DNA of 64,000 nt, taken from the NCBI RefSeq assembly GCF_000177215.2, contig NZ_CM001368.1, forward strand, positions 2,741,001-2,805,000, read 5' to 3'. A program made the translations under genes and the position numbers. Numbering within the stretch: position 1 is the first letter of the stretch; every line of letters starts with the position of its first letter. Below, one piece after another: positions 1 to 64,000 of this stretch. The notes under the pieces were generated by a model. It searched no databases and was not told the DNA's origin. It saw nothing but the letters and a program-made list of their open reading frames with translations. This DNA comes from Solidesulfovibrio carbinoliphilus subsp. oakridgensis (GTDB lineage: Bacteria; Desulfobacterota; Desulfovibrionia; Desulfovibrionales; Desulfovibrionaceae).

Positions 1-2
1 GC

Positions 3-941
<939 letters not shown>

Positions 942-954
942 GAAGCAAAGAAGG

Positions 955-1110
955 AAGATGCCTCCGGCGGCCGGGGGGGATCATCCCCCCGGACCCCCTG
1001 GAAGGGGAAACGACGAAGGGCGGTCCCATCATGGCGACCGCCCTTCGTCGTTTCCCGGATCGGGAGGGTCCGGGAGGGGGTGACCCCCTCCCGGCCGCCG
1101 GAGGCATCTT
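955..1110. repeat. Paired inverted copies of the dispersed palindromic repeat between convergent genes
   Basis: A 20-bp outer arm at 955-974 (core GCCTCCGGCGGCC) is matched exactly in inverted orientation at 1091-1110. Inside the left half is a G7/C6 palindrome (973-990) and inside the right half a palindrome at 1070-1094 with a GTGAC-type centre. Each gene 3' end therefore carries its own copy, facing the other, with a long terminator hairpin in the middle. The same modules recur in many intergenic regions of this window. Confidence 0.85.
1005..1056. terminator. Strong bidirectional hairpin
   Basis: A perfect 20-bp stem (1005-1024 with 1037-1056) closes a 12-nt loop midway between the convergent sigma-54 activator and diguanylate cyclase genes. 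There is no clear T-tract on either side. It could act as a bidirectional intrinsic terminator or as an mRNA 3'-end protector; the position supports the former. Confidence 0.65.
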
Positions 1111-1128
1111 CACACCGTCTTCCCGCCG

Positions 1129-2721
1129 TCAGTCCGCCTCTTCCGCCGCCACCCGGTCGCGGCCGGCGGCCTTGGCCGCATACAGGGCCTTGTCCGCCCG
1201 GGCCAGCAGGTCGTCGAGGGCGCTTTCCCCGAACTGCACCCGCTCCCGGGTTTCGGCCACACCGATGCTGACCGTGACCGGCAAATAGGCGTCGCCCACC
1301 TGGCAGGGCGCATCGGCCAGAGCCTGCCGGATCCGCTCGGCCAGCTCCGCCCCGTGCTGCCGGTCGGAGCCGGTCAGGAGCACGGCGAACTCCTCGCCGC
1401 CGTACCGGGCCACCAGATCGGACCGACGCACCGCCCCGGCGATGCGCCCGGCCACATGGGCCAGGACCTGGTCGCCGGTGCGGTGGCCGTGGCTGTCGTT
1501 GATGGCCTTGAAATGGTCCAGGTCGAGCATGAGGCAGGTGCACGGCCGTCCGGCCCGGGCCGAGGCGTCGAGCAGCTTGGCCCCGCCGGAAAAAAGGAAC
1601 CGGCGGTTGTAGAGGCCGGTCAGGGCGTCGAGCACGCTCAGGCGCTCGGTTTCCTCGATATGGCCGCGCACTTCGCCGGCCATGGCGCAAAAGGCCTCGA
1701 AGAGTTCCGCGATCTCCCGGGGCATGGGGCCGCCCAGGTCCGGCGGGCAGGTGGTGTCGTACCCCTTGGCGCGAAGGCTCCTGGCATAGCCGGTCAGGAT
1801 CTCCAGGGGGCGCTCCAGGTTGCGGCAAAGGCGCAGCACCAGGGGCGTGGCCAGGACAATGGTGGCCAGCGTCCCCAAGACCACCCACAACGACTGCCGC
1901 CGGTACCCGGCCAGGACCTCGGACACGGGCTCGGCCTGGACCAGCCGCCACCCTTCGAGCCCCAGGGACACCACCGCGCCGATCATCTCCCGGCCGGCGG
2001 GATCGGTGAAGAGAAACCCCGTGTCCCCGGCCGCGAGCAGGTGCGGCGGCACCCGGGACATGGCGGCATCGCCGTCGGCCCGGGTCGTGGGAGCCAGGAT
2101 GCGCCCCTCCCCGTCGCACAGGATCACCCCGCTCGACGGGTCGGCCCGGGCTTCGCGCAGCCAGGCGTCCAGCGTGTCGAGCTGCACCGGCACGAACACC
2201 AGGCCGTCGAATTTTCCTTGGGAGTCGGTCACGGGAGCGGAAAAGATGCAGATGGCCTTGCCGGAGAGCCGGCCGAAGAGGCCGGTCACCAGCGCCGGCC
2301 GGCCGGCCTTGGCCGCCTTGAAATAGTCCCTGTCGCCCAGGTACACGCTCGCGTCGGCGTTGGTGTCGATCGCGGTCCAGCCGTCGGCCGTCACGTACAC
2401 CACGGCCGTAACCGACCCGTGCGCCTTCACGTAGTCCCGGAACGCGCCGGCCAGTCCGGACCGGTCGTTCTTGTACGTCCCTCCGAGGCTGGCCAGGAAC
2501 TCCACGTCCGCGAACCGCTCGGTCATCCAGGTCCGCACGATGTTGCGGTCCTGGGCCAGCGAGGCGGCCAACTGCTCCCGTTCGGCTTCGATGACCTGGC
2601 TGCGCTGGAAAAACGTAAAGAAGAGGGCGGCCAGAATGAGGGGCAGGGAAACGAGGAGCAGGGTGTGGAGCCGGATCAGCCCGCGCAACGTATCAAAGCC
2701 GAGAAGATGTTTCAGACGCAT
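1129..2721 (-). CDS. Membrane diguanylate cyclase with periplasmic Cache sensor and GGDEF domain
   Basis: This 530-residue protein probably makes cyclic di-GMP from two GTP at the inner membrane. The N-terminus has a hydrophobic segment near residues 22-40, and a second lies near 275-297. The roughly 230 residues between them look like a dCache ligand-sensing domain exposed to the periplasm. The GGDEF domain occupies about residues 360-525. Its active-site motif is intact as GGEEF, and an RxxD inhibitory site (RRSD) sits five residues before it, so product inhibition is expected. There is no EAL or HD-GYP domain. The gene stands alone, convergent with the preceding activator and divergent from the helicase gene. 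The ligand is unknown. Confidence 0.92.
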   Translation of the reverse strand: MRLKHLLGFDTLRGLIRLHTLLLVSLPLILAALFFTFFQRSQVIEAEREQLAASLAQDRNIVRTWMTERFADVEFLASLGGTYKNDRSGLAGAFRDYVKAHGSVTAVVYVTADGWTAIDTNADASVYLGDRDYFKAAKAGRPALVTGLFGRLSGKAICIFSAPVTDSQGKFDGLVFVPVQLDTLDAWLREARADPSSGVILCDGEGRILAPTTRADGDAAMSRVPPHLLAAGDTGFLFTDPAGREMIGAVVSLGLEGWRLVQAEPVSEVLAGYRRQSLWVVLGTLATIVLATPLVLRLCRNLERPLEILTGYARSLRAKGYDTTCPPDLGGPMPREIAELFEAFCAMAGEVRGHIEETERLSVLDALTGLYNRRFLFSGGAKLLDASARAGRPCTCLMLDLDHFKAINDSHGHRTGDQVLAHVAGRIAGAVRRSDLVARYGGEEFAVLLTGSDRQHGAELAERIRQALADAPCQVGDAYLPVTVSIGVAETRERVQFGESALDDLLARADKALYAAKAAGRDRVAAEEAD

Positions 2722-2907
2722 CCGTTTGCCTTGTGGATTCGCGCGAACCTTTCACAGACCGGCCGCATGGGCAGCGTGTCCCAGGGACATTTGCTTTTTG
2801 CCAGGCTTCCTACCGTAAAGGCGGCACGGCGGCAATCGGCGCCTCCGGCCCGCCTTGCACAAAACCCGCTTTTGGCCCATGGTCGTCTCGGCCGATCCGG
2901 CCACCAG

Positions 2908-5900
2908 ATGCCCATGCCGTCCCGAGATTCCACCGACCCCAAGGACCCCAGGTCCCTGTCCGCGCCCCAGGCCGCCGCGCCCGGGGAGGCCCTCTGTGGC
3001 GACGCCGCCCCTTCCGGGCCCCCGAAACCGGACGTGCCGGAAGGCGACGTGGCCGACTACGTGGCCGCCCTTCGCGCCTCCGCGCGCCTCGGCCCCCTGG
3101 TCGTCCACCACCGGACCTTTCCGGCCACCCCCGCCGTCCATGCCGATCCGACCCGGCCCTTTTCCCGGCCCGTGGCCGAACTGCTCGCCCGGCGCGGCAT
3201 CACGCGCCTCTATGCCCACCAGGCCCGGGCCACGGACCTGGTCCGGGCCGGCCGCCACCTGGCCGTGGCCACGCCGACGGCCAGCGGCAAGACGCTGACC
3301 TACCTCCTGCCCGTGCTGGAGGAGGTCATCCGCAATCCCGACTCCCGGGCCATTTTCCTCTATCCCCTGAAGGCCCTGGCCCAGGACCAGAAAAAGGCCA
3401 TCGAGGAGCTGACGGCAAGCCTCCCGGCCTCGAGCCGGCCAACCGTCGCCATCTTCGACGGCGACACCAGCCCGCACTTCCGGCGCAAGATCCGCGACAA
3501 CCCGCCGCACATCCTCATCACCAATCCGGAAATGCTCCACCTGTCGCTTCTGCCCAACCACGACGCCTGGAGCACCCTTTTCGCGGGACTCACCCACGTG
3601 GTGGCCGACGAGATGCACACCTACCGGGGCGTCATGGGGTCGCACATGGCCCACGTCTTCCGCCGGCTGCTGCGGGTTTGCGCCCGGTTCGGCGCGCGCC
3701 CGTCGTTCGTCTTCTCCTCGGCCACCATCGGCAATCCGGGCCAGCTGGCCGAGAGCCTGACCGGCCTGTCCGTGGACACGGTCACCGAATCCGGGGCCCC
3801 AACCGGGCCGCGCCACTTCCTTTTCATCAACCCCGAGCAGAGCGCGGCCACCACCGCCGTCATGCTCCTGGCCGCGGCCCTCAAGCGCGGCCTGCGGACC
3901 ATCGTCTACACCCAGTCCCGCAAAATGACTGAACTCATAAGCCTCTGGATCGCCGAAAAGGCCGGGCCCTACGCCTCCCGGGTCTCGGCCTACCGGTCGG
4001 GATTTCTGCCCGAGGAGCGGCGGTCCATCGAGGCGGCCATGGCTTCCGGCCAACTCCTGGCCGTGGTCTCCACCTCGGCCCTGGAGCTCGGCATCGACAT
4101 CGGGGGCCTGGATCTCTGCATCCTGTGCGGCTATCCCGGCTCGGTCATGGCCGCCTGGCAACGCGGCGGCCGGGTCGGCCGGGCGCAGCGGGAATCGGCC
4201 GTGGCACTCATTGCCGGCGAGGACGCCCTGGACCAGTATTTCATGCGCCACCCGGCCGACTTCTTCGACCGCCCGCCCGAGTCGGCCGTCATCAATCCCG
4301 ACAATCCGGCCATCCTGGCCAAGCACCTGGAGTGCGCCGCCGCCGAGCTGCCGCTGACCGAAGACGAGCCGTTCCTGGCCTCCCCGGCCGTGCGGGGCGA
4401 GGTCGAAAAGCTGGAGGAAAAGGGCCTGCTCCTGCGCGACAAGGACGGTAAACGCCTGTTCGCGGCCCGAAAGCGTCCCCACCGCGACGTCAACCTGCGC
4501 GGCTCGGGCGGCCAGTTCACCATCGAGACCCCGGCCGGCGCCGTCATCGGCCAGATCGACGAGATGCGGGCCTACAAGGAGACCCATCCGGGCGCGGTCT
4601 ACATCCACCGGGGCGTCTCCTACCTGGTCGAAAGCCTGGACATTCCCGAGCGCCGGGTCCGGGTCGCGCCGGGCAAGGTGGACTACTACACCCGGGCCCG
4701 GGGCCAGAAGACGACCGAGATCCTGGAAGTCCTCGGCGAATCGAAAGTCCAGGGCGTGCCGGTCTTTCTCGGACGGCTCAAGGTCACCGAGACCATCACC
4801 GGCTACGAGCGCCGGGCCGCCCGGGGCGGCCAGCTCCTGTCCATCGTGCCGCTCGATTTTCCGCCCCTGGTCTTCGAGACCGAGGGCTGGTGGTGGGTCA
4901 TTCCCGAAGCGGTCCAGGCCGAGCTCGACCGGCGGCTCTTCCACTTCATGGGCGCCATCCACGCCATGGAGCACGCCATGATCGGCATCCTGCCGCTTCT
5001 GGTCCTGACCGACCGCAACGATCTCGGCGGCATCTCCACCCCGCTCCATCCGCAGGTCGGCCGGGCCTGCGTCTTCATCTACGACGGGGCCCCGGGCGGC
5101 ATCGGCCTGTCGCGCATGGCCTTTGCCAAGGCCGACGAGGCCCTCTCCCGGACGCTGGCCGCCGTGGCCGGCTGTCCGTGCGAAACCGGCTGCCCGTCGT
5201 GCGTCCACTCGCCCAAATGCGGTTCCGGCAACCGGCCCATCGACAAGGTGGCGGCCCGCTTTCTCCTGGAGGTCCTCATGTCCGGAAAGATGCCCGAAGG
5301 GGCCGACTGTCGCCCCGACTGCCCCGACCACAACGAACAGCAACGATCCGACGCCCCCCAGGCCAGCCGGCCCGGCCTGCTCCCCAAAGCCGCGCCCCCG
5401 GCCCGGTTCGGCGTCCTTGACGTCGAAACCCGCCGCTCGGCCGCCGAAGTCGGCGGCTGGTGCAACGCCCACCAGATGGGCATCTCCGTGGCCGTGCTCT
5501 ACGACTCGCGCCTCGACGACTTCCTGGTCTACCGCCAGGAGGAGCTGCCCGAACTCTACCAGGCGCTCACCGCCCTGGACCTGATCGTCGGCTTCAACAT
5601 CAACCGCTTCGACTACAAGGTCCTGGCCGGGATCTCGCCCTTCGACCACCGGGCCCTGCCCACCCTGGACATCCTGGAAAAGGTCCACGCCCGCCTCGGC
5701 TACCGCCTGTCCCTGGACGGCCTGGCCAAGGCCACCCTTGGCACCCGGAAATCCGCCACCGGCCTCGACGCCCTGGCCTGGTGGAAGGAGGGCCGCCTGG
5801 ACGAGATCACCGCCTATTGCAAAAAAGACGTGGCCGTCACCCGCGACCTCTACCTCTTCGGCCGCGACAACGGGTTCCTCCTCTTCTCCAACAAGGCCGG

Positions 5901-5931
5901 CCAGACCGTCAGGCTGCCGGTGGAGTGGTAG
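2908..5931 (+). CDS. MrfA/YprA-type DEAH helicase fused to a DEDDy 3'-5' exonuclease-like domain
   Basis: The open frame extends far upstream, but the first plausible start is ATG 2908 (1007 residues), with ATG 2914 as an alternative. Residues about 95-700 form a superfamily 2 helicase: Walker A in TPTASGKT (about 121-128) and a DEMH box (about 234). A DUF1998-like region ends in a cysteine cluster, CPCETGCPSC with a following C (about 756-771), typical of the MrfA/Hrq1-like DNA-repair helicases. A separate RNase H-fold domain follows from about residue 833. It has DVE (exo I), N-x-x-x-x-D-type NINRFDYK (exo II) and YCKKD (exo III), so the DEDDy catalytic set appears complete. The order suggests unwinding coupled to 3'-5' trimming; the substrate is not known. 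Confidence 0.88.
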   Translation: MPMPSRDSTDPKDPRSLSAPQAAAPGEALCGDAAPSGPPKPDVPEGDVADYVAALRASARLGPLVVHHRTFPATPAVHADPTRPFSRPVAELLARRGITRLYAHQARATDLVRAGRHLAVATPTASGKTLTYLLPVLEEVIRNPDSRAIFLYPLKALAQDQKKAIEELTASLPASSRPTVAIFDGDTSPHFRRKIRDNPPHILITNPEMLHLSLLPNHDAWSTLFAGLTHVVADEMHTYRGVMGSHMAHVFRRLLRVCARFGARPSFVFSSATIGNPGQLAESLTGLSVDTVTESGAPTGPRHFLFINPEQSAATTAVMLLAAALKRGLRTIVYTQSRKMTELISLWIAEKAGPYASRVSAYRSGFLPEERRSIEAAMASGQLLAVVSTSALELGIDIGGLDLCILCGYPGSVMAAWQRGGRVGRAQRESAVALIAGEDALDQYFMRHPADFFDRPPESAVINPDNPAILAKHLECAAAELPLTEDEPFLASPAVRGEVEKLEEKGLLLRDKDGKRLFAARKRPHRDVNLRGSGGQFTIETPAGAVIGQIDEMRAYKETHPGAVYIHRGVSYLVESLDIPERRVRVAPGKVDYYTRARGQKTTEILEVLGESKVQGVPVFLGRLKVTETITGYERRAARGGQLLSIVPLDFPPLVFETEGWWWVIPEAVQAELDRRLFHFMGAIHAMEHAMIGILPLLVLTDRNDLGGISTPLHPQVGRACVFIYDGAPGGIGLSRMAFAKADEALSRTLAAVAGCPCETGCPSCVHSPKCGSGNRPIDKVAARFLLEVLMSGKMPEGADCRPDCPDHNEQQRSDAPQASRPGLLPKAAPPARFGVLDVETRRSAAEVGGWCNAHQMGISVAVLYDSRLDDFLVYRQEELPELYQALTALDLIVGFNINRFDYKVLAGISPFDHRALPTLDILEKVHARLGYRLSLDGLAKATLGTRKSATGLDALAWWKEGRLDEITAYCKKDVAVTRDLYLFGRDNGFLLFSNKAGQTVRLPVEW

Positions 5932-5960
5932 GTGGTAAGTGGAAAGTGGAGAGAGTGGAA

Positions 5961-6131
5961 AAGATGCCTCCGGCGGCCGGAGGGGATCATCCCCCCGGAC
6001 CCCCTGGAAGGGGGTAGGGCAAGCGTAGCGGATACACGGAATAGATTTGGATGATTGACGAAATACAAGTCGGGGGGGGGCCGGGGGGAATCATTCCCCC
6101 CGGCGGGGTTCGGGGCAGAGCCCCGATTCCT
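5961..6131 (+). repeat. Full-length copy A of the ~170-bp modular dispersed repeat
   Basis: From left to right the copy holds the GCCTCCGGCGGCC end module and a G-rich/C-rich palindrome around GATC. A 52-nt non-palindromic core follows at 6021-6072, then a second palindrome centred on AATCATT (6081-6103), and finally a terminal hairpin in which CGGGGC and GCCCCG pair (6110-6126). An equivalent element lies in the opposite orientation at 54346-54526. Its core (54399-54450) matches this one at 44 of 52 positions without gaps by my reading. No open reading frame with coding character lies inside. Confidence 0.85.
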
Positions 6132-6204
6132 CCTGTCTTTTTTCTTGTTGCCGTGGCTTTCTGCCGGCATAGTCCGCGAAACCGAACGTGAGCGAAAACG
6201 TCCC

Positions 6205-6963
6205 GTGCTGACCATCGAACACCTGTCCAAATCCTACGTCCAGAACGGTTCCGGCCCGACCTGCGCCCTGGCCGACGTGAGCTTCGCCGTACCGCGAGGA
6301 GCTTTCGTGTCGCTCCTCGGGCCGTCCGGCTGCGGCAAGTCCACCATCCTCCAGTGCGTCTGCGGCCTCATGCGCCCGACCACCGGCCGGGTGGCCCTCG
6401 AAGGCCGCGTTATCGTCAGCCCGCCGCCGGAAATGGCCCTCATTTTCCAGAACGCCGCCGCCTCGCTCTTCCCCTGGCAGACCGTGCGGGACAACATCCG
6501 GTTCGTCCTGCGCCGCAAGGCCGGCTCCCCGGCCGCCAAGGCCGCAACGGCGGCCGGGGCCCTGGCCGCCGTCGGCCTGTCGGACTTCGCCGACCACTAC
6601 CCCTGGCAGCTCTCCGGCGGCATGCAGCAGCGGGCCGCCCTGGCCCGGGGCCTGGCCTACGGGGCCGACATCCTGCTCCTCGACGAGCCTTTCGCCTCGG
6701 TCGACGCCCAGACCCGCGAGGAACTCGAAGACCTGCTCGCCACCGTGGCGGCCGAGCAGCAAAAGACCGTCCTCTTCGTCACCCACGACATCGACGAGGC
6801 CGTCTACCTCTCCGACACGGTCGTGGTGCTCACCCCGCCCCCGGCCAGGGTGGCCGCCGCCCTCACCATCGACCTGCCCCGGCCCCGGGACCAGATCGCC
6901 AGCCGCGAAGAACGCCGCTTCCTCGACGCCCGGAAGGAAATCCATGCCCTCCTGCGCCGTTAG
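6205..6963 (+). CDS. ABC transporter ATPase, NitT/TauT (SsuB-like) family
   Basis: At 252 residues this is a full-length importer ATPase that would energise uptake of an oxyanion, sulfonate or similar small solute. Walker A is GPSGCGKST, the Q-loop lies near FQNAAA, the signature is LSGGMQQR and Walker B is ILLLDEPF; the H-loop reads THDIDEA. I start it at GTG 6205, which gives the normal family N-terminus LTIEHLSKSY. The frame stays open upstream to ATG 6055, but that stretch is repeat sequence. Downstream come two permeases and a binding protein. Repeat modules occupy both flanks, so the ATPase may be transcribed separately from the permeases. Confidence 0.88.
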   Translation: MLTIEHLSKSYVQNGSGPTCALADVSFAVPRGAFVSLLGPSGCGKSTILQCVCGLMRPTTGRVALEGRVIVSPPPEMALIFQNAAASLFPWQTVRDNIRFVLRRKAGSPAAKAATAAGALAAVGLSDFADHYPWQLSGGMQQRAALARGLAYGADILLLDEPFASVDAQTREELEDLLATVAAEQQKTVLFVTHDIDEAVYLSDTVVVLTPPPARVAAALTIDLPRPRDQIASREERRFLDARKEIHALLRR

Positions 6964-6968
6964 TTGGT

Positions 6969-7063
6969 GGGAGGGGCGTTGCCCCTCCCACACCCTCCCC
7001 ACCAGGGCTCTGCCCTGGACCCGCCGGGGGGGATCATCCCCCCCGGACCCCCTGGAAGGGGGT
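6969..7063. repeat. Dispersed palindromic repeat with three consecutive hairpins
   Basis: Directly after the ATPase stop are hairpins at 6969-6989 (GGGAGGGGC pairing with GCCCCTCCC), 7002-7018 (CCAGGGC with GCCCTGG) and 7024-7046 (G-rich arm around GATC). The last is followed by the CCCCCTGGAAGGGGG module. These are the same modules as in the other repeat copies but with different stem sequences. Confidence 0.8.
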
Positions 7064-7152
7064 AACGGGTATACGGGAAGCGGGTTTCTGGCCTGGCCTG
7101 TTGCGACCGGCCGGCAGCCTCGGAGCGTGGGCTGCATCGGGAATATCCGCCC

Positions 7153-8055
7153 ATGACGCGCGCCAGACGCCCCTCCCGCCCTGCCCCCGGGACGTCCTGC
7201 CGGGAAACCACCACTCCCGACACCCCACACCCGTGCCCCCCCTCGGGGGGGGCCGGGGGGGATCATCCCCCCCGGTGGGGAGGTCCAGGAGGGGCAAAGC
7301 CCCTCCTGGCCGCCGGAGGCATTCTTCTCCTCTGTCTCCTCCTGGCCACCTGGGAACTCACCTCCCGCTTCCGCCTGATACGCCCGGACCTGCTGCCGCC
7401 GGTTTCGGAAGTGCTTGTGGAGCTTGGGCGTCTGGCCGTGTCCGGGGAGCTGGCCCGGCAGGGGCTGGCCACGCTGTTGCGGGTGCTCGGCGGGTTCGCG
7501 GCCGGCGGGGTGTTTGGCGTGGCCTTTGGCTTTGCCTGCGGCGTATGGCCGGGCCTGGGGCGGGCCAGCCGGCTGACGGTGGAATTTCTGCGCCCCATGC
7601 CATCGGTGGCCCTTATTCCCATCGGGATTTTGTTTTTGGGCCTCGGGTTCGGGTTGTGCGTGGCCGTGGCCGGGTTCGCCTGCGCCTGGCCGGCCTATGT
7701 GGCCGCCCTGGCCGGATCGGGCGCGGCCGGGGCGGAACTGCGGGCCACGGCCCGGGTCTACGGCCTGACCCGGGGCGAGACCATCGTTTACGTGCTGGCC
7801 CCGGCCGCCGCTCCCCAGGTCATGGCCGGCCTGCGCGTGGCCCTGGCCGTGGCCGTGGCCGTCACGGTCACGACGGAAATGGCCGCCTCGCCCGACGGCC
7901 TCGGGTCCTTTATCCTCGAATCCTCGCTCTCGCGCCGGCCCGAGGCCATGTACGCCGGCATCGTGGCCGTGGGGCTGCTCGGTTTTCTGCTAAACGCCGC
8001 CTTCGTGGCCGCCCGACGCCGCCTGCTGCGCTGGCTGCCCGAGGGGTGCCGCTGA
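7153..8055 (+). CDS. ABC transporter permease (SsuC/TauC family) with repeat-derived N-terminal insertion
   Basis: From about residue 55 this is a typical inner-membrane importer permease. It has a first membrane segment before TWELTSRF, several further segments and the EAA-like loop around TARVYGLTRGE. Upstream of the first membrane segment the reading frame runs straight through a copy of the dispersed repeat (7253-7322). The result is a Gly/Pro-rich stretch such as GGAGGDHPPRWGGPGG that is foreign to the family. The ATG at 7153 gives a plausible basic N-terminus but has no good ribosome binding site. Either the repeat inserted in frame between the old start and the first membrane helix, or translation starts at a non-standard codon after the repeat. 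The stop overlaps the next permease start by one base. Confidence 0.8.
   Translation: MTRARRPSRPAPGTSCRETTTPDTPHPCPPSGGAGGDHPPRWGGPGGAKPLLAAGGILLLCLLLATWELTSRFRLIRPDLLPPVSEVLVELGRLAVSGELARQGLATLLRVLGGFAAGGVFGVAFGFACGVWPGLGRASRLTVEFLRPMPSVALIPIGILFLGLGFGLCVAVAGFACAWPAYVAALAGSGAAGAELRATARVYGLTRGETIVYVLAPAAAPQVMAGLRVALAVAVAVTVTTEMAASPDGLGSFILESSLSRRPEAMYAGIVAVGLLGFLLNAAFVAARRRLLRWLPEGCR
7253..7322 (+). repeat. Dispersed repeat embedded in the 5' part of the permease frame
   Basis: Two palindromes, 7253-7275 (G-rich/C-rich around GATC) and 7285-7309 (CCAGGAGGGGC pairing with GCCCCTCCTGG), are followed by the CCGCCGGAGGCAT end module. Modules and order match the intergenic copies, but here the reading frame of the permease passes through them without a stop. 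Confidence 0.82.
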
Positions 8056-8846
8056 TGGCCCGCTGGACACTGACAGCCCTGGCGCGCCGCCTGAGCGGCC
8101 TGTGGGTGCTTTTGGCCCTGACCGGCCTGTGGGAGGCGGCCTCGCGGGCGGGACTGGTCTCCAAGCTCTATTTCCCGCCGATCTCGATCATCGCGGCCAC
8201 CTTCTGGAAGCTGACCGCCACCGGCTTCCTGCCGCTGGAGGCCGGCCAGACCCTCGGCCGGGCCCTGCTCGGCCTTGGCCTCGCGGCCTTGCTCGCCATC
8301 CCCTGCGGCCTGGCCATGGGCGTTTCCCGCCGGCTCTCCGGGCTTTTGACGCCGACCGTGGAACTCCTGCGCCCGGTGCCGCCGCCGGCCATCATCCCGG
8401 CGGCCATGCTCTTTTGGGGCATCGGCCTTGGCATGAAGCTTTTCGTGGTGGTCTTCGCCTGCTTTTTCCCCATCCTGGTCGGGGCCGTGGACGGGGCCCG
8501 GGGCGTGGCCCCGGGCTTTCGCCTGACGGCCGCCGCCTACGGCGCGACCCGGTGGGACATGCTGGCCCGGGTCATCCTGCCGGCCGCCGGCCCGAGCGTG
8601 GCCGCCGGATTCCGCACGGCCGTGCCCATGGCCCTCATCGTCGCCGTGCTCTCCGAGATGATCGGCGCCACCGGCGGCATCGGCCACTACATCCTGCGCA
8701 TGGAGCGGACCTTTGCCATCCCGGAGATGTACGCCGGCGTCGTCATGCTCGGGATCATGGGCCTGGCCGTCAACGCGGCCGTGGAGCGGTGTCTTGGCCG
8801 GCTTTTGCGCTGGCACGACGGCTGGAAAGGCGCTACACAGGCGTAA
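8055..8846 (+). CDS. Second ABC transporter permease (SsuC/TauC family)
   Basis: This 263-residue membrane protein is a paralogue of the preceding permease. The two probably form a heterodimeric channel in place of the homodimer usual for SsuC-type importers. The start ATG at 8055 shares a base with the upstream stop (TGATG), which indicates translational coupling. Hydrophobic segments alternate through the length, and the conserved cytoplasmic loop reads AYGATRWDMLARVILPAA. The family is recognised by overall pattern; the substrate cannot be inferred from a permease. The binding-protein gene follows after 40 bases. Confidence 0.9.
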   Translation: MARWTLTALARRLSGLWVLLALTGLWEAASRAGLVSKLYFPPISIIAATFWKLTATGFLPLEAGQTLGRALLGLGLAALLAIPCGLAMGVSRRLSGLLTPTVELLRPVPPPAIIPAAMLFWGIGLGMKLFVVVFACFFPILVGAVDGARGVAPGFRLTAAAYGATRWDMLARVILPAAGPSVAAGFRTAVPMALIVAVLSEMIGATGGIGHYILRMERTFAIPEMYAGVVMLGIMGLAVNAAVERCLGRLLRWHDGWKGATQA

Positions 8847-8886
8847 GGCTCACGGAAGTCACCCCTTTCCCCCTTCGGAGGACGCC

Positions 8887-9831
8887 ATGAAACGACCCGG
8901 CCTCGTCGCTCTGCTCCTGTCTTTCTGCCTGGCCGCCCCGGCCCTGGCCGCCGGCCCCCTGCCGCTCAAGGTCGGCTACATTCCGGTCGGCGACTGCCTG
9001 CAACTCTACGTGGCCGAGGCCGAGGGCTACTTCAAGGCCGAAGGGCTGGACGTGGCCGCCGTGCCCATGAAGGGCGGGGCCGTGATCGCCCCGGCCGTGG
9101 AGGGCGGCGAGCTGGCCATCGGCTGGTCCAACACCGTGTCCATCGTCCTGGCCCACGCCAAGGGCTTCGATTTCGCCTTCCTGGCCCCCGGGGCCGAGGG
9201 CGTGGCCGGCCAGCACGACGTCCATGCCCTCCTCGTTCCGGCCGGCTCCGCCGTCCAGTCGGTCAAGGACCTGGCCGGCAAGACCGTGGCCATAAACACC
9301 CTCGGCAACATCAACGAGGCGGCCATGCGGGCCCTGGCCGAGAAGGCCGGCATCGCGCCCGATTCCATCCGGCTGGTGGAGGTCCCCTTTCCGGACATGG
9401 CCGCAGCCATGAGTCGGGGATCGGCCGACGCGGCGCTGATGCTCGAACCGTTCGTCACGGACGCGACCACGCGGGGCGCGGCCCGGGTCCTCGACCCCTC
9501 GCCCCACGCCCCCTTCGGCAATCCGTACCTGATCGGCGGCTGGTTCGCCAAAAAGGCCTGGATCAAGGCCCACCCGGCCGAAGCCTCGGCCTTTGCCCGG
9601 GCCGCGGCCAAGGCGTCGGCCTACATCGCGGCCCATCCGGACCGGGCCCGGGACATCCTGAGCCAGCGGACCAAGCTGGCCTCGGAGCTGGCCGGCCGGA
9701 TCGTCCTGCCCCGCTTTCCGGACACCCTGGCCCCGGCCGCCCTGCAAGGCGTCATCGACGTTTCGGCCCGCTTCGGCCTCGTGCCGGCACCGTTTCCGGC
9801 CGCTGAAATCCTCGATATTCCTTCGAAATAA
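8887..9831 (+). CDS. Periplasmic substrate-binding protein, NitT/TauT (SsuA-like) family
   Basis: The 314-residue product has a clear Sec signal peptide ending ALAAG around residue 22. It then shows the NMT1/SsuA fold with LKVGYIPVGDCLQLYVAEAEGYFKAEG-type opening residues, and TVAINTLGNINEAAM in the hinge region. It would capture the solute in the periplasm and deliver it to the two permeases. The ribosome binding site GGAGGA lies five bases before the ATG. Candidate solutes for the family are nitrate, taurine, alkanesulfonates, thiamine precursors and riboflavin; the pocket residues do not let me choose. Confidence 0.9.
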   Translation: MKRPGLVALLLSFCLAAPALAAGPLPLKVGYIPVGDCLQLYVAEAEGYFKAEGLDVAAVPMKGGAVIAPAVEGGELAIGWSNTVSIVLAHAKGFDFAFLAPGAEGVAGQHDVHALLVPAGSAVQSVKDLAGKTVAINTLGNINEAAMRALAEKAGIAPDSIRLVEVPFPDMAAAMSRGSADAALMLEPFVTDATTRGAARVLDPSPHAPFGNPYLIGGWFAKKAWIKAHPAEASAFARAAAKASAYIAAHPDRARDILSQRTKLASELAGRIVLPRFPDTLAPAALQGVIDVSARFGLVPAPFPAAEILDIPSK

Positions 9832-9847
9832 CGCCGCTTCCCCACTG

Positions 9848-9879
9848 CGGCCGGGGCCGCCGTTCCAAGGCCCCGGCCG
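9848..9879 (+). terminator. Hairpin after the ABC importer operon
   Basis: An 11-bp perfect stem, CGGCCGGGGCC paired with GGCCCCGGCCG, encloses a 10-nt loop 16 bases after the binding-protein stop. It lacks a T-run, so it may be a Rho-assisted stop or a 3'-end stabiliser. Confidence 0.55.
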
Positions 9880-10212
9880 TCCGTCGCAGACCGCCGGCCG
9901 ATTGACCATTGGCCGCGGTGTCTTATGTACAACACTGCGCCGTTTCCCCTGCCGCCTCTTCTGCGGCCGCCCGTTTCCCGGCTTTGCCGGCTGCGGCGGC
10001 GACGGAAAGATACGGGCCTAACGGCGAAAATGGTTCCTTGCGGCCGATGAATCGTCGCCCGTATCGGCGAGGCAGCGTCGATAGCACGGTTGCCAAAGTC
10101 CCGCCTTGCCAAAACCGGCGAAACCGTATGGGGTCTCGGCCGGCATTTCCGGATCTTTCACACGGAAATTGTTGGTTTTTCAGGCCCAAATACCCGGTTT
10201 TTTATTTTTTGC

Positions 10213-10241
10213 TTTACGCTGCCCCATTTTGTCACTATGAA
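10213..10241 (+). promoter_or_regulatory. Candidate sigma-70 promoter of the glutamate synthase operon
   Basis: TTTACG (10213-10218) and TATGAA (10236-10241) each match four of six consensus positions and are separated by exactly 17 bp. They sit in the AT-rich stretch 41 bases before the first glutamate synthase start, whose ribosome binding site is GGAG at 10272-10275. Confidence 0.45.
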
Positions 10242-10281
10242 AAAACCCCCCTTAAATAGATACCGTTATTCGGAGTAGACC

Positions 10282-11412
10282 ATGTGCCGCTTATTCGCCC
10301 TCAGCAGCCGGGACCCCGTGTCCCCCATGCGCGCCATCGAGGCGCTCAACGTCATGAAGGAAGGGCACGACGGCTCGGGCGTCGGTCTGTTTCTCCATGA
10401 CCTTGGCGGCCCCTTCGGGGAAATGAAGGACGCGCCGATTCTCTCCGGTATTTTCACGGACGAAGGACTGAAGCGCCTGGACGCCTACATGGACGAACGC
10501 GGTTTCACCACCCGTTCCACCCTGGTCCTCGATCCCAAGACCAAGACCCCGGCCGGAACGCCGGTGCGCGGCACCTACATGGCCCGGGCCTACGACTTTC
10601 CGGCCGACCTCAAGGCCAAGTCCCAGGCCGAACGCGAGCTGGCCTGCATGCTGACCCGCGTCGGGCTGCGCCTTCTCGGCGAATCCGCCGAGGACATCCG
10701 GGTCTTCTCGTTTTGGCCCGACACCATCATGGTCAAGGAAGTCGGCGACCCGATGACTGTTGGCGAGTACCTCGGCCTCGACCGGCCCGAGCTTTTCTGC
10801 CGCCGCATCCTGGCCCAGGGACGGCAGAACACCAACTACGCCATCAATCTCTACGCCTGCCACCCGTTTTTCCTGCAGGGCGTCTGCACCATGACCAACG
10901 GCGAGAACACGGCCTTTATTCCCATCAAGGAATACCTGCTCTCGCGGGGCTTTCCCGGCTACATGGGCTACCAGTCCGATTCCGAAGTCTTTGCCCACAT
11001 CATGCACTTTACGCGCAACCGCCTGGGCCTTGGCATCGAGTACTACAAGCACGTCATCACGCCCTTGTCCGACGCCGAAATGGAAGGCCACACCGACCGG
11101 GAGCTTTTGGCCCGCATCAAGCAGACCTGCCGCAAGCTGATCATCGACGGGCCCAACTGCGTCATCGGCTGCCTGCCCGAGGGAACCATGTTCATGGTCC
11201 AGGACCGCAAGAAGCTGCGCCCCGGCGTGGTCGGCGGCAAGGACGGCCTCTTCGCCTTCTCCTCGGAGATCTGCGGCCTCGACGCGGCCATTCCCGACCG
11301 CGACGCCCGTGCCGATTTTCAACCCATGCACCTGGACACGGCCATAGTGCGCCCCGAATGCCAAGAGGTCACCATATGCAATCAGCTCCAGTCATTACCC
11401 CGTCCACACTAA
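10282..11412 (+). CDS. Glutamate synthase glutaminase subunit (GltB domain 1, archaeal-type split)
   Basis: The 376-residue protein begins Met-Cys-Arg-Leu-Phe, so removal of the Met exposes the N-terminal cysteine nucleophile of a class II glutamine amidotransferase. It would release ammonia from glutamine for the synthase subunit encoded next. In most bacteria this domain is the N-terminal part of one large GltB; here, as in archaea, it is a separate polypeptide. The start has a GGAG ribosome binding site six bases upstream. The 3' end overlaps the next gene by 37 bases, which implies tight coupling. Confidence 0.88.
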   Translation: MCRLFALSSRDPVSPMRAIEALNVMKEGHDGSGVGLFLHDLGGPFGEMKDAPILSGIFTDEGLKRLDAYMDERGFTTRSTLVLDPKTKTPAGTPVRGTYMARAYDFPADLKAKSQAERELACMLTRVGLRLLGESAEDIRVFSFWPDTIMVKEVGDPMTVGEYLGLDRPELFCRRILAQGRQNTNYAINLYACHPFFLQGVCTMTNGENTAFIPIKEYLLSRGFPGYMGYQSDSEVFAHIMHFTRNRLGLGIEYYKHVITPLSDAEMEGHTDRELLARIKQTCRKLIIDGPNCVIGCLPEGTMFMVQDRKKLRPGVVGGKDGLFAFSSEICGLDAAIPDRDARADFQPMHLDTAIVRPECQEVTICNQLQSLPRPH

Positions 11413-13010
11413 GCGTCGCCGACCTGCCCTGGCAGGTGGACTGGGACATCCATACCTGCACCCTGTGCGGCCGGTGCACGTCCGTGTGTCCGGTTTCGGC
11501 CATCGAGCTCGGCGTCTTCCGCAAGCGCACGATCACGGCCACGCCGGCCCTGCAGAAAAAGCCGGCCAGCGATTTTTCCATCTATTACGGCATCCGCCAG
11601 CGCACCGACCCGGCCTACCGGTGCATCGGCTGCGGCATGTGCAACATGGTGTGCCCCAATAACGCCATCGTGCCGCGCCTGCGCCCCGAAGCGACCACGC
11701 TCAAGTTCCACACCAACCGGGGCGGACAGGCCAGGACCCGCGGCGGCCGGCGAAACGACACCGGCAGCCTCTTGGACCAGATCAAGTTCATCCGCATTTC
11801 CATGCTGACCGACCCGGCGCTGGACGCCGGCCGCCACGAGTTCGAGCTCAGGACGCTTCTCGGCCGCGTCCAGCCGCCCGAAGAGGGCCTGGCCGCGCTC
11901 CAGGACAACGCCTGGGTGCCGGCCGTGCGCGAGATCTATCCGCTCATGATCGGCTCCATGTCCTTTGGCGCCCTTTCCCCCAACATGTGGGAAGGCCTCG
12001 TCATGGGCGTCACGTACCTAAACGAGGAGCTCGGCATGCCGGTGCGCATGGCCACGGGCGAGGGCGGCTGTCCGCCGCGCCTGCTCCGTTCCCGCTTCCT
12101 CAAGTACATGGTGCTCCAGATCGCCTCCGGCTACTTCGGCTGGGACGAGATCATAAAGGCCCTGCCCGACATGAAGGAGGACCCCTGCGCCATCGAGATC
12201 AAGTACGGCCAGGGAGCCAAGCCCGGTGACGGGGGCCTGCTCATGTGGTACAAGGTCAACAAGCTCATCGCCGCCATCCGGGGCGTGCCGCAAGGCGTGT
12301 CCCTGCCGAGCCCCCCGACCCACCAGACCCAGTATTCCATCGAGGAATCCGTGGCCAAGATGATCCAGTCCATGTCCATGGCCTGGGGATTCCGCGTGCC
12401 GGTCTACCCGAAGATCTCGGGCACCACCACCGCCTCGGCCGTCTTGAACAACCTCGTCCGGAACCCCTACGCGGCCGGGCTCGCCATCGACGGCGAGGAC
12501 GGCGGCACGGGCGCGGCCTACAACGTGTCCATGAACCACATGGGGCACCCCATCGCCACCAACCTGCGCGACTGCTACGAGAGCCTGTGCATCGCCGGCA
12601 AGCAGAACGAGATTCCGCTCATCGCCGGCGGCGGCATCGGCAAAAACGGCAACCTGGCCGCCAACGCCGCGGCGCTGATCATGCTCGGCGCCAGCGCCGT
12701 CCAGTCCGGCAAATACATCATGCAGGCCGCCTCCGGCTGCCTCGGTTCGGAACACGACCGCTGCAACGTCTGCAACATCGGCGTGTGCCCCAAGGGCATC
12801 ACCTCCCAGGATCCGCGCGTCTACCGCCGCCTGGATCCGGAAAAGGTGGCCGAACGGCTGGTCGACGTGTTCCTGTCCTTTGACACGGAACTGCGCAAGA
12901 TCGTCGCCCCGCTTGGCCGGTCCACGTCGCTGCCGATCGGCATGTCCGACGCCCTCGGCATCAGCGACTACCATGCCGCCAACCGCCTGAAGATCAAATA
13001 CGTGGTCTAA
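11376..13010 (+). CDS. Glutamate synthase, FMN synthase domain with N-terminal ferredoxin clusters
   Basis: This 544-residue subunit makes glutamate from 2-oxoglutarate and ammonia. The N-terminus carries two [4Fe-4S] motifs, CTLCGRCTSVCP and CIGCGMCNMVCP, which could take electrons from ferredoxin. The rest is the FMN-binding barrel, with conserved stretches MSFGALSPNMWEGL and DGEDGGTGAA and the [3Fe-4S] motif CNVCNIGVCPKG near the C-terminus. The start at ATG 11376 lies inside the end of the glutaminase gene. The partner GXGXG domain and flavoprotein are encoded 44 bases downstream. Confidence 0.93.
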   Translation: MQSAPVITPSTLSVADLPWQVDWDIHTCTLCGRCTSVCPVSAIELGVFRKRTITATPALQKKPASDFSIYYGIRQRTDPAYRCIGCGMCNMVCPNNAIVPRLRPEATTLKFHTNRGGQARTRGGRRNDTGSLLDQIKFIRISMLTDPALDAGRHEFELRTLLGRVQPPEEGLAALQDNAWVPAVREIYPLMIGSMSFGALSPNMWEGLVMGVTYLNEELGMPVRMATGEGGCPPRLLRSRFLKYMVLQIASGYFGWDEIIKALPDMKEDPCAIEIKYGQGAKPGDGGLLMWYKVNKLIAAIRGVPQGVSLPSPPTHQTQYSIEESVAKMIQSMSMAWGFRVPVYPKISGTTTASAVLNNLVRNPYAAGLAIDGEDGGTGAAYNVSMNHMGHPIATNLRDCYESLCIAGKQNEIPLIAGGGIGKNGNLAANAAALIMLGASAVQSGKYIMQAASGCLGSEHDRCNVCNIGVCPKGITSQDPRVYRRLDPEKVAERLVDVFLSFDTELRKIVAPLGRSTSLPIGMSDALGISDYHAANRLKIKYVV

Positions 13011-13054
13011 GGCACGGGCCTTCGTCATCCACCGCAGCAGCAAGGCACACGCAC

Positions 13055-15385
13055 ATGGCACAAGAATCCGTCACCATACACGGCATTGAAAACGGCCACC
13101 GGGTCCAGTCCCGCATCCTGGAGGAACGCATCCAGCGGGCCGTGACCCAGGGCGCCCGGGAACTGACCGTCGAGGCTTACGGCCAGCACGGCATCGGCGG
13201 GCGGCTTTTCGTCTCCCGGGAGGAGCCCGTGACCGTGCGCATCACCGGCTCGCCTGGCCAGCGCACCGGTTCCATGGGCTTTCCCGGAACCAGAATCGTC
13301 ATCGACGCCCCGACCTCGGACGATATCGGCTGGCTGAACGCCGGGGCCGAAATCGTGGTCCTCGGCAACGCCGGCAACGGCGCGGCCAACGCCATGGCCC
13401 AGGGCAAGGTCCTTGTCGCCGGCAACATCGGGTCGCGCGGCATGACCATGACCAAGCGCAACCCCAAATACTCGGCCCCGGAGATGTGGGTGCTCGGCTC
13501 GGTCGGCGACTACTTCGCCGAGTTCATGGCCGGCGGCACGGCCGTCGTCTGCGGCTTCGAGCCCCAGGATGCGGAGAACGTCCTTGGCTACCGGCCCTGC
13601 GTCGGCATGGTCGGCGGCCAGATCTTCTTTCGCGGCCCCCACCGGGGCATCAGCCTGGCCGACGCCAAGCTCGTACCCATCGACGACGAGGCCTTCGCCT
13701 GGCTGGCCGAAAACCTGCGCGGCTACCTCCAGGCCATCGGCCGCCCGAAACTCTACGACACCCTGGCCGTGCGCGACGACTGGCAACTTATCGTCGCCCG
13801 CAGCCCCTTTGAAAAGACCGGCAAGAAGCGCCGGTCCTTAAGCGATTTCCGCCAGCACGTCTGGGACGCAGAACTCGGCCGGGGCGGCCTGATCGGCGAC
13901 CTCGACGACAGCGACCGCTCTCCCATTCCGCTCATCGTCAACGGCGAGCTTCGCCGCTTCGTGCCGGTCTGGGAAAACCGCAAATACCTTTCGCCCTGCC
14001 AGGCCAGCTGCCCGACCGGCATCCCGGTCCAGGAGCGGTGGCAGCTCGTGCGCGACGGCCTCATGGACGAAGCCATGGACCTGGCCCTGGCCTACACGCC
14101 CTTCCCGGCCACGGTCTGCGGCTACCTGTGCCCGAATCTCTGCATGCAGGGCTGCACCCGCAGTGTGGGCAATTTAAAGCCCCTCGACACGGCCATGCTC
14201 GGCAAGGCCAACGCCTCGGCCGGCAAGATGCCGACGCTCCCGCCGCTCTCCGGCAAGCGGGTGGCCGTCATCGGCGGCGGCCCGGCCGGCATGTCGGTGG
14301 CCTGGCAGCTGCGCCTGGCCGGCCACGAGGCCGTGATCTACGACCTGGAGGAGAAGCTCGGCGGCAAGATCACGCAAGCCATTCCCTCCACCCGCATTCC
14401 GGCCGAGGTGCTCGACGCCGAGGTCAAGCGGGCCCAGGAAATCCTGCCGCACATCCAGCTCAAGCAGGCGCTCTCCACCGACGAGTTCGCCCAGATCGTG
14501 ACGGACTTCGACTTCACGGTCCTGGCCATCGGGGCGAACAAGCCCCGCGTCCTGCCGGTGCCGGGCAAGGAACTGGCCGTGCCGGCCCTGACCTTCCTCA
14601 AGGCCGCCAAAAAGGGCACGGCCACCGCCGGAAAGCGCGTGGTCATCATCGGGGCCGGCAACGTCGGCTGCGACGTGGCCACCGAGGCGGCCCGCCTCGG
14701 GGCCGAGTCCATCACGCTGATCGACATCCAGAAGCCGGCCGCCTTCGGCAAGGAAAAGAAAGACGCCGAGGCCGTGGGCGCGGTCTTCAAATGGCCGTGC
14801 TTCACCAAGGAAATCACCAAGGACGGCGTGGTCCTCCAGTCGGGCGAACTCGTCCCGGCCGACACGGTCATCCTGTCCGTCGGCGACGTGCCGGACGTGG
14901 AGTTCCTGGGCGACACCATCGCCACCGAGCGCGGCCACGTGACGGTGAGCGAAATCTACCAGACCACCAACCCCAAGGTCTTCGCCATTGGCGACATCGT
15001 GAAGCCGGGCCTTTTGACCCAGGCCATCGGCATGGGCCGCGACGCGGCCCGGGCCATCGGCGACATGCTGGCCGGCAAACGGCCGGTGGAAGACACGCGC
15101 AAGATGATCGACTACAAGCGGACCAAGCTCGAATACTTCGATCCGCGCATCATGGAATTCAACGATCTTACTTCCTGCGCCAGCCAGTGCTCCTCCTGCG
15201 GCGCCTGCCGCGACTGCGGGCTGTGCGAGACCATCTGCCCGACCGGGGCCATCTCGCGCCGGCAGGGCGAAGGCAAGGAATTCGAAATGGTCTCGGACCC
15301 GGAAAAATGCATCGGCTGCGGCTTTTGCGGCAACGCCTGCCCCTGCGGCGTCTGGACCATCGTGGAGAATACGCCCCTGGCGTAA
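13055..15385 (+). CDS. Fused glutamate synthase GXGXG domain, GltD flavoprotein and C-terminal ferredoxin
   Basis: The 776-residue product joins three parts. Residues 1 to about 240 form the GltB C-terminal right-handed beta-helix with the glycine-rich GNAGNGAANAMAQG region. Residues about 300-690 are a GltD-type NAD(P)H oxidoreductase. Its cysteine-rich lead contains SPCQASCPTGIP and CGYLCPNLCMQGC, followed by two dinucleotide motifs, GGGPAGMS and GAGNVGCD. Residues about 705-768 form a two-cluster ferredoxin (CGACRDCGLCETICP and CIGCGFCGNACPCG). It completes the synthase and supplies reductant. This fusion contrasts with the split of the other domains. A terminator follows. Confidence 0.92.
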   Translation: MAQESVTIHGIENGHRVQSRILEERIQRAVTQGARELTVEAYGQHGIGGRLFVSREEPVTVRITGSPGQRTGSMGFPGTRIVIDAPTSDDIGWLNAGAEIVVLGNAGNGAANAMAQGKVLVAGNIGSRGMTMTKRNPKYSAPEMWVLGSVGDYFAEFMAGGTAVVCGFEPQDAENVLGYRPCVGMVGGQIFFRGPHRGISLADAKLVPIDDEAFAWLAENLRGYLQAIGRPKLYDTLAVRDDWQLIVARSPFEKTGKKRRSLSDFRQHVWDAELGRGGLIGDLDDSDRSPIPLIVNGELRRFVPVWENRKYLSPCQASCPTGIPVQERWQLVRDGLMDEAMDLALAYTPFPATVCGYLCPNLCMQGCTRSVGNLKPLDTAMLGKANASAGKMPTLPPLSGKRVAVIGGGPAGMSVAWQLRLAGHEAVIYDLEEKLGGKITQAIPSTRIPAEVLDAEVKRAQEILPHIQLKQALSTDEFAQIVTDFDFTVLAIGANKPRVLPVPGKELAVPALTFLKAAKKGTATAGKRVVIIGAGNVGCDVATEAARLGAESITLIDIQKPAAFGKEKKDAEAVGAVFKWPCFTKEITKDGVVLQSGELVPADTVILSVGDVPDVEFLGDTIATERGHVTVSEIYQTTNPKVFAIGDIVKPGLLTQAIGMGRDAARAIGDMLAGKRPVEDTRKMIDYKRTKLEYFDPRIMEFNDLTSCASQCSSCGACRDCGLCETICPTGAISRRQGEGKEFEMVSDPEKCIGCGFCGNACPCGVWTIVENTPLA

Positions 15386-15397
15386 TGCCTTCGGCGA

Positions 15398-15470
15398 CCA
15401 GGAGGGGCGCCGCCCCTCCTGGACCACCCCGGCGGGGGGATTTTCCCCCCCCCCGGACCCCCGAAAGGGG
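15398..15470 (+). repeat. Dispersed palindromic repeat after the glutamate synthase operon
   Basis: A palindrome at 15398-15422 (CCAGGAGGGGCG and its complement) is followed by a module in which GGGGGA and TTTTCCCCCC face each other, then a CCGAAAGGGG variant of the arm seen elsewhere. It begins 12 bases after the stop. Confidence 0.75.
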
Positions 15471-15484
15471 AGAATGGAAAAACG

Positions 15485-15520
15485 AAGCGGGCCGTCTCGG
15501 ATGAGGCGGCCCGCTTTTTT
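15485..15520 (+). terminator. Rho-independent terminator of the glutamate synthase operon
   Basis: A perfect 10-bp stem, AAGCGGGCCG (15485-15494) with CGGCCCGCTT (15507-15516), is followed by a T-run. With the A-residues on the left side it could also work in the reverse direction for the convergent EamA gene. Confidence 0.85.
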
Positions 15521-15550
15521 GGTAAATAAAGTCCAGGCCCGTCTTCCGGT

Positions 15551-16504
15551 TCAGGGAGTCTTGGGGGCCACGATCCCGTGGCGCCCTCCGGCCGCCGGCG
15601 GCATCCTCCCCGCTTTCCCCCTGCCTGTGGCGATGGCAATGCCGCAGGCGATAAAGGCCCCGCCGGCGAGGTGGAAAAGGGCGATGGGCTCCCCGAGCAG
15701 GAGCGTCGCCTCGGCGGCCGTGAAAAGCGGCAGGGAATAGTAGACCATGCCCGCCTGGACCGGTCCGATGGCGGTGATGGCCTTGGTCCACAGCAGGTAG
15801 GCGGCAAAGGAACAGCCGATGCCGACGTAGAGGATGCTGCCGAATACCGCCGGACTTCCCTCCGGCAACGGCAGGCAGACGGCCTCCCAGAGCACCCCCG
15901 GCAGGCAGAAGAGGAGGCCCCAGGCGAAGGCGGCCGCGTTGAACCCCTGGAGGGAAACGTCCTTCGGCCGGTAGCGCGAGAAAAACGAATAGGCCGCGAA
16001 ACAGGCCACCCCGGCCAGGGCGATCCAATCACCCTCGGCGAAGCGGACCCCGACCAGGGTCTGCCAGTCCCCCCGGGAAAAGAGCGTCAGAACGCCGAGC
16101 AGCACCACCCCCACGCCGGCCACCCGGCGGTAGGTCAGGGGCTCCTCGTGAAAGAGGCGCGACAGGATGAGGATCATGATGGGCGCGGTCGGCACGAGCA
16201 GGGCCATGTTGAGGCTGGTGGTGGTCTGGGCGGCCTTGTAGACCAGGGTGTTGAGCCCGGTCACGCCGACGAGCCCGATTGCGGCCAGATACCGCCAGTG
16301 CCGGCGCATGCCCGGCCAGTCGGCCCGAAGCCGGGGCAGGGCCAGGGGCAGGACGCAGGCCAGGGCCAAGAGCCAGCGCCAGAAATTGAGCTGGAACGGA
16401 GGGATGGCCTGGGCGATGCCCCGGGCGGCCACGAAGTTGCCCGACCACAGGATGGTCGCGGCCAGGGCGGCCAGGATGCCGGCTGTTCGGGAGGAAAGGG
16501 GCAT
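15551..16504 (-). CDS. EamA/DMT-superfamily transporter with a repeat-encoded C-terminus
   Basis: This 317-residue inner-membrane protein has about ten hydrophobic segments and two EamA halves, as in drug/metabolite exporters such as YdcZ/RhaT relatives. The first half opens with LAALAATILWSGNFVAARG, and the second half begins near GDWIALAGVACFAAYSFFSRY. The last 18 or so residues, including RMPPAAGGRHG, are encoded by a partial copy of the dispersed repeat (15578-15604). The original stop was apparently lost and the tail is probably not functional. The substrate is unknown; DMT members export amino acids, sugars or drugs. Confidence 0.87.
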   Translation of the reverse strand: MPLSSRTAGILAALAATILWSGNFVAARGIAQAIPPFQLNFWRWLLALACVLPLALPRLRADWPGMRRHWRYLAAIGLVGVTGLNTLVYKAAQTTTSLNMALLVPTAPIMILILSRLFHEEPLTYRRVAGVGVVLLGVLTLFSRGDWQTLVGVRFAEGDWIALAGVACFAAYSFFSRYRPKDVSLQGFNAAAFAWGLLFCLPGVLWEAVCLPLPEGSPAVFGSILYVGIGCSFAAYLLWTKAITAIGPVQAGMVYYSLPLFTAAEATLLLGEPIALFHLAGGAFIACGIAIATGRGKAGRMPPAAGGRHGIVAPKTP

Positions 16505-16585
16505 GGCGGTTGTTTCGGTCCTTGCCGCGCGAATCCACGGAACCGGACTCGCCGCAGAAACTGTCCGGTTTCAGATTTCCCTTTC

Positions 16586-16631
16586 AGGGGGTCCGGGGGG
16601 GATGATCCCCCCCGGCCGCCGGAGGCATCTT
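16586..16631 (-). repeat. Dispersed palindromic repeat at the 3' side of topA
   Basis: The palindrome around GGGGGATGATCCCCC runs directly into the GCCGCCGGAGGCATCTT end module, which stops nine bases before the topA stop codon. On the minus strand the end module comes first after the gene, as in the other copies. Confidence 0.8.
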
Positions 16632-16639
16632 AATCTTTC

Positions 16640-18901
16640 CTACTCCTCGCCCTCGTCCTGCTTGCCGCCGACCGCGCGCTTGTACTTGCAGCCGCGGTTG
16701 GGGCAGGTGACGAGTTCGCCGTCGCGGGTCTTCTTGCGGACCAGGATCTTGGAGTCGCACAGCGGGCAGGGTTCGTTTATGGGCCAGTCCCAGACCGCGA
16801 AATCGCACTGGGGATAGGAATCACAGGCGTAAAAGACCTTGCCGCGCTTGGAGCTTTTTTCGACCAGCGTGCCGGTGCAGCCCTCGCGGGGGCAGGCCAC
16901 GCCCGTGGAAAAAGGCCTGGTGTACTTGCAGTCCGGCCAGCCGGTGCAGGCGATGAACCGGCTGCCGGTGCGGGATTTTTTGAGCACCAGATCCTTGCCG
17001 CACTGGGGGCAAGTGCCGACGGCCGCCACTTCCTCGGGCTTGCGCTCCCGGGGGACGACGGCCCCGTCCGGGGCCCGGTCGAACTCCTTGGTGTTCTTGC
17101 ACTCCGGGTAGCCCGAGCAACCGAGGAATTCCCCGGCCTTGCCGAAGCGGATGACCATGGGCTTGCCGCACAACTCGCAGGTGACGTCCGTTTCCTTGCC
17201 GGCCTTGACCTTGGCCATGTCCTTGGCGGCCTTGGCCAGGGTCGGATTGAAGTCGTCGGTGAAGTCGCGAAGGAGCGCCACCCAGTCGCCCCGGCCCTCG
17301 GCCACGGCGTCAAGGGCCTCTTCCATGCCGGCCGTGAAGCCGACGTCCATGATCTTGACGAAGTGCTCGGCCAGGAGGTCCGAGACGGTTTCGCCGAGCT
17401 CGGACGGCACGAAGTGCTTGTCGTCCAGCCGGGCATAGTCCCGGTCGATCAGGGTCGAGATGATGGCGGCATAGGTCGACGGCCGGCCGATGCCCTTTTC
17501 CTCCAGCTCGCGCACCAGCGAGGCTTCGGAGTAGCGCGGCGGCGGCTGGGTGAACTTCTGGTCCTTCTTGAGTTCCAGAAGGGTCAGTTCCTGGTCCTTG
17601 GCCAGCGGCGGCAGGGACTTGGCCTCGTCGCCGGCCTCCTGGCCGTAGACTTTGAGATACCCGGGGAAAATCAGCCGCTGGCCCTTGGCCTTGAACATGG
17701 CCGGCCCGGCCGCGATGTCGGCGGCCGTGTCCCAGAACCGGGCCTCGCTCATCTGCGAGGCCACGAACCGCTCCCAGATGAGCTTATAGAGCGAAAAGAG
17801 GTCCTTGGGGAGGAGCGTCTTGACGTCGGCGGGGGTCAGGGCCACGTCGATGGGCCGGATGGCTTCGTGGGCGTCCTGGGCCCCGGCCTTGGACCGGAAG
17901 TGCCGGGCCTTCTCCGGGTAGTAGTCCTCCCCGAGGGTGCCGGTGATGAACTCCTTGGCTGCGTCGCGGGCCTCGTCGGCGATGCGCGTGGAGTCGGTCC
18001 GCATGTAGGTGATAAGGGCCACCGTGCCCCGGTCGCCGAGCTCCAGGCCCTCGTAGAGCTTCTGGGCCGCGCCCATGGTCCGCTTGGCCGAATAGCCGAG
18101 CCGCTGGTTGGCGGCCTGCTGCAGGGTCGAGGTGATAAAGGGCGGGGGCGGGGATTTCTTGCGTTCCTTCTCGGCCACCGAGGCGACCACAAAGGGGTTG
18201 CCCCGGATGGCCGCCTCGGCCTCGGCGGCCGCCTCGGCGCTGCCGATCTCGACCTTCTTGCCGTTGTACTTGGCCAGCTCCGCCTCGAACTCGGGCGGGA
18301 CGTCGCCGGCGAGGCGGGCCTTGAAGACCCAGTACTCGACCGGCACGAAGGCCCGCCGCTCCTTCTCGCGGTCCACCACCAGCCGCAGGGCCACGGACTG
18401 GACCCGGCCGGCCGAGATGCCGCTTTTGACCTTCTGCCAGAGGATCGGCGACACCTTGTAGCCGACCAGCCGGTCGAGGATGCGCCGGGCCTGCTGGGAG
18501 AGAAAAAGTTTTTCGTTGATCTCGCGCGGGTGGGAAAGGGCCTCGCGCACGGCCCGGGCCGTGATCTCGTTGAACATGATGCGGTGGATGGGGACGTTCG
18601 CATCCTTTAATATCTCGGCCACGTGCCAGGCGATGGCCTCGCCTTCGCGGTCCGGGTCGGGGGCGAGATAGATGGCGGAAGCCCCGGCCGCGGCTTCCTT
18701 GAGCTTGGCGACCACCTTCTGCTTGCCTGGAATGATTTGATATTGCGGCGCGAAATCCTCGTTTTCATCCACCCCGAGCTTTTTGGAGGGCAGATCGCGC
18801 ACATGACCAACCGAGGCTTCGACGGCATAGGCATTGCCGAGAAACTTCTTGATGGTCTTTACCTTGGCCGGCGACTCGACGATGATAAGGTCCTTTCCCA
18901 T
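16640..18901 (-). CDS. topA: DNA topoisomerase I
   Basis: The 753-residue enzyme relaxes negative supercoils by type IA strand passage. The chosen ATG at 18901 gives the standard N-terminus MGKDLIIVESPAK, the start of the Toprim domain; an ATG 33 bases further upstream lacks support. The active-site tyrosine lies in ALITYMRTDSTR. The C-terminal third carries four Cys4 zinc ribbons, beginning CELCGKP, CPQCGKD, CPREGCT and CPLCDSK, which bind single-stranded DNA. The gene is monocistronic, divergent from era and convergent to the glutamate synthase operon. Confidence 0.97.
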   Translation of the reverse strand: MGKDLIIVESPAKVKTIKKFLGNAYAVEASVGHVRDLPSKKLGVDENEDFAPQYQIIPGKQKVVAKLKEAAAGASAIYLAPDPDREGEAIAWHVAEILKDANVPIHRIMFNEITARAVREALSHPREINEKLFLSQQARRILDRLVGYKVSPILWQKVKSGISAGRVQSVALRLVVDREKERRAFVPVEYWVFKARLAGDVPPEFEAELAKYNGKKVEIGSAEAAAEAEAAIRGNPFVVASVAEKERKKSPPPPFITSTLQQAANQRLGYSAKRTMGAAQKLYEGLELGDRGTVALITYMRTDSTRIADEARDAAKEFITGTLGEDYYPEKARHFRSKAGAQDAHEAIRPIDVALTPADVKTLLPKDLFSLYKLIWERFVASQMSEARFWDTAADIAAGPAMFKAKGQRLIFPGYLKVYGQEAGDEAKSLPPLAKDQELTLLELKKDQKFTQPPPRYSEASLVRELEEKGIGRPSTYAAIISTLIDRDYARLDDKHFVPSELGETVSDLLAEHFVKIMDVGFTAGMEEALDAVAEGRGDWVALLRDFTDDFNPTLAKAAKDMAKVKAGKETDVTCELCGKPMVIRFGKAGEFLGCSGYPECKNTKEFDRAPDGAVVPRERKPEEVAAVGTCPQCGKDLVLKKSRTGSRFIACTGWPDCKYTRPFSTGVACPREGCTGTLVEKSSKRGKVFYACDSYPQCDFAVWDWPINEPCPLCDSKILVRKKTRDGELVTCPNRGCKYKRAVGGKQDEGEE

Positions 18902-19046
18902 GGCAGGCGTGCTATAGCCACCCCACGGGGCCAAGGCAAGGGTTGCCGTTTGTTTCTTGCCGGGCTACTCCTCGCTTTTGGTCCGGACGTATGACTTTTT
19001 CACAAATTAAACTGCGGCCCGTCCGGCGGCCCTGCGGGAGAGACCT

Positions 19047-19964
19047 TTGGAGAGCGCAACGCGTTTCGGACACGTGGTCATGCTCGGCCCGACCAATGCC
19101 GGCAAATCCACGTTGCTCAACCGGGTGATCGGACAGAAGGTGTCCATTGTTTCGCCCAAGCCCCAGACCACGCGCAACAGCATCAGCGGCATCCTGACCG
19201 AGGAAGGGGCCCAGGCCGTCTTTCTCGACACCCCGGGCCTGCACCGTCAAAAACGCGGCATCGCCCCGCTCCTTTTGCGCTCGGCCTACGCCGCCCTGAC
19301 CCGGGCCGACGTGGTCCTGGTGCTCCTCGACGGGGCCCAGTACGCCCGGCGCCTGGAAGGGCTCAAAAACGACCTGCTCCCCATCGTCCGGGTTTTAAAA
19401 GACAGCCCGGTGCCGGTGGTGGTGGCGCTGAACAAGGCCGACGTGGTCCGGGAAAAAGCCCGGATGCTGCCGGTCCTGGCCGCGGTCGGCGAGGCCCTGC
19501 CCGGAGCGGAGCTTTTTCCGGTAAGCGCCTTGACCGGCCTTGGCGTCAAGGAACTCCTGGCCGCGCTTTTCGCCCGCCTGCCCGAGGGCCCGCACCAGTT
19601 CGACCCGGACGAGGTCTCCACCGCGCCGGTTCGGTTTCTGGCCTCGGAAATCGTGCGCGAGAAGGTCTTTCTGGCCCTTGGCGAGGAGCTGCCCTACTCC
19701 ACGGCCGTGACCGTCGAGGATTGGGACGAGGAATCCAAGCCCGGGCTTGTCAAAATCCAGGCGTCCATCCTGGTCGGCCGCGAGAGCCACAAGCCCATGG
19801 TCATCGGCAAGGGCGGGGAGCGGATCAAGGACATCGGGCAAAAGGCCCGCATCGACATCGAGGAGATGCTCGGGACCAAGGTCTTTTTGGAGCTGTGGGT
19901 CAAGGTCCGGCCGAACTGGGCCGACGATCCGGCCCTTCTGCGCGACCTCGGGCTCGGGGAATAG
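19047..19964 (+). CDS. era: GTPase Era, 16S rRNA maturation factor
   Basis: Era binds the 3' end of 16S rRNA and is needed for 30S assembly. The 305-residue product shows G1 GPTNAGKS (near residues 14-21), G3 DTPG and G4 NKAD. The C-terminal KH domain contains GKGGERIKDIGQKAR. The start is TTG at 19047, preceded by GGGAGAGA. The length is normal for the family. It begins a plus-strand run that continues through YggS and the flagellar genes. Confidence 0.96.
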   Translation: MESATRFGHVVMLGPTNAGKSTLLNRVIGQKVSIVSPKPQTTRNSISGILTEEGAQAVFLDTPGLHRQKRGIAPLLLRSAYAALTRADVVLVLLDGAQYARRLEGLKNDLLPIVRVLKDSPVPVVVALNKADVVREKARMLPVLAAVGEALPGAELFPVSALTGLGVKELLAALFARLPEGPHQFDPDEVSTAPVRFLASEIVREKVFLALGEELPYSTAVTVEDWDEESKPGLVKIQASILVGRESHKPMVIGKGGERIKDIGQKARIDIEEMLGTKVFLELWVKVRPNWADDPALLRDLGLGE

Positions 19965-20042
19965 TTTTCGCCGGCCCGCCGGCCCCGGACGGGCGGGCGC
20001 GGCCGGACCAAGGAGTCGATTGGCCATGGCCGGAGGTGGGAC

Positions 20043-20735
20043 GTGGACATGAGCGCGGAAGGCCGCCTGGCCGGGGTGAAAAAGCGGATCGAGGAAGCCT
20101 GCCGCAGGGGCGGCCGCGACCCGGCCGAGGTCACGCTGGTCGCGGTCTCGAAGTTCCACGACGCGGCGGCGGTGGCGGAACTCGCCGCCTGCGGCCAGAC
20201 CGTTTTCGGGGAATCCTACATCCAGGAAGCCCTGCCCAAGATGGAGGCCGGGCCGGCCGGCCTGACCTGGCATTTTATCGGCCACCTGCAGCGCAACAAG
20301 GGCAAGCTGGCCATCGGCCGCTTCGCCCTGATCCACACCCTGGACAACCTGGAATTGGCCCGGCTATTGCAGAAAAAGACCGGCGAGCAGGGTCTGGCCC
20401 CCCAGGCCGTCTGCCTGCAAGTCAACGTGGCCGGCGAGGCCCAGAAATCGGGCGTTTCGCCCGAAGGCCTGCCGGCACTGGCCGAGGCCGTGGCCGCCAT
20501 GCCGGCCCTGTCCCTCTCGGGGCTCATGGTCCTGCCGCCGGTCTTCGACGATCCGGACGGGGCCCGGCCGGCCTTCGCCCGGCTGCGCGAACTGCGGGAC
20601 GGCCTGGCCGCGCGGCTTGGCCTGGCCTTGCCGGTCCTGTCCATGGGCATGAGCGGCGACCTGGAAGCGGCCATCCTCGAAGGGGCGACCCACGTGCGCG
20701 TGGGCACGGACCTTTTCGGCCCGAGACAGCGATAA
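20043..20735 (+). CDS. YggS/PROSC-family pyridoxal phosphate homeostasis protein
   Basis: A 230-residue single-domain alanine-racemase-fold protein that binds pyridoxal phosphate without known enzymatic activity. The PLP lysine lies in VAVSKFHD, and the family signatures FGESYIQEA, WHFIGHLQRNK and SMGMSGDLEAAI are all present. The start could be GTG 20043, with GGAGG six bases upstream, or ATG 20049. It lies between era and fliL, with no apparent functional link to either. Confidence 0.93.
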   Translation: MDMSAEGRLAGVKKRIEEACRRGGRDPAEVTLVAVSKFHDAAAVAELAACGQTVFGESYIQEALPKMEAGPAGLTWHFIGHLQRNKGKLAIGRFALIHTLDNLELARLLQKKTGEQGLAPQAVCLQVNVAGEAQKSGVSPEGLPALAEAVAAMPALSLSGLMVLPPVFDDPDGARPAFARLRELRDGLAARLGLALPVLSMGMSGDLEAAILEGATHVRVGTDLFGPRQR

Positions 20736-20763
20736 GGCGTCCCCCGGACGCCGGGAGGCACGA

Positions 20764-21360
20764 GTGGCGAACGCACCCGAAGCGCCGGAAGGCAAGAAGA
20801 AATCCGGGTTTCTCAAATACATCATCCTGGTCGTGCTGTTGCTCGTCCTTGGCGGCGGCGGCTACTTCGCCTACCTCAAGTTTTTCGCGGCCAAACCGGC
20901 CGCGACGGATGCCGCGGCTCCGGCCGAAGGCCAGCCCGCGCCCGAGGCTCAAAAGGCCGAGGACGGCCACGCGGCCAAGCCCGAGGAGAAAAAGGCCGAG
21001 GGCGGCCACGGCGAAGCCAAGGGCGGCGAGGCCAAGGGCGGGCATGGCGGCAAGGACAAGGCCCCGTCCAACAACGTGGCCCTGCCCCCCTTCGTGGTCA
21101 ACCTGGCCGACCCCAACGCCCGGCGCTACCTGAAGATCGTGCTGGACGTGGAAATGACCGGCAACCCGGAACTGCTCGAAGCCAACCAGGCCAAGATCCG
21201 CGACTCCCTGCTCATGCTCCTGTCGTCCAAGACCTCCCAGGACCTGGCCACGCTTGAAGGCAAGATCCTCTTGCGCAAGGAAATCGTGGACCGTCTGAAC
21301 CAGGCCCTGGGCCAGGCCAAGGTGGCCCGGGTCTATTTCACGGATTTCGTCATCCAATAA
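20764..21360 (+). CDS. fliL: Flagellar basal-body-associated protein FliL
   Basis: The 198-residue protein has one N-terminal membrane helix (about residues 16-37, YIILVVLLLVLGGGGYFAY). A long Ala/Lys/Glu/Gly-rich linker (about 40-105) follows, then the periplasmic FliL domain with RYLKIVLDVEMTG. FliL associates with the stator and influences motor torque. The start is GTG 20764 with GGGAGG upstream. The linker is longer than in enteric FliL. It heads the fliLNOPQ run. Confidence 0.92.
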   Translation: MANAPEAPEGKKKSGFLKYIILVVLLLVLGGGGYFAYLKFFAAKPAATDAAAPAEGQPAPEAQKAEDGHAAKPEEKKAEGGHGEAKGGEAKGGHGGKDKAPSNNVALPPFVVNLADPNARRYLKIVLDVEMTGNPELLEANQAKIRDSLLMLLSSKTSQDLATLEGKILLRKEIVDRLNQALGQAKVARVYFTDFVIQ

Positions 21361-21386
21361 AGCGGCGCCGCGCGCGAGGGATTTCC

Positions 21387-21959
21387 ATGGCTCCCGACGA
21401 CATCGATCAGGACAAACTGGCGGCCGAATGGGCCGCCGCCCTGGATGACCAGGACGACGACAAGCCCGCTTCCCAGTCGGACATCGACGCCCTGTTCGAC
21501 CAGCCGTCCGGCGGCGGCAAGGGCGGTGGGGGCGGGGGCGACGACGCCCTGGCGGCCGAATGGGCCGCGGCCCTGGCCGACGAGGAGGAGCAGTCCATCA
21601 AGCGCGAACGGGACCAGGACGCCCTGTCCCGGCAAAGCGCCTCGGCCCAGTTCAAAAATCTGACGCAGGAGGCCAAGGCCCCGCGTCCGGAAAACGTCCG
21701 CCGGGACCTCGACTTCATCCTGGACATCCCGCTCGACGTGTCGGCCGAGCTCGGACGGACCAAGCTCCTTATCAACGAACTGCTGCAGCTCGGCCAGGGT
21801 TCGGTCATCGAACTCAACAAGCTGGCCGGCGAGCCGCTGGAAATCTACGTCAACGGCAAGCTGGTGGCCCGGGGCGAGGCGGTCGTCATCAACGAGAAAT
21901 TCGGCGTGCGCCTGACCGACATCATAAGCCCCATCGAACGGGTGAAACAGCTTGCCTGA
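21387..21959 (+). CDS. fliN: Flagellar motor switch protein FliN
   Basis: FliN forms the base of the C-ring and contacts CheY and the export ATPase complex. The conserved SpoA domain occupies the C-terminal 80 or so residues (DIPLDVSAELGRTK through NEKFGVRLTDI). The 190-residue product is long for FliN. Its N-terminal 110 residues are acidic and low-complexity and contain two copies of a short LAAEWAAAL motif (about residues 11 and 52), a duplication that could be a binding peptide. The end overlaps fliO by eight bases. Confidence 0.93.
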   Translation: MAPDDIDQDKLAAEWAAALDDQDDDKPASQSDIDALFDQPSGGGKGGGGGGDDALAAEWAAALADEEEQSIKRERDQDALSRQSASAQFKNLTQEAKAPRPENVRRDLDFILDIPLDVSAELGRTKLLINELLQLGQGSVIELNKLAGEPLEIYVNGKLVARGEAVVINEKFGVRLTDIISPIERVKQLA

Positions 21960-22335
21960 TCCGGCCGCCGTCCCCTCCCCCCTGCCGGCCACGGACTTCA
22001 GTCTGGCCGGAACGGCCCTGCACATGGCCCTGGCCCTGCTCGCCATCCTGGCCGTCATTTTCGCGGCCTACTGGCTCCTGCGGCGCTTCGGCCCCAAGTT
22101 CGGCCTTGGCCCCGGCGGCCGGGGCGGGGTGCTGCGCCTCATGGCCCACCTGAGCCTCGGGCCCCGCAAAAGCGTCGTCGTGGTCCGTTTCTTGAATAAG
22201 GATCTGGTGCTGGGCGTCACCGACCAGTCCATCACGCTTCTCACCGAGGGCAATGCCGACCATGATGCGCAATCCGATTTCGCGGCCGCCCTGGCCGACC
22301 AGACGCGCCGTCCCGGCGGCGACCCGGCTCCCTGA
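21952..22335 (+). CDS. fliO: Flagellar biosynthesis protein FliO
   Basis: A 127-residue protein with one membrane helix (about residues 24-46) and a short cytoplasmic domain containing VVVVRFLNKDLVLGVTDQSITLL, the FliO pattern. FliO helps assemble the FliP-FliQ-FliR export gate. The TTG start at 21952 lies inside fliN, which suggests coupling. The sequence family is poorly conserved, so the call relies on position between fliN and fliP as well as on the pattern. Confidence 0.85.
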   Translation: MPDPAAVPSPLPATDFSLAGTALHMALALLAILAVIFAAYWLLRRFGPKFGLGPGGRGGVLRLMAHLSLGPRKSVVVVRFLNKDLVLGVTDQSITLLTEGNADHDAQSDFAAALADQTRRPGGDPAP

Positions 22336-22399
22336 TGGTGCGCCGGCACGTTCCTTTTCTGTAGCCAACCCAGGCAATATCCTAAAAAAGTTTCTTTTT

Positions 22400-23188
22400 T
22401 TGCTGACAAAGCACGCCCGGACCTTTTCCGGGCAGGCCGCCTTTCCCGTCTGCCTGCTGGTCCTGGCCGGACTTGTCCTTTTCGTGGCCGGGCCGGCCCT
22501 GGCCCAGGACGCCCCGACCCTGTCCCTCAACCTGGCCGCCGGCCAGAACCAGCCCGAACGGGTCTCGACACTCCTCGAAATCCTGTTCGCCTTGACCGTC
22601 CTGTCCCTGGCCCCGTCGTTCATCCTGACGGTGACGTCTTTCACGCGCATCATCATCGTCTTCTCGTTTCTGCGCCAGGCCATGGGCGTGCCGCAGGTGC
22701 CGCCGACCCAGATCCTGGCCAGCCTGGCCATTTTTCTGACCTGCGTCATCATGTATCCGACCGGCAAGCAGATCAACGACGACGCCCTGCAACCGTATCT
22801 GGAGGAGCGCATCGGCTTCACCGAGGCCCTCAAAAAGGCCGAGGCGCCCTTGCGCGAGTTCCTGTTCAAGCACACCCGCGAAAAGGACCTGTCGGTCTTT
22901 TACACCGTGACCAAGATGGAGCGGCCCAAGGACAAGGCCGAAGTGCCGACCATGATGCTCGCGGCCGGCTTCATGATCAGCGAGCTCAAGACCGCCTTTA
23001 CCATCGGCTTTCTCATCTACATTCCGTTTCTGATCCTCGACATGGTGATTTCGAGCATCCTCCTTGCCATGGGCATGATGATGCTGCCTCCGGCCACCAT
23101 TGCCATGCCCTTCAAGCTCCTGCTCTTTGTCCTGGTCGACGGCTGGGCCCTCATGGTCGGGTCGCTGGTCAACTCATTTGGAACCTGA
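22400..23188 (+). CDS. fliP: Flagellar export gate protein FliP
   Basis: FliP is the main membrane subunit of the flagellar type III export gate. From about 22560 the sequence is typical: TLLEILFALTVLSLAPSFIL-type opening, SFTRIIIVFSFLRQA, and the C-terminal segment LLLFVLVDGWALMVGSL. A signal peptide ending AGPALAQ precedes it, as in other FliP. The start is uncertain. TTG 22400 gives a compact signal peptide (262 residues) but no Shine-Dalgarno. ATG 22253 has GAGGG before it but would add 49 residues encoded over the end of fliO. I prefer TTG 22400. Confidence 0.9.
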   Translation: MLTKHARTFSGQAAFPVCLLVLAGLVLFVAGPALAQDAPTLSLNLAAGQNQPERVSTLLEILFALTVLSLAPSFILTVTSFTRIIIVFSFLRQAMGVPQVPPTQILASLAIFLTCVIMYPTGKQINDDALQPYLEERIGFTEALKKAEAPLREFLFKHTREKDLSVFYTVTKMERPKDKAEVPTMMLAAGFMISELKTAFTIGFLIYIPFLILDMVISSILLAMGMMMLPPATIAMPFKLLLFVLVDGWALMVGSLVNSFGT

Positions 23189-23206
23189 GGAAGGAGAGGC
23201 AAGCCC

Positions 23207-23476
23207 ATGACGACCGATATGGTGGTGGCCCTGTCCCGGCAGGCCATCGAGACGGCCCTTTTCCTGGCCCTGCCAATGCTCGGCGTCTCCCTGGTGGTCG
23301 GAGTGATCATCTCGGTGCTCCAGGCCGCGACCCAGATCCAGGAGATGACGCTCACCTTCGTGCCGAAGATCCTGTCCATGTTCATCGCGCTTTTGATCGC
23401 CTTTCCCTGGATGATGGACAAGATGCTCAATTTCACGCGCGAACTCCTGATGAACATCCCGACCTACATCCGCTGA
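23207..23476 (+). CDS. fliQ: Flagellar export gate protein FliQ
   Basis: The 89-residue protein has two membrane helices separated by a short loop and the family pattern ETALFLALPMLGVSLVVGVI followed by LQAATQIQEMTLTFVPKI. It is a small multi-copy subunit of the export gate. A GGAGAGG ribosome binding site precedes the ATG, 18 bases after fliP. fliR and flhB, often next, are absent here; a repeat cluster and a convergent gene follow. Confidence 0.95.
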   Translation: MTTDMVVALSRQAIETALFLALPMLGVSLVVGVIISVLQAATQIQEMTLTFVPKILSMFIALLIAFPWMMDKMLNFTRELLMNIPTYIR

Positions 23477-23497
23477 CGCGGCTGCGGAGGGAGGAGG

Positions 23498-23715
23498 AAG
23501 ATGCCTCCGGCGGCCAAAGGGGGGTCACCCCCCTTTGGAAACCCCGGGCGGGGCGGGCGGTGTGGCGTCAGGCGCACGCGGACAGGTGCCGGCGGGGGCG
23601 TGTCGGCTACGCCACCGGGGGGGTCCGGGGGGAATCATTCCCCCCGGCGGGTCCAGGGCAGCGCCCTGGCAGGGTCCGGGACAGCGTCCCGGCGGGGTTC
23701 GGGGCAAAGCCCCGA
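23498..23715. repeat. Dispersed palindromic repeat cluster with tandem hairpins
   Basis: It begins with AAGATGCCTCCGGCGGCC 21 bases after fliQ. A palindrome at 23514-23538 follows, in which CCAAAGGGGGG pairs with CCCCCCTTTGG around TCA, and later a palindrome around AATCATT near 23625-23647. Three tandem hairpins then follow with different arms: CCAGGGC/GCCCTGG, CCGGGAC/GTCCCGG and CGGGGC/GCCCCG. The last ends at the stop codon of the convergent gene. Confidence 0.8.
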
Positions 23716-24537
23716 TTATTCCTCGCCGAAGTAGTCTTGATGCCGCTTCGTAAAGGCCAAAGCGGCGGCAAAGGCGGCCGGCGAGTGGGGCTCGAAGGTG
23801 ACGGTCGGGTGCAGGTTGCGGGCGGCGAGCAGCGCGAAGAGGGCCTCGAACGGGATCTCCCCCTGGCCGGGCCCCAGGTGTTGGTCAAAGGAACCGTCGT
23901 TGTCGTGCAGGTGCAGGTGCAGGAGAAACGGGGCCAGGGCGTCGATCCAGGCGGCCAGGTTGTCCCGGCTCTTGCCTTCGGCGAAGCTGTACCAGTGGCC
24001 GATGTCGAGACAGGCCCCGACCGAGGCCGCCTGCCCGGCCGGCAGCCGCTCCCGCAGGGCGGCGACGGCCCCGGACACGGTGGCCGGGTCGGTCTCGAAG
24101 GTGTTTTCCAGGCACAGCGGCGGATGCCCGGGCCAGACGGAAAGGACCGCGGCCCAGGTGTCGGCCGCCCGGGCGGCCCAGTCGGGAAAGGAGCGGATGT
24201 AGAGAAAGCGGTTGTAGGCGGCGTGGCCGACCAGCCGATCGGGCCGGTAGGCCTGGGCCGTGTCCATGGCGGCCTTGAGCCTGTCGCGGCTCGCTTCCCG
24301 GATGCGGGCGTCGGCGCTGCCGGGTTGCAGGTCGAAAAACGGCAGGTGGAGCGTGCGGGCCAGGCCGGCCTCGTCCAGGCGGCGGGCCAAGTCGGCGTGC
24401 CAGGCCGGCGTCTTGGCGTCCATGAGGACCGGATCGAGCCCCAGCTCCGGGGCCACGCCGCCGTCCAGGTGGCGGCTGACCAGGGCCGGGTCCCGGTCGG
24501 CCACTCGCAGGTTCAGATTGACGTAAAACCGGGGCAT
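23716..24537 (-). CDS. TIM-barrel protein of the sugar phosphate isomerase/AP endonuclease 2 family
   Basis: The 273-residue sequence follows the xylose-isomerase-like TIM barrel: metal-binding glutamate in PPLCLENTF, aspartate/histidine in GACLDIGHWYSF, and HLHLHDNDGSFDQH near the C-terminal side. These positions suggest an intact divalent-metal site. Family members include endonuclease IV and sugar epimerases; cobamide-riboside or sugar substrates cannot be told apart by eye. It is the last gene of the minus-strand block that starts at the FmdB-type gene. Confidence 0.82.
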   Translation of the reverse strand: MPRFYVNLNLRVADRDPALVSRHLDGGVAPELGLDPVLMDAKTPAWHADLARRLDEAGLARTLHLPFFDLQPGSADARIREASRDRLKAAMDTAQAYRPDRLVGHAAYNRFLYIRSFPDWAARAADTWAAVLSVWPGHPPLCLENTFETDPATVSGAVAALRERLPAGQAASVGACLDIGHWYSFAEGKSRDNLAAWIDALAPFLLHLHLHDNDGSFDQHLGPGQGEIPFEALFALLAARNLHPTVTFEPHSPAAFAAALAFTKRHQDYFGEE

Positions 24538-24546
24538 GGGCGTCGG

Positions 24547-25299
24547 CTAGTCCTTGGGCAGGGGATAGACCTGGCTGAAGACGGTCTTGCCGGACGGGTC
24601 CAGCACGGACAGCTTCAGGCCGTAGATGTCCCGGGCCTCGAATTTGGCCGGCAGGGGCAGGCTGGCCGCGATCTGCTTGAACCGCTGGATCTGAAACGTG
24701 AATTCGTCCTTTTCGGCCCTAAGCGGCACGAAGGTGGCGTCGTTGGCCACCAGCCCGGCCTCGACCCGGCCGACGAGATTGGTCTGGGGCGTGACGTTGC
24801 TGAGATCGAAATTGAGCTGGAGGCGCTTGTTCTCGATGCGCACGCGCAGGTTGTCGACGCCGGCCTGGTTGGCGTCGACCCGGGCGAGAAGCCTGCCCAG
24901 GTCCGGGCGCGGGGCTTCGCGTTCCTTGGCCTCGCCCTTGTCCCGGGGTTCCTCGGGCTTGCTCGGCTTCCACCAGCCCGGATCGGCGGCGTTATACGAG
25001 CCGATCAGCGTTTCAAGCTCGGTCACATCCCGGGTCCGCAGGACCTTTTCCACGTTTTCAAGGCGCATGAGCCGCTCGCCCGCAGCCTCGAGCTCGCCCT
25101 GCATGGCCAGGGCCCGTCTGGCCAGAACCACGTTGTCCTGGCGCAAATGGTAGGCCACGGCCACGGCCGCGCCGAGAAGCAGGAGAAGAAGCAGCGGCCC
25201 GAGCCACAAGGCCCGCATGAGGCCGGTCGAAATCCGCAGCCGCCGGACGCTGGCCGCGTCGCGCAGGATGAGGATGTCGACCTTGCCGCCGGCCGCCAT
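24547..25299 (-). CDS. Single-pass membrane protein of unknown function with periplasmic coiled-coil region
   Basis: I do not recognise this 250-residue protein. It has a cytoplasmic start of about 28 residues and one membrane helix (about 29-52, very Leu-rich). A helical stretch with LARRALAMQGELEAAGERLMRLENVEKVL may form a coiled coil; a charged Pro/Lys/Glu linker and a C-terminal beta-rich domain of about 130 residues follow. Its start codon abuts the stop codon of the L,D-transpeptidase gene with no gap. The two are probably co-translated and may work together at the cell wall; that link is inference. Confidence 0.7.
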   Translation of the reverse strand: MAAGGKVDILILRDAASVRRLRISTGLMRALWLGPLLLLLLLGAAVAVAYHLRQDNVVLARRALAMQGELEAAGERLMRLENVEKVLRTRDVTELETLIGSYNAADPGWWKPSKPEEPRDKGEAKEREAPRPDLGRLLARVDANQAGVDNLRVRIENKRLQLNFDLSNVTPQTNLVGRVEAGLVANDATFVPLRAEKDEFTFQIQRFKQIAASLPLPAKFEARDIYGLKLSVLDPSGKTVFSQVYPLPKD

Positions 25300-27654
25300 T
25301 TACAGCCGGCTCCATTTTTCTTCGACAATGGCGAACCCGTTGCCGGCCGGCGCGAGATAGAGCGTTTTGACCCCCCGGTCCGACCCGCCGTCCCGGCTCT
25401 CGTAGTCCTGGACGCAGGTGACCACGAAGCCGTCCTTGCGGGGCTTGATCCTGACGTCGGACAGGGCCACCCGCTTGGGGGCCTTGTCCTTCCACAGGCC
25501 GGCCTTCTGGTCGCGGATGGCTTCCCGGCCGCGCTCGGTGCCCTGGACGGCCTTTTCGGCGTAAAATCCGGCGTAGTCGCCAAGCCGCCCGCTTTCCCAG
25601 GCGGTCCGCCAGGCCTCGACCAGAGCCGCGACCTCGGCCGTGCGGTCGGCCTTGGCCGGAGCCTTGGCGGCCGGGGCCGGAGCGGGTGTGGCGGTCGGAG
25701 CCTCGGCAGAAGCCGCCGCAGCCTGGACCGGCTGGGCAGCCGGGGATGGCGTCGTCGCGGGTGCAGCCGGGGCGGCAGCCAGGGCCTTGCTTTCCGGCTG
25801 GGCCGCGGGGACAGCCGGGGTCGCCGCTGCGCCGACCGGCGCGGACGGGGCCGAAGCGGCGGCAAGCCGGGCCTCGTCGGGCCGGTTCCGGGACCACCGT
25901 TCCTTGGCGATGAGCAGTTTCCGACCGGACGGCACCAGGGACAGGATCTTATACCCCTGGCTCGGCCGGCCGCCCTTGCCCTGGTAGTCCTCGGCGCAGA
26001 CCACGGCGAAGCCGTCGCCGTCGGCCACGATGGACACGACCTCGATGCCGACGCGGCCGGGTTCGCGGCCGCGCCACACCCCCGCTTTCTGGCGGCGGAT
26101 GGCGTCCTTGCCGCGCAGGTCGCCCTGGCGCGCGCCGTCGGCGTAATAGGCCATGTAGTCGTCGAGGCGGCCCTTTTCCCAGGCCGTCCGCCACCCTTCC
26201 ATGAGGGCCGCGATCTCGGCCGCCCGCTCGGGCGCGACCGGAGCCGCCTTGGCCGACGCGGCTGGCGCGGCGGTCGCCGGCCCGGCCGCGACAACGGCGG
26301 GTTGCGCCGCCGGGGCCGGCGGCGGCGCGGGAGCCTGGACCGCCACGGCCGGAATCGGGGCAACCGGGGCTGCGGGCGCGGCCGGGGCCACGGCGACAGC
26401 GGCGACGACGGCGGGAACTGCGGGAACGGGCGGGGCCACGGCCAGGGCGGCCGGAACCGGCGGCGGGGGCGCCGGGGTCATGGCGTCCGTGGCAAAGGGC
26501 GACACCCCGGGCCGGACCGCGCCGGTCTGGGCCACTTCCAGGATGGCCTGGTCCTCGGGCGTCGGCTGGGGCTTGAGATGGAGCGTGTGGAACGCCTTCT
26601 GGGCCACCTTCTCCATGGCCGCCTGCTGGGCGCTGACGAGCTGGCGGACCTGCACCTCCTCCTCGCTCGGGCTGTCCGGCCGCCGGGTATCGGCTTCCTT
26701 CTCGTCGGGCGAGGCGGCCTTGCCGGCCCTGACCCCGCCCTTGTCGGCCAGGGTCACCGGCATCTCCTCGTATTCCATGCCGATGATGCGAAAACGCCCG
26801 TCCGCCGCCCGCTGCCAGTAGAGGCGCTTGACGCCCTGGGAAATGAGTGTGGGCGACCGGTAGACCTGGACGAAATAGGTCACCCAATAGTCCGGCCCGG
26901 CCAGGGCCCGGATGTCGGAAAGGGTCACCTGGATCCAGGGCAGGGCCTTGAACAGCCGCTCCTTGTGGCTTTTGAAGGAGGCAAACGGCTGGCCCTCGGT
27001 GATGGCGAACTTCTCGGGGTCGTGGAAATCGAAAAAGGCTGGGGACTTGTCCTGCCAGGCCTTGCCCCAGGCCACGGTGGCGGCCACCACGTCCCGGGCC
27101 TCGTCCCGGAGCCTGGCCGTGTCCTCGCCGCCCAGGCGAACCTCGTCGGCGATGACCACCGGCATGCCCTCGGCCAGCTCCGGGTCCACCCGGTGGATGT
27201 CCGGGGTGCTTAAGGCCACGCAGCCCTGGGTCTCGTAGGGGATGATGGCGTGGCCCCGGCCGTGGATCCAGATGCCGTGGCCCGACTTGCGGCGCACCAC
27301 GTCGGCCGGGTTGGGGAAATTGAGCGGAAAGGCCAAGTCCCCGTAGAGCTCGTAATTGAGGCCGGCGGTCTTGCGCCGGGTGATGAAATAGACCCCTTCC
27401 GGCGTCTTGAGGTCGCCTTCCTTGAACTTGTCGCCAAGCTCCTGGCCCGTGGCGCAGGGGATGGCCGCAAGGAGCCGCAGCGGGCTCTGGCGGGACAGCA
27501 GGGCAAAGGACTGGGCCTTTTTGTCCACAGCCACGAACCGGGACGGCGACGCCTCCATGTCCACGATGTCCGCCGTCCATTCCCCGGCCGCCCATCGGCA
27601 GGGCAATACAAGCAGAAAACAGGCGAGGGCGAGGACACGGCCGGTTCGTTTCAT
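25300..27654 (-). CDS. L,D-transpeptidase with tandem NTF2-like domains (Cds6-like architecture)
   Basis: The 784-residue protein has a signal peptide (about 1-24). A YkuD/YafK-type catalytic domain follows (about 40-190), with SGHGIWIHGRG and the nucleophile cysteine in ETQGCVALS. Such enzymes cross-link peptidoglycan or attach proteins to it. After a charged middle region come two Ala/Pro/Val-rich linkers, each leading into an NTF2/SnoaL-like domain. The two domains (about 505-615 and 675-784) are clear duplicates, sharing EAWRTAWE-GRL-DY and KAG-W. They may bind wall substrate or a partner. It sits between pyrE and the single-pass membrane protein. Confidence 0.85.
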   Translation of the reverse strand: MKRTGRVLALACFLLVLPCRWAAGEWTADIVDMEASPSRFVAVDKKAQSFALLSRQSPLRLLAAIPCATGQELGDKFKEGDLKTPEGVYFITRRKTAGLNYELYGDLAFPLNFPNPADVVRRKSGHGIWIHGRGHAIIPYETQGCVALSTPDIHRVDPELAEGMPVVIADEVRLGGEDTARLRDEARDVVAATVAWGKAWQDKSPAFFDFHDPEKFAITEGQPFASFKSHKERLFKALPWIQVTLSDIRALAGPDYWVTYFVQVYRSPTLISQGVKRLYWQRAADGRFRIIGMEYEEMPVTLADKGGVRAGKAASPDEKEADTRRPDSPSEEEVQVRQLVSAQQAAMEKVAQKAFHTLHLKPQPTPEDQAILEVAQTGAVRPGVSPFATDAMTPAPPPPVPAALAVAPPVPAVPAVVAAVAVAPAAPAAPVAPIPAVAVQAPAPPPAPAAQPAVVAAGPATAAPAASAKAAPVAPERAAEIAALMEGWRTAWEKGRLDDYMAYYADGARQGDLRGKDAIRRQKAGVWRGREPGRVGIEVVSIVADGDGFAVVCAEDYQGKGGRPSQGYKILSLVPSGRKLLIAKERWSRNRPDEARLAAASAPSAPVGAAATPAVPAAQPESKALAAAPAAPATTPSPAAQPVQAAAASAEAPTATPAPAPAAKAPAKADRTAEVAALVEAWRTAWESGRLGDYAGFYAEKAVQGTERGREAIRDQKAGLWKDKAPKRVALSDVRIKPRKDGFVVTCVQDYESRDGGSDRGVKTLYLAPAGNGFAIVEEKWSRL

Positions 27655-27665
27655 GCAGTCTCGCG

Positions 27666-28274
27666 TCAGGATGCCGGTTGCGGGTTGGCGGCGGCAAGGA
27701 GCGCGTCGCGGGTGAAGACCGAGAGAAGCGGAAACCCGCGCTCGGCCAGCCGTTCGGCCCCGCCTTCCTTGCGGTCGAGGACCGTGACCACGGCCCCGAC
27801 CACGAGTCCGGCCGCCTCGACCCGGTCGATGACGGTCAAGAGCGTGCCGCCGGTGGTCACCACGTCTTCAAGGAGAGCCACCCGGTCCCCGGGCTGGAAA
27901 TTGGAAAGCCCTTCCAGAAACTGGTTGGTGCCGTGGCCCTTGGCGGCCTTGCGCACGATGAAGGCCGGCATGGGACGGTTTCGCAGGTACGAGGCTATGC
28001 TGACGGCCGTGACCAGGGGATCGGCCCCAAGGGTCATGCCGCCGACGCCGACGATGTCGGCCGGCAGCAGGTCGAAAAGGAGGTTGCCGATCAGCCAGGC
28101 CCCTTCCGGATAAAGCGCCGTCTGCTTGCAGTCGAAATAGTAATCGCTCTTGCGTCCCGAGGTCAGGGTCACCTCGCCGGCACGGTAGGATTTTTCAAGA
28201 AGCAGGCTGGCCAAACGGCCACGCATCGCCCCGGCGTCCAAACGGTCGCTTGCGCACGACATGAGAATCCCCAT
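27666..28274 (-). CDS. pyrE: Orotate phosphoribosyltransferase
   Basis: Catalyses formation of orotidine 5'-phosphate from orotate and PRPP in pyrimidine synthesis. The PRPP-binding motif is VALLEDVVTTGGTLL, and the substrate loop reads VRKAAKGHGTNQ. The start is uncertain: ATG 28274 has AGAAGG about 12 bases upstream, and ATG 28262 is the next in frame; both leave the conserved TLTSGRKSDYYFD near residues 40-45. The gene lies 107 bases after purB in the same direction and 11 bases before the L,D-transpeptidase gene. Confidence 0.93.
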   Translation of the reverse strand: MGILMSCASDRLDAGAMRGRLASLLLEKSYRAGEVTLTSGRKSDYYFDCKQTALYPEGAWLIGNLLFDLLPADIVGVGGMTLGADPLVTAVSIASYLRNRPMPAFIVRKAAKGHGTNQFLEGLSNFQPGDRVALLEDVVTTGGTLLTVIDRVEAAGLVVGAVVTVLDRKEGGAERLAERGFPLLSVFTRDALLAAANPQPAS

Positions 28275-28381
28275 CGAGCCTATTTGCCTTCTGGCATACA
28301 AAAGGCCGGCTGCTTTGAAAAGTGTTTCGATGGGCCTCCCCCGGCCGGACCGCAAAAAAGGAGGCCCTCCGCGTCCCTCGG

Positions 28382-29695
28382 TCAGGCGGCCCCGTCGGCG
28401 GCCTGGCCGAAGACCCGGGAGAAGATCAGGTCCTCGTGCTCGAGGTAGTAGGACGGGTCAAAAATGGCGGAAAGGACCTCGGAGCCCAGCTTTTCCGTGA
28501 TGGCCGGGTCGGCGCGGACCGCGTCGGGGAAGGATCTCTTCCCGGCCCAGCAGGCCATGGCCACGGCCTGGACCGTCTCGTAGGCCTTCTGCCTTTCCAT
28601 GCCCGCGTCGATGAGGGCCAGGAGCACCCGCTGGGAATAGAAAAGTCCATAGGAGGCCATCATGTTACGGGCCATGTTGTCCGGGTTGACCTGCAGGTTG
28701 GCCAGGATGCCGGCCAGCCGGGCCACGATGTAATCGGCGAGGATGGTGGAGTCGGGCATGATCACCCGCTCGACCGAAGAGTGCGAGATGTCGCGCTCGT
28801 GCCAAAGGGGCATGTTTTCCATGGAAGCCAGCGCGTTGGTCCGCACCAGGCGCGAGAGGCCGCAGATGTTCTCGGCCGAAATCGGATTCTTCTTGTGCGG
28901 CATGGCCGAGGAGCCCTTCTGGCCCTTGGCGAAGCCTTCCTCGGCCTCGAGGACTTCCGTGCGCTGCAGGTGGCGCAGTTCCGTGGCCATCCGCTCCACC
29001 CCGCCGGCGAGCAAGGCCAGGGAGGTGAAAAAAGCGGCGTGCCGGTCGCGCTGCACGATCTGGGTGGAAATGGGGTCCACGGCCAGGCCCAGGCGGGCCA
29101 GGGCGATGGATTCGACCCGGGGGTCGAGGTGGGCGTAGCCGCCAACCGCGCCCGAGATCTTGCCGACCTTGACGTCGGAGAGGGCCCTCGCCACCCGGGC
29201 GCGGTGGCGGGAGAACTCGGCGTAAAAGGAGGCCATCTTCATGCCGAAGCTCAAGGGTTCTGCATGGATGCCGTGGGTGCGGCCCATCATGAGCTGGCCC
29301 TTGAACCGCATGGCCAGGTCCTTGATGACGGTAAGCAGGTGGTCGATGCCGGCCAGGATCAGGTCCCCGGCCCGGCCGAGCAGCAGGCCGTTTGCCGTGT
29401 CCACGATGTCGGAGGAGGTGCAGCCGAGGTGGATGTAGCGGGCGGACGGGCCCACCTGCTCCTCCACGGCGGTCAGGAAGGCGATGACGTCGTGGCGGGT
29501 CACTTCCTCGATTTCGAGGATCCGGGCCACGTTGAAGCCGGCCTGTTCGCGGATGACGGCCATGTCCTCGGCCGGGATGCGGCCAAGCTCGGTCCAGGCC
29601 TCGCACACGGCCAGTTCCACTTCGAGCCAGGCCCTGAACTTGTTTTCCAGGGACCACAGTTCGCCCATGGCCTTCCTGGTGTAACGGTCGATCAT
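28382..29695 (-). CDS. purB: Adenylosuccinate lyase
   Basis: The 437-residue enzyme acts twice in purine synthesis, on SAICAR and on adenylosuccinate. The fumarase-superfamily signature is present as [11 protein letters not shown], and further conserved blocks are [11 protein letters not shown] and [12 protein letters not shown]. The start overlaps the stop of the FmdB-type gene by four bases (ATGA arrangement). The shared transcript with pyrE suggests joint expression of nucleotide synthesis genes. Confidence 0.96.
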
Positions 29696-30036
29696 GCGCC
29701 CTCCTTGGCGGTCGCGGCGGGGGTGTCACCCGCGTCTTCCGGTTCGTCCGGGTCCGTTGCGGCCAGGGGCACGGACGGATCGCGGGCGAGCTTTGGCACC
29801 GGGACCTCGGTCCCCTTGATGGTGCCGTTGCCGTCTTTCTTGAACTGGCCCGGCCGGCGCTTGACGTAGTCCGTGGCGTAAAAGCCGCTGCCCTTCAAGG
29901 CAAACGACGACAGGGAAACGATGCGCGGCGAGGGCCGGGAACAGGACGGGCAGTCGGCCGGACCGTCGTCACCGGCCCGGCGCAGCTCCTCGAAGACCCG
30001 GTCGCAGGCGGGACAGCGGTATTCGTACAAGGGCAT
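29692..30036 (-). CDS. FmdB-family zinc-ribbon protein
   Basis: A 114-residue protein starting MPLYEYRCPACDRVFEE, with a second pair CPSC giving a Cys4 zinc ribbon typical of the FmdB/CxxC_CXXC_SSSS family. The remainder, with SSFALKGSGFYATDY and a long acidic tail, also fits. FmdB was first linked to formamidase regulation, but most members are uncharacterised. ATG 30036 is chosen because upstream in-frame codons lack family similarity. It is the first gene of the purB-pyrE transcript. Confidence 0.88.
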   Translation of the reverse strand: MPLYEYRCPACDRVFEELRRAGDDGPADCPSCSRPSPRIVSLSSFALKGSGFYATDYVKRRPGQFKKDGNGTIKGTEVPVPKLARDPSVPLAATDPDEPEDAGDTPAATAKEGA

Positions 30037-30209
30037 GGAAGGCCCTCCGTAGGGTCGTGCGAAAGCCCGGGCAAGGTCCACCCCCTGCCCGGTCTCGCAA
30101 ATACGCGGCAAAACGGAAATGCCGCCGGGCCGCCCGGGGTCCCTGCGGGGCCGGGGCGGCGCGTGGCGAACTTTCGAAAAAAACCGGGGTCCGACGCCCG
30201 AAGGCCTGC

Positions 30210-30323
30210 CTAGGCCTTTTTGGCGGCAATGGCCTGCCGGACGCGCTCTTTGAGGCGCTCCTTGCGGCGTTTGCGGCGGCGGTCCAGTTCCTTGTGGCGC
30301 TCGTGCTTCTTGTGCTTGGCCAT
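30210..30323 (-). CDS. Very small, highly basic conserved-looking protein (37 residues)
   Basis: The minus strand encodes a 37-residue protein beginning MAKHKKHERHKELDRRRKRR and ending AIAAKKA. It is too short for normal gene-finding cut-offs. The ribosome binding site is excellent, AGGAGG with seven bases to the ATG. More than half of the residues are Lys, Arg or His, and the pattern suggests one amphipathic helix that could bind RNA or DNA. I recall similar short basic proteins in Desulfovibrio genomes but know no function. It is separated from the FmdB-type gene by 173 bases that contain GC-rich inverted repeats. Confidence 0.75.
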   Translation of the reverse strand: MAKHKKHERHKELDRRRKRRKERLKERVRQAIAAKKA

Positions 30324-30504
30324 GGTATATCCTCCTGTCAGATGAAAGAACCCGATGCCGTAGCCGAAGACGGGAAATTTGTAAAGCCGGGATGTGCGGC
30401 GGCGGCCCCCGGAAAGGCCGGAGAGACCGGGGCCGCGCCCCGGACCGGGCCAGTGGAAAAGCCTCCCCCGGTGCCGTTTGAGAAGGAGGCCGAAAACCGA
30501 ATAG

Positions 30505-31044
30505 TCACGGTCCCGGAAGGGCCGGCTCCGACGCAGCCGTTTCCCGCACGGCTCCGAGAAGCAGTGCGACGCAGGCCGCGACGCTGCGGCCAGCCGTGTC
30601 GATCGTCAGATGGCGCCGGTCCCAGGGATGGTAGTCGCGCCCGATCACCGCTTGCCAGTCGGGAAGAACAAGGCCGGGCACCTCGCCTGTCCGGGTTTCG
30701 ATGCGCCGCCGATGTTCTTCGATGTCCGAGCAGAGCGTTTCCACCTCAAGGACTTGGGCGCCCGCTCGCAGTCCGGTTTCTCTCCAAGCGTTTCGCGTCA
30801 GCAGCCAAGGATTGACGGAGTCGCCGATCACGTCGCGGCCCAGATGGAGATTGTCCTGTGCCACGGCGTAGGCTGCGCGGTACCCGGCATCGTTCATATT
30901 CCCGGGCACAACGCCGGAATCCCGAAGGGCTTGCTCGATCGAGTCGATACGCAGCCACACCGCCCCGCTTGCCCTGGCCAATTCCCGAGCGATCGACGAT
31001 TTGCCGGTTCCAGGCAGTCCGGAAAGAACGATGAGCGTGGCCAC
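30505..31044 (-). CDS. P-loop kinase / AAA-family small ATPase
   Basis: A 179-residue protein with Walker A GLPGTGKSS at residues 9-17 and the layout of small P-loop kinases of the zeta-toxin, gluconate-kinase or chloramphenicol-phosphotransferase type. Conserved positions include RIDSIEQALRDSG after the first helix, DSVNPWLLTRNAWRE, and an Arg-rich lid (EEHRRRIETR). The acceptor substrate is unknown. Third codon positions hold more A and T than in neighbouring genes, so the gene may have been acquired. It lies 18 bases after the DUF39 gene in the same direction. Confidence 0.8.
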   Translation of the reverse strand: MATLIVLSGLPGTGKSSIARELARASGAVWLRIDSIEQALRDSGVVPGNMNDAGYRAAYAVAQDNLHLGRDVIGDSVNPWLLTRNAWRETGLRAGAQVLEVETLCSDIEEHRRRIETRTGEVPGLVLPDWQAVIGRDYHPWDRRHLTIDTAGRSVAACVALLLGAVRETAASEPALPGP

Positions 31045-31062
31045 GTCCCGACCTCTACGGCC

Positions 31063-32229
31063 TCAGGCCGATTCGATGGGCTCCACCGGCTCGGTCAGAA
31101 GGAACTTGCCCGCCTCGATCCGCTCCTTGAGCTTGGTCGCCACTTCGAGCGACATGGCCAGGCTGGTCATGGGCACGGCCTGGGTCGGCTTCCCGTTGAT
31201 GACCACCTCGCCCGAGCGGCACTCGGCGTAGGTGACGTAGCCCAAGGTCCTGGCGATGCCGTTGGGGTAGTCGTGGCCATAGTCCTTGACCGGCATCTGG
31301 ATGTCGGCGTCGGACACGCCCGTGAAAAAGGCCATGTCCTCGTTTAGAATCGGAATGGGAATGCCGATGCCGACGGCCAGGGACACGCCGTAGCCGAGGA
31401 TGGACACGGCCCGGACGTAGCGGGGGTCCATGCCCTTCATATCGCCCTTGACCATGAGGGTGCCCGCGGCGGACAGCGGAATGCCGCGCTCGTTGCGCTT
31501 GGGCCTCGGATCGTGCTGGGTGCCGGCCCCGATGACGTAGCCCGTGCCGCCGCCCAGAAAGATGCGGGTGCCAAGGCCGATGGTCTTCAAGTAGGGGTCG
31601 TTGAAAAGCGGGGACAGCTCGCCGGCCGTGGCGAAATTGGCGTTTCGGGCGTTGGGCTTGAGCGGACCCATGTAGGTATAGACGATGCGGCTGGTCAGGT
31701 TCACGGCCACATTGTAGTTCTGGTAGCAGTTGCGCGGATTTAAAAGCGCGGCGTACTTGAGGTCGGCCAGCGTCACGTCCTTTTCCAGCGAGCGGCGCGG
31801 ATAACAGTCCGTGCCGTAGGCCTCGCACCAGAGCTTGACCGACTTGCCGCGAAGGAGATCCTCGATGACGTGGGCCCCGCCGTACTTGAACCGGCCCGGA
31901 TGGATCTTGTTGAGGGGATCGTCCTTGGGCAGTTCGGTGGCCCCGACATAGGCGTCGACGGCGGCCAGGCCGGCGTGGGCCGGGATGCCCCCGATCCGGA
32001 CCTTCTGGGCCTTCATGACCGGCGGCTCCTGGCCGAAATTGAAAAGCATGCCCGACGAACACATGGGAGAGAACGTGCCCGTGGCCACCACGTCCACTTC
32101 CCTGGCCGCCTTGACCTTGCCCAGGCGCCTGACCGCATCGACCATCTCGGCGGCCGTCAGGACCACGGCCTTGCCCTTTTCGATGCGTTTGTTGATCTCA
32201 GCGACGGTTTTTTTCACCTCATGGGTCAT
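31063..32229 (-). CDS. DUF39 homocysteine biosynthesis protein
   Basis: The 388-residue protein belongs to the COG1900/DUF39 family. In methanogens and sulfate reducers, family members are implicated genetically in making homocysteine directly from aspartate semialdehyde and sulfide. Recognisable stretches are GTFSPMCSSGMLFNFGQ, RFKYGGAHVIEDL, CYQNYNVAVNLTSR and LGGGTGYVIGAGTQHDPR. This form lacks the C-terminal CBS pair seen in some archaeal members. In those organisms a NIL/ferredoxin protein is the partner; none is next to it here. It is divergent from dnaA. Confidence 0.9.
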   Translation of the reverse strand: MTHEVKKTVAEINKRIEKGKAVVLTAAEMVDAVRRLGKVKAAREVDVVATGTFSPMCSSGMLFNFGQEPPVMKAQKVRIGGIPAHAGLAAVDAYVGATELPKDDPLNKIHPGRFKYGGAHVIEDLLRGKSVKLWCEAYGTDCYPRRSLEKDVTLADLKYAALLNPRNCYQNYNVAVNLTSRIVYTYMGPLKPNARNANFATAGELSPLFNDPYLKTIGLGTRIFLGGGTGYVIGAGTQHDPRPKRNERGIPLSAAGTLMVKGDMKGMDPRYVRAVSILGYGVSLAVGIGIPIPILNEDMAFFTGVSDADIQMPVKDYGHDYPNGIARTLGYVTYAECRSGEVVINGKPTQAVPMTSLAMSLEVATKLKERIEAGKFLLTEPVEPIESA

Positions 32230-32428
32230 CCCGGCTCTCCCTTCGGCCAGGCCTTGGGGCCCGGCAGGGGCTTTTCTTGGCCCATTTCGGGCGCAATGGC
32301 AACATGGCCGGCCGCCCCTTGGCTTCGGAGAGAAAACAGGCTACACTGATCTTTCCTCGCGACCTTGGGAGGGGTCGGAGGCGATTTTCCCAACCCAATA
32401 ATATGCTTGAAAAAATTTCAGCGGACCG
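32230..32428. other. dnaA upstream region without recognisable DnaA boxes
   Basis: The 199 bases between the divergent DUF39 and dnaA genes become AT-rich only over the last 40, with TAATAT at 32399-32404 as a possible -10 element. I find no TTATCCACA or close match here, nor in the dnaA-dnaN gap (33770-33955). If the replication origin is next to dnaA, its boxes are divergent. Confidence 0.5.
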
Positions 32429-33769
32429 ATGAAGACCGCGCCCCCGAACGCATCCGGTGACGGCGTGCTCAAGGAAGATTTCCGCCAGCATCTGTCGCGC
32501 ACCTGTCCGGAACAGGATCTGCGCCGCTGGTTCGATCCGCTGGACCTCACGGTCAGCGAATCGGACCAGTCTTTTTGCGTCCGCTTTCCCCATGCCTATT
32601 TCGCCGCCTGGTTCGAAACCTCGGTCAAGGAACTTTTCGAGAAGCAGGCCAGCCAGTTTCTCGGGCCCGGCTACGCGGTCCGCTACCAGACGCCCTGCCG
32701 CGGCAACGGCCACACGCCGCTCCCGCAGCTCGGCGCTCCCCGGGTCACGGACTTTCCCTTCGGCCACCGCTTCACCTTCGAGACCTTCCTGGCCAACGAG
32801 AAAAACCGCTTTCCCCTGGCCCTGGCCCGGGAAGTGGCCCGGGGCCGCGAGGTCCGCTACAACCCGTTTCTGGTCTGCGGCCCGTCCGGCTCGGGCAAGA
32901 CCCACCTCTTGCGGGCCATGGCCAACGCCGTGGCCCGGTCGCAAGCCGGGGCCTCGGTCTTTTTCGGGTCCGTCGACGACCTGCAAAACCGCTACGCCAC
33001 GTCCCAGAGCCGCCACGAGATCCGGTCCGAGGTGGCGGCCCACGACTGGCTTTTCATCGACGAACTGACCGATATCCAGCGGGCCCCGGACCTGGAGCAG
33101 GAGCTGATCTTCCTGTTCAACGCCTTCCACGACGCCGGCAAGCAGATGGTTTTTTCGAGCCGCGAGCGGACCGCCTCGTGCGACTTTTTCGATCCCACCT
33201 TCAAGTCGCGCCTGGAATGGGGCCTTATGGTCCACGTCAAGCCGCCGGACCTCGACGTCCGGATCGCCAGCGTCGAGGCGGCCAACCGCGACAAGCGCCT
33301 GGGGCTCTCCCGCGAGCAGGTCCTGACGCTGGCCAGCCGGTTCGAGGGCTTTCGCCAGCTCGAAGGCGTGCTCCTGCGCATCGAGGCCTTTCGCCGCCAC
33401 GCCGGCCAGGAGCTGACCGAGGCGGAATTCTCCCGCCACATCCGCCTGTCGGTCGACCGCAAGTCCCCGGAGCTTTCGCCCGAGCGGATCCTCACGGTCT
33501 GCGCCGAGCACTTCGGCCTGACCGTGGCCGCCATCATCGGCCAGAGCCGGCGCCGGGAGCTGGTCTTCGCCCGGCAGGCGGCCATGGCCCTTTGCCGTAC
33601 GCTCCTTGGCATGTCCTACCCGGCCCTCGGCAAGGTCTTCGGCGGCAAGGACCACAGCACGGTCCTCTATTCGATCAGAAAGTTTCAGCAAATCCAGGAT
33701 GATGACAGAGATACGAAAATTTTGTTCCGCCAGTTGGCCAAAAAGTGCCGCCAGGGAGGCCCGGCGTGA
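32429..33769 (+). CDS. dnaA: Chromosomal replication initiator DnaA
   Basis: The 446-residue protein has a short domain I-II, an AAA+ core with Walker A GPSGSGKTH (about residues 152-160), and domain IV with the DnaA-box reader signature GGKDHSTVLYS near the C-terminus. Walker B is unusual, LFIDELTDI, where most DnaA have an LLIDDIQFL-like sequence; the catalytic acidic pair is kept as D-E. The order dnaA-dnaN-gyrB-gyrA marks the origin-proximal region. No strong Shine-Dalgarno precedes the ATG, so translation may be weak or controlled. Confidence 0.95.
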   Translation: MKTAPPNASGDGVLKEDFRQHLSRTCPEQDLRRWFDPLDLTVSESDQSFCVRFPHAYFAAWFETSVKELFEKQASQFLGPGYAVRYQTPCRGNGHTPLPQLGAPRVTDFPFGHRFTFETFLANEKNRFPLALAREVARGREVRYNPFLVCGPSGSGKTHLLRAMANAVARSQAGASVFFGSVDDLQNRYATSQSRHEIRSEVAAHDWLFIDELTDIQRAPDLEQELIFLFNAFHDAGKQMVFSSRERTASCDFFDPTFKSRLEWGLMVHVKPPDLDVRIASVEAANRDKRLGLSREQVLTLASRFEGFRQLEGVLLRIEAFRRHAGQELTEAEFSRHIRLSVDRKSPELSPERILTVCAEHFGLTVAAIIGQSRRRELVFARQAAMALCRTLLGMSYPALGKVFGGKDHSTVLYSIRKFQQIQDDDRDTKILFRQLAKKCRQGGPA

Positions 33770-33955
33770 CCGTTGTTCCTTGCGCCGTTCCCGGCCGACG
33801 CCTGGCCGCTCCCGGGCCCACCCTTTCTTTTCGAAAGAAATCCGGTAACTTGGAGACAAACGGAACAAACGGACCGTCCCTACTACTCCAACAAGTTCAT
33901 TTCCCTTTTCTAGATACAAGAAGGCGTTCGCATCGCGACCGCCAAGGAGACGCCC

Positions 33956-37551
<3,596 letters not shown>

Positions 37552-37565
37552 AAGAGAGAAGAGAA

Positions 37566-37636
37566 TCGGGGGGAAACCTTTCTCGGAGAAAGGTTCTTCC
37601 CCCGAACCCCCTTTCCAAAGACTTTTAAAGGGGGTC
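37566..37636. repeat. Second dispersed hairpin type in the gyrB-gyrA gap
   Basis: A long imperfect hairpin spans 37566-37605: TCGGGGG pairs with CCCCCGA and, inside, AACCTTTCT pairs with AGAAAGGTT around a 3-nt loop. It is followed by ACCCCCTTTCCAAAG and CTTTTAAAGGGGGT, which also face each other. This sequence differs from the GCCTCCGGCGGCC family but resembles the 48-bp palindrome at 58589-58636. Confidence 0.7.
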
Positions 37637-37702
37637 GGCGTGTCCGTGCGCTTGGCGAAAACAAGCGCCAAATGCACGCCGCAAGCCGCAGGATACCCAT
37701 GG

Positions 37703-37779
37703 CACCCCCTCTCCGGGGGGTCCGGGGGGGATGATCCCCCCCGGCGGGGTCCGGGGCAGAGCCCCGGCCGCCGGAGGCA
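37703..37779. repeat. Dispersed palindromic repeat just before gyrA
   Basis: It contains the G-rich/C-rich palindrome around GGATGATCC (about 37722-37744), the hairpin CCGGGGC-AGA-GCCCCGG (37751-37767) and the CCGCCGGAGGCAT end module. The gyrA start is 21 bases further on. Confidence 0.8.
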
Positions 37780-37799
37780 TATCTCCATTGGAGCGTACA

Positions 37800-40238
37800 G
37801 TGAGCGAGCAGATCAATATCGAGGAAGAGCTCAAGAAGTCCTACCTGGAATATTCCTTGAGCGTTATTATCGGCCGGGCCATTCCGGACGTGCGCGACGG
37901 GCTCAAACCCGTGCACCGGCGCATCCTTTTCGCCATGCACGAGCTGTCGAACAGCTACAACCGGCCGTATAAGAAGTCCGCCCGCGTGGTCGGCGACGTC
38001 ATCGGTAAATACCACCCCCACGGCGACCAGTCCGTGTACGACGCCCTGGTCCGCATGGCCCAGAACTTCTCCATGCGCGACCCCATCGTGGACGGCCAGG
38101 GCAACTTCGGCTCCATCGACGGCGACGCGGCCGCGGCCATGCGGTACACCGAAGTCCGCATGTCCCGGCTGGCCGGCGAGTTTCTGGCCGACATCGAGAA
38201 GGAGACGGTCGGCTTCCGGCCCAACTACGACAACTCGCTGCAGGAACCGGAAGTTCTGCCGACCAAGGTGCCGAACCTGCTTTTAAACGGTTCGTCCGGC
38301 ATCGCCGTCGGCATGGCCACAAACATCCCGCCGCACAACCTCGGCGAGCTGTGCGACGGCCTGCTCCACCAGCTGGACAACCCCGGCTGCGACATCAAGG
38401 AAATCATAACGCTGATCCACGGGCCCGACTTCCCGACCGGCGCCTCCATCTACGGCGGACGGGGCCTCTACGACGCCTACACCACCGGCCGCGGCAGCAT
38501 CAAGATCCGGGGCCGGGTCGAGGTCGAGGAGCGCAAGAAGGACTACCAGTCCCTGGTCATCCGCGAGATCCCCTATGCCCTCAACAAGTCCTCGCTGGTG
38601 GAAAAGATCGCGGCGCTCATAAACGACCACCGCATCGAGGGCGTCTCGGACCTGCGCGACGAATCCGACCGCAAGGGCATCCGCATCGTCCTGGATCTCA
38701 AAAAGGGCGTGATCGCGGACATCATCACCAACGCCCTCTACAAGTACACGCCCCTTGAGACCTCCTTTGGCATCAACATGATGGTGGTGGCCGACAACCG
38801 GCCGGCCACGCTCAACATCCAGCAGATGCTCGAGCACTTCCTGGCCCACCGCCGGGAGGTGATCCTGCGGCGCACGGCCTATGACCTGCGAAAGTCCGAG
38901 GAGCGGGCCCACATCCTTGAGGGGCTTCGCATCGCGCTGGATAACATCGACGAGGTGGTGGCCATCATCCGGGCCTCGAAAAACGCGGTCGAGGCCAGAG
39001 AGAACCTGATGGAGCGCTTCGGCCTGTCCGAGCGGCAGGCGCAAGCCATCCTCGACATGCGCCTGCAGCGCCTGACCAACCTCGAGCGCCAAAAGCTGAT
39101 CGACGAGTACAACGAGCTCATCAGGCTCATCGAATACCTGCGCAGCATCCTCAATAACGATGAGGTCCTCCGGGGCGTCATCCGCGACGAGATAAAAGAG
39201 ATCCAGGACCGCTACGCCACGCCGCGAAAGACCGAGGTCCTCGAAGACCTGGAAGGCATCAACATCCTCGACCTCATTCCGGACGAGGACGTGGTCATCA
39301 CGCTTTCGAGGCGCGGCTACATCAAGCGGACCAAGATCGACAACTACCAGCAGCAGAAACGCGGCGGCAAGGGCGTGGCCGGCGTGTCCACCTCGGCCGA
39401 CGACTTCGTCCAGTCGTTTTGCGCCACCACCAACCACCAGCAGCTGCTCCTCTTCACCAATCTCGGCCGCATGTTCATGCTGCCGGTGCACCAGATCCCG
39501 GAAGGCCAGCGTACGGCCAAGGGCGCCCATATCGCCAACCTCCTGCCCATGGACAAGGAGGAGTTCGTGGCCACGGCGCTGGCCATCCGCGAGTTCTCCT
39601 CGGAGCGCTATTTCCTCTTTGTCACCAAGCGCGGCATGGTCAAGCGGTCCTGCACCGAGCTTTACAAGAACTGCCGCAGCACGGGCATCATCGCCGTGTC
39701 CCTGAAAGAAGGCGACGAGCTCCTGACGGTCAAGGAGATCGACGACAACGCCGAAGTGCTGCTCGCCACCCAGCAGGGCCTGTCCAACCGGTTCCACATC
39801 TCGGGCATCCGGCCGACGGGCCGGGGCGCCGCCGGCGTCAAGGGCATCGCGCTCAAGGGGGCCGACCGGGTGGCCGCCGGGGTCATCATGACCGGCAACG
39901 GCCGAAACGAGGTCCTGACCGTCTCGGCCAACGGCTACGGCAAGCGGACCTCCATCGAGCACTATCCCCTGCGCAACCGGGGGGGCTCTGGCGTCATCAA
40001 CATGCGCGTGACCCCGAAGACCGGGCAGGTCATTGGCGCGGTCATGGTCCTGCCGGAAGACGACCTGCTCCTTTTGACCTCGGCCAACAAGATCATCCGG
40101 CTCTCGGTCTCGGGCATCAGTTCCGTCGGCCGGGCGACCCAGGGCGTCATGCTCGTGCGCATGGAAAACGACGACACCGTGACGGGCTTCGATCTGGTCG
40201 ATCCCAACGATCCCACCCAGTGCGAAACCCTGGGCTAG
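37800..40238 (+). CDS. gyrA: DNA gyrase subunit A
   Basis: The 812-residue subunit cleaves and religates DNA. The catalytic tyrosine lies in [13 protein letters not shown] (about residue 122), and the C-terminal beta-pinwheel has the GyrA-box QQKRGGKG that wraps DNA. The start is GTG 37800, with GGAG six bases upstream, giving [19 protein letters not shown]. The frame is open upstream to ATG 37731 only because the repeat there contains no stop. The last 19 bases overlap the following lipoprotein frame. Confidence 0.97.
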
Positions 40239-41023
40239 CCGCCTTCCTGTGGTTGGCGGGCCTGGCCGTGCTGCTGCTCGGCCAGGCCGCCTGCCACCCC
40301 TCCCCGCCGGATCCCGAGGCCGGCGTCCTCGAAGCCGGCAGGAGCGCTTTTTTGTCCGGCAACTACCGGCGGGCCGAGGAAACCTACCAGTATTACCTGC
40401 AGGCCTTCCCCCACGGCGCCGAGCGCCTGGAGGCCTGGCTGCGGCTGGCCGACATCAGCCAGGACCTTCTCGATTCCCCGGAGCAGGCCGCGACCCTCCT
40501 GGAGGCCGCCCTCCTCGAATACGGCCGCGATCCCGAGGCGGCGCCGGCCCTCCTTAACCGGGCCGGTACCCTGCGCCAGCGGCTGCGGGAATACGACAAG
40601 GCGGCCGCACACTACGGTTCCCTCCTCTCCCTGCCGGGCCTGCCGTCGGCCGACCGGGCCGAGGCCTGCCGCCGGCTGGCCCGGGTCCGGTTCCTGGCCC
40701 GCGACCCGGCCGGGGCCGAACAGGCCTATGCGGCCTGCCGCCCGGCCCTTCCGGGCGGCGACGACCGGGCACGGCTGGACATGGCCCAGGCCGACCTGCT
40801 CCTGCGCCTGGAAAAGGCCCCCCAGGCCGAGACCCTCCTGGCCGAGGTTTGGGGGGATGCGGCCGTCTCCCCGGCCGTGCGGGCCGAGGCCGGCTTTCGA
40901 CTCGGCCAGGGGTACGAGGCCCGGGGCGAGAAGGACAAGGCCCGGACCCTCTACGAAAACATCCGCGACACCTTCCCCAACCCCCTGGTGGTCGATCAAA
41001 GACTCGGGTATCTCCGGCGGTGA
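40220..41023 (+). CDS. Lipoprotein with tetratricopeptide-like repeats
   Basis: From GTG 40220 the frame gives a good lipoprotein signal, [20 protein letters not shown] followed by QAAC, so Cys25 would be lipidated. The mature part (about 240 residues) is helical with TPR-like units, for example FLSGNYRRAEETYQYYLQAFP and GYEARGEKDKARTLYENIRD, resembling YbgF/BamD-type periplasmic scaffolds. The function is unknown. It overlaps gyrA by 19 bases, and its stop overlaps a possible GTG start of the PilZ gene. Confidence 0.72.
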   Translation: MRNPGLAAFLWLAGLAVLLLGQAACHPSPPDPEAGVLEAGRSAFLSGNYRRAEETYQYYLQAFPHGAERLEAWLRLADISQDLLDSPEQAATLLEAALLEYGRDPEAAPALLNRAGTLRQRLREYDKAAAHYGSLLSLPGLPSADRAEACRRLARVRFLARDPAGAEQAYAACRPALPGGDDRARLDMAQADLLLRLEKAPQAETLLAEVWGDAAVSPAVRAEAGFRLGQGYEARGEKDKARTLYENIRDTFPNPLVVDQRLGYLRR

Positions 41024-41073
41024 AGCTGGCGCCTGCATGGGCGAACCTGTTTTTGGGGGATGAAACGGCGGTC

Positions 41074-41955
41074 ATGGTGCTGGACCTCTTGCGGAAAAAG
41101 AAGTCCTCCAAGGAGGAAGAACTGGAGCGCCGGCGCAATGCCGGCATTCTCGACTTCGCCATGGTCCAGCGGGCCAAGGTCCACATCAAGTTCGACCAGG
41201 CGGCCACCGGCATCACCGGCGTGACCGGCACCATCATGGCCGTCAATGACGCCGGCCTGGTCCTCGAACTGAGCGGCCTCTCCAGCCTGCCGCAGCGGTT
41301 CGTGGGCCAGAAGATCGTCTGCTTCATGAAGGTCGTGGAGCGCGAGGACCGGCACCGGGAGATCTTCTACACCTTCGACACCACCATCCTGCGCGTGCGG
41401 CAGCAGCCGGACCGGCTGCCCCAGGCGGCCGTGGCCTTCCCCCGGTCCCTGCAAGGGGCCCAGCGGCGAAAAAGCCTGCGCATGAAGCCGGATCTCGGCC
41501 AGTTCTCCCACATCGCGGCCTGGAAATACGAGGCCAGCGGCGGATTCGACATGGCCAAGCCCACGGTCTCCCACAGCCATTTCAAAACCAGCCTGGCCCA
41601 GCTTGAAAACATCTCGGCCGGCGGCCTGCGCCTCCTGCTCCGCCGGGCCCTGGTCAAGGAACAGGGGCTCGCCCCGGAGCGCGGCGACCGGTTCATCCTC
41701 TTTTTCACCTTTGCCGAAGCCGCCCCCAAGCTGCGCGACGAGTACTGGATCATCTGCAAGATCAACAACGCCCGGCGCGATCCGGTGTCCGGCGACGTGA
41801 CCCTCGGCATGGAATTCATTGCCCACGGCGTGCGCCAGGAGGAGTCCGGCAAGGTGGAGTGGACCAAGATCGCGGACAACGTCATCGACGACATGGCCCA
41901 GCGCATCTACCAATGGCACGTGACCCTCTACCGCGACCGGGGCCTGTCCGGCTAA
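41074..41955 (+). CDS. PilZ-domain cyclic di-GMP receptor with YcgR-like N-terminal domain
   Basis: The 293-residue protein has a charged start (VLDLLRKKKSSKEEELERRR). An N-terminal beta domain like the flagellar-brake module follows, then a PilZ domain. Both cyclic di-GMP motifs are visible: RKSLR (RxxxR) near residue 136 and NISAGG (NxSxxG) near residue 182. It probably couples cyclic di-GMP to motility or surface behaviour. The start could also be GTG 41020, overlapping the lipoprotein stop as GTGA; ATG 41074 gives the more natural N-terminus. Confidence 0.82.
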   Translation: MVLDLLRKKKSSKEEELERRRNAGILDFAMVQRAKVHIKFDQAATGITGVTGTIMAVNDAGLVLELSGLSSLPQRFVGQKIVCFMKVVEREDRHREIFYTFDTTILRVRQQPDRLPQAAVAFPRSLQGAQRRKSLRMKPDLGQFSHIAAWKYEASGGFDMAKPTVSHSHFKTSLAQLENISAGGLRLLLRRALVKEQGLAPERGDRFILFFTFAEAAPKLRDEYWIICKINNARRDPVSGDVTLGMEFIAHGVRQEESGKVEWTKIADNVIDDMAQRIYQWHVTLYRDRGLSG

Positions 41956-42095
41956 GCGCCGTCCCCTTTTCCAATCCCGACTATCCCGTCCGCCATCCTC
42001 CTCCCCGTGGCCGGGCTTTACGGCCCGAACCGTTGTGCCGTATACCATGCCAGTTCCGGCAAGCCCTATCTCCAGAGAAAAAGCGGACGCAACCG

Positions 42096-43319
42096 ATGCA
42101 GACAACCCACATTGATTTTTCCGGCTACATGGGACGGCGCGTGCACCTCGGCGTCACCGGGTCCGTGGCCGCCTTCAAGGCCCTGCCGCTCCTGCGCCGG
42201 CTCCTGGCCACGGGCGCCTCGGTGGGCGTCACCCTGACCGAGGCGGCGGGCCGGTTCGTCACTCCGCTCTCCTTCGAGGCCCTGGGGGCCGATCCGGTCT
42301 ACACCGACATGTTCTCCCCCGAGGCGGCCCAATTCGCCCACCTGGCTCCGGCCCAGGCCGCCGACGTCCTGGCCGTGGTTCCGGCCACGGCCGACGTGAT
42401 GGCCCGGCTGGCCCACGGACTGGCCGGGGATCTGCTCGCCTGCCAGGCCCTGGCCTTCGAGGGCCCTCTCGTTGTCGCCCCGGCCATGAACCCCCGCCTG
42501 TGGCGGGCGGCCGCGACCAAGGCCAACTGGCAAACCCTCCTGTCGCGCGGCGTCATCGGCGTGGCCCCGGACTGCGGCGAAATGGCCTGCGGCGAGTCCG
42601 GCCAGGGGCGGCTGGCTCCCGAGGAGGCGATTTTCGCCGCCATCCTGAAGGCCCTGACGCCCCAGGATCTGGCCGGCAAGCGGGTGCTGGTCGGCCTTGG
42701 GCCCACCCGGGAATATTTCGACGCGGCCCGGTTTTGGTCCAACCCCTCCACCGGCCGCATGGGGGCCTCGCTGGCCCTGGCCGCCTGGCTGCGCGGGGCC
42801 GCGGTGACGGTGGTCACGGGGCCTGTCTCCTGGTGGTACCCCGAAGACGTTGCCGTCGTGCCGGTCACCTCGGCCGCCCAGATGTACGAGGCCTGCCTGG
42901 AGGCCTGGACCGGCGGCTGCGACATCGGGGTCATGGCCGCGGCCGTGGCCGATTTTTCGCCCATCCCCCACCCCGGCGGCGGGAAGTTCAAAAAAAATGA
43001 GGCCAAGGACGGTTCGCCCGTGGTTTTTACGGCCACCCGTGATATCCTGGCCGCCATGGGAGCGAAAAAGACGCCTGGGCAGTATCTGGTCGGGTTTAGC
43101 GCCGAAACCGACAACCTCCTGGAAAACGCCCGGGGGAAGCTTGTCCGCAAGCGCTGCGATCTGATGATCGCCAACCCCATCGGCCGGGCCGACGCCGGTT
43201 TCGCCTCCCCGGGCAACGAGGCCCTGGCCCTCGCGGCCGACGGCCGGCAGGAGTCCTGGGGCAACATTCCGAAGACCGAGATGGCCTGGAAGATATGGGA
43301 CTTCACGATTCGCTCCTGA
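42096..43319 (+). CDS. coaBC: Bifunctional phosphopantothenoylcysteine decarboxylase / synthetase
   Basis: The 407-residue fusion carries two steps of coenzyme A synthesis. The CoaC half (1 to about 190) is a flavoprotein with GVTGSVAAFKALPL, APAMNPRLW and a substrate-side ACGESGQGRL motif. The CoaB half (about 195-400) has VGLGPTREYFDAARFWSNPSTGRMG-type residues, AAAVADF and the lysine-rich KFKKNEA. The reaction converts 4'-phosphopantothenate plus cysteine to 4'-phosphopantetheine. It overlaps the next gene by 25 bases. Confidence 0.95.
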   Translation: MQTTHIDFSGYMGRRVHLGVTGSVAAFKALPLLRRLLATGASVGVTLTEAAGRFVTPLSFEALGADPVYTDMFSPEAAQFAHLAPAQAADVLAVVPATADVMARLAHGLAGDLLACQALAFEGPLVVAPAMNPRLWRAAATKANWQTLLSRGVIGVAPDCGEMACGESGQGRLAPEEAIFAAILKALTPQDLAGKRVLVGLGPTREYFDAARFWSNPSTGRMGASLALAAWLRGAAVTVVTGPVSWWYPEDVAVVPVTSAAQMYEACLEAWTGGCDIGVMAAAVADFSPIPHPGGGKFKKNEAKDGSPVVFTATRDILAAMGAKKTPGQYLVGFSAETDNLLENARGKLVRKRCDLMIANPIGRADAGFASPGNEALALAADGRQESWGNIPKTEMAWKIWDFTIRS

Positions 43320-43993
43320 ACGTGCCCGAGCGCCTGCGCGTCTGGCAGCAGGCCGGGGTCCGCTACCTCTACTGCGATCCGGCCCGGCCGGCGGCCGCAG
43401 TCGGGCCGGATGCGCCCGGGGCCGAGGCGGCGGCCGAGGCCGTGGCCCAGGGGAGTCGGCCCGAGGCTCCCGAGGTTGCCGCCGCCCCGGACCTGCCGCC
43501 TGGGAAAGCCGCCCCACCCGCCCCGGATGTCCCGATCCTGGCCTCCATCCCCGACGATCCGTCCGCCTGGCCGGGGCCCTGGCCGGCCCTTTTCGCCAAG
43601 GCCCCGGCCGCGCCGCGCCTCGTGATCACCTATTCGGCCCTGGGCCAGGACCTGACCGGCCGGCCCGATCCCAGGCGGTCGAACCTCTGGCGGATGCTGA
43701 TAAACGAACTGGGCCTGGCCGGCCGAAACGCCGTGGCCTTCTGGCCCGTGTCCCTGCCCGCAAGCGACGATCCCGGCCGGGACCGTGCTCTCTTCGTGGC
43801 CGGCTTGAAGCGTCTGTCGCCCCGGATGGTGGCCGTTTTCGGCGACGCTGCCGCGGAGTTGGTCCGGCCGTTCGAGGCGGCGCTTCCCGACATCGCCTTG
43901 GCCTTTTTTTCCGACCCGCGGCCGCTTTTGCGCGGCGACACGGAGGCATGGGACCATGTGCTGGCGGTTCTCGACCCGGTGCGGGATGCGTAA
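43295..43993 (+). CDS. Uncharacterised protein, possible distant uracil-DNA-glycosylase-fold relative
   Basis: I do not recognise this 232-residue protein with certainty. An Ala/Pro-rich linker (about residues 28-80) separates a short N-terminus, MGLHDSLLNVPERLRVWQQAG, from a C-terminal domain. That domain contains LVITYSALGQDLTGRPDPRRSNLWRML-type residues, a spacing faintly like GEAPG...GRPF...LL in family 4/5 uracil-DNA glycosylases. The catalytic residues are not clearly present. The gene starts inside coaBC with a GGAAG site and ends overlapping the next start, so it is embedded in a tight operon. Confidence 0.6.
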   Translation: MGLHDSLLNVPERLRVWQQAGVRYLYCDPARPAAAVGPDAPGAEAAAEAVAQGSRPEAPEVAAAPDLPPGKAAPPAPDVPILASIPDDPSAWPGPWPALFAKAPAAPRLVITYSALGQDLTGRPDPRRSNLWRMLINELGLAGRNAVAFWPVSLPASDDPGRDRALFVAGLKRLSPRMVAVFGDAAAELVRPFEAALPDIALAFFSDPRPLLRGDTEAWDHVLAVLDPVRDA

Positions 43994-45323
43994 GGCCCTG
44001 GCGGCCCTGATGCTCTTTCTCCTGGCCACGGGCCTGGCCCTGCCGGCCGTGGCCCAGGCTCCGGACCAGAACCAGGCCAAACCCGTCACCGTTCTCGAAG
44101 CGACGCTTGCGGCCTCCATCTCCCTGGCCCAGGCCGACATGCTGGACGAGGCCCTGGAAAAAGCCGGCGCCGTGGGCGCCGACATCCTCCTCGTGCGCCT
44201 GGACACCCCCGGCGGCAGCATCGCCACCATGCGCCGGATGGTGGCCGCGATGTTAAACGCCCGGATCCCGGTCGTCCTGTGGGTGGCCCCGTCCGGGGCC
44301 CGGGCCGCCTCGGCCGGCGTCTTTCTTATGGCCGCGGCCACGGTCTCGGCCATGGCCCCCCAGACCACCATCGGCTCGGCCTCGCCCATCGGCCCGGGCG
44401 GCCAGGAACTGGACAAGACGGCCGCCAAAAAGACCCAAAACGACCTGGAGAGCCTGCTTCGCGGCGTCACCGCCCTTCGCGGCCGCAACACCGCCTGGTT
44501 TCGCAGCGCCGTGACCGAGGCGTCGAACCTGACGGCCGACGAGGCCGTGCGCGAACGGGTGGTGGACTACATCGCCGTCAGCCGCGAGGACCTTTTCGCC
44601 CAGATCGGCCGGCGCGGCCTGTCCCTTGGCGGCGTGGTCCGCCACTTCGACATCAAGGATGTCTCGTTTACGACCTTCGATCCCGGCCCGACCTACCGCT
44701 TCTTCTCCTGGCTCCTCGATCCCCAGATCGCCTACATGCTGCTCCTTCTGGGCGTGGCCGGCGTCTTTTTCGAACTGATCAGTCCGGGCGTCATCCTGCC
44801 GGGTGTGGTCGGCGGCCTTTCCCTGCTCCTGGCCCTCTACGCCCTGACGGTCCTGCCGACCAACGCCGCCGGCCTCTTGCTCCTCCTGTTCGGCGCCGGC
44901 CTTTTCGTGCTGGAGATCCACGTCACGAGCTACGGGCTTTTGAGCGTGGCCGGCGTGGCCTCCCTTTTCATCGGCTCGCTCCTGCTCTTTCGATCCGAGG
45001 GCCATGGCGGCCTGCCCCTGGACGTCATCCTGCCGACCGTCATCGGCGTCTCCCTGCTGCTCCTTGGCGGCGTGTGGCTCCTGTCCCGGGCCCAGCGGCT
45101 GCGGCCGCGCTCGGGCCTGGACGCCCTGGTCGGCCAGCCGGCCGAGGTCCGGCACTGGCAGGCCGGGGCCGGCAAGGTCTTTGTCCGGGGCGAGCTGTGG
45201 AATGCCGTGGCCGCCTCCGGCCTGCCCAAGGATTTTTCCCCGGCTTCGGGCCAGACGGTGGTCGTTGTCGCGGCAAGCGGCATGACCCTGGCCGTGGCCC
45301 CGCCGCCGTCCTCCCAACCCTGA
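43986..45323 (+). CDS. NfeD-family membrane-bound ClpP-class serine protease
   Basis: The 445-residue protein has a signal peptide (about 1-24). A ClpP-like periplasmic protease domain follows, with RLDTPGGSIATMR and the candidate nucleophile serine in ARAASAGVFLM. After it come a run of membrane segments (about 245-375) and a C-terminal OB-fold NfeD domain from LDALVGQPAEV. In characterised relatives the protease cuts the C-terminus of its partner stomatin. That partner follows 24 bases downstream. The ATG overlaps the stop of the preceding gene. Confidence 0.93.
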   Translation: MRKALAALMLFLLATGLALPAVAQAPDQNQAKPVTVLEATLAASISLAQADMLDEALEKAGAVGADILLVRLDTPGGSIATMRRMVAAMLNARIPVVLWVAPSGARAASAGVFLMAAATVSAMAPQTTIGSASPIGPGGQELDKTAAKKTQNDLESLLRGVTALRGRNTAWFRSAVTEASNLTADEAVRERVVDYIAVSREDLFAQIGRRGLSLGGVVRHFDIKDVSFTTFDPGPTYRFFSWLLDPQIAYMLLLLGVAGVFFELISPGVILPGVVGGLSLLLALYALTVLPTNAAGLLLLLFGAGLFVLEIHVTSYGLLSVAGVASLFIGSLLLFRSEGHGGLPLDVILPTVIGVSLLLLGGVWLLSRAQRLRPRSGLDALVGQPAEVRHWQAGAGKVFVRGELWNAVAASGLPKDFSPASGQTVVVVAASGMTLAVAPPPSSQP

Positions 45324-45347
45324 CCGGCCAGCCGGCCCGGAGGCCCC

Positions 45348-46205
45348 ATGTTCGCCTATATCCCGATCCTTGCCGTGGTCATCTTCATCCTGGTCACTTC
45401 GTTGCGGGTATTAAACGAATACGAGCGCGGCGTGGTCTTTCGGCTCGGCCGGATCATCGGGGCCAAGGGGCCGGGGCTGATCCTGCTTTTCCCGGTCATC
45501 GACCGCATGACCAAGCTGTCCTTGCGGACCTTTGCCATGGATGTGCCGAACCAGGACGTCATCACCCGGGACAACGTCAGCATCAAGGTCAACGCCGTGG
45601 TCTATTTCCGGGTGGTCGATCCCATCCGGGCCATCCTCGAAGTCGAGGACTACATGTACGCCACGTCCCAGATCTCCCAGACGACCCTGCGCAGCGTCTG
45701 CGGCGGGGTGGAGCTCGACGAGATCCTGGCCCACCGCGACATGGTCAACGAACGCGTCCAGACCATCCTCGACCTCCATGCCGGGCCGTGGGGCATCAAG
45801 GTGGCCAACGTGGAACTCAAATACATCGACCTGCCCCAGGAGATGCAGCGGGCCATGGCCAAGCAGGCCGAGGCCGAGCGCGAACGCCGGGCCAAGGTCA
45901 TTAACGCCGAGGGCGAATTCCAGGCGGCCACGAAACTGGCCCAGGCGGCGGAAATCATAAGCGCCCGGCCCGAAGCCCTGCAGCTGCGCTATCTCCAGAC
46001 CATGCGCGAGATGGCCGCCGAAAGTCAGACCGCCACAATTTTGCCCATTCCACTTGATTTTATCCGTTCTTTTTTTCATGGTCCGAGCCACGCCGCGCCA
46101 GCCCGGGCGGGCATGGAACCGGCCGAGGCCAGACCGGCTCCGGCGCCACGAACCACGGTCGAGCTGACCGATCGACCAGAGGCGACGCCGGACGGCGATG
46201 CGTGA
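45348..46205 (+). CDS. SPFH/Band 7 (stomatin/slipin) membrane protein
   Basis: The 285-residue protein has one N-terminal membrane segment (about 3-20). The SPFH domain opens [14 protein letters not shown] and continues [22 protein letters not shown]; a helical region rich in Ala/Glu/Arg follows. It would form oligomeric membrane scaffolds and is the expected partner and substrate of the NfeD protease encoded just upstream. The C-terminal 45 residues, after PLDFIRSFF, are Pro/Ala-rich and probably disordered. Confidence 0.93.
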
Positions 46206-46274
46206 CACCACCGCCGCCCGCGGCCGACGACGCTTCGCAAACCGCGGGTCATTTTACCGCTACCCAAAGGAACC

Positions 46275-47282
46275 ATGAATATCCTTGTCACCGGCGCGGC
46301 CGGATTTATCGGCTTCCACCTGTGTCGCCGTTTCCTGTCCATGGGCCATGCCGTCACCGGCTGCGACAACCTGAGCCCCTACTATTCGGTGGCCCTCAAA
46401 AAGGACCGTGTGGCCCTGCTTTCCCGCGAGGCCAGGTTCACCTTCGTCCAGGAAGACATGGCCGACCGCGCGGCCATGGACCGGCTTTTCGACGCCGGCG
46501 GCTTCACCCACGTGGTGAACCTGGCCGCCCAGGCCGGGGTGCGCCACAGCCTGACCCACCCGGACGACTACATAAACGCCAATATCCTGGGATATTTCAA
46601 TATCCTTGAAAATTGCCGCCAGCACAAGGTCGGGCACTTCGTCTTCGCCTCGTCGAGTTCCGTCTACGGGCTCAACACCAAGATGCCTTTTTCCGTGCAC
46701 GACAACGTGGACCATCCCATCAGCCTCTACGCGGCTTCGAAAAAGTCCAACGAGCTGATGGCCCACTCCTACAGCTACCTCTTTGGCCTGCCCTGCACGG
46801 GCTTGCGGTTTTTCACGGTCTACGGGCCCTGGGGCCGGCCGGACATGGCGCTCTTCCTGTTCACCAAGGCCATTCTCGAAGACAAGCCGATCCAGGTCTT
46901 CAACCACGGCAAGATGGAGCGCGACTTCACCTATATCGACGACATCGTCGAGGGCGTGGTCCGGGTGACGCTCAACACGGCCGCGCCCAATCCGGACTGG
47001 AATCCGGCCGCGCCGGATCCGAGCACCAGCATGGCGCCCTACCGGCTCTATAATATCGGCAACAACAACAGCGTGTCGCTTTTGCGCTTCATCGGGGCCA
47101 TCGAAGAGGCGCTGGGCAAGAAGGCCATCATGGAGATGCTGCCGCTCCAGCCGGGCGACGTGCCGGCCACGCGGGCCAATGTGGACGACCTGATCCGGGA
47201 CGTGGGCTTCCAGCCGTCCACCACCATCGAGACGGGCATCGGTCGCTTCATCGAGTGGTACCGGGAATACTACCTCCATTAA
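46275..47282 (+). CDS. NAD-dependent epimerase, UDP-glucuronate 4-epimerase type
   Basis: The 335-residue short-chain dehydrogenase-type enzyme has the NAD motif GAAGFIGF at the N-terminus. The catalytic serine lies in ASSSSVYG, and the YAASK motif carries the tyrosine and lysine. Its length and the TVYGPWGRPDMALFLF stretch match CapI-like UDP-glucuronate 4-epimerases, which make UDP-galacturonate for surface polysaccharide. Other UDP-sugar specificities are possible. There are no glycosyltransferase neighbours to confirm the pathway. Confidence 0.88.
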   Translation: MNILVTGAAGFIGFHLCRRFLSMGHAVTGCDNLSPYYSVALKKDRVALLSREARFTFVQEDMADRAAMDRLFDAGGFTHVVNLAAQAGVRHSLTHPDDYINANILGYFNILENCRQHKVGHFVFASSSSVYGLNTKMPFSVHDNVDHPISLYAASKKSNELMAHSYSYLFGLPCTGLRFFTVYGPWGRPDMALFLFTKAILEDKPIQVFNHGKMERDFTYIDDIVEGVVRVTLNTAAPNPDWNPAAPDPSTSMAPYRLYNIGNNNSVSLLRFIGAIEEALGKKAIMEMLPLQPGDVPATRANVDDLIRDVGFQPSTTIETGIGRFIEWYREYYLH

Positions 47283-47360
47283 TATTGACAGGATGCGGCA
47301 GGTCCACTAAGCGGGCCTTTTGTGGAACCTTACGAACCGCCTCAAGGACGGAACCGGGTA

Positions 47361-47651
47361 ATGGAATTCAAGACCACGAAACGTGATCTCGAAGCGGTTT
47401 TTACGCAGATACAGAGCCAGGTCGAAGAAGCGAATCTGCCTGATGAAGAGACCGTCAACCGATTCGCCCGCCTGGCCCGCAAAATGCACCAATTGGCCGA
47501 TGAGACCTGGATGGACGAGGCCGAGGATTTTTCCCATCTGGCCGGACAGCTGCTCCTCGCCGTCAAGAAGAGCGATGTGGAAGCAACGGTCATGCTCGTC
47601 GAATCCCTGGACGACGCCCAGTCCTTTTGCCACCGGACCTTTCGCGACTAG
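47361..47651 (+). CDS. Small XXXCH-domain-like protein
   Basis: The 96-residue protein starts at ATG 47361 with AGGACGG ten bases upstream. It is helical and charged, and its C-terminal part ends with a Cys-His pair in AQSFCHRTF, the placement that defines the small XXXCH-domain family of deltaproteobacteria, some members of which belong to the GAK system. Other GAK genes are not visible nearby, so this may be a stand-alone member. The function is unknown. The parS palindrome lies eight bases after the stop. Confidence 0.7.
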   Translation: MEFKTTKRDLEAVFTQIQSQVEEANLPDEETVNRFARLARKMHQLADETWMDEAEDFSHLAGQLLLAVKKSDVEATVMLVESLDDAQSFCHRTFRD

Positions 47652-47658
47652 GCCGCGG

Positions 47659-47691
47659 CCTCATGTTTCACGTGAAACATGAGGTTTTTTT
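47659..47691. promoter_or_regulatory. parS: parS centromere site within a perfect 26-bp palindrome, also terminator-like
   Basis: The core 47664-47679 reads TGTTTCACGTGAAACA, identical to the consensus chromosomal parS bound by ParB. The symmetry extends perfectly to 47659-47684, and seven T residues follow (47685-47691). The site lies between the XXXCH gene and parA and could nucleate ParB spreading. As RNA the palindrome plus T-run would act as an intrinsic terminator for the upstream gene. Confidence 0.93.
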
Positions 47692-47739
47692 GGGCGCGTC
47701 CCGGTCCATGCGGGACGTTTCCGACCAAGGAGATGCTGC

Positions 47740-48516
47740 ATGGCCCGAGTCATCGTGATCGCCAATCAAAAAGGCGGCGTGGGCAAAACCACGACCGCCG
47801 TCAACCTGGCCGCCTCCCTGGCGGTCATGGAAAAAAAAACCCTGCTGATCGACTGCGATCCCCAGGCCAACGCCGGCAGCGGCCTGTCCATCTATTCCGA
47901 TAAGATTGCCGAGACCCTCTACACCGTCCTCTACGAACCGGAACGCGCGGCCGAGGCCGTGGTCTGCACGGAACTGCCCTTTCTGAGCGTCCTGCCGTCC
48001 GGGCCCGATCTGGTGGCCGCGGACATCGAACTGGTGGCCAAGCCCCGGCGCGAATACTTCCTGCGCGCCCTGGTCGACACCCTGGCTGGCGACTACGACT
48101 ACATCCTCCTCGACTGCCCGCCGTCGCTCGGGCTCGTGACCTTAAATGCCCTGTGCGCGGCCACGGAACTGCTCGTGCCGCTCCAGTGCGAATACTACGC
48201 CCTGGAAGGCATCGCCCAGCTCCTGCGGACCTACGACCAGGTCCGCAAGCGGTTCAACAACCGCCTGAAGCTCCTCGGCGTGGTGCTGACCATGTACGAC
48301 GGCCGCAACAAGCTCAATCGCCACGTCAAGCGCGAGGTCTGGAAGTGCTTCCCCAAGCTCTATTTCCAGACCCTCATCCCGCGCAACATCCGGCTGTCCG
48401 AAGCCCCGAGCTACGGCAAGCCGGTCCTGACCCACGACATCAAGTCGCGCGGGGCCGAGGCCTATCTGTCCCTGGCCCAGGAAGTGGTCCGGCGGCGGAT
48501 CGCCGGCACCGACTAA
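47740..48516 (+). CDS. parA: Chromosome partitioning ATPase ParA (Soj)
   Basis: The 258-residue protein begins with the deviant Walker A KGGVGKTT (about residues 11-18) and continues with [13 protein letters not shown] and the [10 protein letters not shown] switch. ParA binds DNA as an ATP dimer and is driven off by ParB at parS, moving origins apart. Its position next to parS and near dnaA fits a chromosomal system. An intrinsic terminator follows immediately. Confidence 0.96.
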
Positions 48517-48532
48517 GCGGCAGCCCGCAAAA

Positions 48533-48567
48533 AAAGGCCGCCCCCGGATCGGAGGCGGCCTTTTTTT
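48533..48567. terminator. Bidirectional intrinsic terminator between parA and the zinc-ribbon gene
   Basis: AAAGGCCGCC (48533-48542) pairs perfectly with GGCGGCCTTT (48554-48563). T-runs follow on both strands, so it can end both convergent transcripts. Confidence 0.9.
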
Positions 48568-48583
48568 GCGCGTCGTGTCCAGG

Positions 48584-49015
48584 CTAGCCCTTCTCGACGA
48601 ACGGCTTGCACTCCACGGTCAGATGCTTCTTGAAATGCTTTTTGAGCACCAGGGACTTGCACGACCGGCACTGGAAGGTTACGAGTCCCCCGAGGTTGGC
48701 GGTGCGCAGGCGGAACTTGCGCGGCTCGTCCCTGGTCCAGTCCCCGGTGGACTGGCCGCAGTGTTCGCAGGCCACGTCATAGTCCGGCGGATAGGTGAAG
48801 TCCCAATAATTGAGCAACGTTTCCCACTCGGCCATGGGCTCGGGCTTTTCCTCGGGTTCGGCCCGGCAGGCGGGATCCAGTTTGTAAAGGGCGTTTTCAA
48901 GCGTCGGCAGAATGCGGTCCTTGACCTGGGACCACAGCTCCGGGCTCAGGTGAACGCCGCGCGGCGCACCCTTGGCATCGAAAAGTTCCAGGAAATGGGA
49001 TGATATCGTCGGCAC
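48584..49015 (-). CDS. Zinc-ribbon protein of unknown function, antisense between parA and parB
   Basis: The 143-residue protein starts at GTG 49015, with AAGGAG six bases upstream. Its N-terminal half is helical (SSHFLELFDAKG, then LWSQVKDRILPTL). The C-terminal half has two cysteine pairs, CEHCG and CRSC, forming a probable zinc ribbon, and a basic end (LKKHFKKHLTVECK). I do not recognise the family. It lies between parA and parB on the opposite strand, an unusual break in that gene pair. Nucleic-acid binding is possible but is only inferred. Confidence 0.75.
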   Translation of the reverse strand: MPTISSHFLELFDAKGAPRGVHLSPELWSQVKDRILPTLENALYKLDPACRAEPEEKPEPMAEWETLLNYWDFTYPPDYDVACEHCGQSTGDWTRDEPRKFRLRTANLGGLVTFQCRSCKSLVLKKHFKKHLTVECKPFVEKG

Positions 49016-49175
49016 GGTAGGCTCCTTCGGGGTGTCGGCTGGTCGGCGCGCCAGGGCGGACAGCCATTGGAAATCGGTTCGGAAAAAGGTAATTCCCGAA
49101 ACGGACGCGTCAAGCCGGGGCAGGATCGCTCCGGCCCAAGCGGACCGCTTGGAAACGAGTAAAAGGAACGCATCC

Positions 49176-50120
49176 ATGGCGCAAGCCCAAAAAGGACTCG
49201 GCCGGGGGTTGGAAGCCCTGCTCGGCGGGTACCAGGACGAACGGTCGGGCCAGGAAGTCCTGACCCTGCCCCTTGACGCCATCCGGCCGAACCCGGAACA
49301 GCCCCGGCGGACCTTCGAGCCCGGGGCCCTGGCCGAGCTGGCCGCTTCCATCAAGGGACAGGGGCTGTTGCAGCCCGTGCTGGTCCGGCCGGTGGCCGAC
49401 GCGGGCGGCGCCACCCACGAGATCGTGGCCGGCGAACGCCGGTGGCGGGCGGCCCGGCTGGCCGGGCTCACGGAAATTCCGGTTCTGGTCCGGGAAGTCG
49501 ACGACGAGCAGAGCCTGGCCCTGGCCCTCATTGAAAATCTCCAGCGCGAGGACTTGAACCCCGTGGAAGAGGCGGCGGCCCTCAACCTGCTTTTGACCCG
49601 TTTCGGCATGAGCCAGGACGCCCTGGCCAAGAAGGTCGGCAAGAGCCGGCCGGCCGTGGCCAACGCCCTGCGCCTGCTCCAGCTGTCCGAACCCATGCTG
49701 GCCGATCTGGCCAGCCAGGCCATGACGGCCGGCCACGCCCGTGCCCTCCTGTCCCTGGCCGACGAGGAGCTGCGCCAGGCCCTGTGGCAGCGGATCGTGG
49801 CCACGGGTATGAGCGTGCGCGAGGCCGAGGAGGCGGCGGGCCAGGCCAAGGCCACGGGCCGGCTGCCGGACGCCGCTCCGGCCCGGCCCGAGGCCACGGG
49901 GCCCCGGCCCGCCCGGACCCGGCCGGCCAAGGACCCGTGCCTGCGCGAGATCGAGGGCCCCCTGACCCGGCAGGCCGGCGTCATGGTCAAAACGACCGGC
50001 TCGGCCGACCACGGCCGGATCACCTTCCACTACAGTTCCCGGCGGGAGTTGGAAGGACTGCTCGAGCATTTCGGCCTGACCGCCCTCCTCGACCGGGGCG
50101 CGGCCGGGGACGGGGCCTAA
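49176..50120 (+). CDS. parB: Chromosome partitioning protein ParB (Spo0J)
   Basis: The 314-residue protein begins with a ParA-stimulating peptide, AQKGLGRGLEALLGG. It has the CTPase domain with GERRWRAARLAG and ENLQREDLNPVEEA, the central helix-turn-helix (MSQDALAKKVGKSRPAVANALRLL) for parS, and a C-terminal dimerisation region. A linker rich in Ala/Pro/Arg (about 225-265) precedes the last domain. AAAAGGA lies before the ATG. It would bind the parS site 1.5 kb upstream and slide as a CTP clamp. Confidence 0.96.
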   Translation: MAQAQKGLGRGLEALLGGYQDERSGQEVLTLPLDAIRPNPEQPRRTFEPGALAELAASIKGQGLLQPVLVRPVADAGGATHEIVAGERRWRAARLAGLTEIPVLVREVDDEQSLALALIENLQREDLNPVEEAAALNLLLTRFGMSQDALAKKVGKSRPAVANALRLLQLSEPMLADLASQAMTAGHARALLSLADEELRQALWQRIVATGMSVREAEEAAGQAKATGRLPDAAPARPEATGPRPARTRPAKDPCLREIEGPLTRQAGVMVKTTGSADHGRITFHYSSRRELEGLLEHFGLTALLDRGAAGDGA

Positions 50121-50299
50121 GGCCGGCCGCGGCGGGATCGCGGGGAAGTGTTTCCACAAGAGCCAAGGGTGTGTAGAATGGGACCGGAAAGGGTTTCCCG
50201 GCACCGCCTTCGGACCACAGCCTGTAGAAAAATGCCGTGGCCCGGGACGGAGCCGCCCGGCCACGACGCGCCGCAACAATCGGGAAGGATGGATACCGC

Positions 50300-50635
50300 T
50301 TGAACAACGACACGGAAAAAAAGGCCCACAACTGGACGCTCGCGCCGGGCGACGCGCCCGGGGCCGTCACCCTGGCCGGGGAGATCGATTTTTCCGTCAC
50401 CCCGGCGGTGCGCGAGCGCCTTTTGGCGCTCGTCGGGGAGACGCCCGAAACCATCACCCTGGACATGGCCGACCTGTCCTACATCGACAGTTCCGGACTG
50501 GCGCTTTTGATCGAACTGCGCAAGCATCTGGCCGAATCCGGCCGCAAGGTCGCCATCCGGTCCCTTTCGCCCCAGGTCCGCAAGCTTTTCAACCTGACCC
50601 AGCTCGGCGACCTGTTCGGCCTGCCCGCCGGCTAG
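50300..50635 (+). CDS. STAS-domain protein, probable MlaB-type partner of the following ABC system
   Basis: The 111-residue STAS domain has the conserved phosphorylatable serine in SYIDSSGLALLIELR. From sequence alone it could be an anti-anti-sigma factor. Its position 20 bases before mlaE makes an MlaB-like role in the lipid-transport ATPase complex more likely. The start is taken as TTG 50300 with GGAAGG upstream; GTG 50237 is an alternative. Confidence 0.8.
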   Translation: MNNDTEKKAHNWTLAPGDAPGAVTLAGEIDFSVTPAVRERLLALVGETPETITLDMADLSYIDSSGLALLIELRKHLAESGRKVAIRSLSPQVRKLFNLTQLGDLFGLPAG

Positions 50636-50654
50636 GCCGACGGCGGCACGCGGC

Positions 50655-51425
50655 ATGAAAAAGGCCGGCAACGACACCGCAACCCTGGTCTGGCTGGTCA
50701 CAGGACTGCTGGCCTGCGCCCGGGCGTCCCTGTCCCCGCTGACCCGGGTCAAGACCTACCAGCGCTCCCGCATCTGGAGCCACATGGCCTGGATCGGCGC
50801 GGACTCGCTGCCGATCATCAGCATCATCTCGGCCTGCGTCGGCATCATCCTGGCCTTGCAGGCGGCCACCCAGCTCGAAAAGGTCGGGGCTTTGAGCTAC
50901 GTGGCCAATCTGGTCGGCTTTTCCATCATCACCGAACTGGGGCCGCTTCTGACCTGCCTCATCCTGGCCGGCCGGGCCGGGGCCGCCTTTACGGCCGAGA
51001 TCGCGACCATGCAGATTTCCGAGGAGATCGACGCCCTGGAGGTCATGGGCCTCGATCCGGTACGGTTTCTGGTCTGGCCGAAGTTTCTCGCCATGTGCGT
51101 CATGGCGCCGCTGTTGACCCTTTGGGGCGACGCGGTCGGCATCACGGCCGGGGGGGTCTTTTCCGCCCTGTTCCTCGGCCTGGCCGGCAAGGCCTATTTT
51201 CTCCAGACCGCCCACTTCCTGACCATGCGCGACCTTCTGGCCGGGCTCGTCAAAAGCGCCGGCTTTGGCGTGGCCATCACCATCGTTTCCTGCTGGCAGG
51301 GGTTTTTGGCCAAGGAGGGGGCGGCGGACGTGGGCCGGCGCACCACCAAGGCCGTGGTGGAGTCCATCTTCCTCATGATCCTTTTGGATTTGTTTTTTAC
51401 GGCCCTCAATTATAGCTTCCGGTAA
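50655..51425 (+). CDS. mlaE: MlaE-family lipid ABC transporter permease
   Basis: A 256-residue inner-membrane permease with five to six hydrophobic segments and the family blocks ADSLPIISIISACVGIILALQ, ELGPLLTCLILAGRAGAAFTAE and EEIDALEVMGLDPVRFLVWPK. It forms the core of the Mla system, which moves phospholipid between inner and outer membranes to keep outer-membrane asymmetry. The ATPase gene follows after 14 bases. Confidence 0.95.
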   Translation: MKKAGNDTATLVWLVTGLLACARASLSPLTRVKTYQRSRIWSHMAWIGADSLPIISIISACVGIILALQAATQLEKVGALSYVANLVGFSIITELGPLLTCLILAGRAGAAFTAEIATMQISEEIDALEVMGLDPVRFLVWPKFLAMCVMAPLLTLWGDAVGITAGGVFSALFLGLAGKAYFLQTAHFLTMRDLLAGLVKSAGFGVAITIVSCWQGFLAKEGAADVGRRTTKAVVESIFLMILLDLFFTALNYSFR

Positions 51426-51439
51426 AAGGGAGAGCTGCC

Positions 51440-52399
51440 GTGTCGGGACGCCTGGAATCGCCGGATATCACCCTTGAGGACATCAGCGTCGGCTACGGCG
51501 ACCGCGTGGTTCTCTCGGGCATCGACACCGTCCTGCCCGGCGGCAGGATCAGCGTCATCCTCGGCGGCTCCGGCAGCGGCAAGTCCACGCTGTTGCGCAA
51601 CATCATCGGCCTCGTGCCCATTCAAACCGGCCGCATCCTCCTGGCCGGCCGGGACATGGCGGAGATGGGGCCGGAAGATCGCCTGGAGATGCGCCGCCGC
51701 ATGGGGGTGCTTTTCCAGGACGGGGCCCTCCTCGGCTCCCTGCCCCTCGGGGAAAACATCGCCCTGCCCCTTCGCGAGCACACCGATCTGAGCAATTCGC
51801 TCATCGAGGAAGTGGTCGGCATGAAGCTGAAGCTCGTGGGGCTGGCCGATTTCATCGGGTATTTTCCGAGCGAGCTGTCCGGCGGCATGCGCAAGCGGGC
51901 CGGACTGGCCCGGGCCATGGCCCTGGACCCGGCCGTGCTCCTGTGCGACGAGCCGACTTCCGGCCTCGATCCCGTCACGGCCGCGGACATGGACCAGCTC
52001 GTCCTCGAACTCAAGGCCACCTTCAACATGACCATCGTGGTGGTCAGCCACGATCTCCAGAGCCTGCGCGCCATCGCCGACCACGTGGTGGTCGTCAACC
52101 AGGGCCGGATGCTCTTCGAGGGGCCGCCCGACGCCCTGGCCGCGTCCGAGGACCCGTTTATCGTGCAGTTCCTGAGCCGCCAGCCGTCCCGGGAGAGCCG
52201 CATCCTGGACGGCCCCTGGGCGGAGAGGACCGGGGAACACCCCCCGCCGGCCGCGCCGGGAGGCACGTCCGGGACGGCGGCCGCGACCGCGCCGCCAGCA
52301 AGCCCGGCTGCGCCCGCCGCCTCGTCCGGGACCGAATCCGCAACCGCGCCGCAGTCCGCATCCGGGGCCGCGGCCGGGATCACCAACGGGGGGGCATGA
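51440..52399 (+). CDS. mlaF: MlaF-family lipid ABC transporter ATPase with Ala/Pro-rich tail
   Basis: The 319-residue ATPase has Walker A GGSGSGKST, a signature LSGGMRKR and Walker B LLCDEPTSGLDP, as in MlaF. It begins at GTG 51440 with AGGGAGAG upstream. Beyond the normal end (about residue 255) there is a low-complexity tail of about 60 residues rich in Ala, Pro, Thr and Ser, which is unusual for the family. Its last bases overlap the mlaD start as ATGA. Confidence 0.94.
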   Translation: MSGRLESPDITLEDISVGYGDRVVLSGIDTVLPGGRISVILGGSGSGKSTLLRNIIGLVPIQTGRILLAGRDMAEMGPEDRLEMRRRMGVLFQDGALLGSLPLGENIALPLREHTDLSNSLIEEVVGMKLKLVGLADFIGYFPSELSGGMRKRAGLARAMALDPAVLLCDEPTSGLDPVTAADMDQLVLELKATFNMTIVVVSHDLQSLRAIADHVVVVNQGRMLFEGPPDALAASEDPFIVQFLSRQPSRESRILDGPWAERTGEHPPPAAPGGTSGTAAATAPPASPAAPAASSGTESATAPQSASGAAAGITNGGA

Positions 52400-53310
52400 T
52401 GCTGACGGCAAAGGCGAGCAAGGCGGAATACATGAAGGCTTTCGGGACGCTTTTCCTCGGGCTGTGCCTGCTCGGCGGGTTCATGATCGTCCTTGGCGGC
52501 CACTGGTTCTGGGTCAAATACGACCCCTACGACATCCGGTTCACCTCGGTCAAAGACCTGAGCCCCGGCCGGACCGTCAAGTACGCGGGCCTGGACATCG
52601 GCCGGGTGAAATCCATCGACCTCGACCCGGAGGACCCCCACTTCATCAGCGTCCGGATCGACGTGCGCAAGGACTTTCCGCTCTTTGAAGGCACGGTGGC
52701 CCGCATCGGCCAAAAGGGGCTGGTTGGCGACTACTACGTGCTCCTGGAACTGCGGGGCCAGCCCGGGGCCCGTCTGCAGCCCGGGGCCATGCTCCCGGCC
52801 GTGAACACCATGGACATGCAGGAACTGGCGGCCAAGGCCGGCGACCTCCTGGACGACATCCGGCCGAAGATCAAAGAGATCGCGGACAACATCGCCAGGC
52901 TTTTCACGGAGGAGAATACCGAAGCCCTGCGCCGGGCCCTGGAAGGCACGCCCCAGCTCGTGGAAGACCTGCGCCGGGCGGCCAACGATTTCCGCACCAA
53001 CTGGGCCACCCTGTCCGCCAAGGGCGGCAAGGCGGCCGACTCCCTGGACCAGTCGCTACGGCGCATCGACAAGGCGGTCGGCTCGGTCGAGAAGGAACTC
53101 AATAAAACCCTGGTCACCTATCGCAACCAAGGCGAGCATGTCGGCGCCCTTATCAAAGACGTGCGCCAGGGTTTCAATTACGACCAGGAAAACCTGGAAG
53201 TCATCCTCAAAAACCTCAACCGGACGAGCCGGGACCTGAAGGAACTCATGAGCCGCCTGCGCGAGCGGCCCTGGGAACTGCTCCGGCCGCCCTCGGGAAG
53301 TGGAAGATGA
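52396..53310 (+). CDS. mlaD: MlaD-family MCE-domain lipid-binding protein
   Basis: The 304-residue protein has one N-terminal membrane helix (about 16-38) and an MCE domain (about 45-125, with VKYAGLDIGRVKSIDLDPE and GLVGDYYVLLEL). A long helical region of about 170 residues follows, with coiled-coil character. MCE hexamers form the lipid channel between permease and periplasm. The long helical extension resembles tunnel-forming MCE proteins more than short MlaD. It overlaps both neighbours by ATGA junctions. Confidence 0.93.
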   Translation: MMLTAKASKAEYMKAFGTLFLGLCLLGGFMIVLGGHWFWVKYDPYDIRFTSVKDLSPGRTVKYAGLDIGRVKSIDLDPEDPHFISVRIDVRKDFPLFEGTVARIGQKGLVGDYYVLLELRGQPGARLQPGAMLPAVNTMDMQELAAKAGDLLDDIRPKIKEIADNIARLFTEENTEALRRALEGTPQLVEDLRRAANDFRTNWATLSAKGGKAADSLDQSLRRIDKAVGSVEKELNKTLVTYRNQGEHVGALIKDVRQGFNYDQENLEVILKNLNRTSRDLKELMSRLRERPWELLRPPSGSGR

Positions 53311-53942
53311 AGCCATACCAGTTGATGGGCCGCCTGGCGATTGTCGCCCTGCTCGCGGCCAGCCTGTCGGGATGTTTCGGCAAGCCTCCCCCGCCCCAGC
53401 GCTATCTGCGGGTGGACCTGGAGGAGACCCCGTGCCCGGGTTCCAACAGCCAGCAGCACCGGCTGCCGCTCGGATTCAAGCCGTTGACGGCCCTTGAGAA
53501 CCTGGATCGGACCTCGGTTTTGACCGCACGCGACCAAGTCCTCTCCGCCAGCCTCGAATACTATTGGGAAGGCGCGCCCCAGGACGTGGTGGGCCAGGCC
53601 TTGCGCCGGGGCATCGAATGCCAGTCCACGGCCGTCACCCCGGTCGATTACCAGCCGCGCGTGGAGCACGACGCGGTCCTGACCGGCCAGGTCACGGCCT
53701 TTAACGTGGAGGAGACTGAGGGCGGCCGGTTCGTGGTCTCGGTCCACCTCGACCTGTGGAGCAAGAATCTCGGGACCCGCATTGCCACCGGCGAATTCAA
53801 TGCCTATGCCCCGCTCGAGAATTTCAACGGCGACACCATCGCCCGGGCCGCGTCCAATGCCCTGGGCCGGGTCGTGCCCAAGGTGGTGGACTGGCTGGAT
53901 GTCGGGCTGCCCAAAATCCAGAAAGCGGTTTCCCGCCAGTGA
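53307..53942 (+). CDS. ABC-transport auxiliary lipoprotein (PqiC/DUF330-like)
   Basis: The 211-residue lipoprotein has a signal peptide with lipobox LSGC (Cys23), followed by Pro-rich residues and RYLRVDLEET. It is organised like the auxiliary lipoproteins found after MCE operons (PqiC/YmbA type), which anchor the MCE tube at the outer membrane. The overlap with mlaD and the genomic order support a role in the same lipid transport complex. Confidence 0.85.
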   Translation: MKPYQLMGRLAIVALLAASLSGCFGKPPPPQRYLRVDLEETPCPGSNSQQHRLPLGFKPLTALENLDRTSVLTARDQVLSASLEYYWEGAPQDVVGQALRRGIECQSTAVTPVDYQPRVEHDAVLTGQVTAFNVEETEGGRFVVSVHLDLWSKNLGTRIATGEFNAYAPLENFNGDTIARAASNALGRVVPKVVDWLDVGLPKIQKAVSRQ

Positions 53943-53950
53943 GGTAAGCC

Positions 53951-54382
53951 ATGCTGCAGGCCTTCGCCTGGATGGCCGAGCGCAAGATCGAGGACGCCAT
54001 GCGCCGGGGAGCGTTCGACAACCTCCCCGGCCGGGGCCAGAAGATCGTCCACGAGGACGATTCCATGATCCCGGCCGATCTGCGCATGGCCTACAAGATC
54101 CTCAAGAACGCCGGCTATGTGCCCCAGGAACTCCTCGACGAGAAAGAGATCGTCACCGCCACCGAGCTCCTCGCCGCTGCCACCGACGAGCAGGAGCGCT
54201 ACCGGCAGATGCAAAAGCTCAATTTCCTCGTCATGAAGACCAACGCCCGCCGCCGCCGGCCCGTGGACCTGGAAAAGGACCAGCTCTACTACCAAAAGGT
54301 CGTGGAACGGGTGACGGTCCACCGGCCCGAGGGAAAGGAAGAAGAATCGGGGCGCCGCCCCGAACCCCGCCGGGGGGAATGA
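53951..54382 (+). CDS. DUF1992 (DnaJ-homologue subfamily C28-like) protein with repeat-encoded tail
   Basis: The 143-residue protein matches the DUF1992 pattern: AERKIEDAMRRGAFDNLPGRGQ near the start, then DLRMAYKILKNAGYVP. The function is unknown despite the DnaJ-related name; no J domain is present. The last dozen or so residues (ESGRRPEPRRGE) are encoded by the end hairpin of the dispersed repeat copy B, so the original C-terminus has been replaced or extended. Confidence 0.85.
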   Translation: MLQAFAWMAERKIEDAMRRGAFDNLPGRGQKIVHEDDSMIPADLRMAYKILKNAGYVPQELLDEKEIVTATELLAAATDEQERYRQMQKLNFLVMKTNARRRRPVDLEKDQLYYQKVVERVTVHRPEGKEEESGRRPEPRRGE

Positions 54383-54526
54383 TCCCCCCGGACCCCCTCG
54401 ACTTTCGTTTCGTCAATCACCCAAAGTTATTTCGTGTATCCGCCACGCTTCCCCCCTTTCAGGGGGACCGGGGGGATGATCCCCCCCGGTGGGGTCCGTG
54501 GCAAAGCCCCGGCCGCCGGAGGCATC
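54346..54526 (-). repeat. Full-length copy B of the ~175-bp modular dispersed repeat (inverted)
   Basis: Read on the minus strand it begins with the GATGCCTCCGGC end module next to the moeA stop, followed by a CCGGGGC/GCCCCGG-like hairpin and a palindrome around GATCATC. It then has the 52-nt core (54399-54450), a palindrome around ATCATTC and the terminal CGGGGC/GCCCCG hairpin. Order and spacing match copy A at 5961-6131, except for one extra hairpin. Its far end lies inside the DUF1992 reading frame. Confidence 0.85.
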
Positions 54527-54531
54527 CCCCG

Positions 54532-55767
54532 CTACACCGGCCGGACGGCCACTTCGGCGCCGCCGGCCAGGCCTTCGAGGTCGGCCGGGATGGTGATGAG
54601 CCCGTCGGCCAGAAGGAGCGTTTTGAGGAGCCCGGACTTGCCGAGCACGGGGTGGGCCAGCGGGATCTGGCCGGGCCGGGGTTCGAGGCGCACGCGCACG
54701 TGGTCCTCGCGGCCCTGCCTGGAGGCCACGTTGCGGGACAAAAGCGCCGGGAAGGCCGGCCGGGGCCGGTCGAAGGCCTCGGTGTCGCCGGCCAGATGGG
54801 CCAGCAGCGGCAGCCCGAAGACGAGCAGGACGATCTGGGCCGAGGTGACCTGGCCGGGCAGGCCGATGACGGGCTTGCCGTGCAGGCGGGCCAGGATGGT
54901 CGGCTTGCCTGGGGAAAGAGCCACGCCGTGGGCCAGGATGTCGGCCCCGAGGTTACGCAGGGCGTCCAGGGTGAAATCCCGGGCCCCGACCGAGCTGCCG
55001 CCGGAAAGAAGCGTCAGGTCGTGGTCCGCGACGGCCTCGGCCAGGGCGGCCTGGATGCCGGCCAGGTCGTCCCTGACCAGGGGGAAGGCCGTGGACGCGG
55101 CCCCGGCGGCCCGCAGCATGGCGGAGAGCGTGTGGGTGTTGACGTCGCGGATCTGGCCCGGCTTCGGCGTGGCCCCGGCCGGCACCAGCTCGTCGCCGGT
55201 GGAGAGGACCGCCGCCCGGGGACGCCGGCCCACGGCCACCCGCACGTGGCCGAGGGCGGCCAGGATGCCGATCTCCTGGGGCCTGAGCTTCGTGCCGGCC
55301 GCGAGCAGGCGCTGGCCCTTGGCCGCGTCCTCGCCGGCCAGCAGCATGTTTTCCCCCGGAGCCAGCGGCCGCCTGATTTCGATCGCCCCGGCTCCCAGGT
55401 CCTCGGTGTATTCCACCATGACCACGGCGTCGGCCCCGTCCGGCAGCAGGGCCCCGGTCACGATGCGGGCGCAGTGGCCGGGCGGGAGCGGTTTTTCCGG
55501 GCTGACGCCGATGGGGATGTCCATGGCCAGGTCGAGGTAGGCGGGGTTGGATTCGGTGGCGCCAAAGACGTCGGCCGCGCGCACGGCATAGCCGTCCATG
55601 GCGGCCCGGGCCGCGGCGGGCAGGTCTTCGGCGGCGACCAGATCCCCGGCCAGGAACCGGCCCAGGGCCTCGTCCAGGTCCACGGTTTCCGAGGGGAGGA
55701 CCGGGAAGGTCCGCAGCAAATCCGTGAATTCGGCCGTGGACACGGCCCGGAAAAAACCTTCGCGCAT
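54532..55767 (-). CDS. moeA: Molybdopterin molybdenumtransferase MoeA
   Basis: The 411-residue enzyme inserts molybdate (or tungstate) into adenylylated molybdopterin. The conserved blocks are AAMDGYAVRAAD, GHCARIVTGALLPDGADAVVMVE, STGDELV and SGGSSVGARDF. The start at ATG 55767 has GAAGGA upstream; the open frame beyond it is noise. It follows glk on the minus strand with 13 bases between. A second, fused MoeA lies at 58651-60597. Confidence 0.93.
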   Translation of the reverse strand: MREGFFRAVSTAEFTDLLRTFPVLPSETVDLDEALGRFLAGDLVAAEDLPAAARAAMDGYAVRAADVFGATESNPAYLDLAMDIPIGVSPEKPLPPGHCARIVTGALLPDGADAVVMVEYTEDLGAGAIEIRRPLAPGENMLLAGEDAAKGQRLLAAGTKLRPQEIGILAALGHVRVAVGRRPRAAVLSTGDELVPAGATPKPGQIRDVNTHTLSAMLRAAGAASTAFPLVRDDLAGIQAALAEAVADHDLTLLSGGSSVGARDFTLDALRNLGADILAHGVALSPGKPTILARLHGKPVIGLPGQVTSAQIVLLVFGLPLLAHLAGDTEAFDRPRPAFPALLSRNVASRQGREDHVRVRLEPRPGQIPLAHPVLGKSGLLKTLLLADGLITIPADLEGLAGGAEVAVRPV

Positions 55768-55780
55768 GGTGTAAAATCCT

Positions 55781-56770
55781 TCAGGAGCTTTGGGCCAACA
55801 GGTGGGCCGCCACCCAGGCCGCGCCGTAGAGGCCGGTCTGTTCGTCGCGCACGAGCCGCACAGGAATGGTTGTAAGAAGGTCGCCATAGGTGGGGGAATC
55901 CCGGAATTCGCGGGCGAATTCCGGGTGGGTGACCAAAAGCGGGTTTTTGGCGGCCACGCCGCCGCTTACGTACAGGCCGCCGGTGGCCAGCACGGTCAGG
56001 GCGTAGTCGCGGGCGGCCCGGCCGTAGAACCGGGCGAAAAGGGCCGTGGTCCGGCTTTCCCGGGTCAGGGACGCCCCGACCTCGGCCGGGGTCAGGTCCT
56101 GTCCGGTCAAAAACCGGTGCAGGTGGGCCAGGCCCGAGCCCGAGAGCACGGTGTCGCCCCGGACGTAGCGCTCGCCGGTCAGGCGGCAGAGGGAGGCGGC
56201 AAAGGCGTTCTCCTCGTCGCCGAAAAAGCTGGCCGAGGCGTGGCCCTTTTCCGAAGGCAGGACCTTGTAGCCGCCGCCCGCCCCGGGTTCGAGGGGGGCC
56301 AGGGCGGCGTGGCCAAGGCCGGTGCCGGCTCCGATCACGGCCTGGACCCGGTCCGGGTCCATCACGCCCGGCAGCACCACGTCGGCATCGCCGCCGAGCA
56401 GCCGGCAGCCGTGGGCCTGGGCCAGGAAATCGTTGACGCAGGCCGTGCGGGCCAGGCCGAAGACCGCGGAAACGTCGTCGAGGTCGAGCTTCCAATCGAT
56501 GTTGGCAAAGGTGACCGTACGGCCGACCACGGCTCCGGGCACGGCGAAGACCGCCGCCTCGGCCGAACGCGGCGGCAGGGAAAATCCTGTCCGCGTCAGA
56601 TCCTCCAGCAGGTCCACAAAGGAATCGGCCTCCGTCGTTGGCAGCCAGACCGAGGAGACAAGGGCCAGGCCGCCCGACGGAGACAGGGTGAAGTGGCCAA
56701 AGCGGCTGTTGGTGCCGCCGATGTCGGCGGCGAGGATGTGCCTGGCTGCTGGCGCGGTGTCGCGGGGCAT
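55781..56770 (-). CDS. glk: Glucokinase
   Basis: The 329-residue protein is a bacterial type A glucokinase with the phosphate-binding motif ADIGGTNSRFG at the start, FANIDWKLD, the sugar-site sequence VNDFLAQAHG and GAGTGLGHA. It phosphorylates glucose with ATP in the cytoplasm. AAGGAG lies seven bases before ATG 56770. Pairing with moeA in one transcript has no obvious metabolic logic. Confidence 0.92.
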   Translation of the reverse strand: MPRDTAPAARHILAADIGGTNSRFGHFTLSPSGGLALVSSVWLPTTEADSFVDLLEDLTRTGFSLPPRSAEAAVFAVPGAVVGRTVTFANIDWKLDLDDVSAVFGLARTACVNDFLAQAHGCRLLGGDADVVLPGVMDPDRVQAVIGAGTGLGHAALAPLEPGAGGGYKVLPSEKGHASASFFGDEENAFAASLCRLTGERYVRGDTVLSGSGLAHLHRFLTGQDLTPAEVGASLTRESRTTALFARFYGRAARDYALTVLATGGLYVSGGVAAKNPLLVTHPEFAREFRDSPTYGDLLTTIPVRLVRDEQTGLYGAAWVAAHLLAQSS

Positions 56771-56858
56771 CGGGATCTCCTTGAAGTGCGGCGGGGTTTG
56801 CGGCAGGGTGCCAAAGCGCCGACGGCAGTGTAGCCGGGGCGCGACGGGAAACGCAAGC

Positions 56859-57491
56859 ATGGCCCAAGATACCCTGCCGGCCTTGGCGGCGGCCGGCGCG
56901 GCCATGGGCCTGTCCGCCGGTTTCGCCCCTGGCCCGCTTTTGTCCCTGGTCCTGTCCCAGACCCTGGCCCATGGTCCGGGCGAAGGGGTCAAGGTGGCCC
57001 TCGCCCCGCTCGTCACCGACACGCCCATCATCCTGGCCGCCTGGCTGGTGCTCTCGCGCCTGTCCGGCAGCCCGGCCGTGCTCGGCGTCCTGTCGCTGGC
57101 CGGGGCCTGCCTGCTTGGGCGCTACGGTTGGGATTGCCTGTCCGCGCCGCCGCCGGACGCGGGCGATCCGGCCAGGGCCCCCCGGTCGCTCCTGCGGGGC
57201 GTGGCCGCCAACTTCGCCAACCCCCACCCCTATCTCTTCTGGACGACCGTGGGCGTGCCCATGCTCCTCGATGCCGCGAACTCGGGGCCCTGGGCGGTGG
57301 CCGTGTTCCTGGCCGTCTTTTACGCCGCCATCGTCGGGGCCAAGATCCTGGCCGCCCTGGTGGCCGGCCGGTTCCGGCGGTTTCTGGGCAGCCGGTCCTA
57401 CCGGCTGCTCATGGCCGGGCTCGGATTGTCGCTCTTCTACTACGCCGTGGCCTTCGCCCGCCACGGCTTTTCGCTGCTTGGCGGAACATAA
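56859..57491 (+). CDS. LysE/RhtB-family amino acid exporter
   Basis: The 210-residue inner-membrane protein has about six hydrophobic segments and the family opening GLSAGFAPGPLLSLVLSQTL. A conserved NPHPYLFWTTVG stretch lies in the middle. LysE-type proteins export amino acids or derivatives. It is divergent from glk and is followed after 88 bases by an amidase gene. Confidence 0.85.
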   Translation: MAQDTLPALAAAGAAMGLSAGFAPGPLLSLVLSQTLAHGPGEGVKVALAPLVTDTPIILAAWLVLSRLSGSPAVLGVLSLAGACLLGRYGWDCLSAPPPDAGDPARAPRSLLRGVAANFANPHPYLFWTTVGVPMLLDAANSGPWAVAVFLAVFYAAIVGAKILAALVAGRFRRFLGSRSYRLLMAGLGLSLFYYAVAFARHGFSLLGGT

Positions 57492-57579
57492 TCCCGCATT
57501 GTCCTTTGCCCGGATCGTCCGTATCATGCAAGACGGCTTTGCGCCGCATCCCCATGACCCATTGCCACAAGGAGTCCCC

Positions 57580-58470
57580 ATGGCCGCGCCGTTCACCATA
57601 GGGCTTGTGCAGATGGCCCCGGAAAAGACCGTGGCCGCGTCCGTCGAGAAGGCGGCCGACCGCGTGGCCGCCGCCGCCAAGGCCGGGGCCAATGTCGTCT
57701 GCCTGCCCGAACTCTTCGCCACGCCCTATTTCTGCCGCACCGAAGACCACGCCGCCTTCGACCTGGCCGAACCCATTCCCGGCCCCACCACCCAGGCCAT
57801 GGCCGCGGCGGCCAAGGCGGCGGGCGTGGTGGTCGTGGCCCCGCTCTTCGAGCGCCGGGGCCCCGGCTGCTACCACAATTCCCTGGCCGTGCTCGGCCCG
57901 GACGGCCGGCACCTCGGCGTCTACCGCAAGATGCACATCCCCCACGACCCGGGCTTTGAGGAGAAGTTCTACTTCGCGCCCGGGGACCTGGGATTCAAGG
58001 CCTTTGACACGCCCTTCGGCCCCATCGGCACGCTCATCTGCTGGGACCAGTGGTTCCCCGAAGCGGCCCGGGCCACGGCCCTGCAAGGCGCCCTGGTCCT
58101 GTGCTATCCTACGGCCATCGGTTGGCATCCGTCGGAAAAGGCCGCCTACGGCGAGACCCAGCGCGACGCCTGGATGACGGTCCAGCGTGGCCACGCCATC
58201 GCCAACGGCATCTACGTGGCCGCCATCAACCGGGTCGGGATCGAAGGCTCGGGCGCGGGCTACGGCGACACTTTGGAATTCTGGGGCTCGTCGTTTCTGG
58301 CCGACCCCTCGGGCCGGGTCCTGGCCCAGGCCGGCCTGGACACCGAAGAGATCGTCACCGGCGTCATCGATCCCCAGGTCCTCGAAACGCAGCGCCGCCA
58401 CTGGCCGTTTCTGCGCGACCGCCGCGTGGACGCCTACGGCGGGTTGGGGCGGCTGTACGGGACGGAGTAG
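57580..58470 (+). CDS. Carbon-nitrogen hydrolase, N-carbamoylputrescine amidase type
   Basis: The 296-residue nitrilase-superfamily enzyme has its full catalytic triad: Glu44 in LPELFATPYFC, Lys117 in YRKMHIPHDPGF and Cys154 in LICWDQWFPEAAR. The surrounding sequence and length closely resemble AguB, which turns N-carbamoylputrescine into putrescine. An agmatine deiminase gene, the usual partner, is not seen here. AAGGAG precedes ATG 57580. Confidence 0.88.
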   Translation: MAAPFTIGLVQMAPEKTVAASVEKAADRVAAAAKAGANVVCLPELFATPYFCRTEDHAAFDLAEPIPGPTTQAMAAAAKAAGVVVVAPLFERRGPGCYHNSLAVLGPDGRHLGVYRKMHIPHDPGFEEKFYFAPGDLGFKAFDTPFGPIGTLICWDQWFPEAARATALQGALVLCYPTAIGWHPSEKAAYGETQRDAWMTVQRGHAIANGIYVAAINRVGIEGSGAGYGDTLEFWGSSFLADPSGRVLAQAGLDTEEIVTGVIDPQVLETQRRHWPFLRDRRVDAYGGLGRLYGTE

Positions 58471-58474
58471 GAAA

Positions 58475-58530
58475 AAGATGCCTCCGGCGGCCGGGAGGGG
58501 GTCACCCCCTCCCGGACCCACCCGAACGGG
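58475..58530 (+). repeat. Dispersed palindromic repeat after the amidase gene
   Basis: AAGATGCCTCCGGCGG begins five bases after the stop and leads into a 25-bp palindrome (58491-58515) whose arms are CCGGGAGGGGGT and its complement. The arms differ in sequence from those at 971-992 and 23514-23538, but pairing is complete. Confidence 0.8.
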
Positions 58531-58588
58531 GGATGTGGGAGAGCGGATGAGGCGCCCCCTTTGAGCGTTTTTGGGGGAAGATGGGGGT

Positions 58589-58636
58589 CTGGGGGAAGGA
58601 ACCCCCTTTTTGCAAAAAGGGGGTTCCTTCCCCCAG
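58589..58636. repeat. Perfect 48-bp palindrome
   Basis: CTGGGGGAAGGAACCCCC and five T residues (58589-58611) are mirrored exactly by 58614-58636 across a GC centre, so the whole 48 bases equal their own reverse complement. It ends six bases before the GGAGG ribosome binding site of the MoeA-LysR gene, and that site lies within a GCCGCCGGAGGC repeat module. It might control read-through or translation of that gene. Confidence 0.9.
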
Positions 58637-58650
58637 CCGCCGGAGGCTAC

Positions 58651-60597
58651 ATGAAGCGAAATATCTATCTGCGCACGATTCCCATCGAGGAGGCTCTCAC
58701 CCGGGCCAAGGACGCGCTCGATCGCGAGGCCCTGCTGACGGTCGAGCGGATCGGGGCCGAACGGGCCGCCGGCCGGATCACGGCCGAGCCGGTCATGGCC
58801 CGCTATTCCTCGCCCACCTACCACAGCGCGGCCATGGACGGCATCGCCGTGCGCGCGGCCGACACCTTCCTGGCCCGGGAGGGCTCGCCGGTCCGGCTCC
58901 TGACCGGGGACGGGTTCGTGTTCGTCAACACCGGCCACCCGCTGCCGTCCGCCTTCGACGCCGTGATCATGATCGAAAACGTGGTCATGGACGGCGACAC
59001 GGCCACCATCGAATCCCCGGTCGCGCCCTTCACCCACGTGCGCCGCATCGGCGAGGATATCGTGGCCACGGAAATGATCCTGCCCCGGCACCGGCGCATT
59101 TCGGCCTACGACGTGGGGGCCCTGCTCTCCTGCGGCGCCTACGACGTGGACGTGTACGAACAGGTGCGGATCCGGGTCATTCCCACCGGCGACGAGGTCA
59201 TGGATTTCACCTCCCGCCCGGCCCCGGGCCCGGGCCAGGTGGTGGAGAGCAATTCCATGCTCTTGTGCGCCCTGGCCGACGAATGGGGCATGGCCTGCCA
59301 GCGGGTGGCGCCGATCCGGGACGACCCCGACGCCCTGGCCGCCGCCCTGGAGGAGGGGCTCAATAGCGACGCCCACATCGTGGTCATCGTGGCCGGGTCC
59401 TCGGCCGGGAGCAAGGATTTCACCCGGGCCACCATCGAGCGGGTCGGCGAGGTGCTGGTCCACGGCGTGGCCGCCATGCCGGGCAAACCGTCACTCCTTG
59501 GCGTCGCCCGGGGCAAGCTGGTGGTCGGGGCCCCGGGCTATCCGGTCAGCTCGGTGGTCTGCTTCGAGCGGCTTTTGTATCCCCTGGCCTGCTGGCTGTC
59601 CCGGGCCGAGCCCAAGACCCGCCAGACCGTGGCCGCGACGCTGGCCCGGAGCGTGCCGTCGCGCATCGGCATGGTGGATTTTGTCCGCCTGGCCGTGGGC
59701 CAGGTCGGCGACGAGTACGTGGCCCTGCCCCTGTCCCGGGGGGCCGGCAGCATCTCCACCATGACCAAGGCGCAGGCCGTCACCCAGCTGCCGCCCGAGG
59801 CCGAGGGCCTGGAATCCGGGGCCACGGTCACGGCCGAGCTTCTGGTCGACGCCGGGGAGCTGGCCCGCACCCTGGTCTGCGTCGGCAGCCACGACAACAC
59901 CCTCGACATCCTGGCCGACAGGCTCATGCGCGGCGATCCGCCCATGCGGCTGGCCTCCAGCCACGTCGGCAGCATGGGCGGCCTCATTGCCCTGCGAAAC
60001 GGCGCGTCCATGCTGGCCGGCACCCATCTCTTCGACCCGGAAAGCGGGGACTACAACTTCCCCTTCCTGGCCAAGTACCTGCCCGGCCTGGATGTGACCG
60101 TGGTCAACCTGGCCATCCGCCACCAGGGCCTGATCGTGGCCCCGGGCAATCCCAAGGGGATCACCGGCATCGCCGACCTGGCCAGGGACGGGGTCCGGTA
60201 CCTGAACCGCCAGCGCGGGGCCGGCACGCGCATCCTTTTCGACCACCACTTGGCCAAAAGCGGGCTGACGCCGGACCGGATCTCCGGCTACGACCGGGAA
60301 GAGCACACGCACATGGCCGTGGCCGTCAACGTCAAGACAGACGCGGCCGACTGCGGCCTGGGCGTCTTTGCCGCGGCCAAGGCGCTCGGCCTCGATTTCG
60401 TGCCCCTGGCCCGGGAGCGCTACGATCTGGTCATCCCCGCCGCCTACCGCGACGACCAGAAGATCGCGGCCGTTTTCGCGGTGGTGGGCAGCGAGGCCTT
60501 CAAGGAGCAGGTCCGGGCCCTCGGCGGCTACGAGACCGACTGGAGCGGCCGGATCATGGCGCCGGGCATGGGCCTGCCCGGGGAGCCGGCGGCGTAG
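58651..60597 (+). CDS. MoeA fused to a periplasmic-binding-protein-like (LysR substrate) domain
   Basis: The 648-residue protein joins a MoeA-type molybdopterin domain (1 to about 410) to a PBP-like domain (about 430-640). MoeA blocks include HSAAMDGIAVRAAD, GHPLPSAFDAVIMIENV, IPTGDEVMDF and AGSSAGSKDFTRAT. The PBP part has SHDNTLDILADRL, SSHVGSMGGLIAL, GTHLFDPESGDYNFPF and RQRGAGTRILFDHHL. The second domain may sense or deliver molybdate or tungstate, or regulate the enzyme; this is not established. It gives the organism two MoeA types, perhaps for molybdenum and tungsten. Confidence 0.92.
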   Translation: MKRNIYLRTIPIEEALTRAKDALDREALLTVERIGAERAAGRITAEPVMARYSSPTYHSAAMDGIAVRAADTFLAREGSPVRLLTGDGFVFVNTGHPLPSAFDAVIMIENVVMDGDTATIESPVAPFTHVRRIGEDIVATEMILPRHRRISAYDVGALLSCGAYDVDVYEQVRIRVIPTGDEVMDFTSRPAPGPGQVVESNSMLLCALADEWGMACQRVAPIRDDPDALAAALEEGLNSDAHIVVIVAGSSAGSKDFTRATIERVGEVLVHGVAAMPGKPSLLGVARGKLVVGAPGYPVSSVVCFERLLYPLACWLSRAEPKTRQTVAATLARSVPSRIGMVDFVRLAVGQVGDEYVALPLSRGAGSISTMTKAQAVTQLPPEAEGLESGATVTAELLVDAGELARTLVCVGSHDNTLDILADRLMRGDPPMRLASSHVGSMGGLIALRNGASMLAGTHLFDPESGDYNFPFLAKYLPGLDVTVVNLAIRHQGLIVAPGNPKGITGIADLARDGVRYLNRQRGAGTRILFDHHLAKSGLTPDRISGYDREEHTHMAVAVNVKTDAADCGLGVFAAAKALGLDFVPLARERYDLVIPAAYRDDQKIAAVFAVVGSEAFKEQVRALGGYETDWSGRIMAPGMGLPGEPAA

Positions 60598-60605
60598 CGG
60601 AAAAG

Positions 60606-60685
60606 GATGGGCCTCCGGCGGCCGGGGCTTTGCCCCGGACCCCACCGGGAGGGGGTCACCCCCTCCCGGACCCTCCCGAACGGGG
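60606..60685 (+). repeat. Dispersed palindromic repeat after the MoeA-LysR gene
   Basis: The GGCCTCCGGCGGCC end module starts about nine bases after the stop. A CCGGGGC/GCCCCGG hairpin (60622-60638) and a 25-bp palindrome at 60645-60669 follow, the latter nearly identical to the one at 58491-58515. Confidence 0.78.
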
Positions 60686-60726
60686 CGGGCGGGTGTTTAT
60701 CCGAGCAGGGGAGATAAGAGGGAAAT

Positions 60727-60999
60727 ATGGACTGGAAACTGCTGGCTACGACCTTTGCCACCATCTTCGTGGCCGAACTCGGCGACAAGACCCAGCTCGC
60801 CTGCGTGCTGACGGCCGCGGATTCGCGAAAACCCTGGATCGTCTTTGCCGGCTCGTCCCTGGCCCTTGTCGCCACGAGCCTGCTCGGCGTCATTTTCGCG
60901 GAGTTCATCTGCAACTTCGTGTCGCCGGACATCATCAAAAAAGTCGCGGCCGTGGCCTTCGTGGTCATGGGCGTGCTGATCTATTTCGACAAGCTCTAG
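60727..60999 (+). CDS. Half-size GDT1/TMEM165 (UPF0016) family membrane protein
   Basis: The 90-residue protein has three hydrophobic segments and the diagnostic motif VAELGDKTQ (ExGDKT). Full-length members have two such halves and transport manganese or calcium; this is a single half and would have to dimerise. The C-terminus ends VVMGVLIYFDKL. Its stop codon overlaps the AGGAGG ribosome binding site of the next small gene. Confidence 0.88.
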   Translation: MDWKLLATTFATIFVAELGDKTQLACVLTAADSRKPWIVFAGSSLALVATSLLGVIFAEFICNFVSPDIIKKVAAVAFVVMGVLIYFDKL

Positions 61000-61007
61000 G
61001 AGGCCCC

Positions 61008-61241
61008 GTGGAAGAAGGACGCCTTGCCTTTGACCTGCGGACCATGTGCTGAGGCCTCGGCCTGGAGATAGGTTGGTATCTCCGCCTTTCGAGGGCCCGG
61101 GAACTGGAATTCCTCGTCGCCCCGAGCGCCCGGCCGGTCCTTGACGACCAGCTGGTCACGGTCTCCGGCTGGCGGCTGGCCGTGGAAACGGAGGAGGGAT
61201 TTTTGCGCGCCCGTTTTACGCGCGAGGCGCGCCCCGGCTGA
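61008..61241 (+). CDS. Candidate selenoprotein: small gene with in-frame UGA at codon 15
   Basis: A perfect AGGAGG (60998-61003) sits four bases before GTG 61008, so translation initiation is well supported. The frame reads MEEGRLAFDLRTMC and then UGA at 61050-61052. It continues without interruption, GLGLEIGWYLRLSRARELEF onward, to a UGA stop at 61239-61241: 77 codons in all. The 62 codons after the first UGA show about 80% G/C at third positions by my count. No ATG, GTG or TTG in this frame lies near the UGA, so the second part is reachable only by read-through. A SECIS-like hairpin follows the UGA at the correct distance. The result would be an adjacent Cys14-Sec15 pair followed by Gly, faintly like the C-x-G site of HesB/IscA-type proteins. 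A pseudogene is the main alternative. Confidence 0.6.
61050..61097 (+). promoter_or_regulatory. Bacterial SECIS-like stem-loop directly after the in-frame UGA
   Basis: GGAGATA (61064-61070) and TATCTCC (61077-61083) form a perfect 7-bp stem with the apical loop GGTTGG. The stem begins 11 nt after the UGA, the spacing I recall for E. coli fdhF, and the loop begins with G as bacterial SECIS loops do. A lower stem is possible between GGCCTCG (61053-61059) and CGAGGGCC (61090-61097) with one bulge. The bulged U of the E. coli element is not evident. Confidence 0.55.
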
Positions 61242-61294
61242 ACGGATTTCCCCGGAACCGGCAACCTGGGCTTGCTTTCCCAGCCACGTCTGGA

Positions 61295-63421
61295 ATGCGC
61301 ATGCGAATACCCCGGTTTGCCCCCTGGCAATGGTTCCTGGAACGCTCCATCGAGACGCTGCTCCTGTGCGTGGTGCTGCTGGCCGCCCTGCCGGCCATGG
61401 CCATCATCACGCTGTCGAGCTTCGAGGCCCGCGACCAGGCCGAGCGGCAGGCGGAGGAGGAGCTGCGCTACCTGACCCGGAGCCTGGCCGCCATCCAGCA
61501 CGGCGTCACCCGCCAGGCCGAAGGGCTTCTGGCCGCCCTGGCCCGGACCGAGGCGGTCGGAAGCGGCGACCTGGCCGCCTGCGACAGGCTTTTCACCGCC
61601 CTGCTGCGGGACCACCCCGAGCTTTCCAACATCTTCATGGCCGACGCGTCCGGCCGGGTCACGGCCGCCGGCCTGCCGCCTTTCGTCGGCGAGGACCTTT
61701 CCGACCGGAAATACTTCCGCGAAGCCATGGACACGGGGAAATTGGGTGTCGGCGATTTCATCCTGGGCCGGACCACAGGCAGGCCCATCCTGGCTTTCGC
61801 CCTACCGACCGGCAATGCCGGCCGACCGCTCCAGGGCATCCTCGGCATGTCCTACTATCTCCAGGGCTATGAGGCGTTTCTCGAAAAGCTGGAGATGCCG
61901 CCCCACGCCCGCGTGACCCTGCTCGACCGCAACGGCCGCCGGATGCTGGCCTATCCCCTGGACGCCCGCTATCCCCTGGGGGCCAAGGCCCATGCCCCGA
62001 ACTGGGAGCGTTTCGCGACGGCCGACGCGGACGAGGGGACATTCATGGCGCCGAGGCTCACGGGGGAGGAAGGCCTTTTCAGTTTCGCCCGGCTGCGGCT
62101 GGCCCCGGAGGCCCCGCCCTATATGACCATCGTGGTGTCGAGCGCCCGCCGGGAGGCCTTCCGCAACGCCGACATCCTGCTGCGCCGGGGACTGGCCTTG
62201 GTTCTCGTGGCCACCTTCCTGGCCTTGCTCATCGCCCGGCTGGCCGGCCGGGCGGCCATCGGGCGCGGCATCACCAACCTGGCCGACGCGGCCGGACGGC
62301 TGGCCGCCGGCGACCTGTCGGCCAGGGTCCCGGATGACGCCGGCAGCCTGGAGGTCAGGCGCCTGGGCCGAATCTTCAACGCCATGGCCGCGGCCCACGA
62401 AACCCGCGACCGGGAGCTGATCGAGGCGGCCGTGGCCCTCGGCAAGATGCGCGGCATGCTCAACAACATCCTGGAATCCATGCCCTCGGCCATCATCGGC
62501 TGCGACAGCGCGGGCCGGGTCACGCACATAAACCGCAACGCCGAACGCCTGCTCGGCCTCGAACGGGACACGGCCATGGGCCGGACCATGGCCGAATCCA
62601 TGCCCGCCCTTTCCACCTACCGCCAGACCCTGGAACAGTCCCTGCGGGAACGCCGGGCCCTGGTGGTGGAGAAGCTGGCGCTGCCCCTGGACCAGGCCAT
62701 CCGCCTGATGGACATGCTCTTTTACCCGCTGATCGCCAACGGCGCCGAGGGCGTGGTCATCCGGCTCGACGACGTGACCGAACGGGAAAAGGCCCGGGAG
62801 GCCCTGGAACGGAACCTGGAGGAGAAAAACATCCTGCTCAAGGAAATCCACCACCGGGTCAAAAACAACCTGCAGATCATCCTGAGTTTCATCAGCCTGC
62901 AGGCCGAGGACGCCACCGATTCCGGCGAGCGGGACCGGTTCCGGCAGCTCGAAATCCGGATCCGCTCCATGGCCCTGGTCCACCAGCAACTCTACAGCCA
63001 CGGGGAGGTCGCCACCATCGACATGGGGGAATACGTGGCCACCCTGGCCCGGGGCATCGTCGGCATCTTCCGCAAGACCCTGGCGGACGTGGCCCTGGTC
63101 CTCGACACCGAGCCCTTGCGCCTCTCCCTGGACAAGGCCGTGCCCTGCGGCCTGCTCCTTGGCGAATTGATCACCAACGCCTGCAAGCACGCCTTCGTCG
63201 CCGGCCGGGCCGGGGAACTGCGGGTGGGGAGCCGGGTGGAAGGCGGCGTCGTGCGCCTCTGGGTGGAGGACACGGGCCCGGGGACGCCCGAGGGGTTCGA
63301 TTACGCCAGGGCCCAGACCATGGGCATGACGCTCATAAAGGAACTGGTCCGCCAGCTCCAGGGCCGGGCGGCCTTGTCGGGAGACGGCGGCCTGCGCGTC
63401 GAGGTCGTCTTTCCGGCCTGA
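61295..63421 (+). CDS. Membrane sensor histidine kinase: Cache-HAMP-PAS-HisKA_2
   Basis: The 708-residue kinase has a membrane helix (about 18-40), a periplasmic dCache sensor (about 45-285), a second helix (about 288-310), a HAMP domain, a PAS domain (about 385-500, SMPSAIIGCDSAGRVTHINRNAERLLG) and a HisKA_2 phosphoacceptor region. The likely phospho-histidine is near residue 519 in LKEIHHRVKNNLQIILSFI. The HATPase domain has GELITNACKHAF and VEDTGPGTPEG. No response regulator gene is adjacent, so it may act on a distant partner. The ligand is unknown. ATG 61301 is an alternative start. Confidence 0.92.
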   Translation: MRMRIPRFAPWQWFLERSIETLLLCVVLLAALPAMAIITLSSFEARDQAERQAEEELRYLTRSLAAIQHGVTRQAEGLLAALARTEAVGSGDLAACDRLFTALLRDHPELSNIFMADASGRVTAAGLPPFVGEDLSDRKYFREAMDTGKLGVGDFILGRTTGRPILAFALPTGNAGRPLQGILGMSYYLQGYEAFLEKLEMPPHARVTLLDRNGRRMLAYPLDARYPLGAKAHAPNWERFATADADEGTFMAPRLTGEEGLFSFARLRLAPEAPPYMTIVVSSARREAFRNADILLRRGLALVLVATFLALLIARLAGRAAIGRGITNLADAAGRLAAGDLSARVPDDAGSLEVRRLGRIFNAMAAAHETRDRELIEAAVALGKMRGMLNNILESMPSAIIGCDSAGRVTHINRNAERLLGLERDTAMGRTMAESMPALSTYRQTLEQSLRERRALVVEKLALPLDQAIRLMDMLFYPLIANGAEGVVIRLDDVTEREKAREALERNLEEKNILLKEIHHRVKNNLQIILSFISLQAEDATDSGERDRFRQLEIRIRSMALVHQQLYSHGEVATIDMGEYVATLARGIVGIFRKTLADVALVLDTEPLRLSLDKAVPCGLLLGELITNACKHAFVAGRAGELRVGSRVEGGVVRLWVEDTGPGTPEGFDYARAQTMGMTLIKELVRQLQGRAALSGDGGLRVEVVFPA

Positions 63422-63441
63422 GCGGCGTCCGGGACGCCGGG

Positions 63442-63475
63442 CCCGCCACGGGCGGCCGCAGCCGCCCGTGGCGGG
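63442..63475. terminator. 15-bp perfect hairpin between convergent genes
   Basis: CCCGCCACGGGCGGC (63442-63456) pairs exactly with 63461-63475 around a 4-nt loop. It lies 21 bases after the kinase stop and 47 bases from the stop of the convergent lipoprotein gene. There is no T-run on the plus strand. Confidence 0.65.
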
Positions 63476-63521
63476 GAAAAGGCCGGGGACCGGGTATCGA
63501 AGCCGGGAGCCGGCCGGCCCG

Positions 63522-63926
63522 CTACTCGCGGACCATGCGGCTCAGCATGGACCGGCCGCCGTAGTTGTGCCAGACGCCGCCGTCCTTGACCAGGTAGGTG
63601 CTCGGTTCGGTGTCGCTGATCATCCGGTCGCCGTTGATGGTGAAAGGCATCCAGCCCTCGTGCTGCTCCATGGTCTTGCCGTCGCGCCACTTGTAGTAGA
63701 CGGCGTAGCGGTCGCCCTTTTTCACCAGGCAGTACTGGTAGCTGTTGGGCCGGTTGAATTCCGAGGGCCGGGAGCGCAGGTAGCAGCCGAGGAGCAGCGG
63801 ATCGGGCTCCTTTAAGACCTTGGCGTAGACCGTGGGCTCGGTGCCCAGTGCGGCCTTGTTGGCGATATTGCCGGCGCAGCCCGCCAGCAGAAGGGCCAAC
63901 AACGCCGCCATGCAAACGCGTGCCAT
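63522..63926 (-). CDS. Small lipoprotein of unknown function
   Basis: The 134-residue product starts at ATG 63926, seven bases after GGAG; the ATG six bases upstream is too close to that site. The signal peptide ends in lipobox LLAGC, so it should be lipidated. The mature part contains LLGCYLRSRPSEFNRPNSYQYCLVKKGDRYAVYYKW and two cysteines that could pair. I do not recognise the family. The gene is convergent with the sensor kinase. Confidence 0.78.
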   Translation of the reverse strand: MARVCMAALLALLLAGCAGNIANKAALGTEPTVYAKVLKEPDPLLLGCYLRSRPSEFNRPNSYQYCLVKKGDRYAVYYKWRDGKTMEQHEGWMPFTINGDRMISDTEPSTYLVKDGGVWHNYGGRSMLSRMVRE

Positions 63927-64000
63927 GCACATGCTCCTTGAAAAGGGTCGGAAAGGAGGAAGGGCCGCTGCCGCCTGGGCCCCCGCACCGGGCCTTCGAA

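Follow-up and report, generated by a model that had tools for sequence, protein, structure and literature searches.

This locus raises the question whether the UGA at codon 15 of a short open reading frame ends translation or is read as selenocysteine (Sec). The window, i.e. the whole stretch of 64,000 nucleotides that was analysed, had been proposed in an initial annotation to hold a new selenoprotein gene with a SECIS-like hairpin after the UGA. The positions given there for the Shine-Dalgarno site, the GTG, the UGA, the stem, the loop and the stop proved exact when checked on the sequence (Table 1). From sequence comparison we find that the segment from 61008 to 61241 is almost certainly a selenoprotein gene with predicted Sec insertion. 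The proposed reading is supported by the conservation of the UGA, of the hairpin and of the downstream protein as well as by a Cys at the same site in paralogues. The predicted TusA-like fold, the Cys paralogue, a gene cluster conserved at other loci and the restriction of the GDT1-adjacent placement to two genera go beyond that annotation.

Table 1. Positions of the predicted selenoprotein gene and of further features in the window.
Feature	Position	Strand	Details	Basis
Predicted selenoprotein ORF	61008..61241	+	GTG start; 77 residues; TGA stop 61239-61241	sequence and relatives
AGGAGG, Shine-Dalgarno-like	60998..61003	+	four bases before GTG 61008; overlaps GDT1 stop codon 60997-60999	sequence
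UGA, predicted to be read as selenocysteine	61050..61052	+	codon and residue 15; 62 codons follow before the stop	conserved in relatives, Cys in paralogues
SECIS-like hairpin	61064..61083	+	7-bp stem, GGAGATA 61064-61070 and TATCTCC 61077-61083; loop GGTTGG; begins 11 nt past the UGA	
GDT1 domain protein (PF01169)	60727..60999	+	directly 5' of the ORF; neighbour in only 16/59 loci	
MoeA fused to periplasmic-binding-like domain (PF12727; NF011068 type)	58648-60597		upstream of GDT1	family scans
21-mer repeat copies	60623-60643; also 6105, 23694, 37746, 54491		last four on the minus strand	

The ORF, translated with the TGA read through, matched 111 of 199 genomes of the window's taxonomic family at E ≤ 0.01. 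In these genomes 116 matches were obtained, of which 109 carried an in-frame TGA and the other seven were Cys forms. A few of the 109 showed a second TGA or a TAG or TAA inside the aligned range. A profile built from 50 sequences (43 Sec and seven Cys forms) detected the protein family in 161 of the 297 sampled genomes of the window's order, a count that takes in some genomes with the Cys form only, and an in-frame UGA was present in most of the matches listed from these genomes. Homologues of the downstream part, which the initial annotation had assigned to the same protein, are thus numerous, and their frame is not full of stops. The members are spread over 35 of the 55 sampled genera of the order, even though a standard gene caller would be expected to miss the gene because it would stop after 14 codons.

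In a sample of 395 genomes from the phylum eight matched, six of them from the window's taxonomic family, to which the convincing matches were confined. The two remaining matches were partial, lay near the threshold, had no UGA at the site and were judged to be chance. A scan of contigs returned four Cys-form loci, all metagenome-assembled (Deltaproteobacteria, delta proteobacterium or Proteobacteria); its query had Sec back-translated as Cys, such that the spread of the Sec form is not measurable from it. The family was not found in the plasmid collection. In one genome of the window's own genus (G152) selA was present and the family gave no match, and those genomes of genus g40 that were listed with no match are likewise devoid of the gene, although many of the genus have selA. 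These absences are apparent losses.

The consensus around the site reads DLRxKCUGxGxEIGWYLRxSRA. All 50 profile sequences have D9, L25 and either Sec or Cys as residue 15, and the residue after U/C is Gly in most members. Counts of codons, gene context, hairpin pairing and folding were taken from 59 Sec loci, a set made up of the top-ranking matches and of selected genera rather than of all matches. These loci were picked by a motif pattern in which position −6 must be Asp and position −1 either Cys or Gly; the conservation of these two positions is therefore partly built in. A further Sec locus (L109) fails the pattern and stands outside the 59; it has both the UGA and the stem.

Taken at face value the UGA is a plain stop codon, and the folding energy of the hairpin is ordinary (see below). 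In that case the downstream frame would either be translated on its own from an internal start or be what is left of a decayed gene. However, the DLRxKC segment before the UGA is conserved along with the residues after it, and the Cys paralogues run continuously through the site. Moreover, over 56 codons past the UGA in 13 sequences from the window's genus (78 pairs) we obtained a median dN of 0.13 and a median dS of 0.79, with a median dN/dS of 0.17 and a largest value of 0.36. Pairwise differences at codon positions 1, 2 and 3 numbered 602, 513 and 1737. This pattern indicates that the part downstream of the UGA is under purifying selection, and we regard termination at the UGA as very improbable.

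Many genomes contain a family member that has no UGA and carries Cys in place of Sec, within a CGLVP motif. Since this Cys form and the Sec gene often coexist in one genome, the Cys form is a paralogue. Read-through alone could also be due to ordinary suppression, e.g. as Trp, given that the sequence by itself does not name the inserted residue. Yet it is Cys and not Trp that occupies the site in 15 of 15 aligned paralogues, a covarying hairpin lies at SECIS distance, and the Sec machinery is complete in the genome. The initial annotation had called for a check of selA, selB, selC and selD, and all four were found: tRNA-Sec at 82.7 bits (with two further loci just above the cut-off), SelB at 358 bits, SelA at 613.5 bits and SelD at 331 bits. 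The selD gene, located at C1:837194-838114 of the same genome (L182), itself contains one in-frame TGA at a U-A-A-K motif, from which SelD is probably a selenoprotein here as well. Across the 297 genomes of the order, the family occurred in 153 of 247 with SelA versus eight of 50 without (P = 2e-9, a value that ignores relatedness); the completeness of these eight assemblies ranges from 63 to 93%. Suppression with a residue other than Sec is hence a negligible prospect.

Folding energy turned out to be a weak argument for a SECIS element. For the window the energy of the hairpin region was unremarkable, both against dinucleotide shuffles (z −0.35) and against synonymous recodings (z −0.79). 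The 59 loci showed a modest shift against synonymous recodings, with a mean z of −1.04, 27 loci below −1 and none above +1. An Rfam search of the region gave one match, which was far below the cut-off. Because of the weak energies we relied on covariation and on the Cys paralogues as control instead.

Covariation of the stem was evaluated for 56 of the 59 loci, omitting L012, L021 and L064, whose 51 bases repeat another row. The 7-bp stem was paired in 92.9% of the cells, and 28 stem cells were changed on both sides; neither value was reached in any of 500 shuffles. Three stem pairs showed a double change, which 28 of the 500 shuffles also reached. When the register was slid, 36 to 70% of the cells were paired with at best 20 double-change cells, and the covariation score was 0.173 for the best slid registers compared to 0.212 for the true one. 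The pair of columns 19 and 30 was never broken, being A-U in 26, G-C in 22 and G-U in 8 of the 56 sequences, whereas the loop-closing pair was broken in 16. Most of the compensating changes are synonymous, since column 19 is the first position of a codon for Ile or Val, rarely for Ala, and column 30 the third position of a codon for Tyr or His (for Arg at one locus). Over all 59 loci ATA was combined with TAT in 23 and GTA with TAC in 13 (Ile/Tyr and Val/Tyr). When the first codon started with A, the third base of the partner was T in 28 of 28 loci; when it started with G (31 loci), the partner base was C in 23 loci and T in eight. ATA makes up 3 of the 74 Ile codons in three flanking genes. 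In the Cys paralogues a mean of 2.9 of the seven pairs was kept (n = 15), compared to 6.5 in the Sec loci (n = 59); one paralogue of the 15 (L118) can form six of the seven pairs. The proposed SECIS-like hairpin is thus kept by compensatory change and its stem is mostly absent from the Cys paralogues.

The neighbouring genes differ between loci. Directly upstream of the ORF in the window lies the GDT1 gene, and GDT1 precedes the Sec gene in 16 of 16 loci from the window's genus and from genus g41, to which this placement is limited. Together with the overlap of the Shine-Dalgarno site and the GDT1 stop codon this arrangement could mean that the selenoprotein works with the GDT1 cation antiporter. 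In 43 of the 59 loci, however, GDT1 was absent from the examined flanks, and in 39 of those a gene for a flavodoxin-fold FMN reductase follows immediately 3' of the Sec gene. A partnership with GDT1 is consequently improbable, and a general dependence on it is ruled out by its presence at only 16 of the 59 loci. At four of the 59 loci neither GDT1 nor the flavoprotein was seen within the examined flanks.

Among 20 loci of about 12 kb, 17 contained genes for both the flavoprotein and a metallo-hydrolase (PF00753) with weak similarity to GloB and a persulfide dioxygenase. Several loci showed a fuller order of nitroreductase, metallo-hydrolase, Sec gene, flavoprotein and ComF; the genes past ComF were assigned as rplU, rpmA, obg and proB by inspection, not by family scans. 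The flavoprotein has four invariant Cys in a CX2CX2C...C pattern in 17 aligned members. This resembles the CX2CX2CX5-7C motif carried by iron-sulfur flavoproteins, as given in the available part of PMC3164229. Because the place between the metallo-hydrolase and the iron-sulfur-flavoprotein-like gene is spread over several families of the order, it seems to be the ancestral one, and the GDT1 site would be a relocation. In the window's genus the Sec gene and the flavoprotein gene stand apart. In the window's own genome metallo-hydrolase, flavoprotein and comF lie together with no Sec gene between them (L179, C1:3606890-3607456). The flavoprotein is found in 283 of the 297 genomes from the order, including genomes that lack the Sec gene. 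Being nearly universal, it makes co-occurrence uninformative as a functional tie, such that co-occurrence does not bind the Sec gene to the flavoprotein.

To characterize the product, AlphaFold2 was run on the 50-sequence profile with Cys in place of Sec. The resulting model (pLDDT 89.6) comprises strands at residues 5-9, 32-37, 55-62 and 65-72 and helices at 17-27 and 39-51. The top match by VIA-align was the SirA-like protein 3hz7 (Z 9.5, rmsd 1.9, 69 aligned), followed by YeeD (8k1r, Z 9.3) and E. coli TusA (3lvj, Z 8.7), with IF3-like and Smr domains at 8.4 or below. Foldseek also returned 3hz7 as best match (E 0.012). For the Cys form, which was modelled separately (pLDDT 78.4), 3hz7 came first as well (Z 8.7), followed by an Smr domain (Z 8.4).

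Profile comparison by hhalign was carried out against 19 TusA-family sequences from related genomes. The 50-sequence profile gave an E of 5.6e-4 and a probability of 30%, the Cys forms alone 1.3e-4 and 54%, and 74 sequences together 9e-5 and 60%. Column-shuffled TusA profiles scored lower in 30 of 30 cases and, for the 74 sequences together, in 100 of 100. In all three comparisons D9 and residue 15 aligned with the conserved Asp and the catalytic Cys of TusA. The placement of the predicted Sec on the catalytic Cys thereby receives moderate support from sequence. PF01206 was matched neither by any of the 50 members (E ≤ 1) nor by the protein of the window (E ≤ 10), and the CPxP motif is absent from the family members; for these reasons we did not file the family under TusA/SirA. 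It is at most a distant relative of TusA, and homology is not secure.

The fold may alternatively have arisen without kinship to TusA, i.e. a selenoprotein of other function would have reached the common IF3-like beta-alpha-beta-alpha-beta-beta arrangement independently. Domains of the IF3, Alba and Smr types reach Z 7 to 8.4, which is near the values of the TusA-family chains, the hhalign probabilities are moderate, and PF01206 is unmatched. On the other hand 3hz7 tops both structure lists, the three profile alignments match Asp and Cys/Sec to those of TusA with no gap in between, and the shuffled profiles scored lower throughout. We consider an independent origin unlikely. The probable reading is a fold like that of TusA in which Sec occupies the carrier position, and the joint claim of a selenoprotein with this fold and this Sec placement is likely to the same degree.

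The product resembles the TusA/SirA-like carriers (PF01206) in its predicted fold and in being a small single-domain protein, and like them it has a conserved Asp that lies six residues ahead of the active Cys/Sec. It differs from them in that Sec replaces Cys, a Cys precedes the Sec, CPxP and a PF01206 match are missing, and an extra GWYLR segment is conserved. SirA-like proteins have been tied to SelD by genome context, and the available parts of the two sources (PMC2432076, PMC5322559) describe no Sec form. These YedF/SirA-like proteins likewise combine a SirA-like domain with a tie to selenium; unlike the new family they carry CPXP, and YedF a DsrE-like domain. The adjacent Cys-Sec pair (CU motif) is shared with known selenoproteins such as KCU-star, SaoL, SaoC, MbdU and HgcA (PMC13188914, Table 1), which are other families and whose NCBIfam models miss the new protein.

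No model of Pfam or NCBIfam (June 2026) matches the family. The NCBIfam selenoprotein models left the window protein unmatched, the best of the 50 members reaching E 0.029 with an unrelated model, and a search of PDB sequences gave nothing convincing. A 2026 catalogue lists 119 prokaryotic selenoprotein families or subfamilies, none of them TusA/SirA-like (PMC13188914); the families of Haft and Tolstoy 2025 were compared through this catalogue alone. Nothing matching the family appeared in the available parts of deep-Sep (PMC12013277) and of a 2007 stop-codon survey (PMC1914089), and no Sec-containing TusA/SirA protein was found in the open-access literature that was searched. The locus would thus add a selenoprotein family whose Sec sits in what is likely the working position of a carrier fold; no Sec form of this fold is described in the sources consulted.

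For the predicted selenoprotein we propose the following mechanism. SelB and tRNA-Sec would decode the UGA at 61050 as selenocysteine, aided by the hairpin at 61064-61083. The product would be a single TusA/SirA-like beta-alpha-beta-alpha-beta-beta domain, in which Sec takes the place of the TusA persulfide Cys just before the first helix and directly follows a Cys. At this site a selenol next to a Cys would be a stronger nucleophile. The Cys-Sec pair might act as a reactive selenol, accepting sulfur or selenium and handing it on; alternatively it might cycle between selenol/thiol and selenenylsulfide. Electrons could come, in the arrangement taken as ancestral, from the iron-sulfur-flavoprotein-like protein of the adjacent gene. 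We favour, though tentatively, a relay for chalcogen or redox equivalents that the flavoprotein would serve, with the reaction and partners that this implies, and the ubiquity of the flavoprotein neither supports nor excludes a relay reset by it. Rather doubtful is the bolder version, namely a first selenocysteine-based chalcogen carrier of TusA fold whose Sec and neighbouring Cys carry sulfur or selenium and are reset by the flavoprotein, with the mnmE-adjacent Cys paralogue as its sulfur version. Its possible targets would include SelD, tRNA U34 or persulfide metabolism.

The Cys paralogue was found just after mnmE in six of eight examined contexts (near 5 kb in L169, L170 and L173-L176, not in L171 and L172). 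Family scans confirmed the mnmE of L169; the other five were recognized by similarity to that gene. Four further Cys-form loci (L068-L071) have a different gene context. As mnmE is a gene of tRNA U34 modification, its vicinity hints at a sulfur-relay role of the Cys paralogue in U34 thiolation. The Sec gene and its paralogue, which often occur in one genome, are a natural pair of Sec and Cys forms with one fold and would allow testing what selenium adds to sulfur-relay chemistry.

As a separate observation, the window contains five copies of a GC-rich 21-mer that differ by at most two mismatches, where 0.01 occurrences are expected (Table 1). It is a dispersed repeat of intergenic type.
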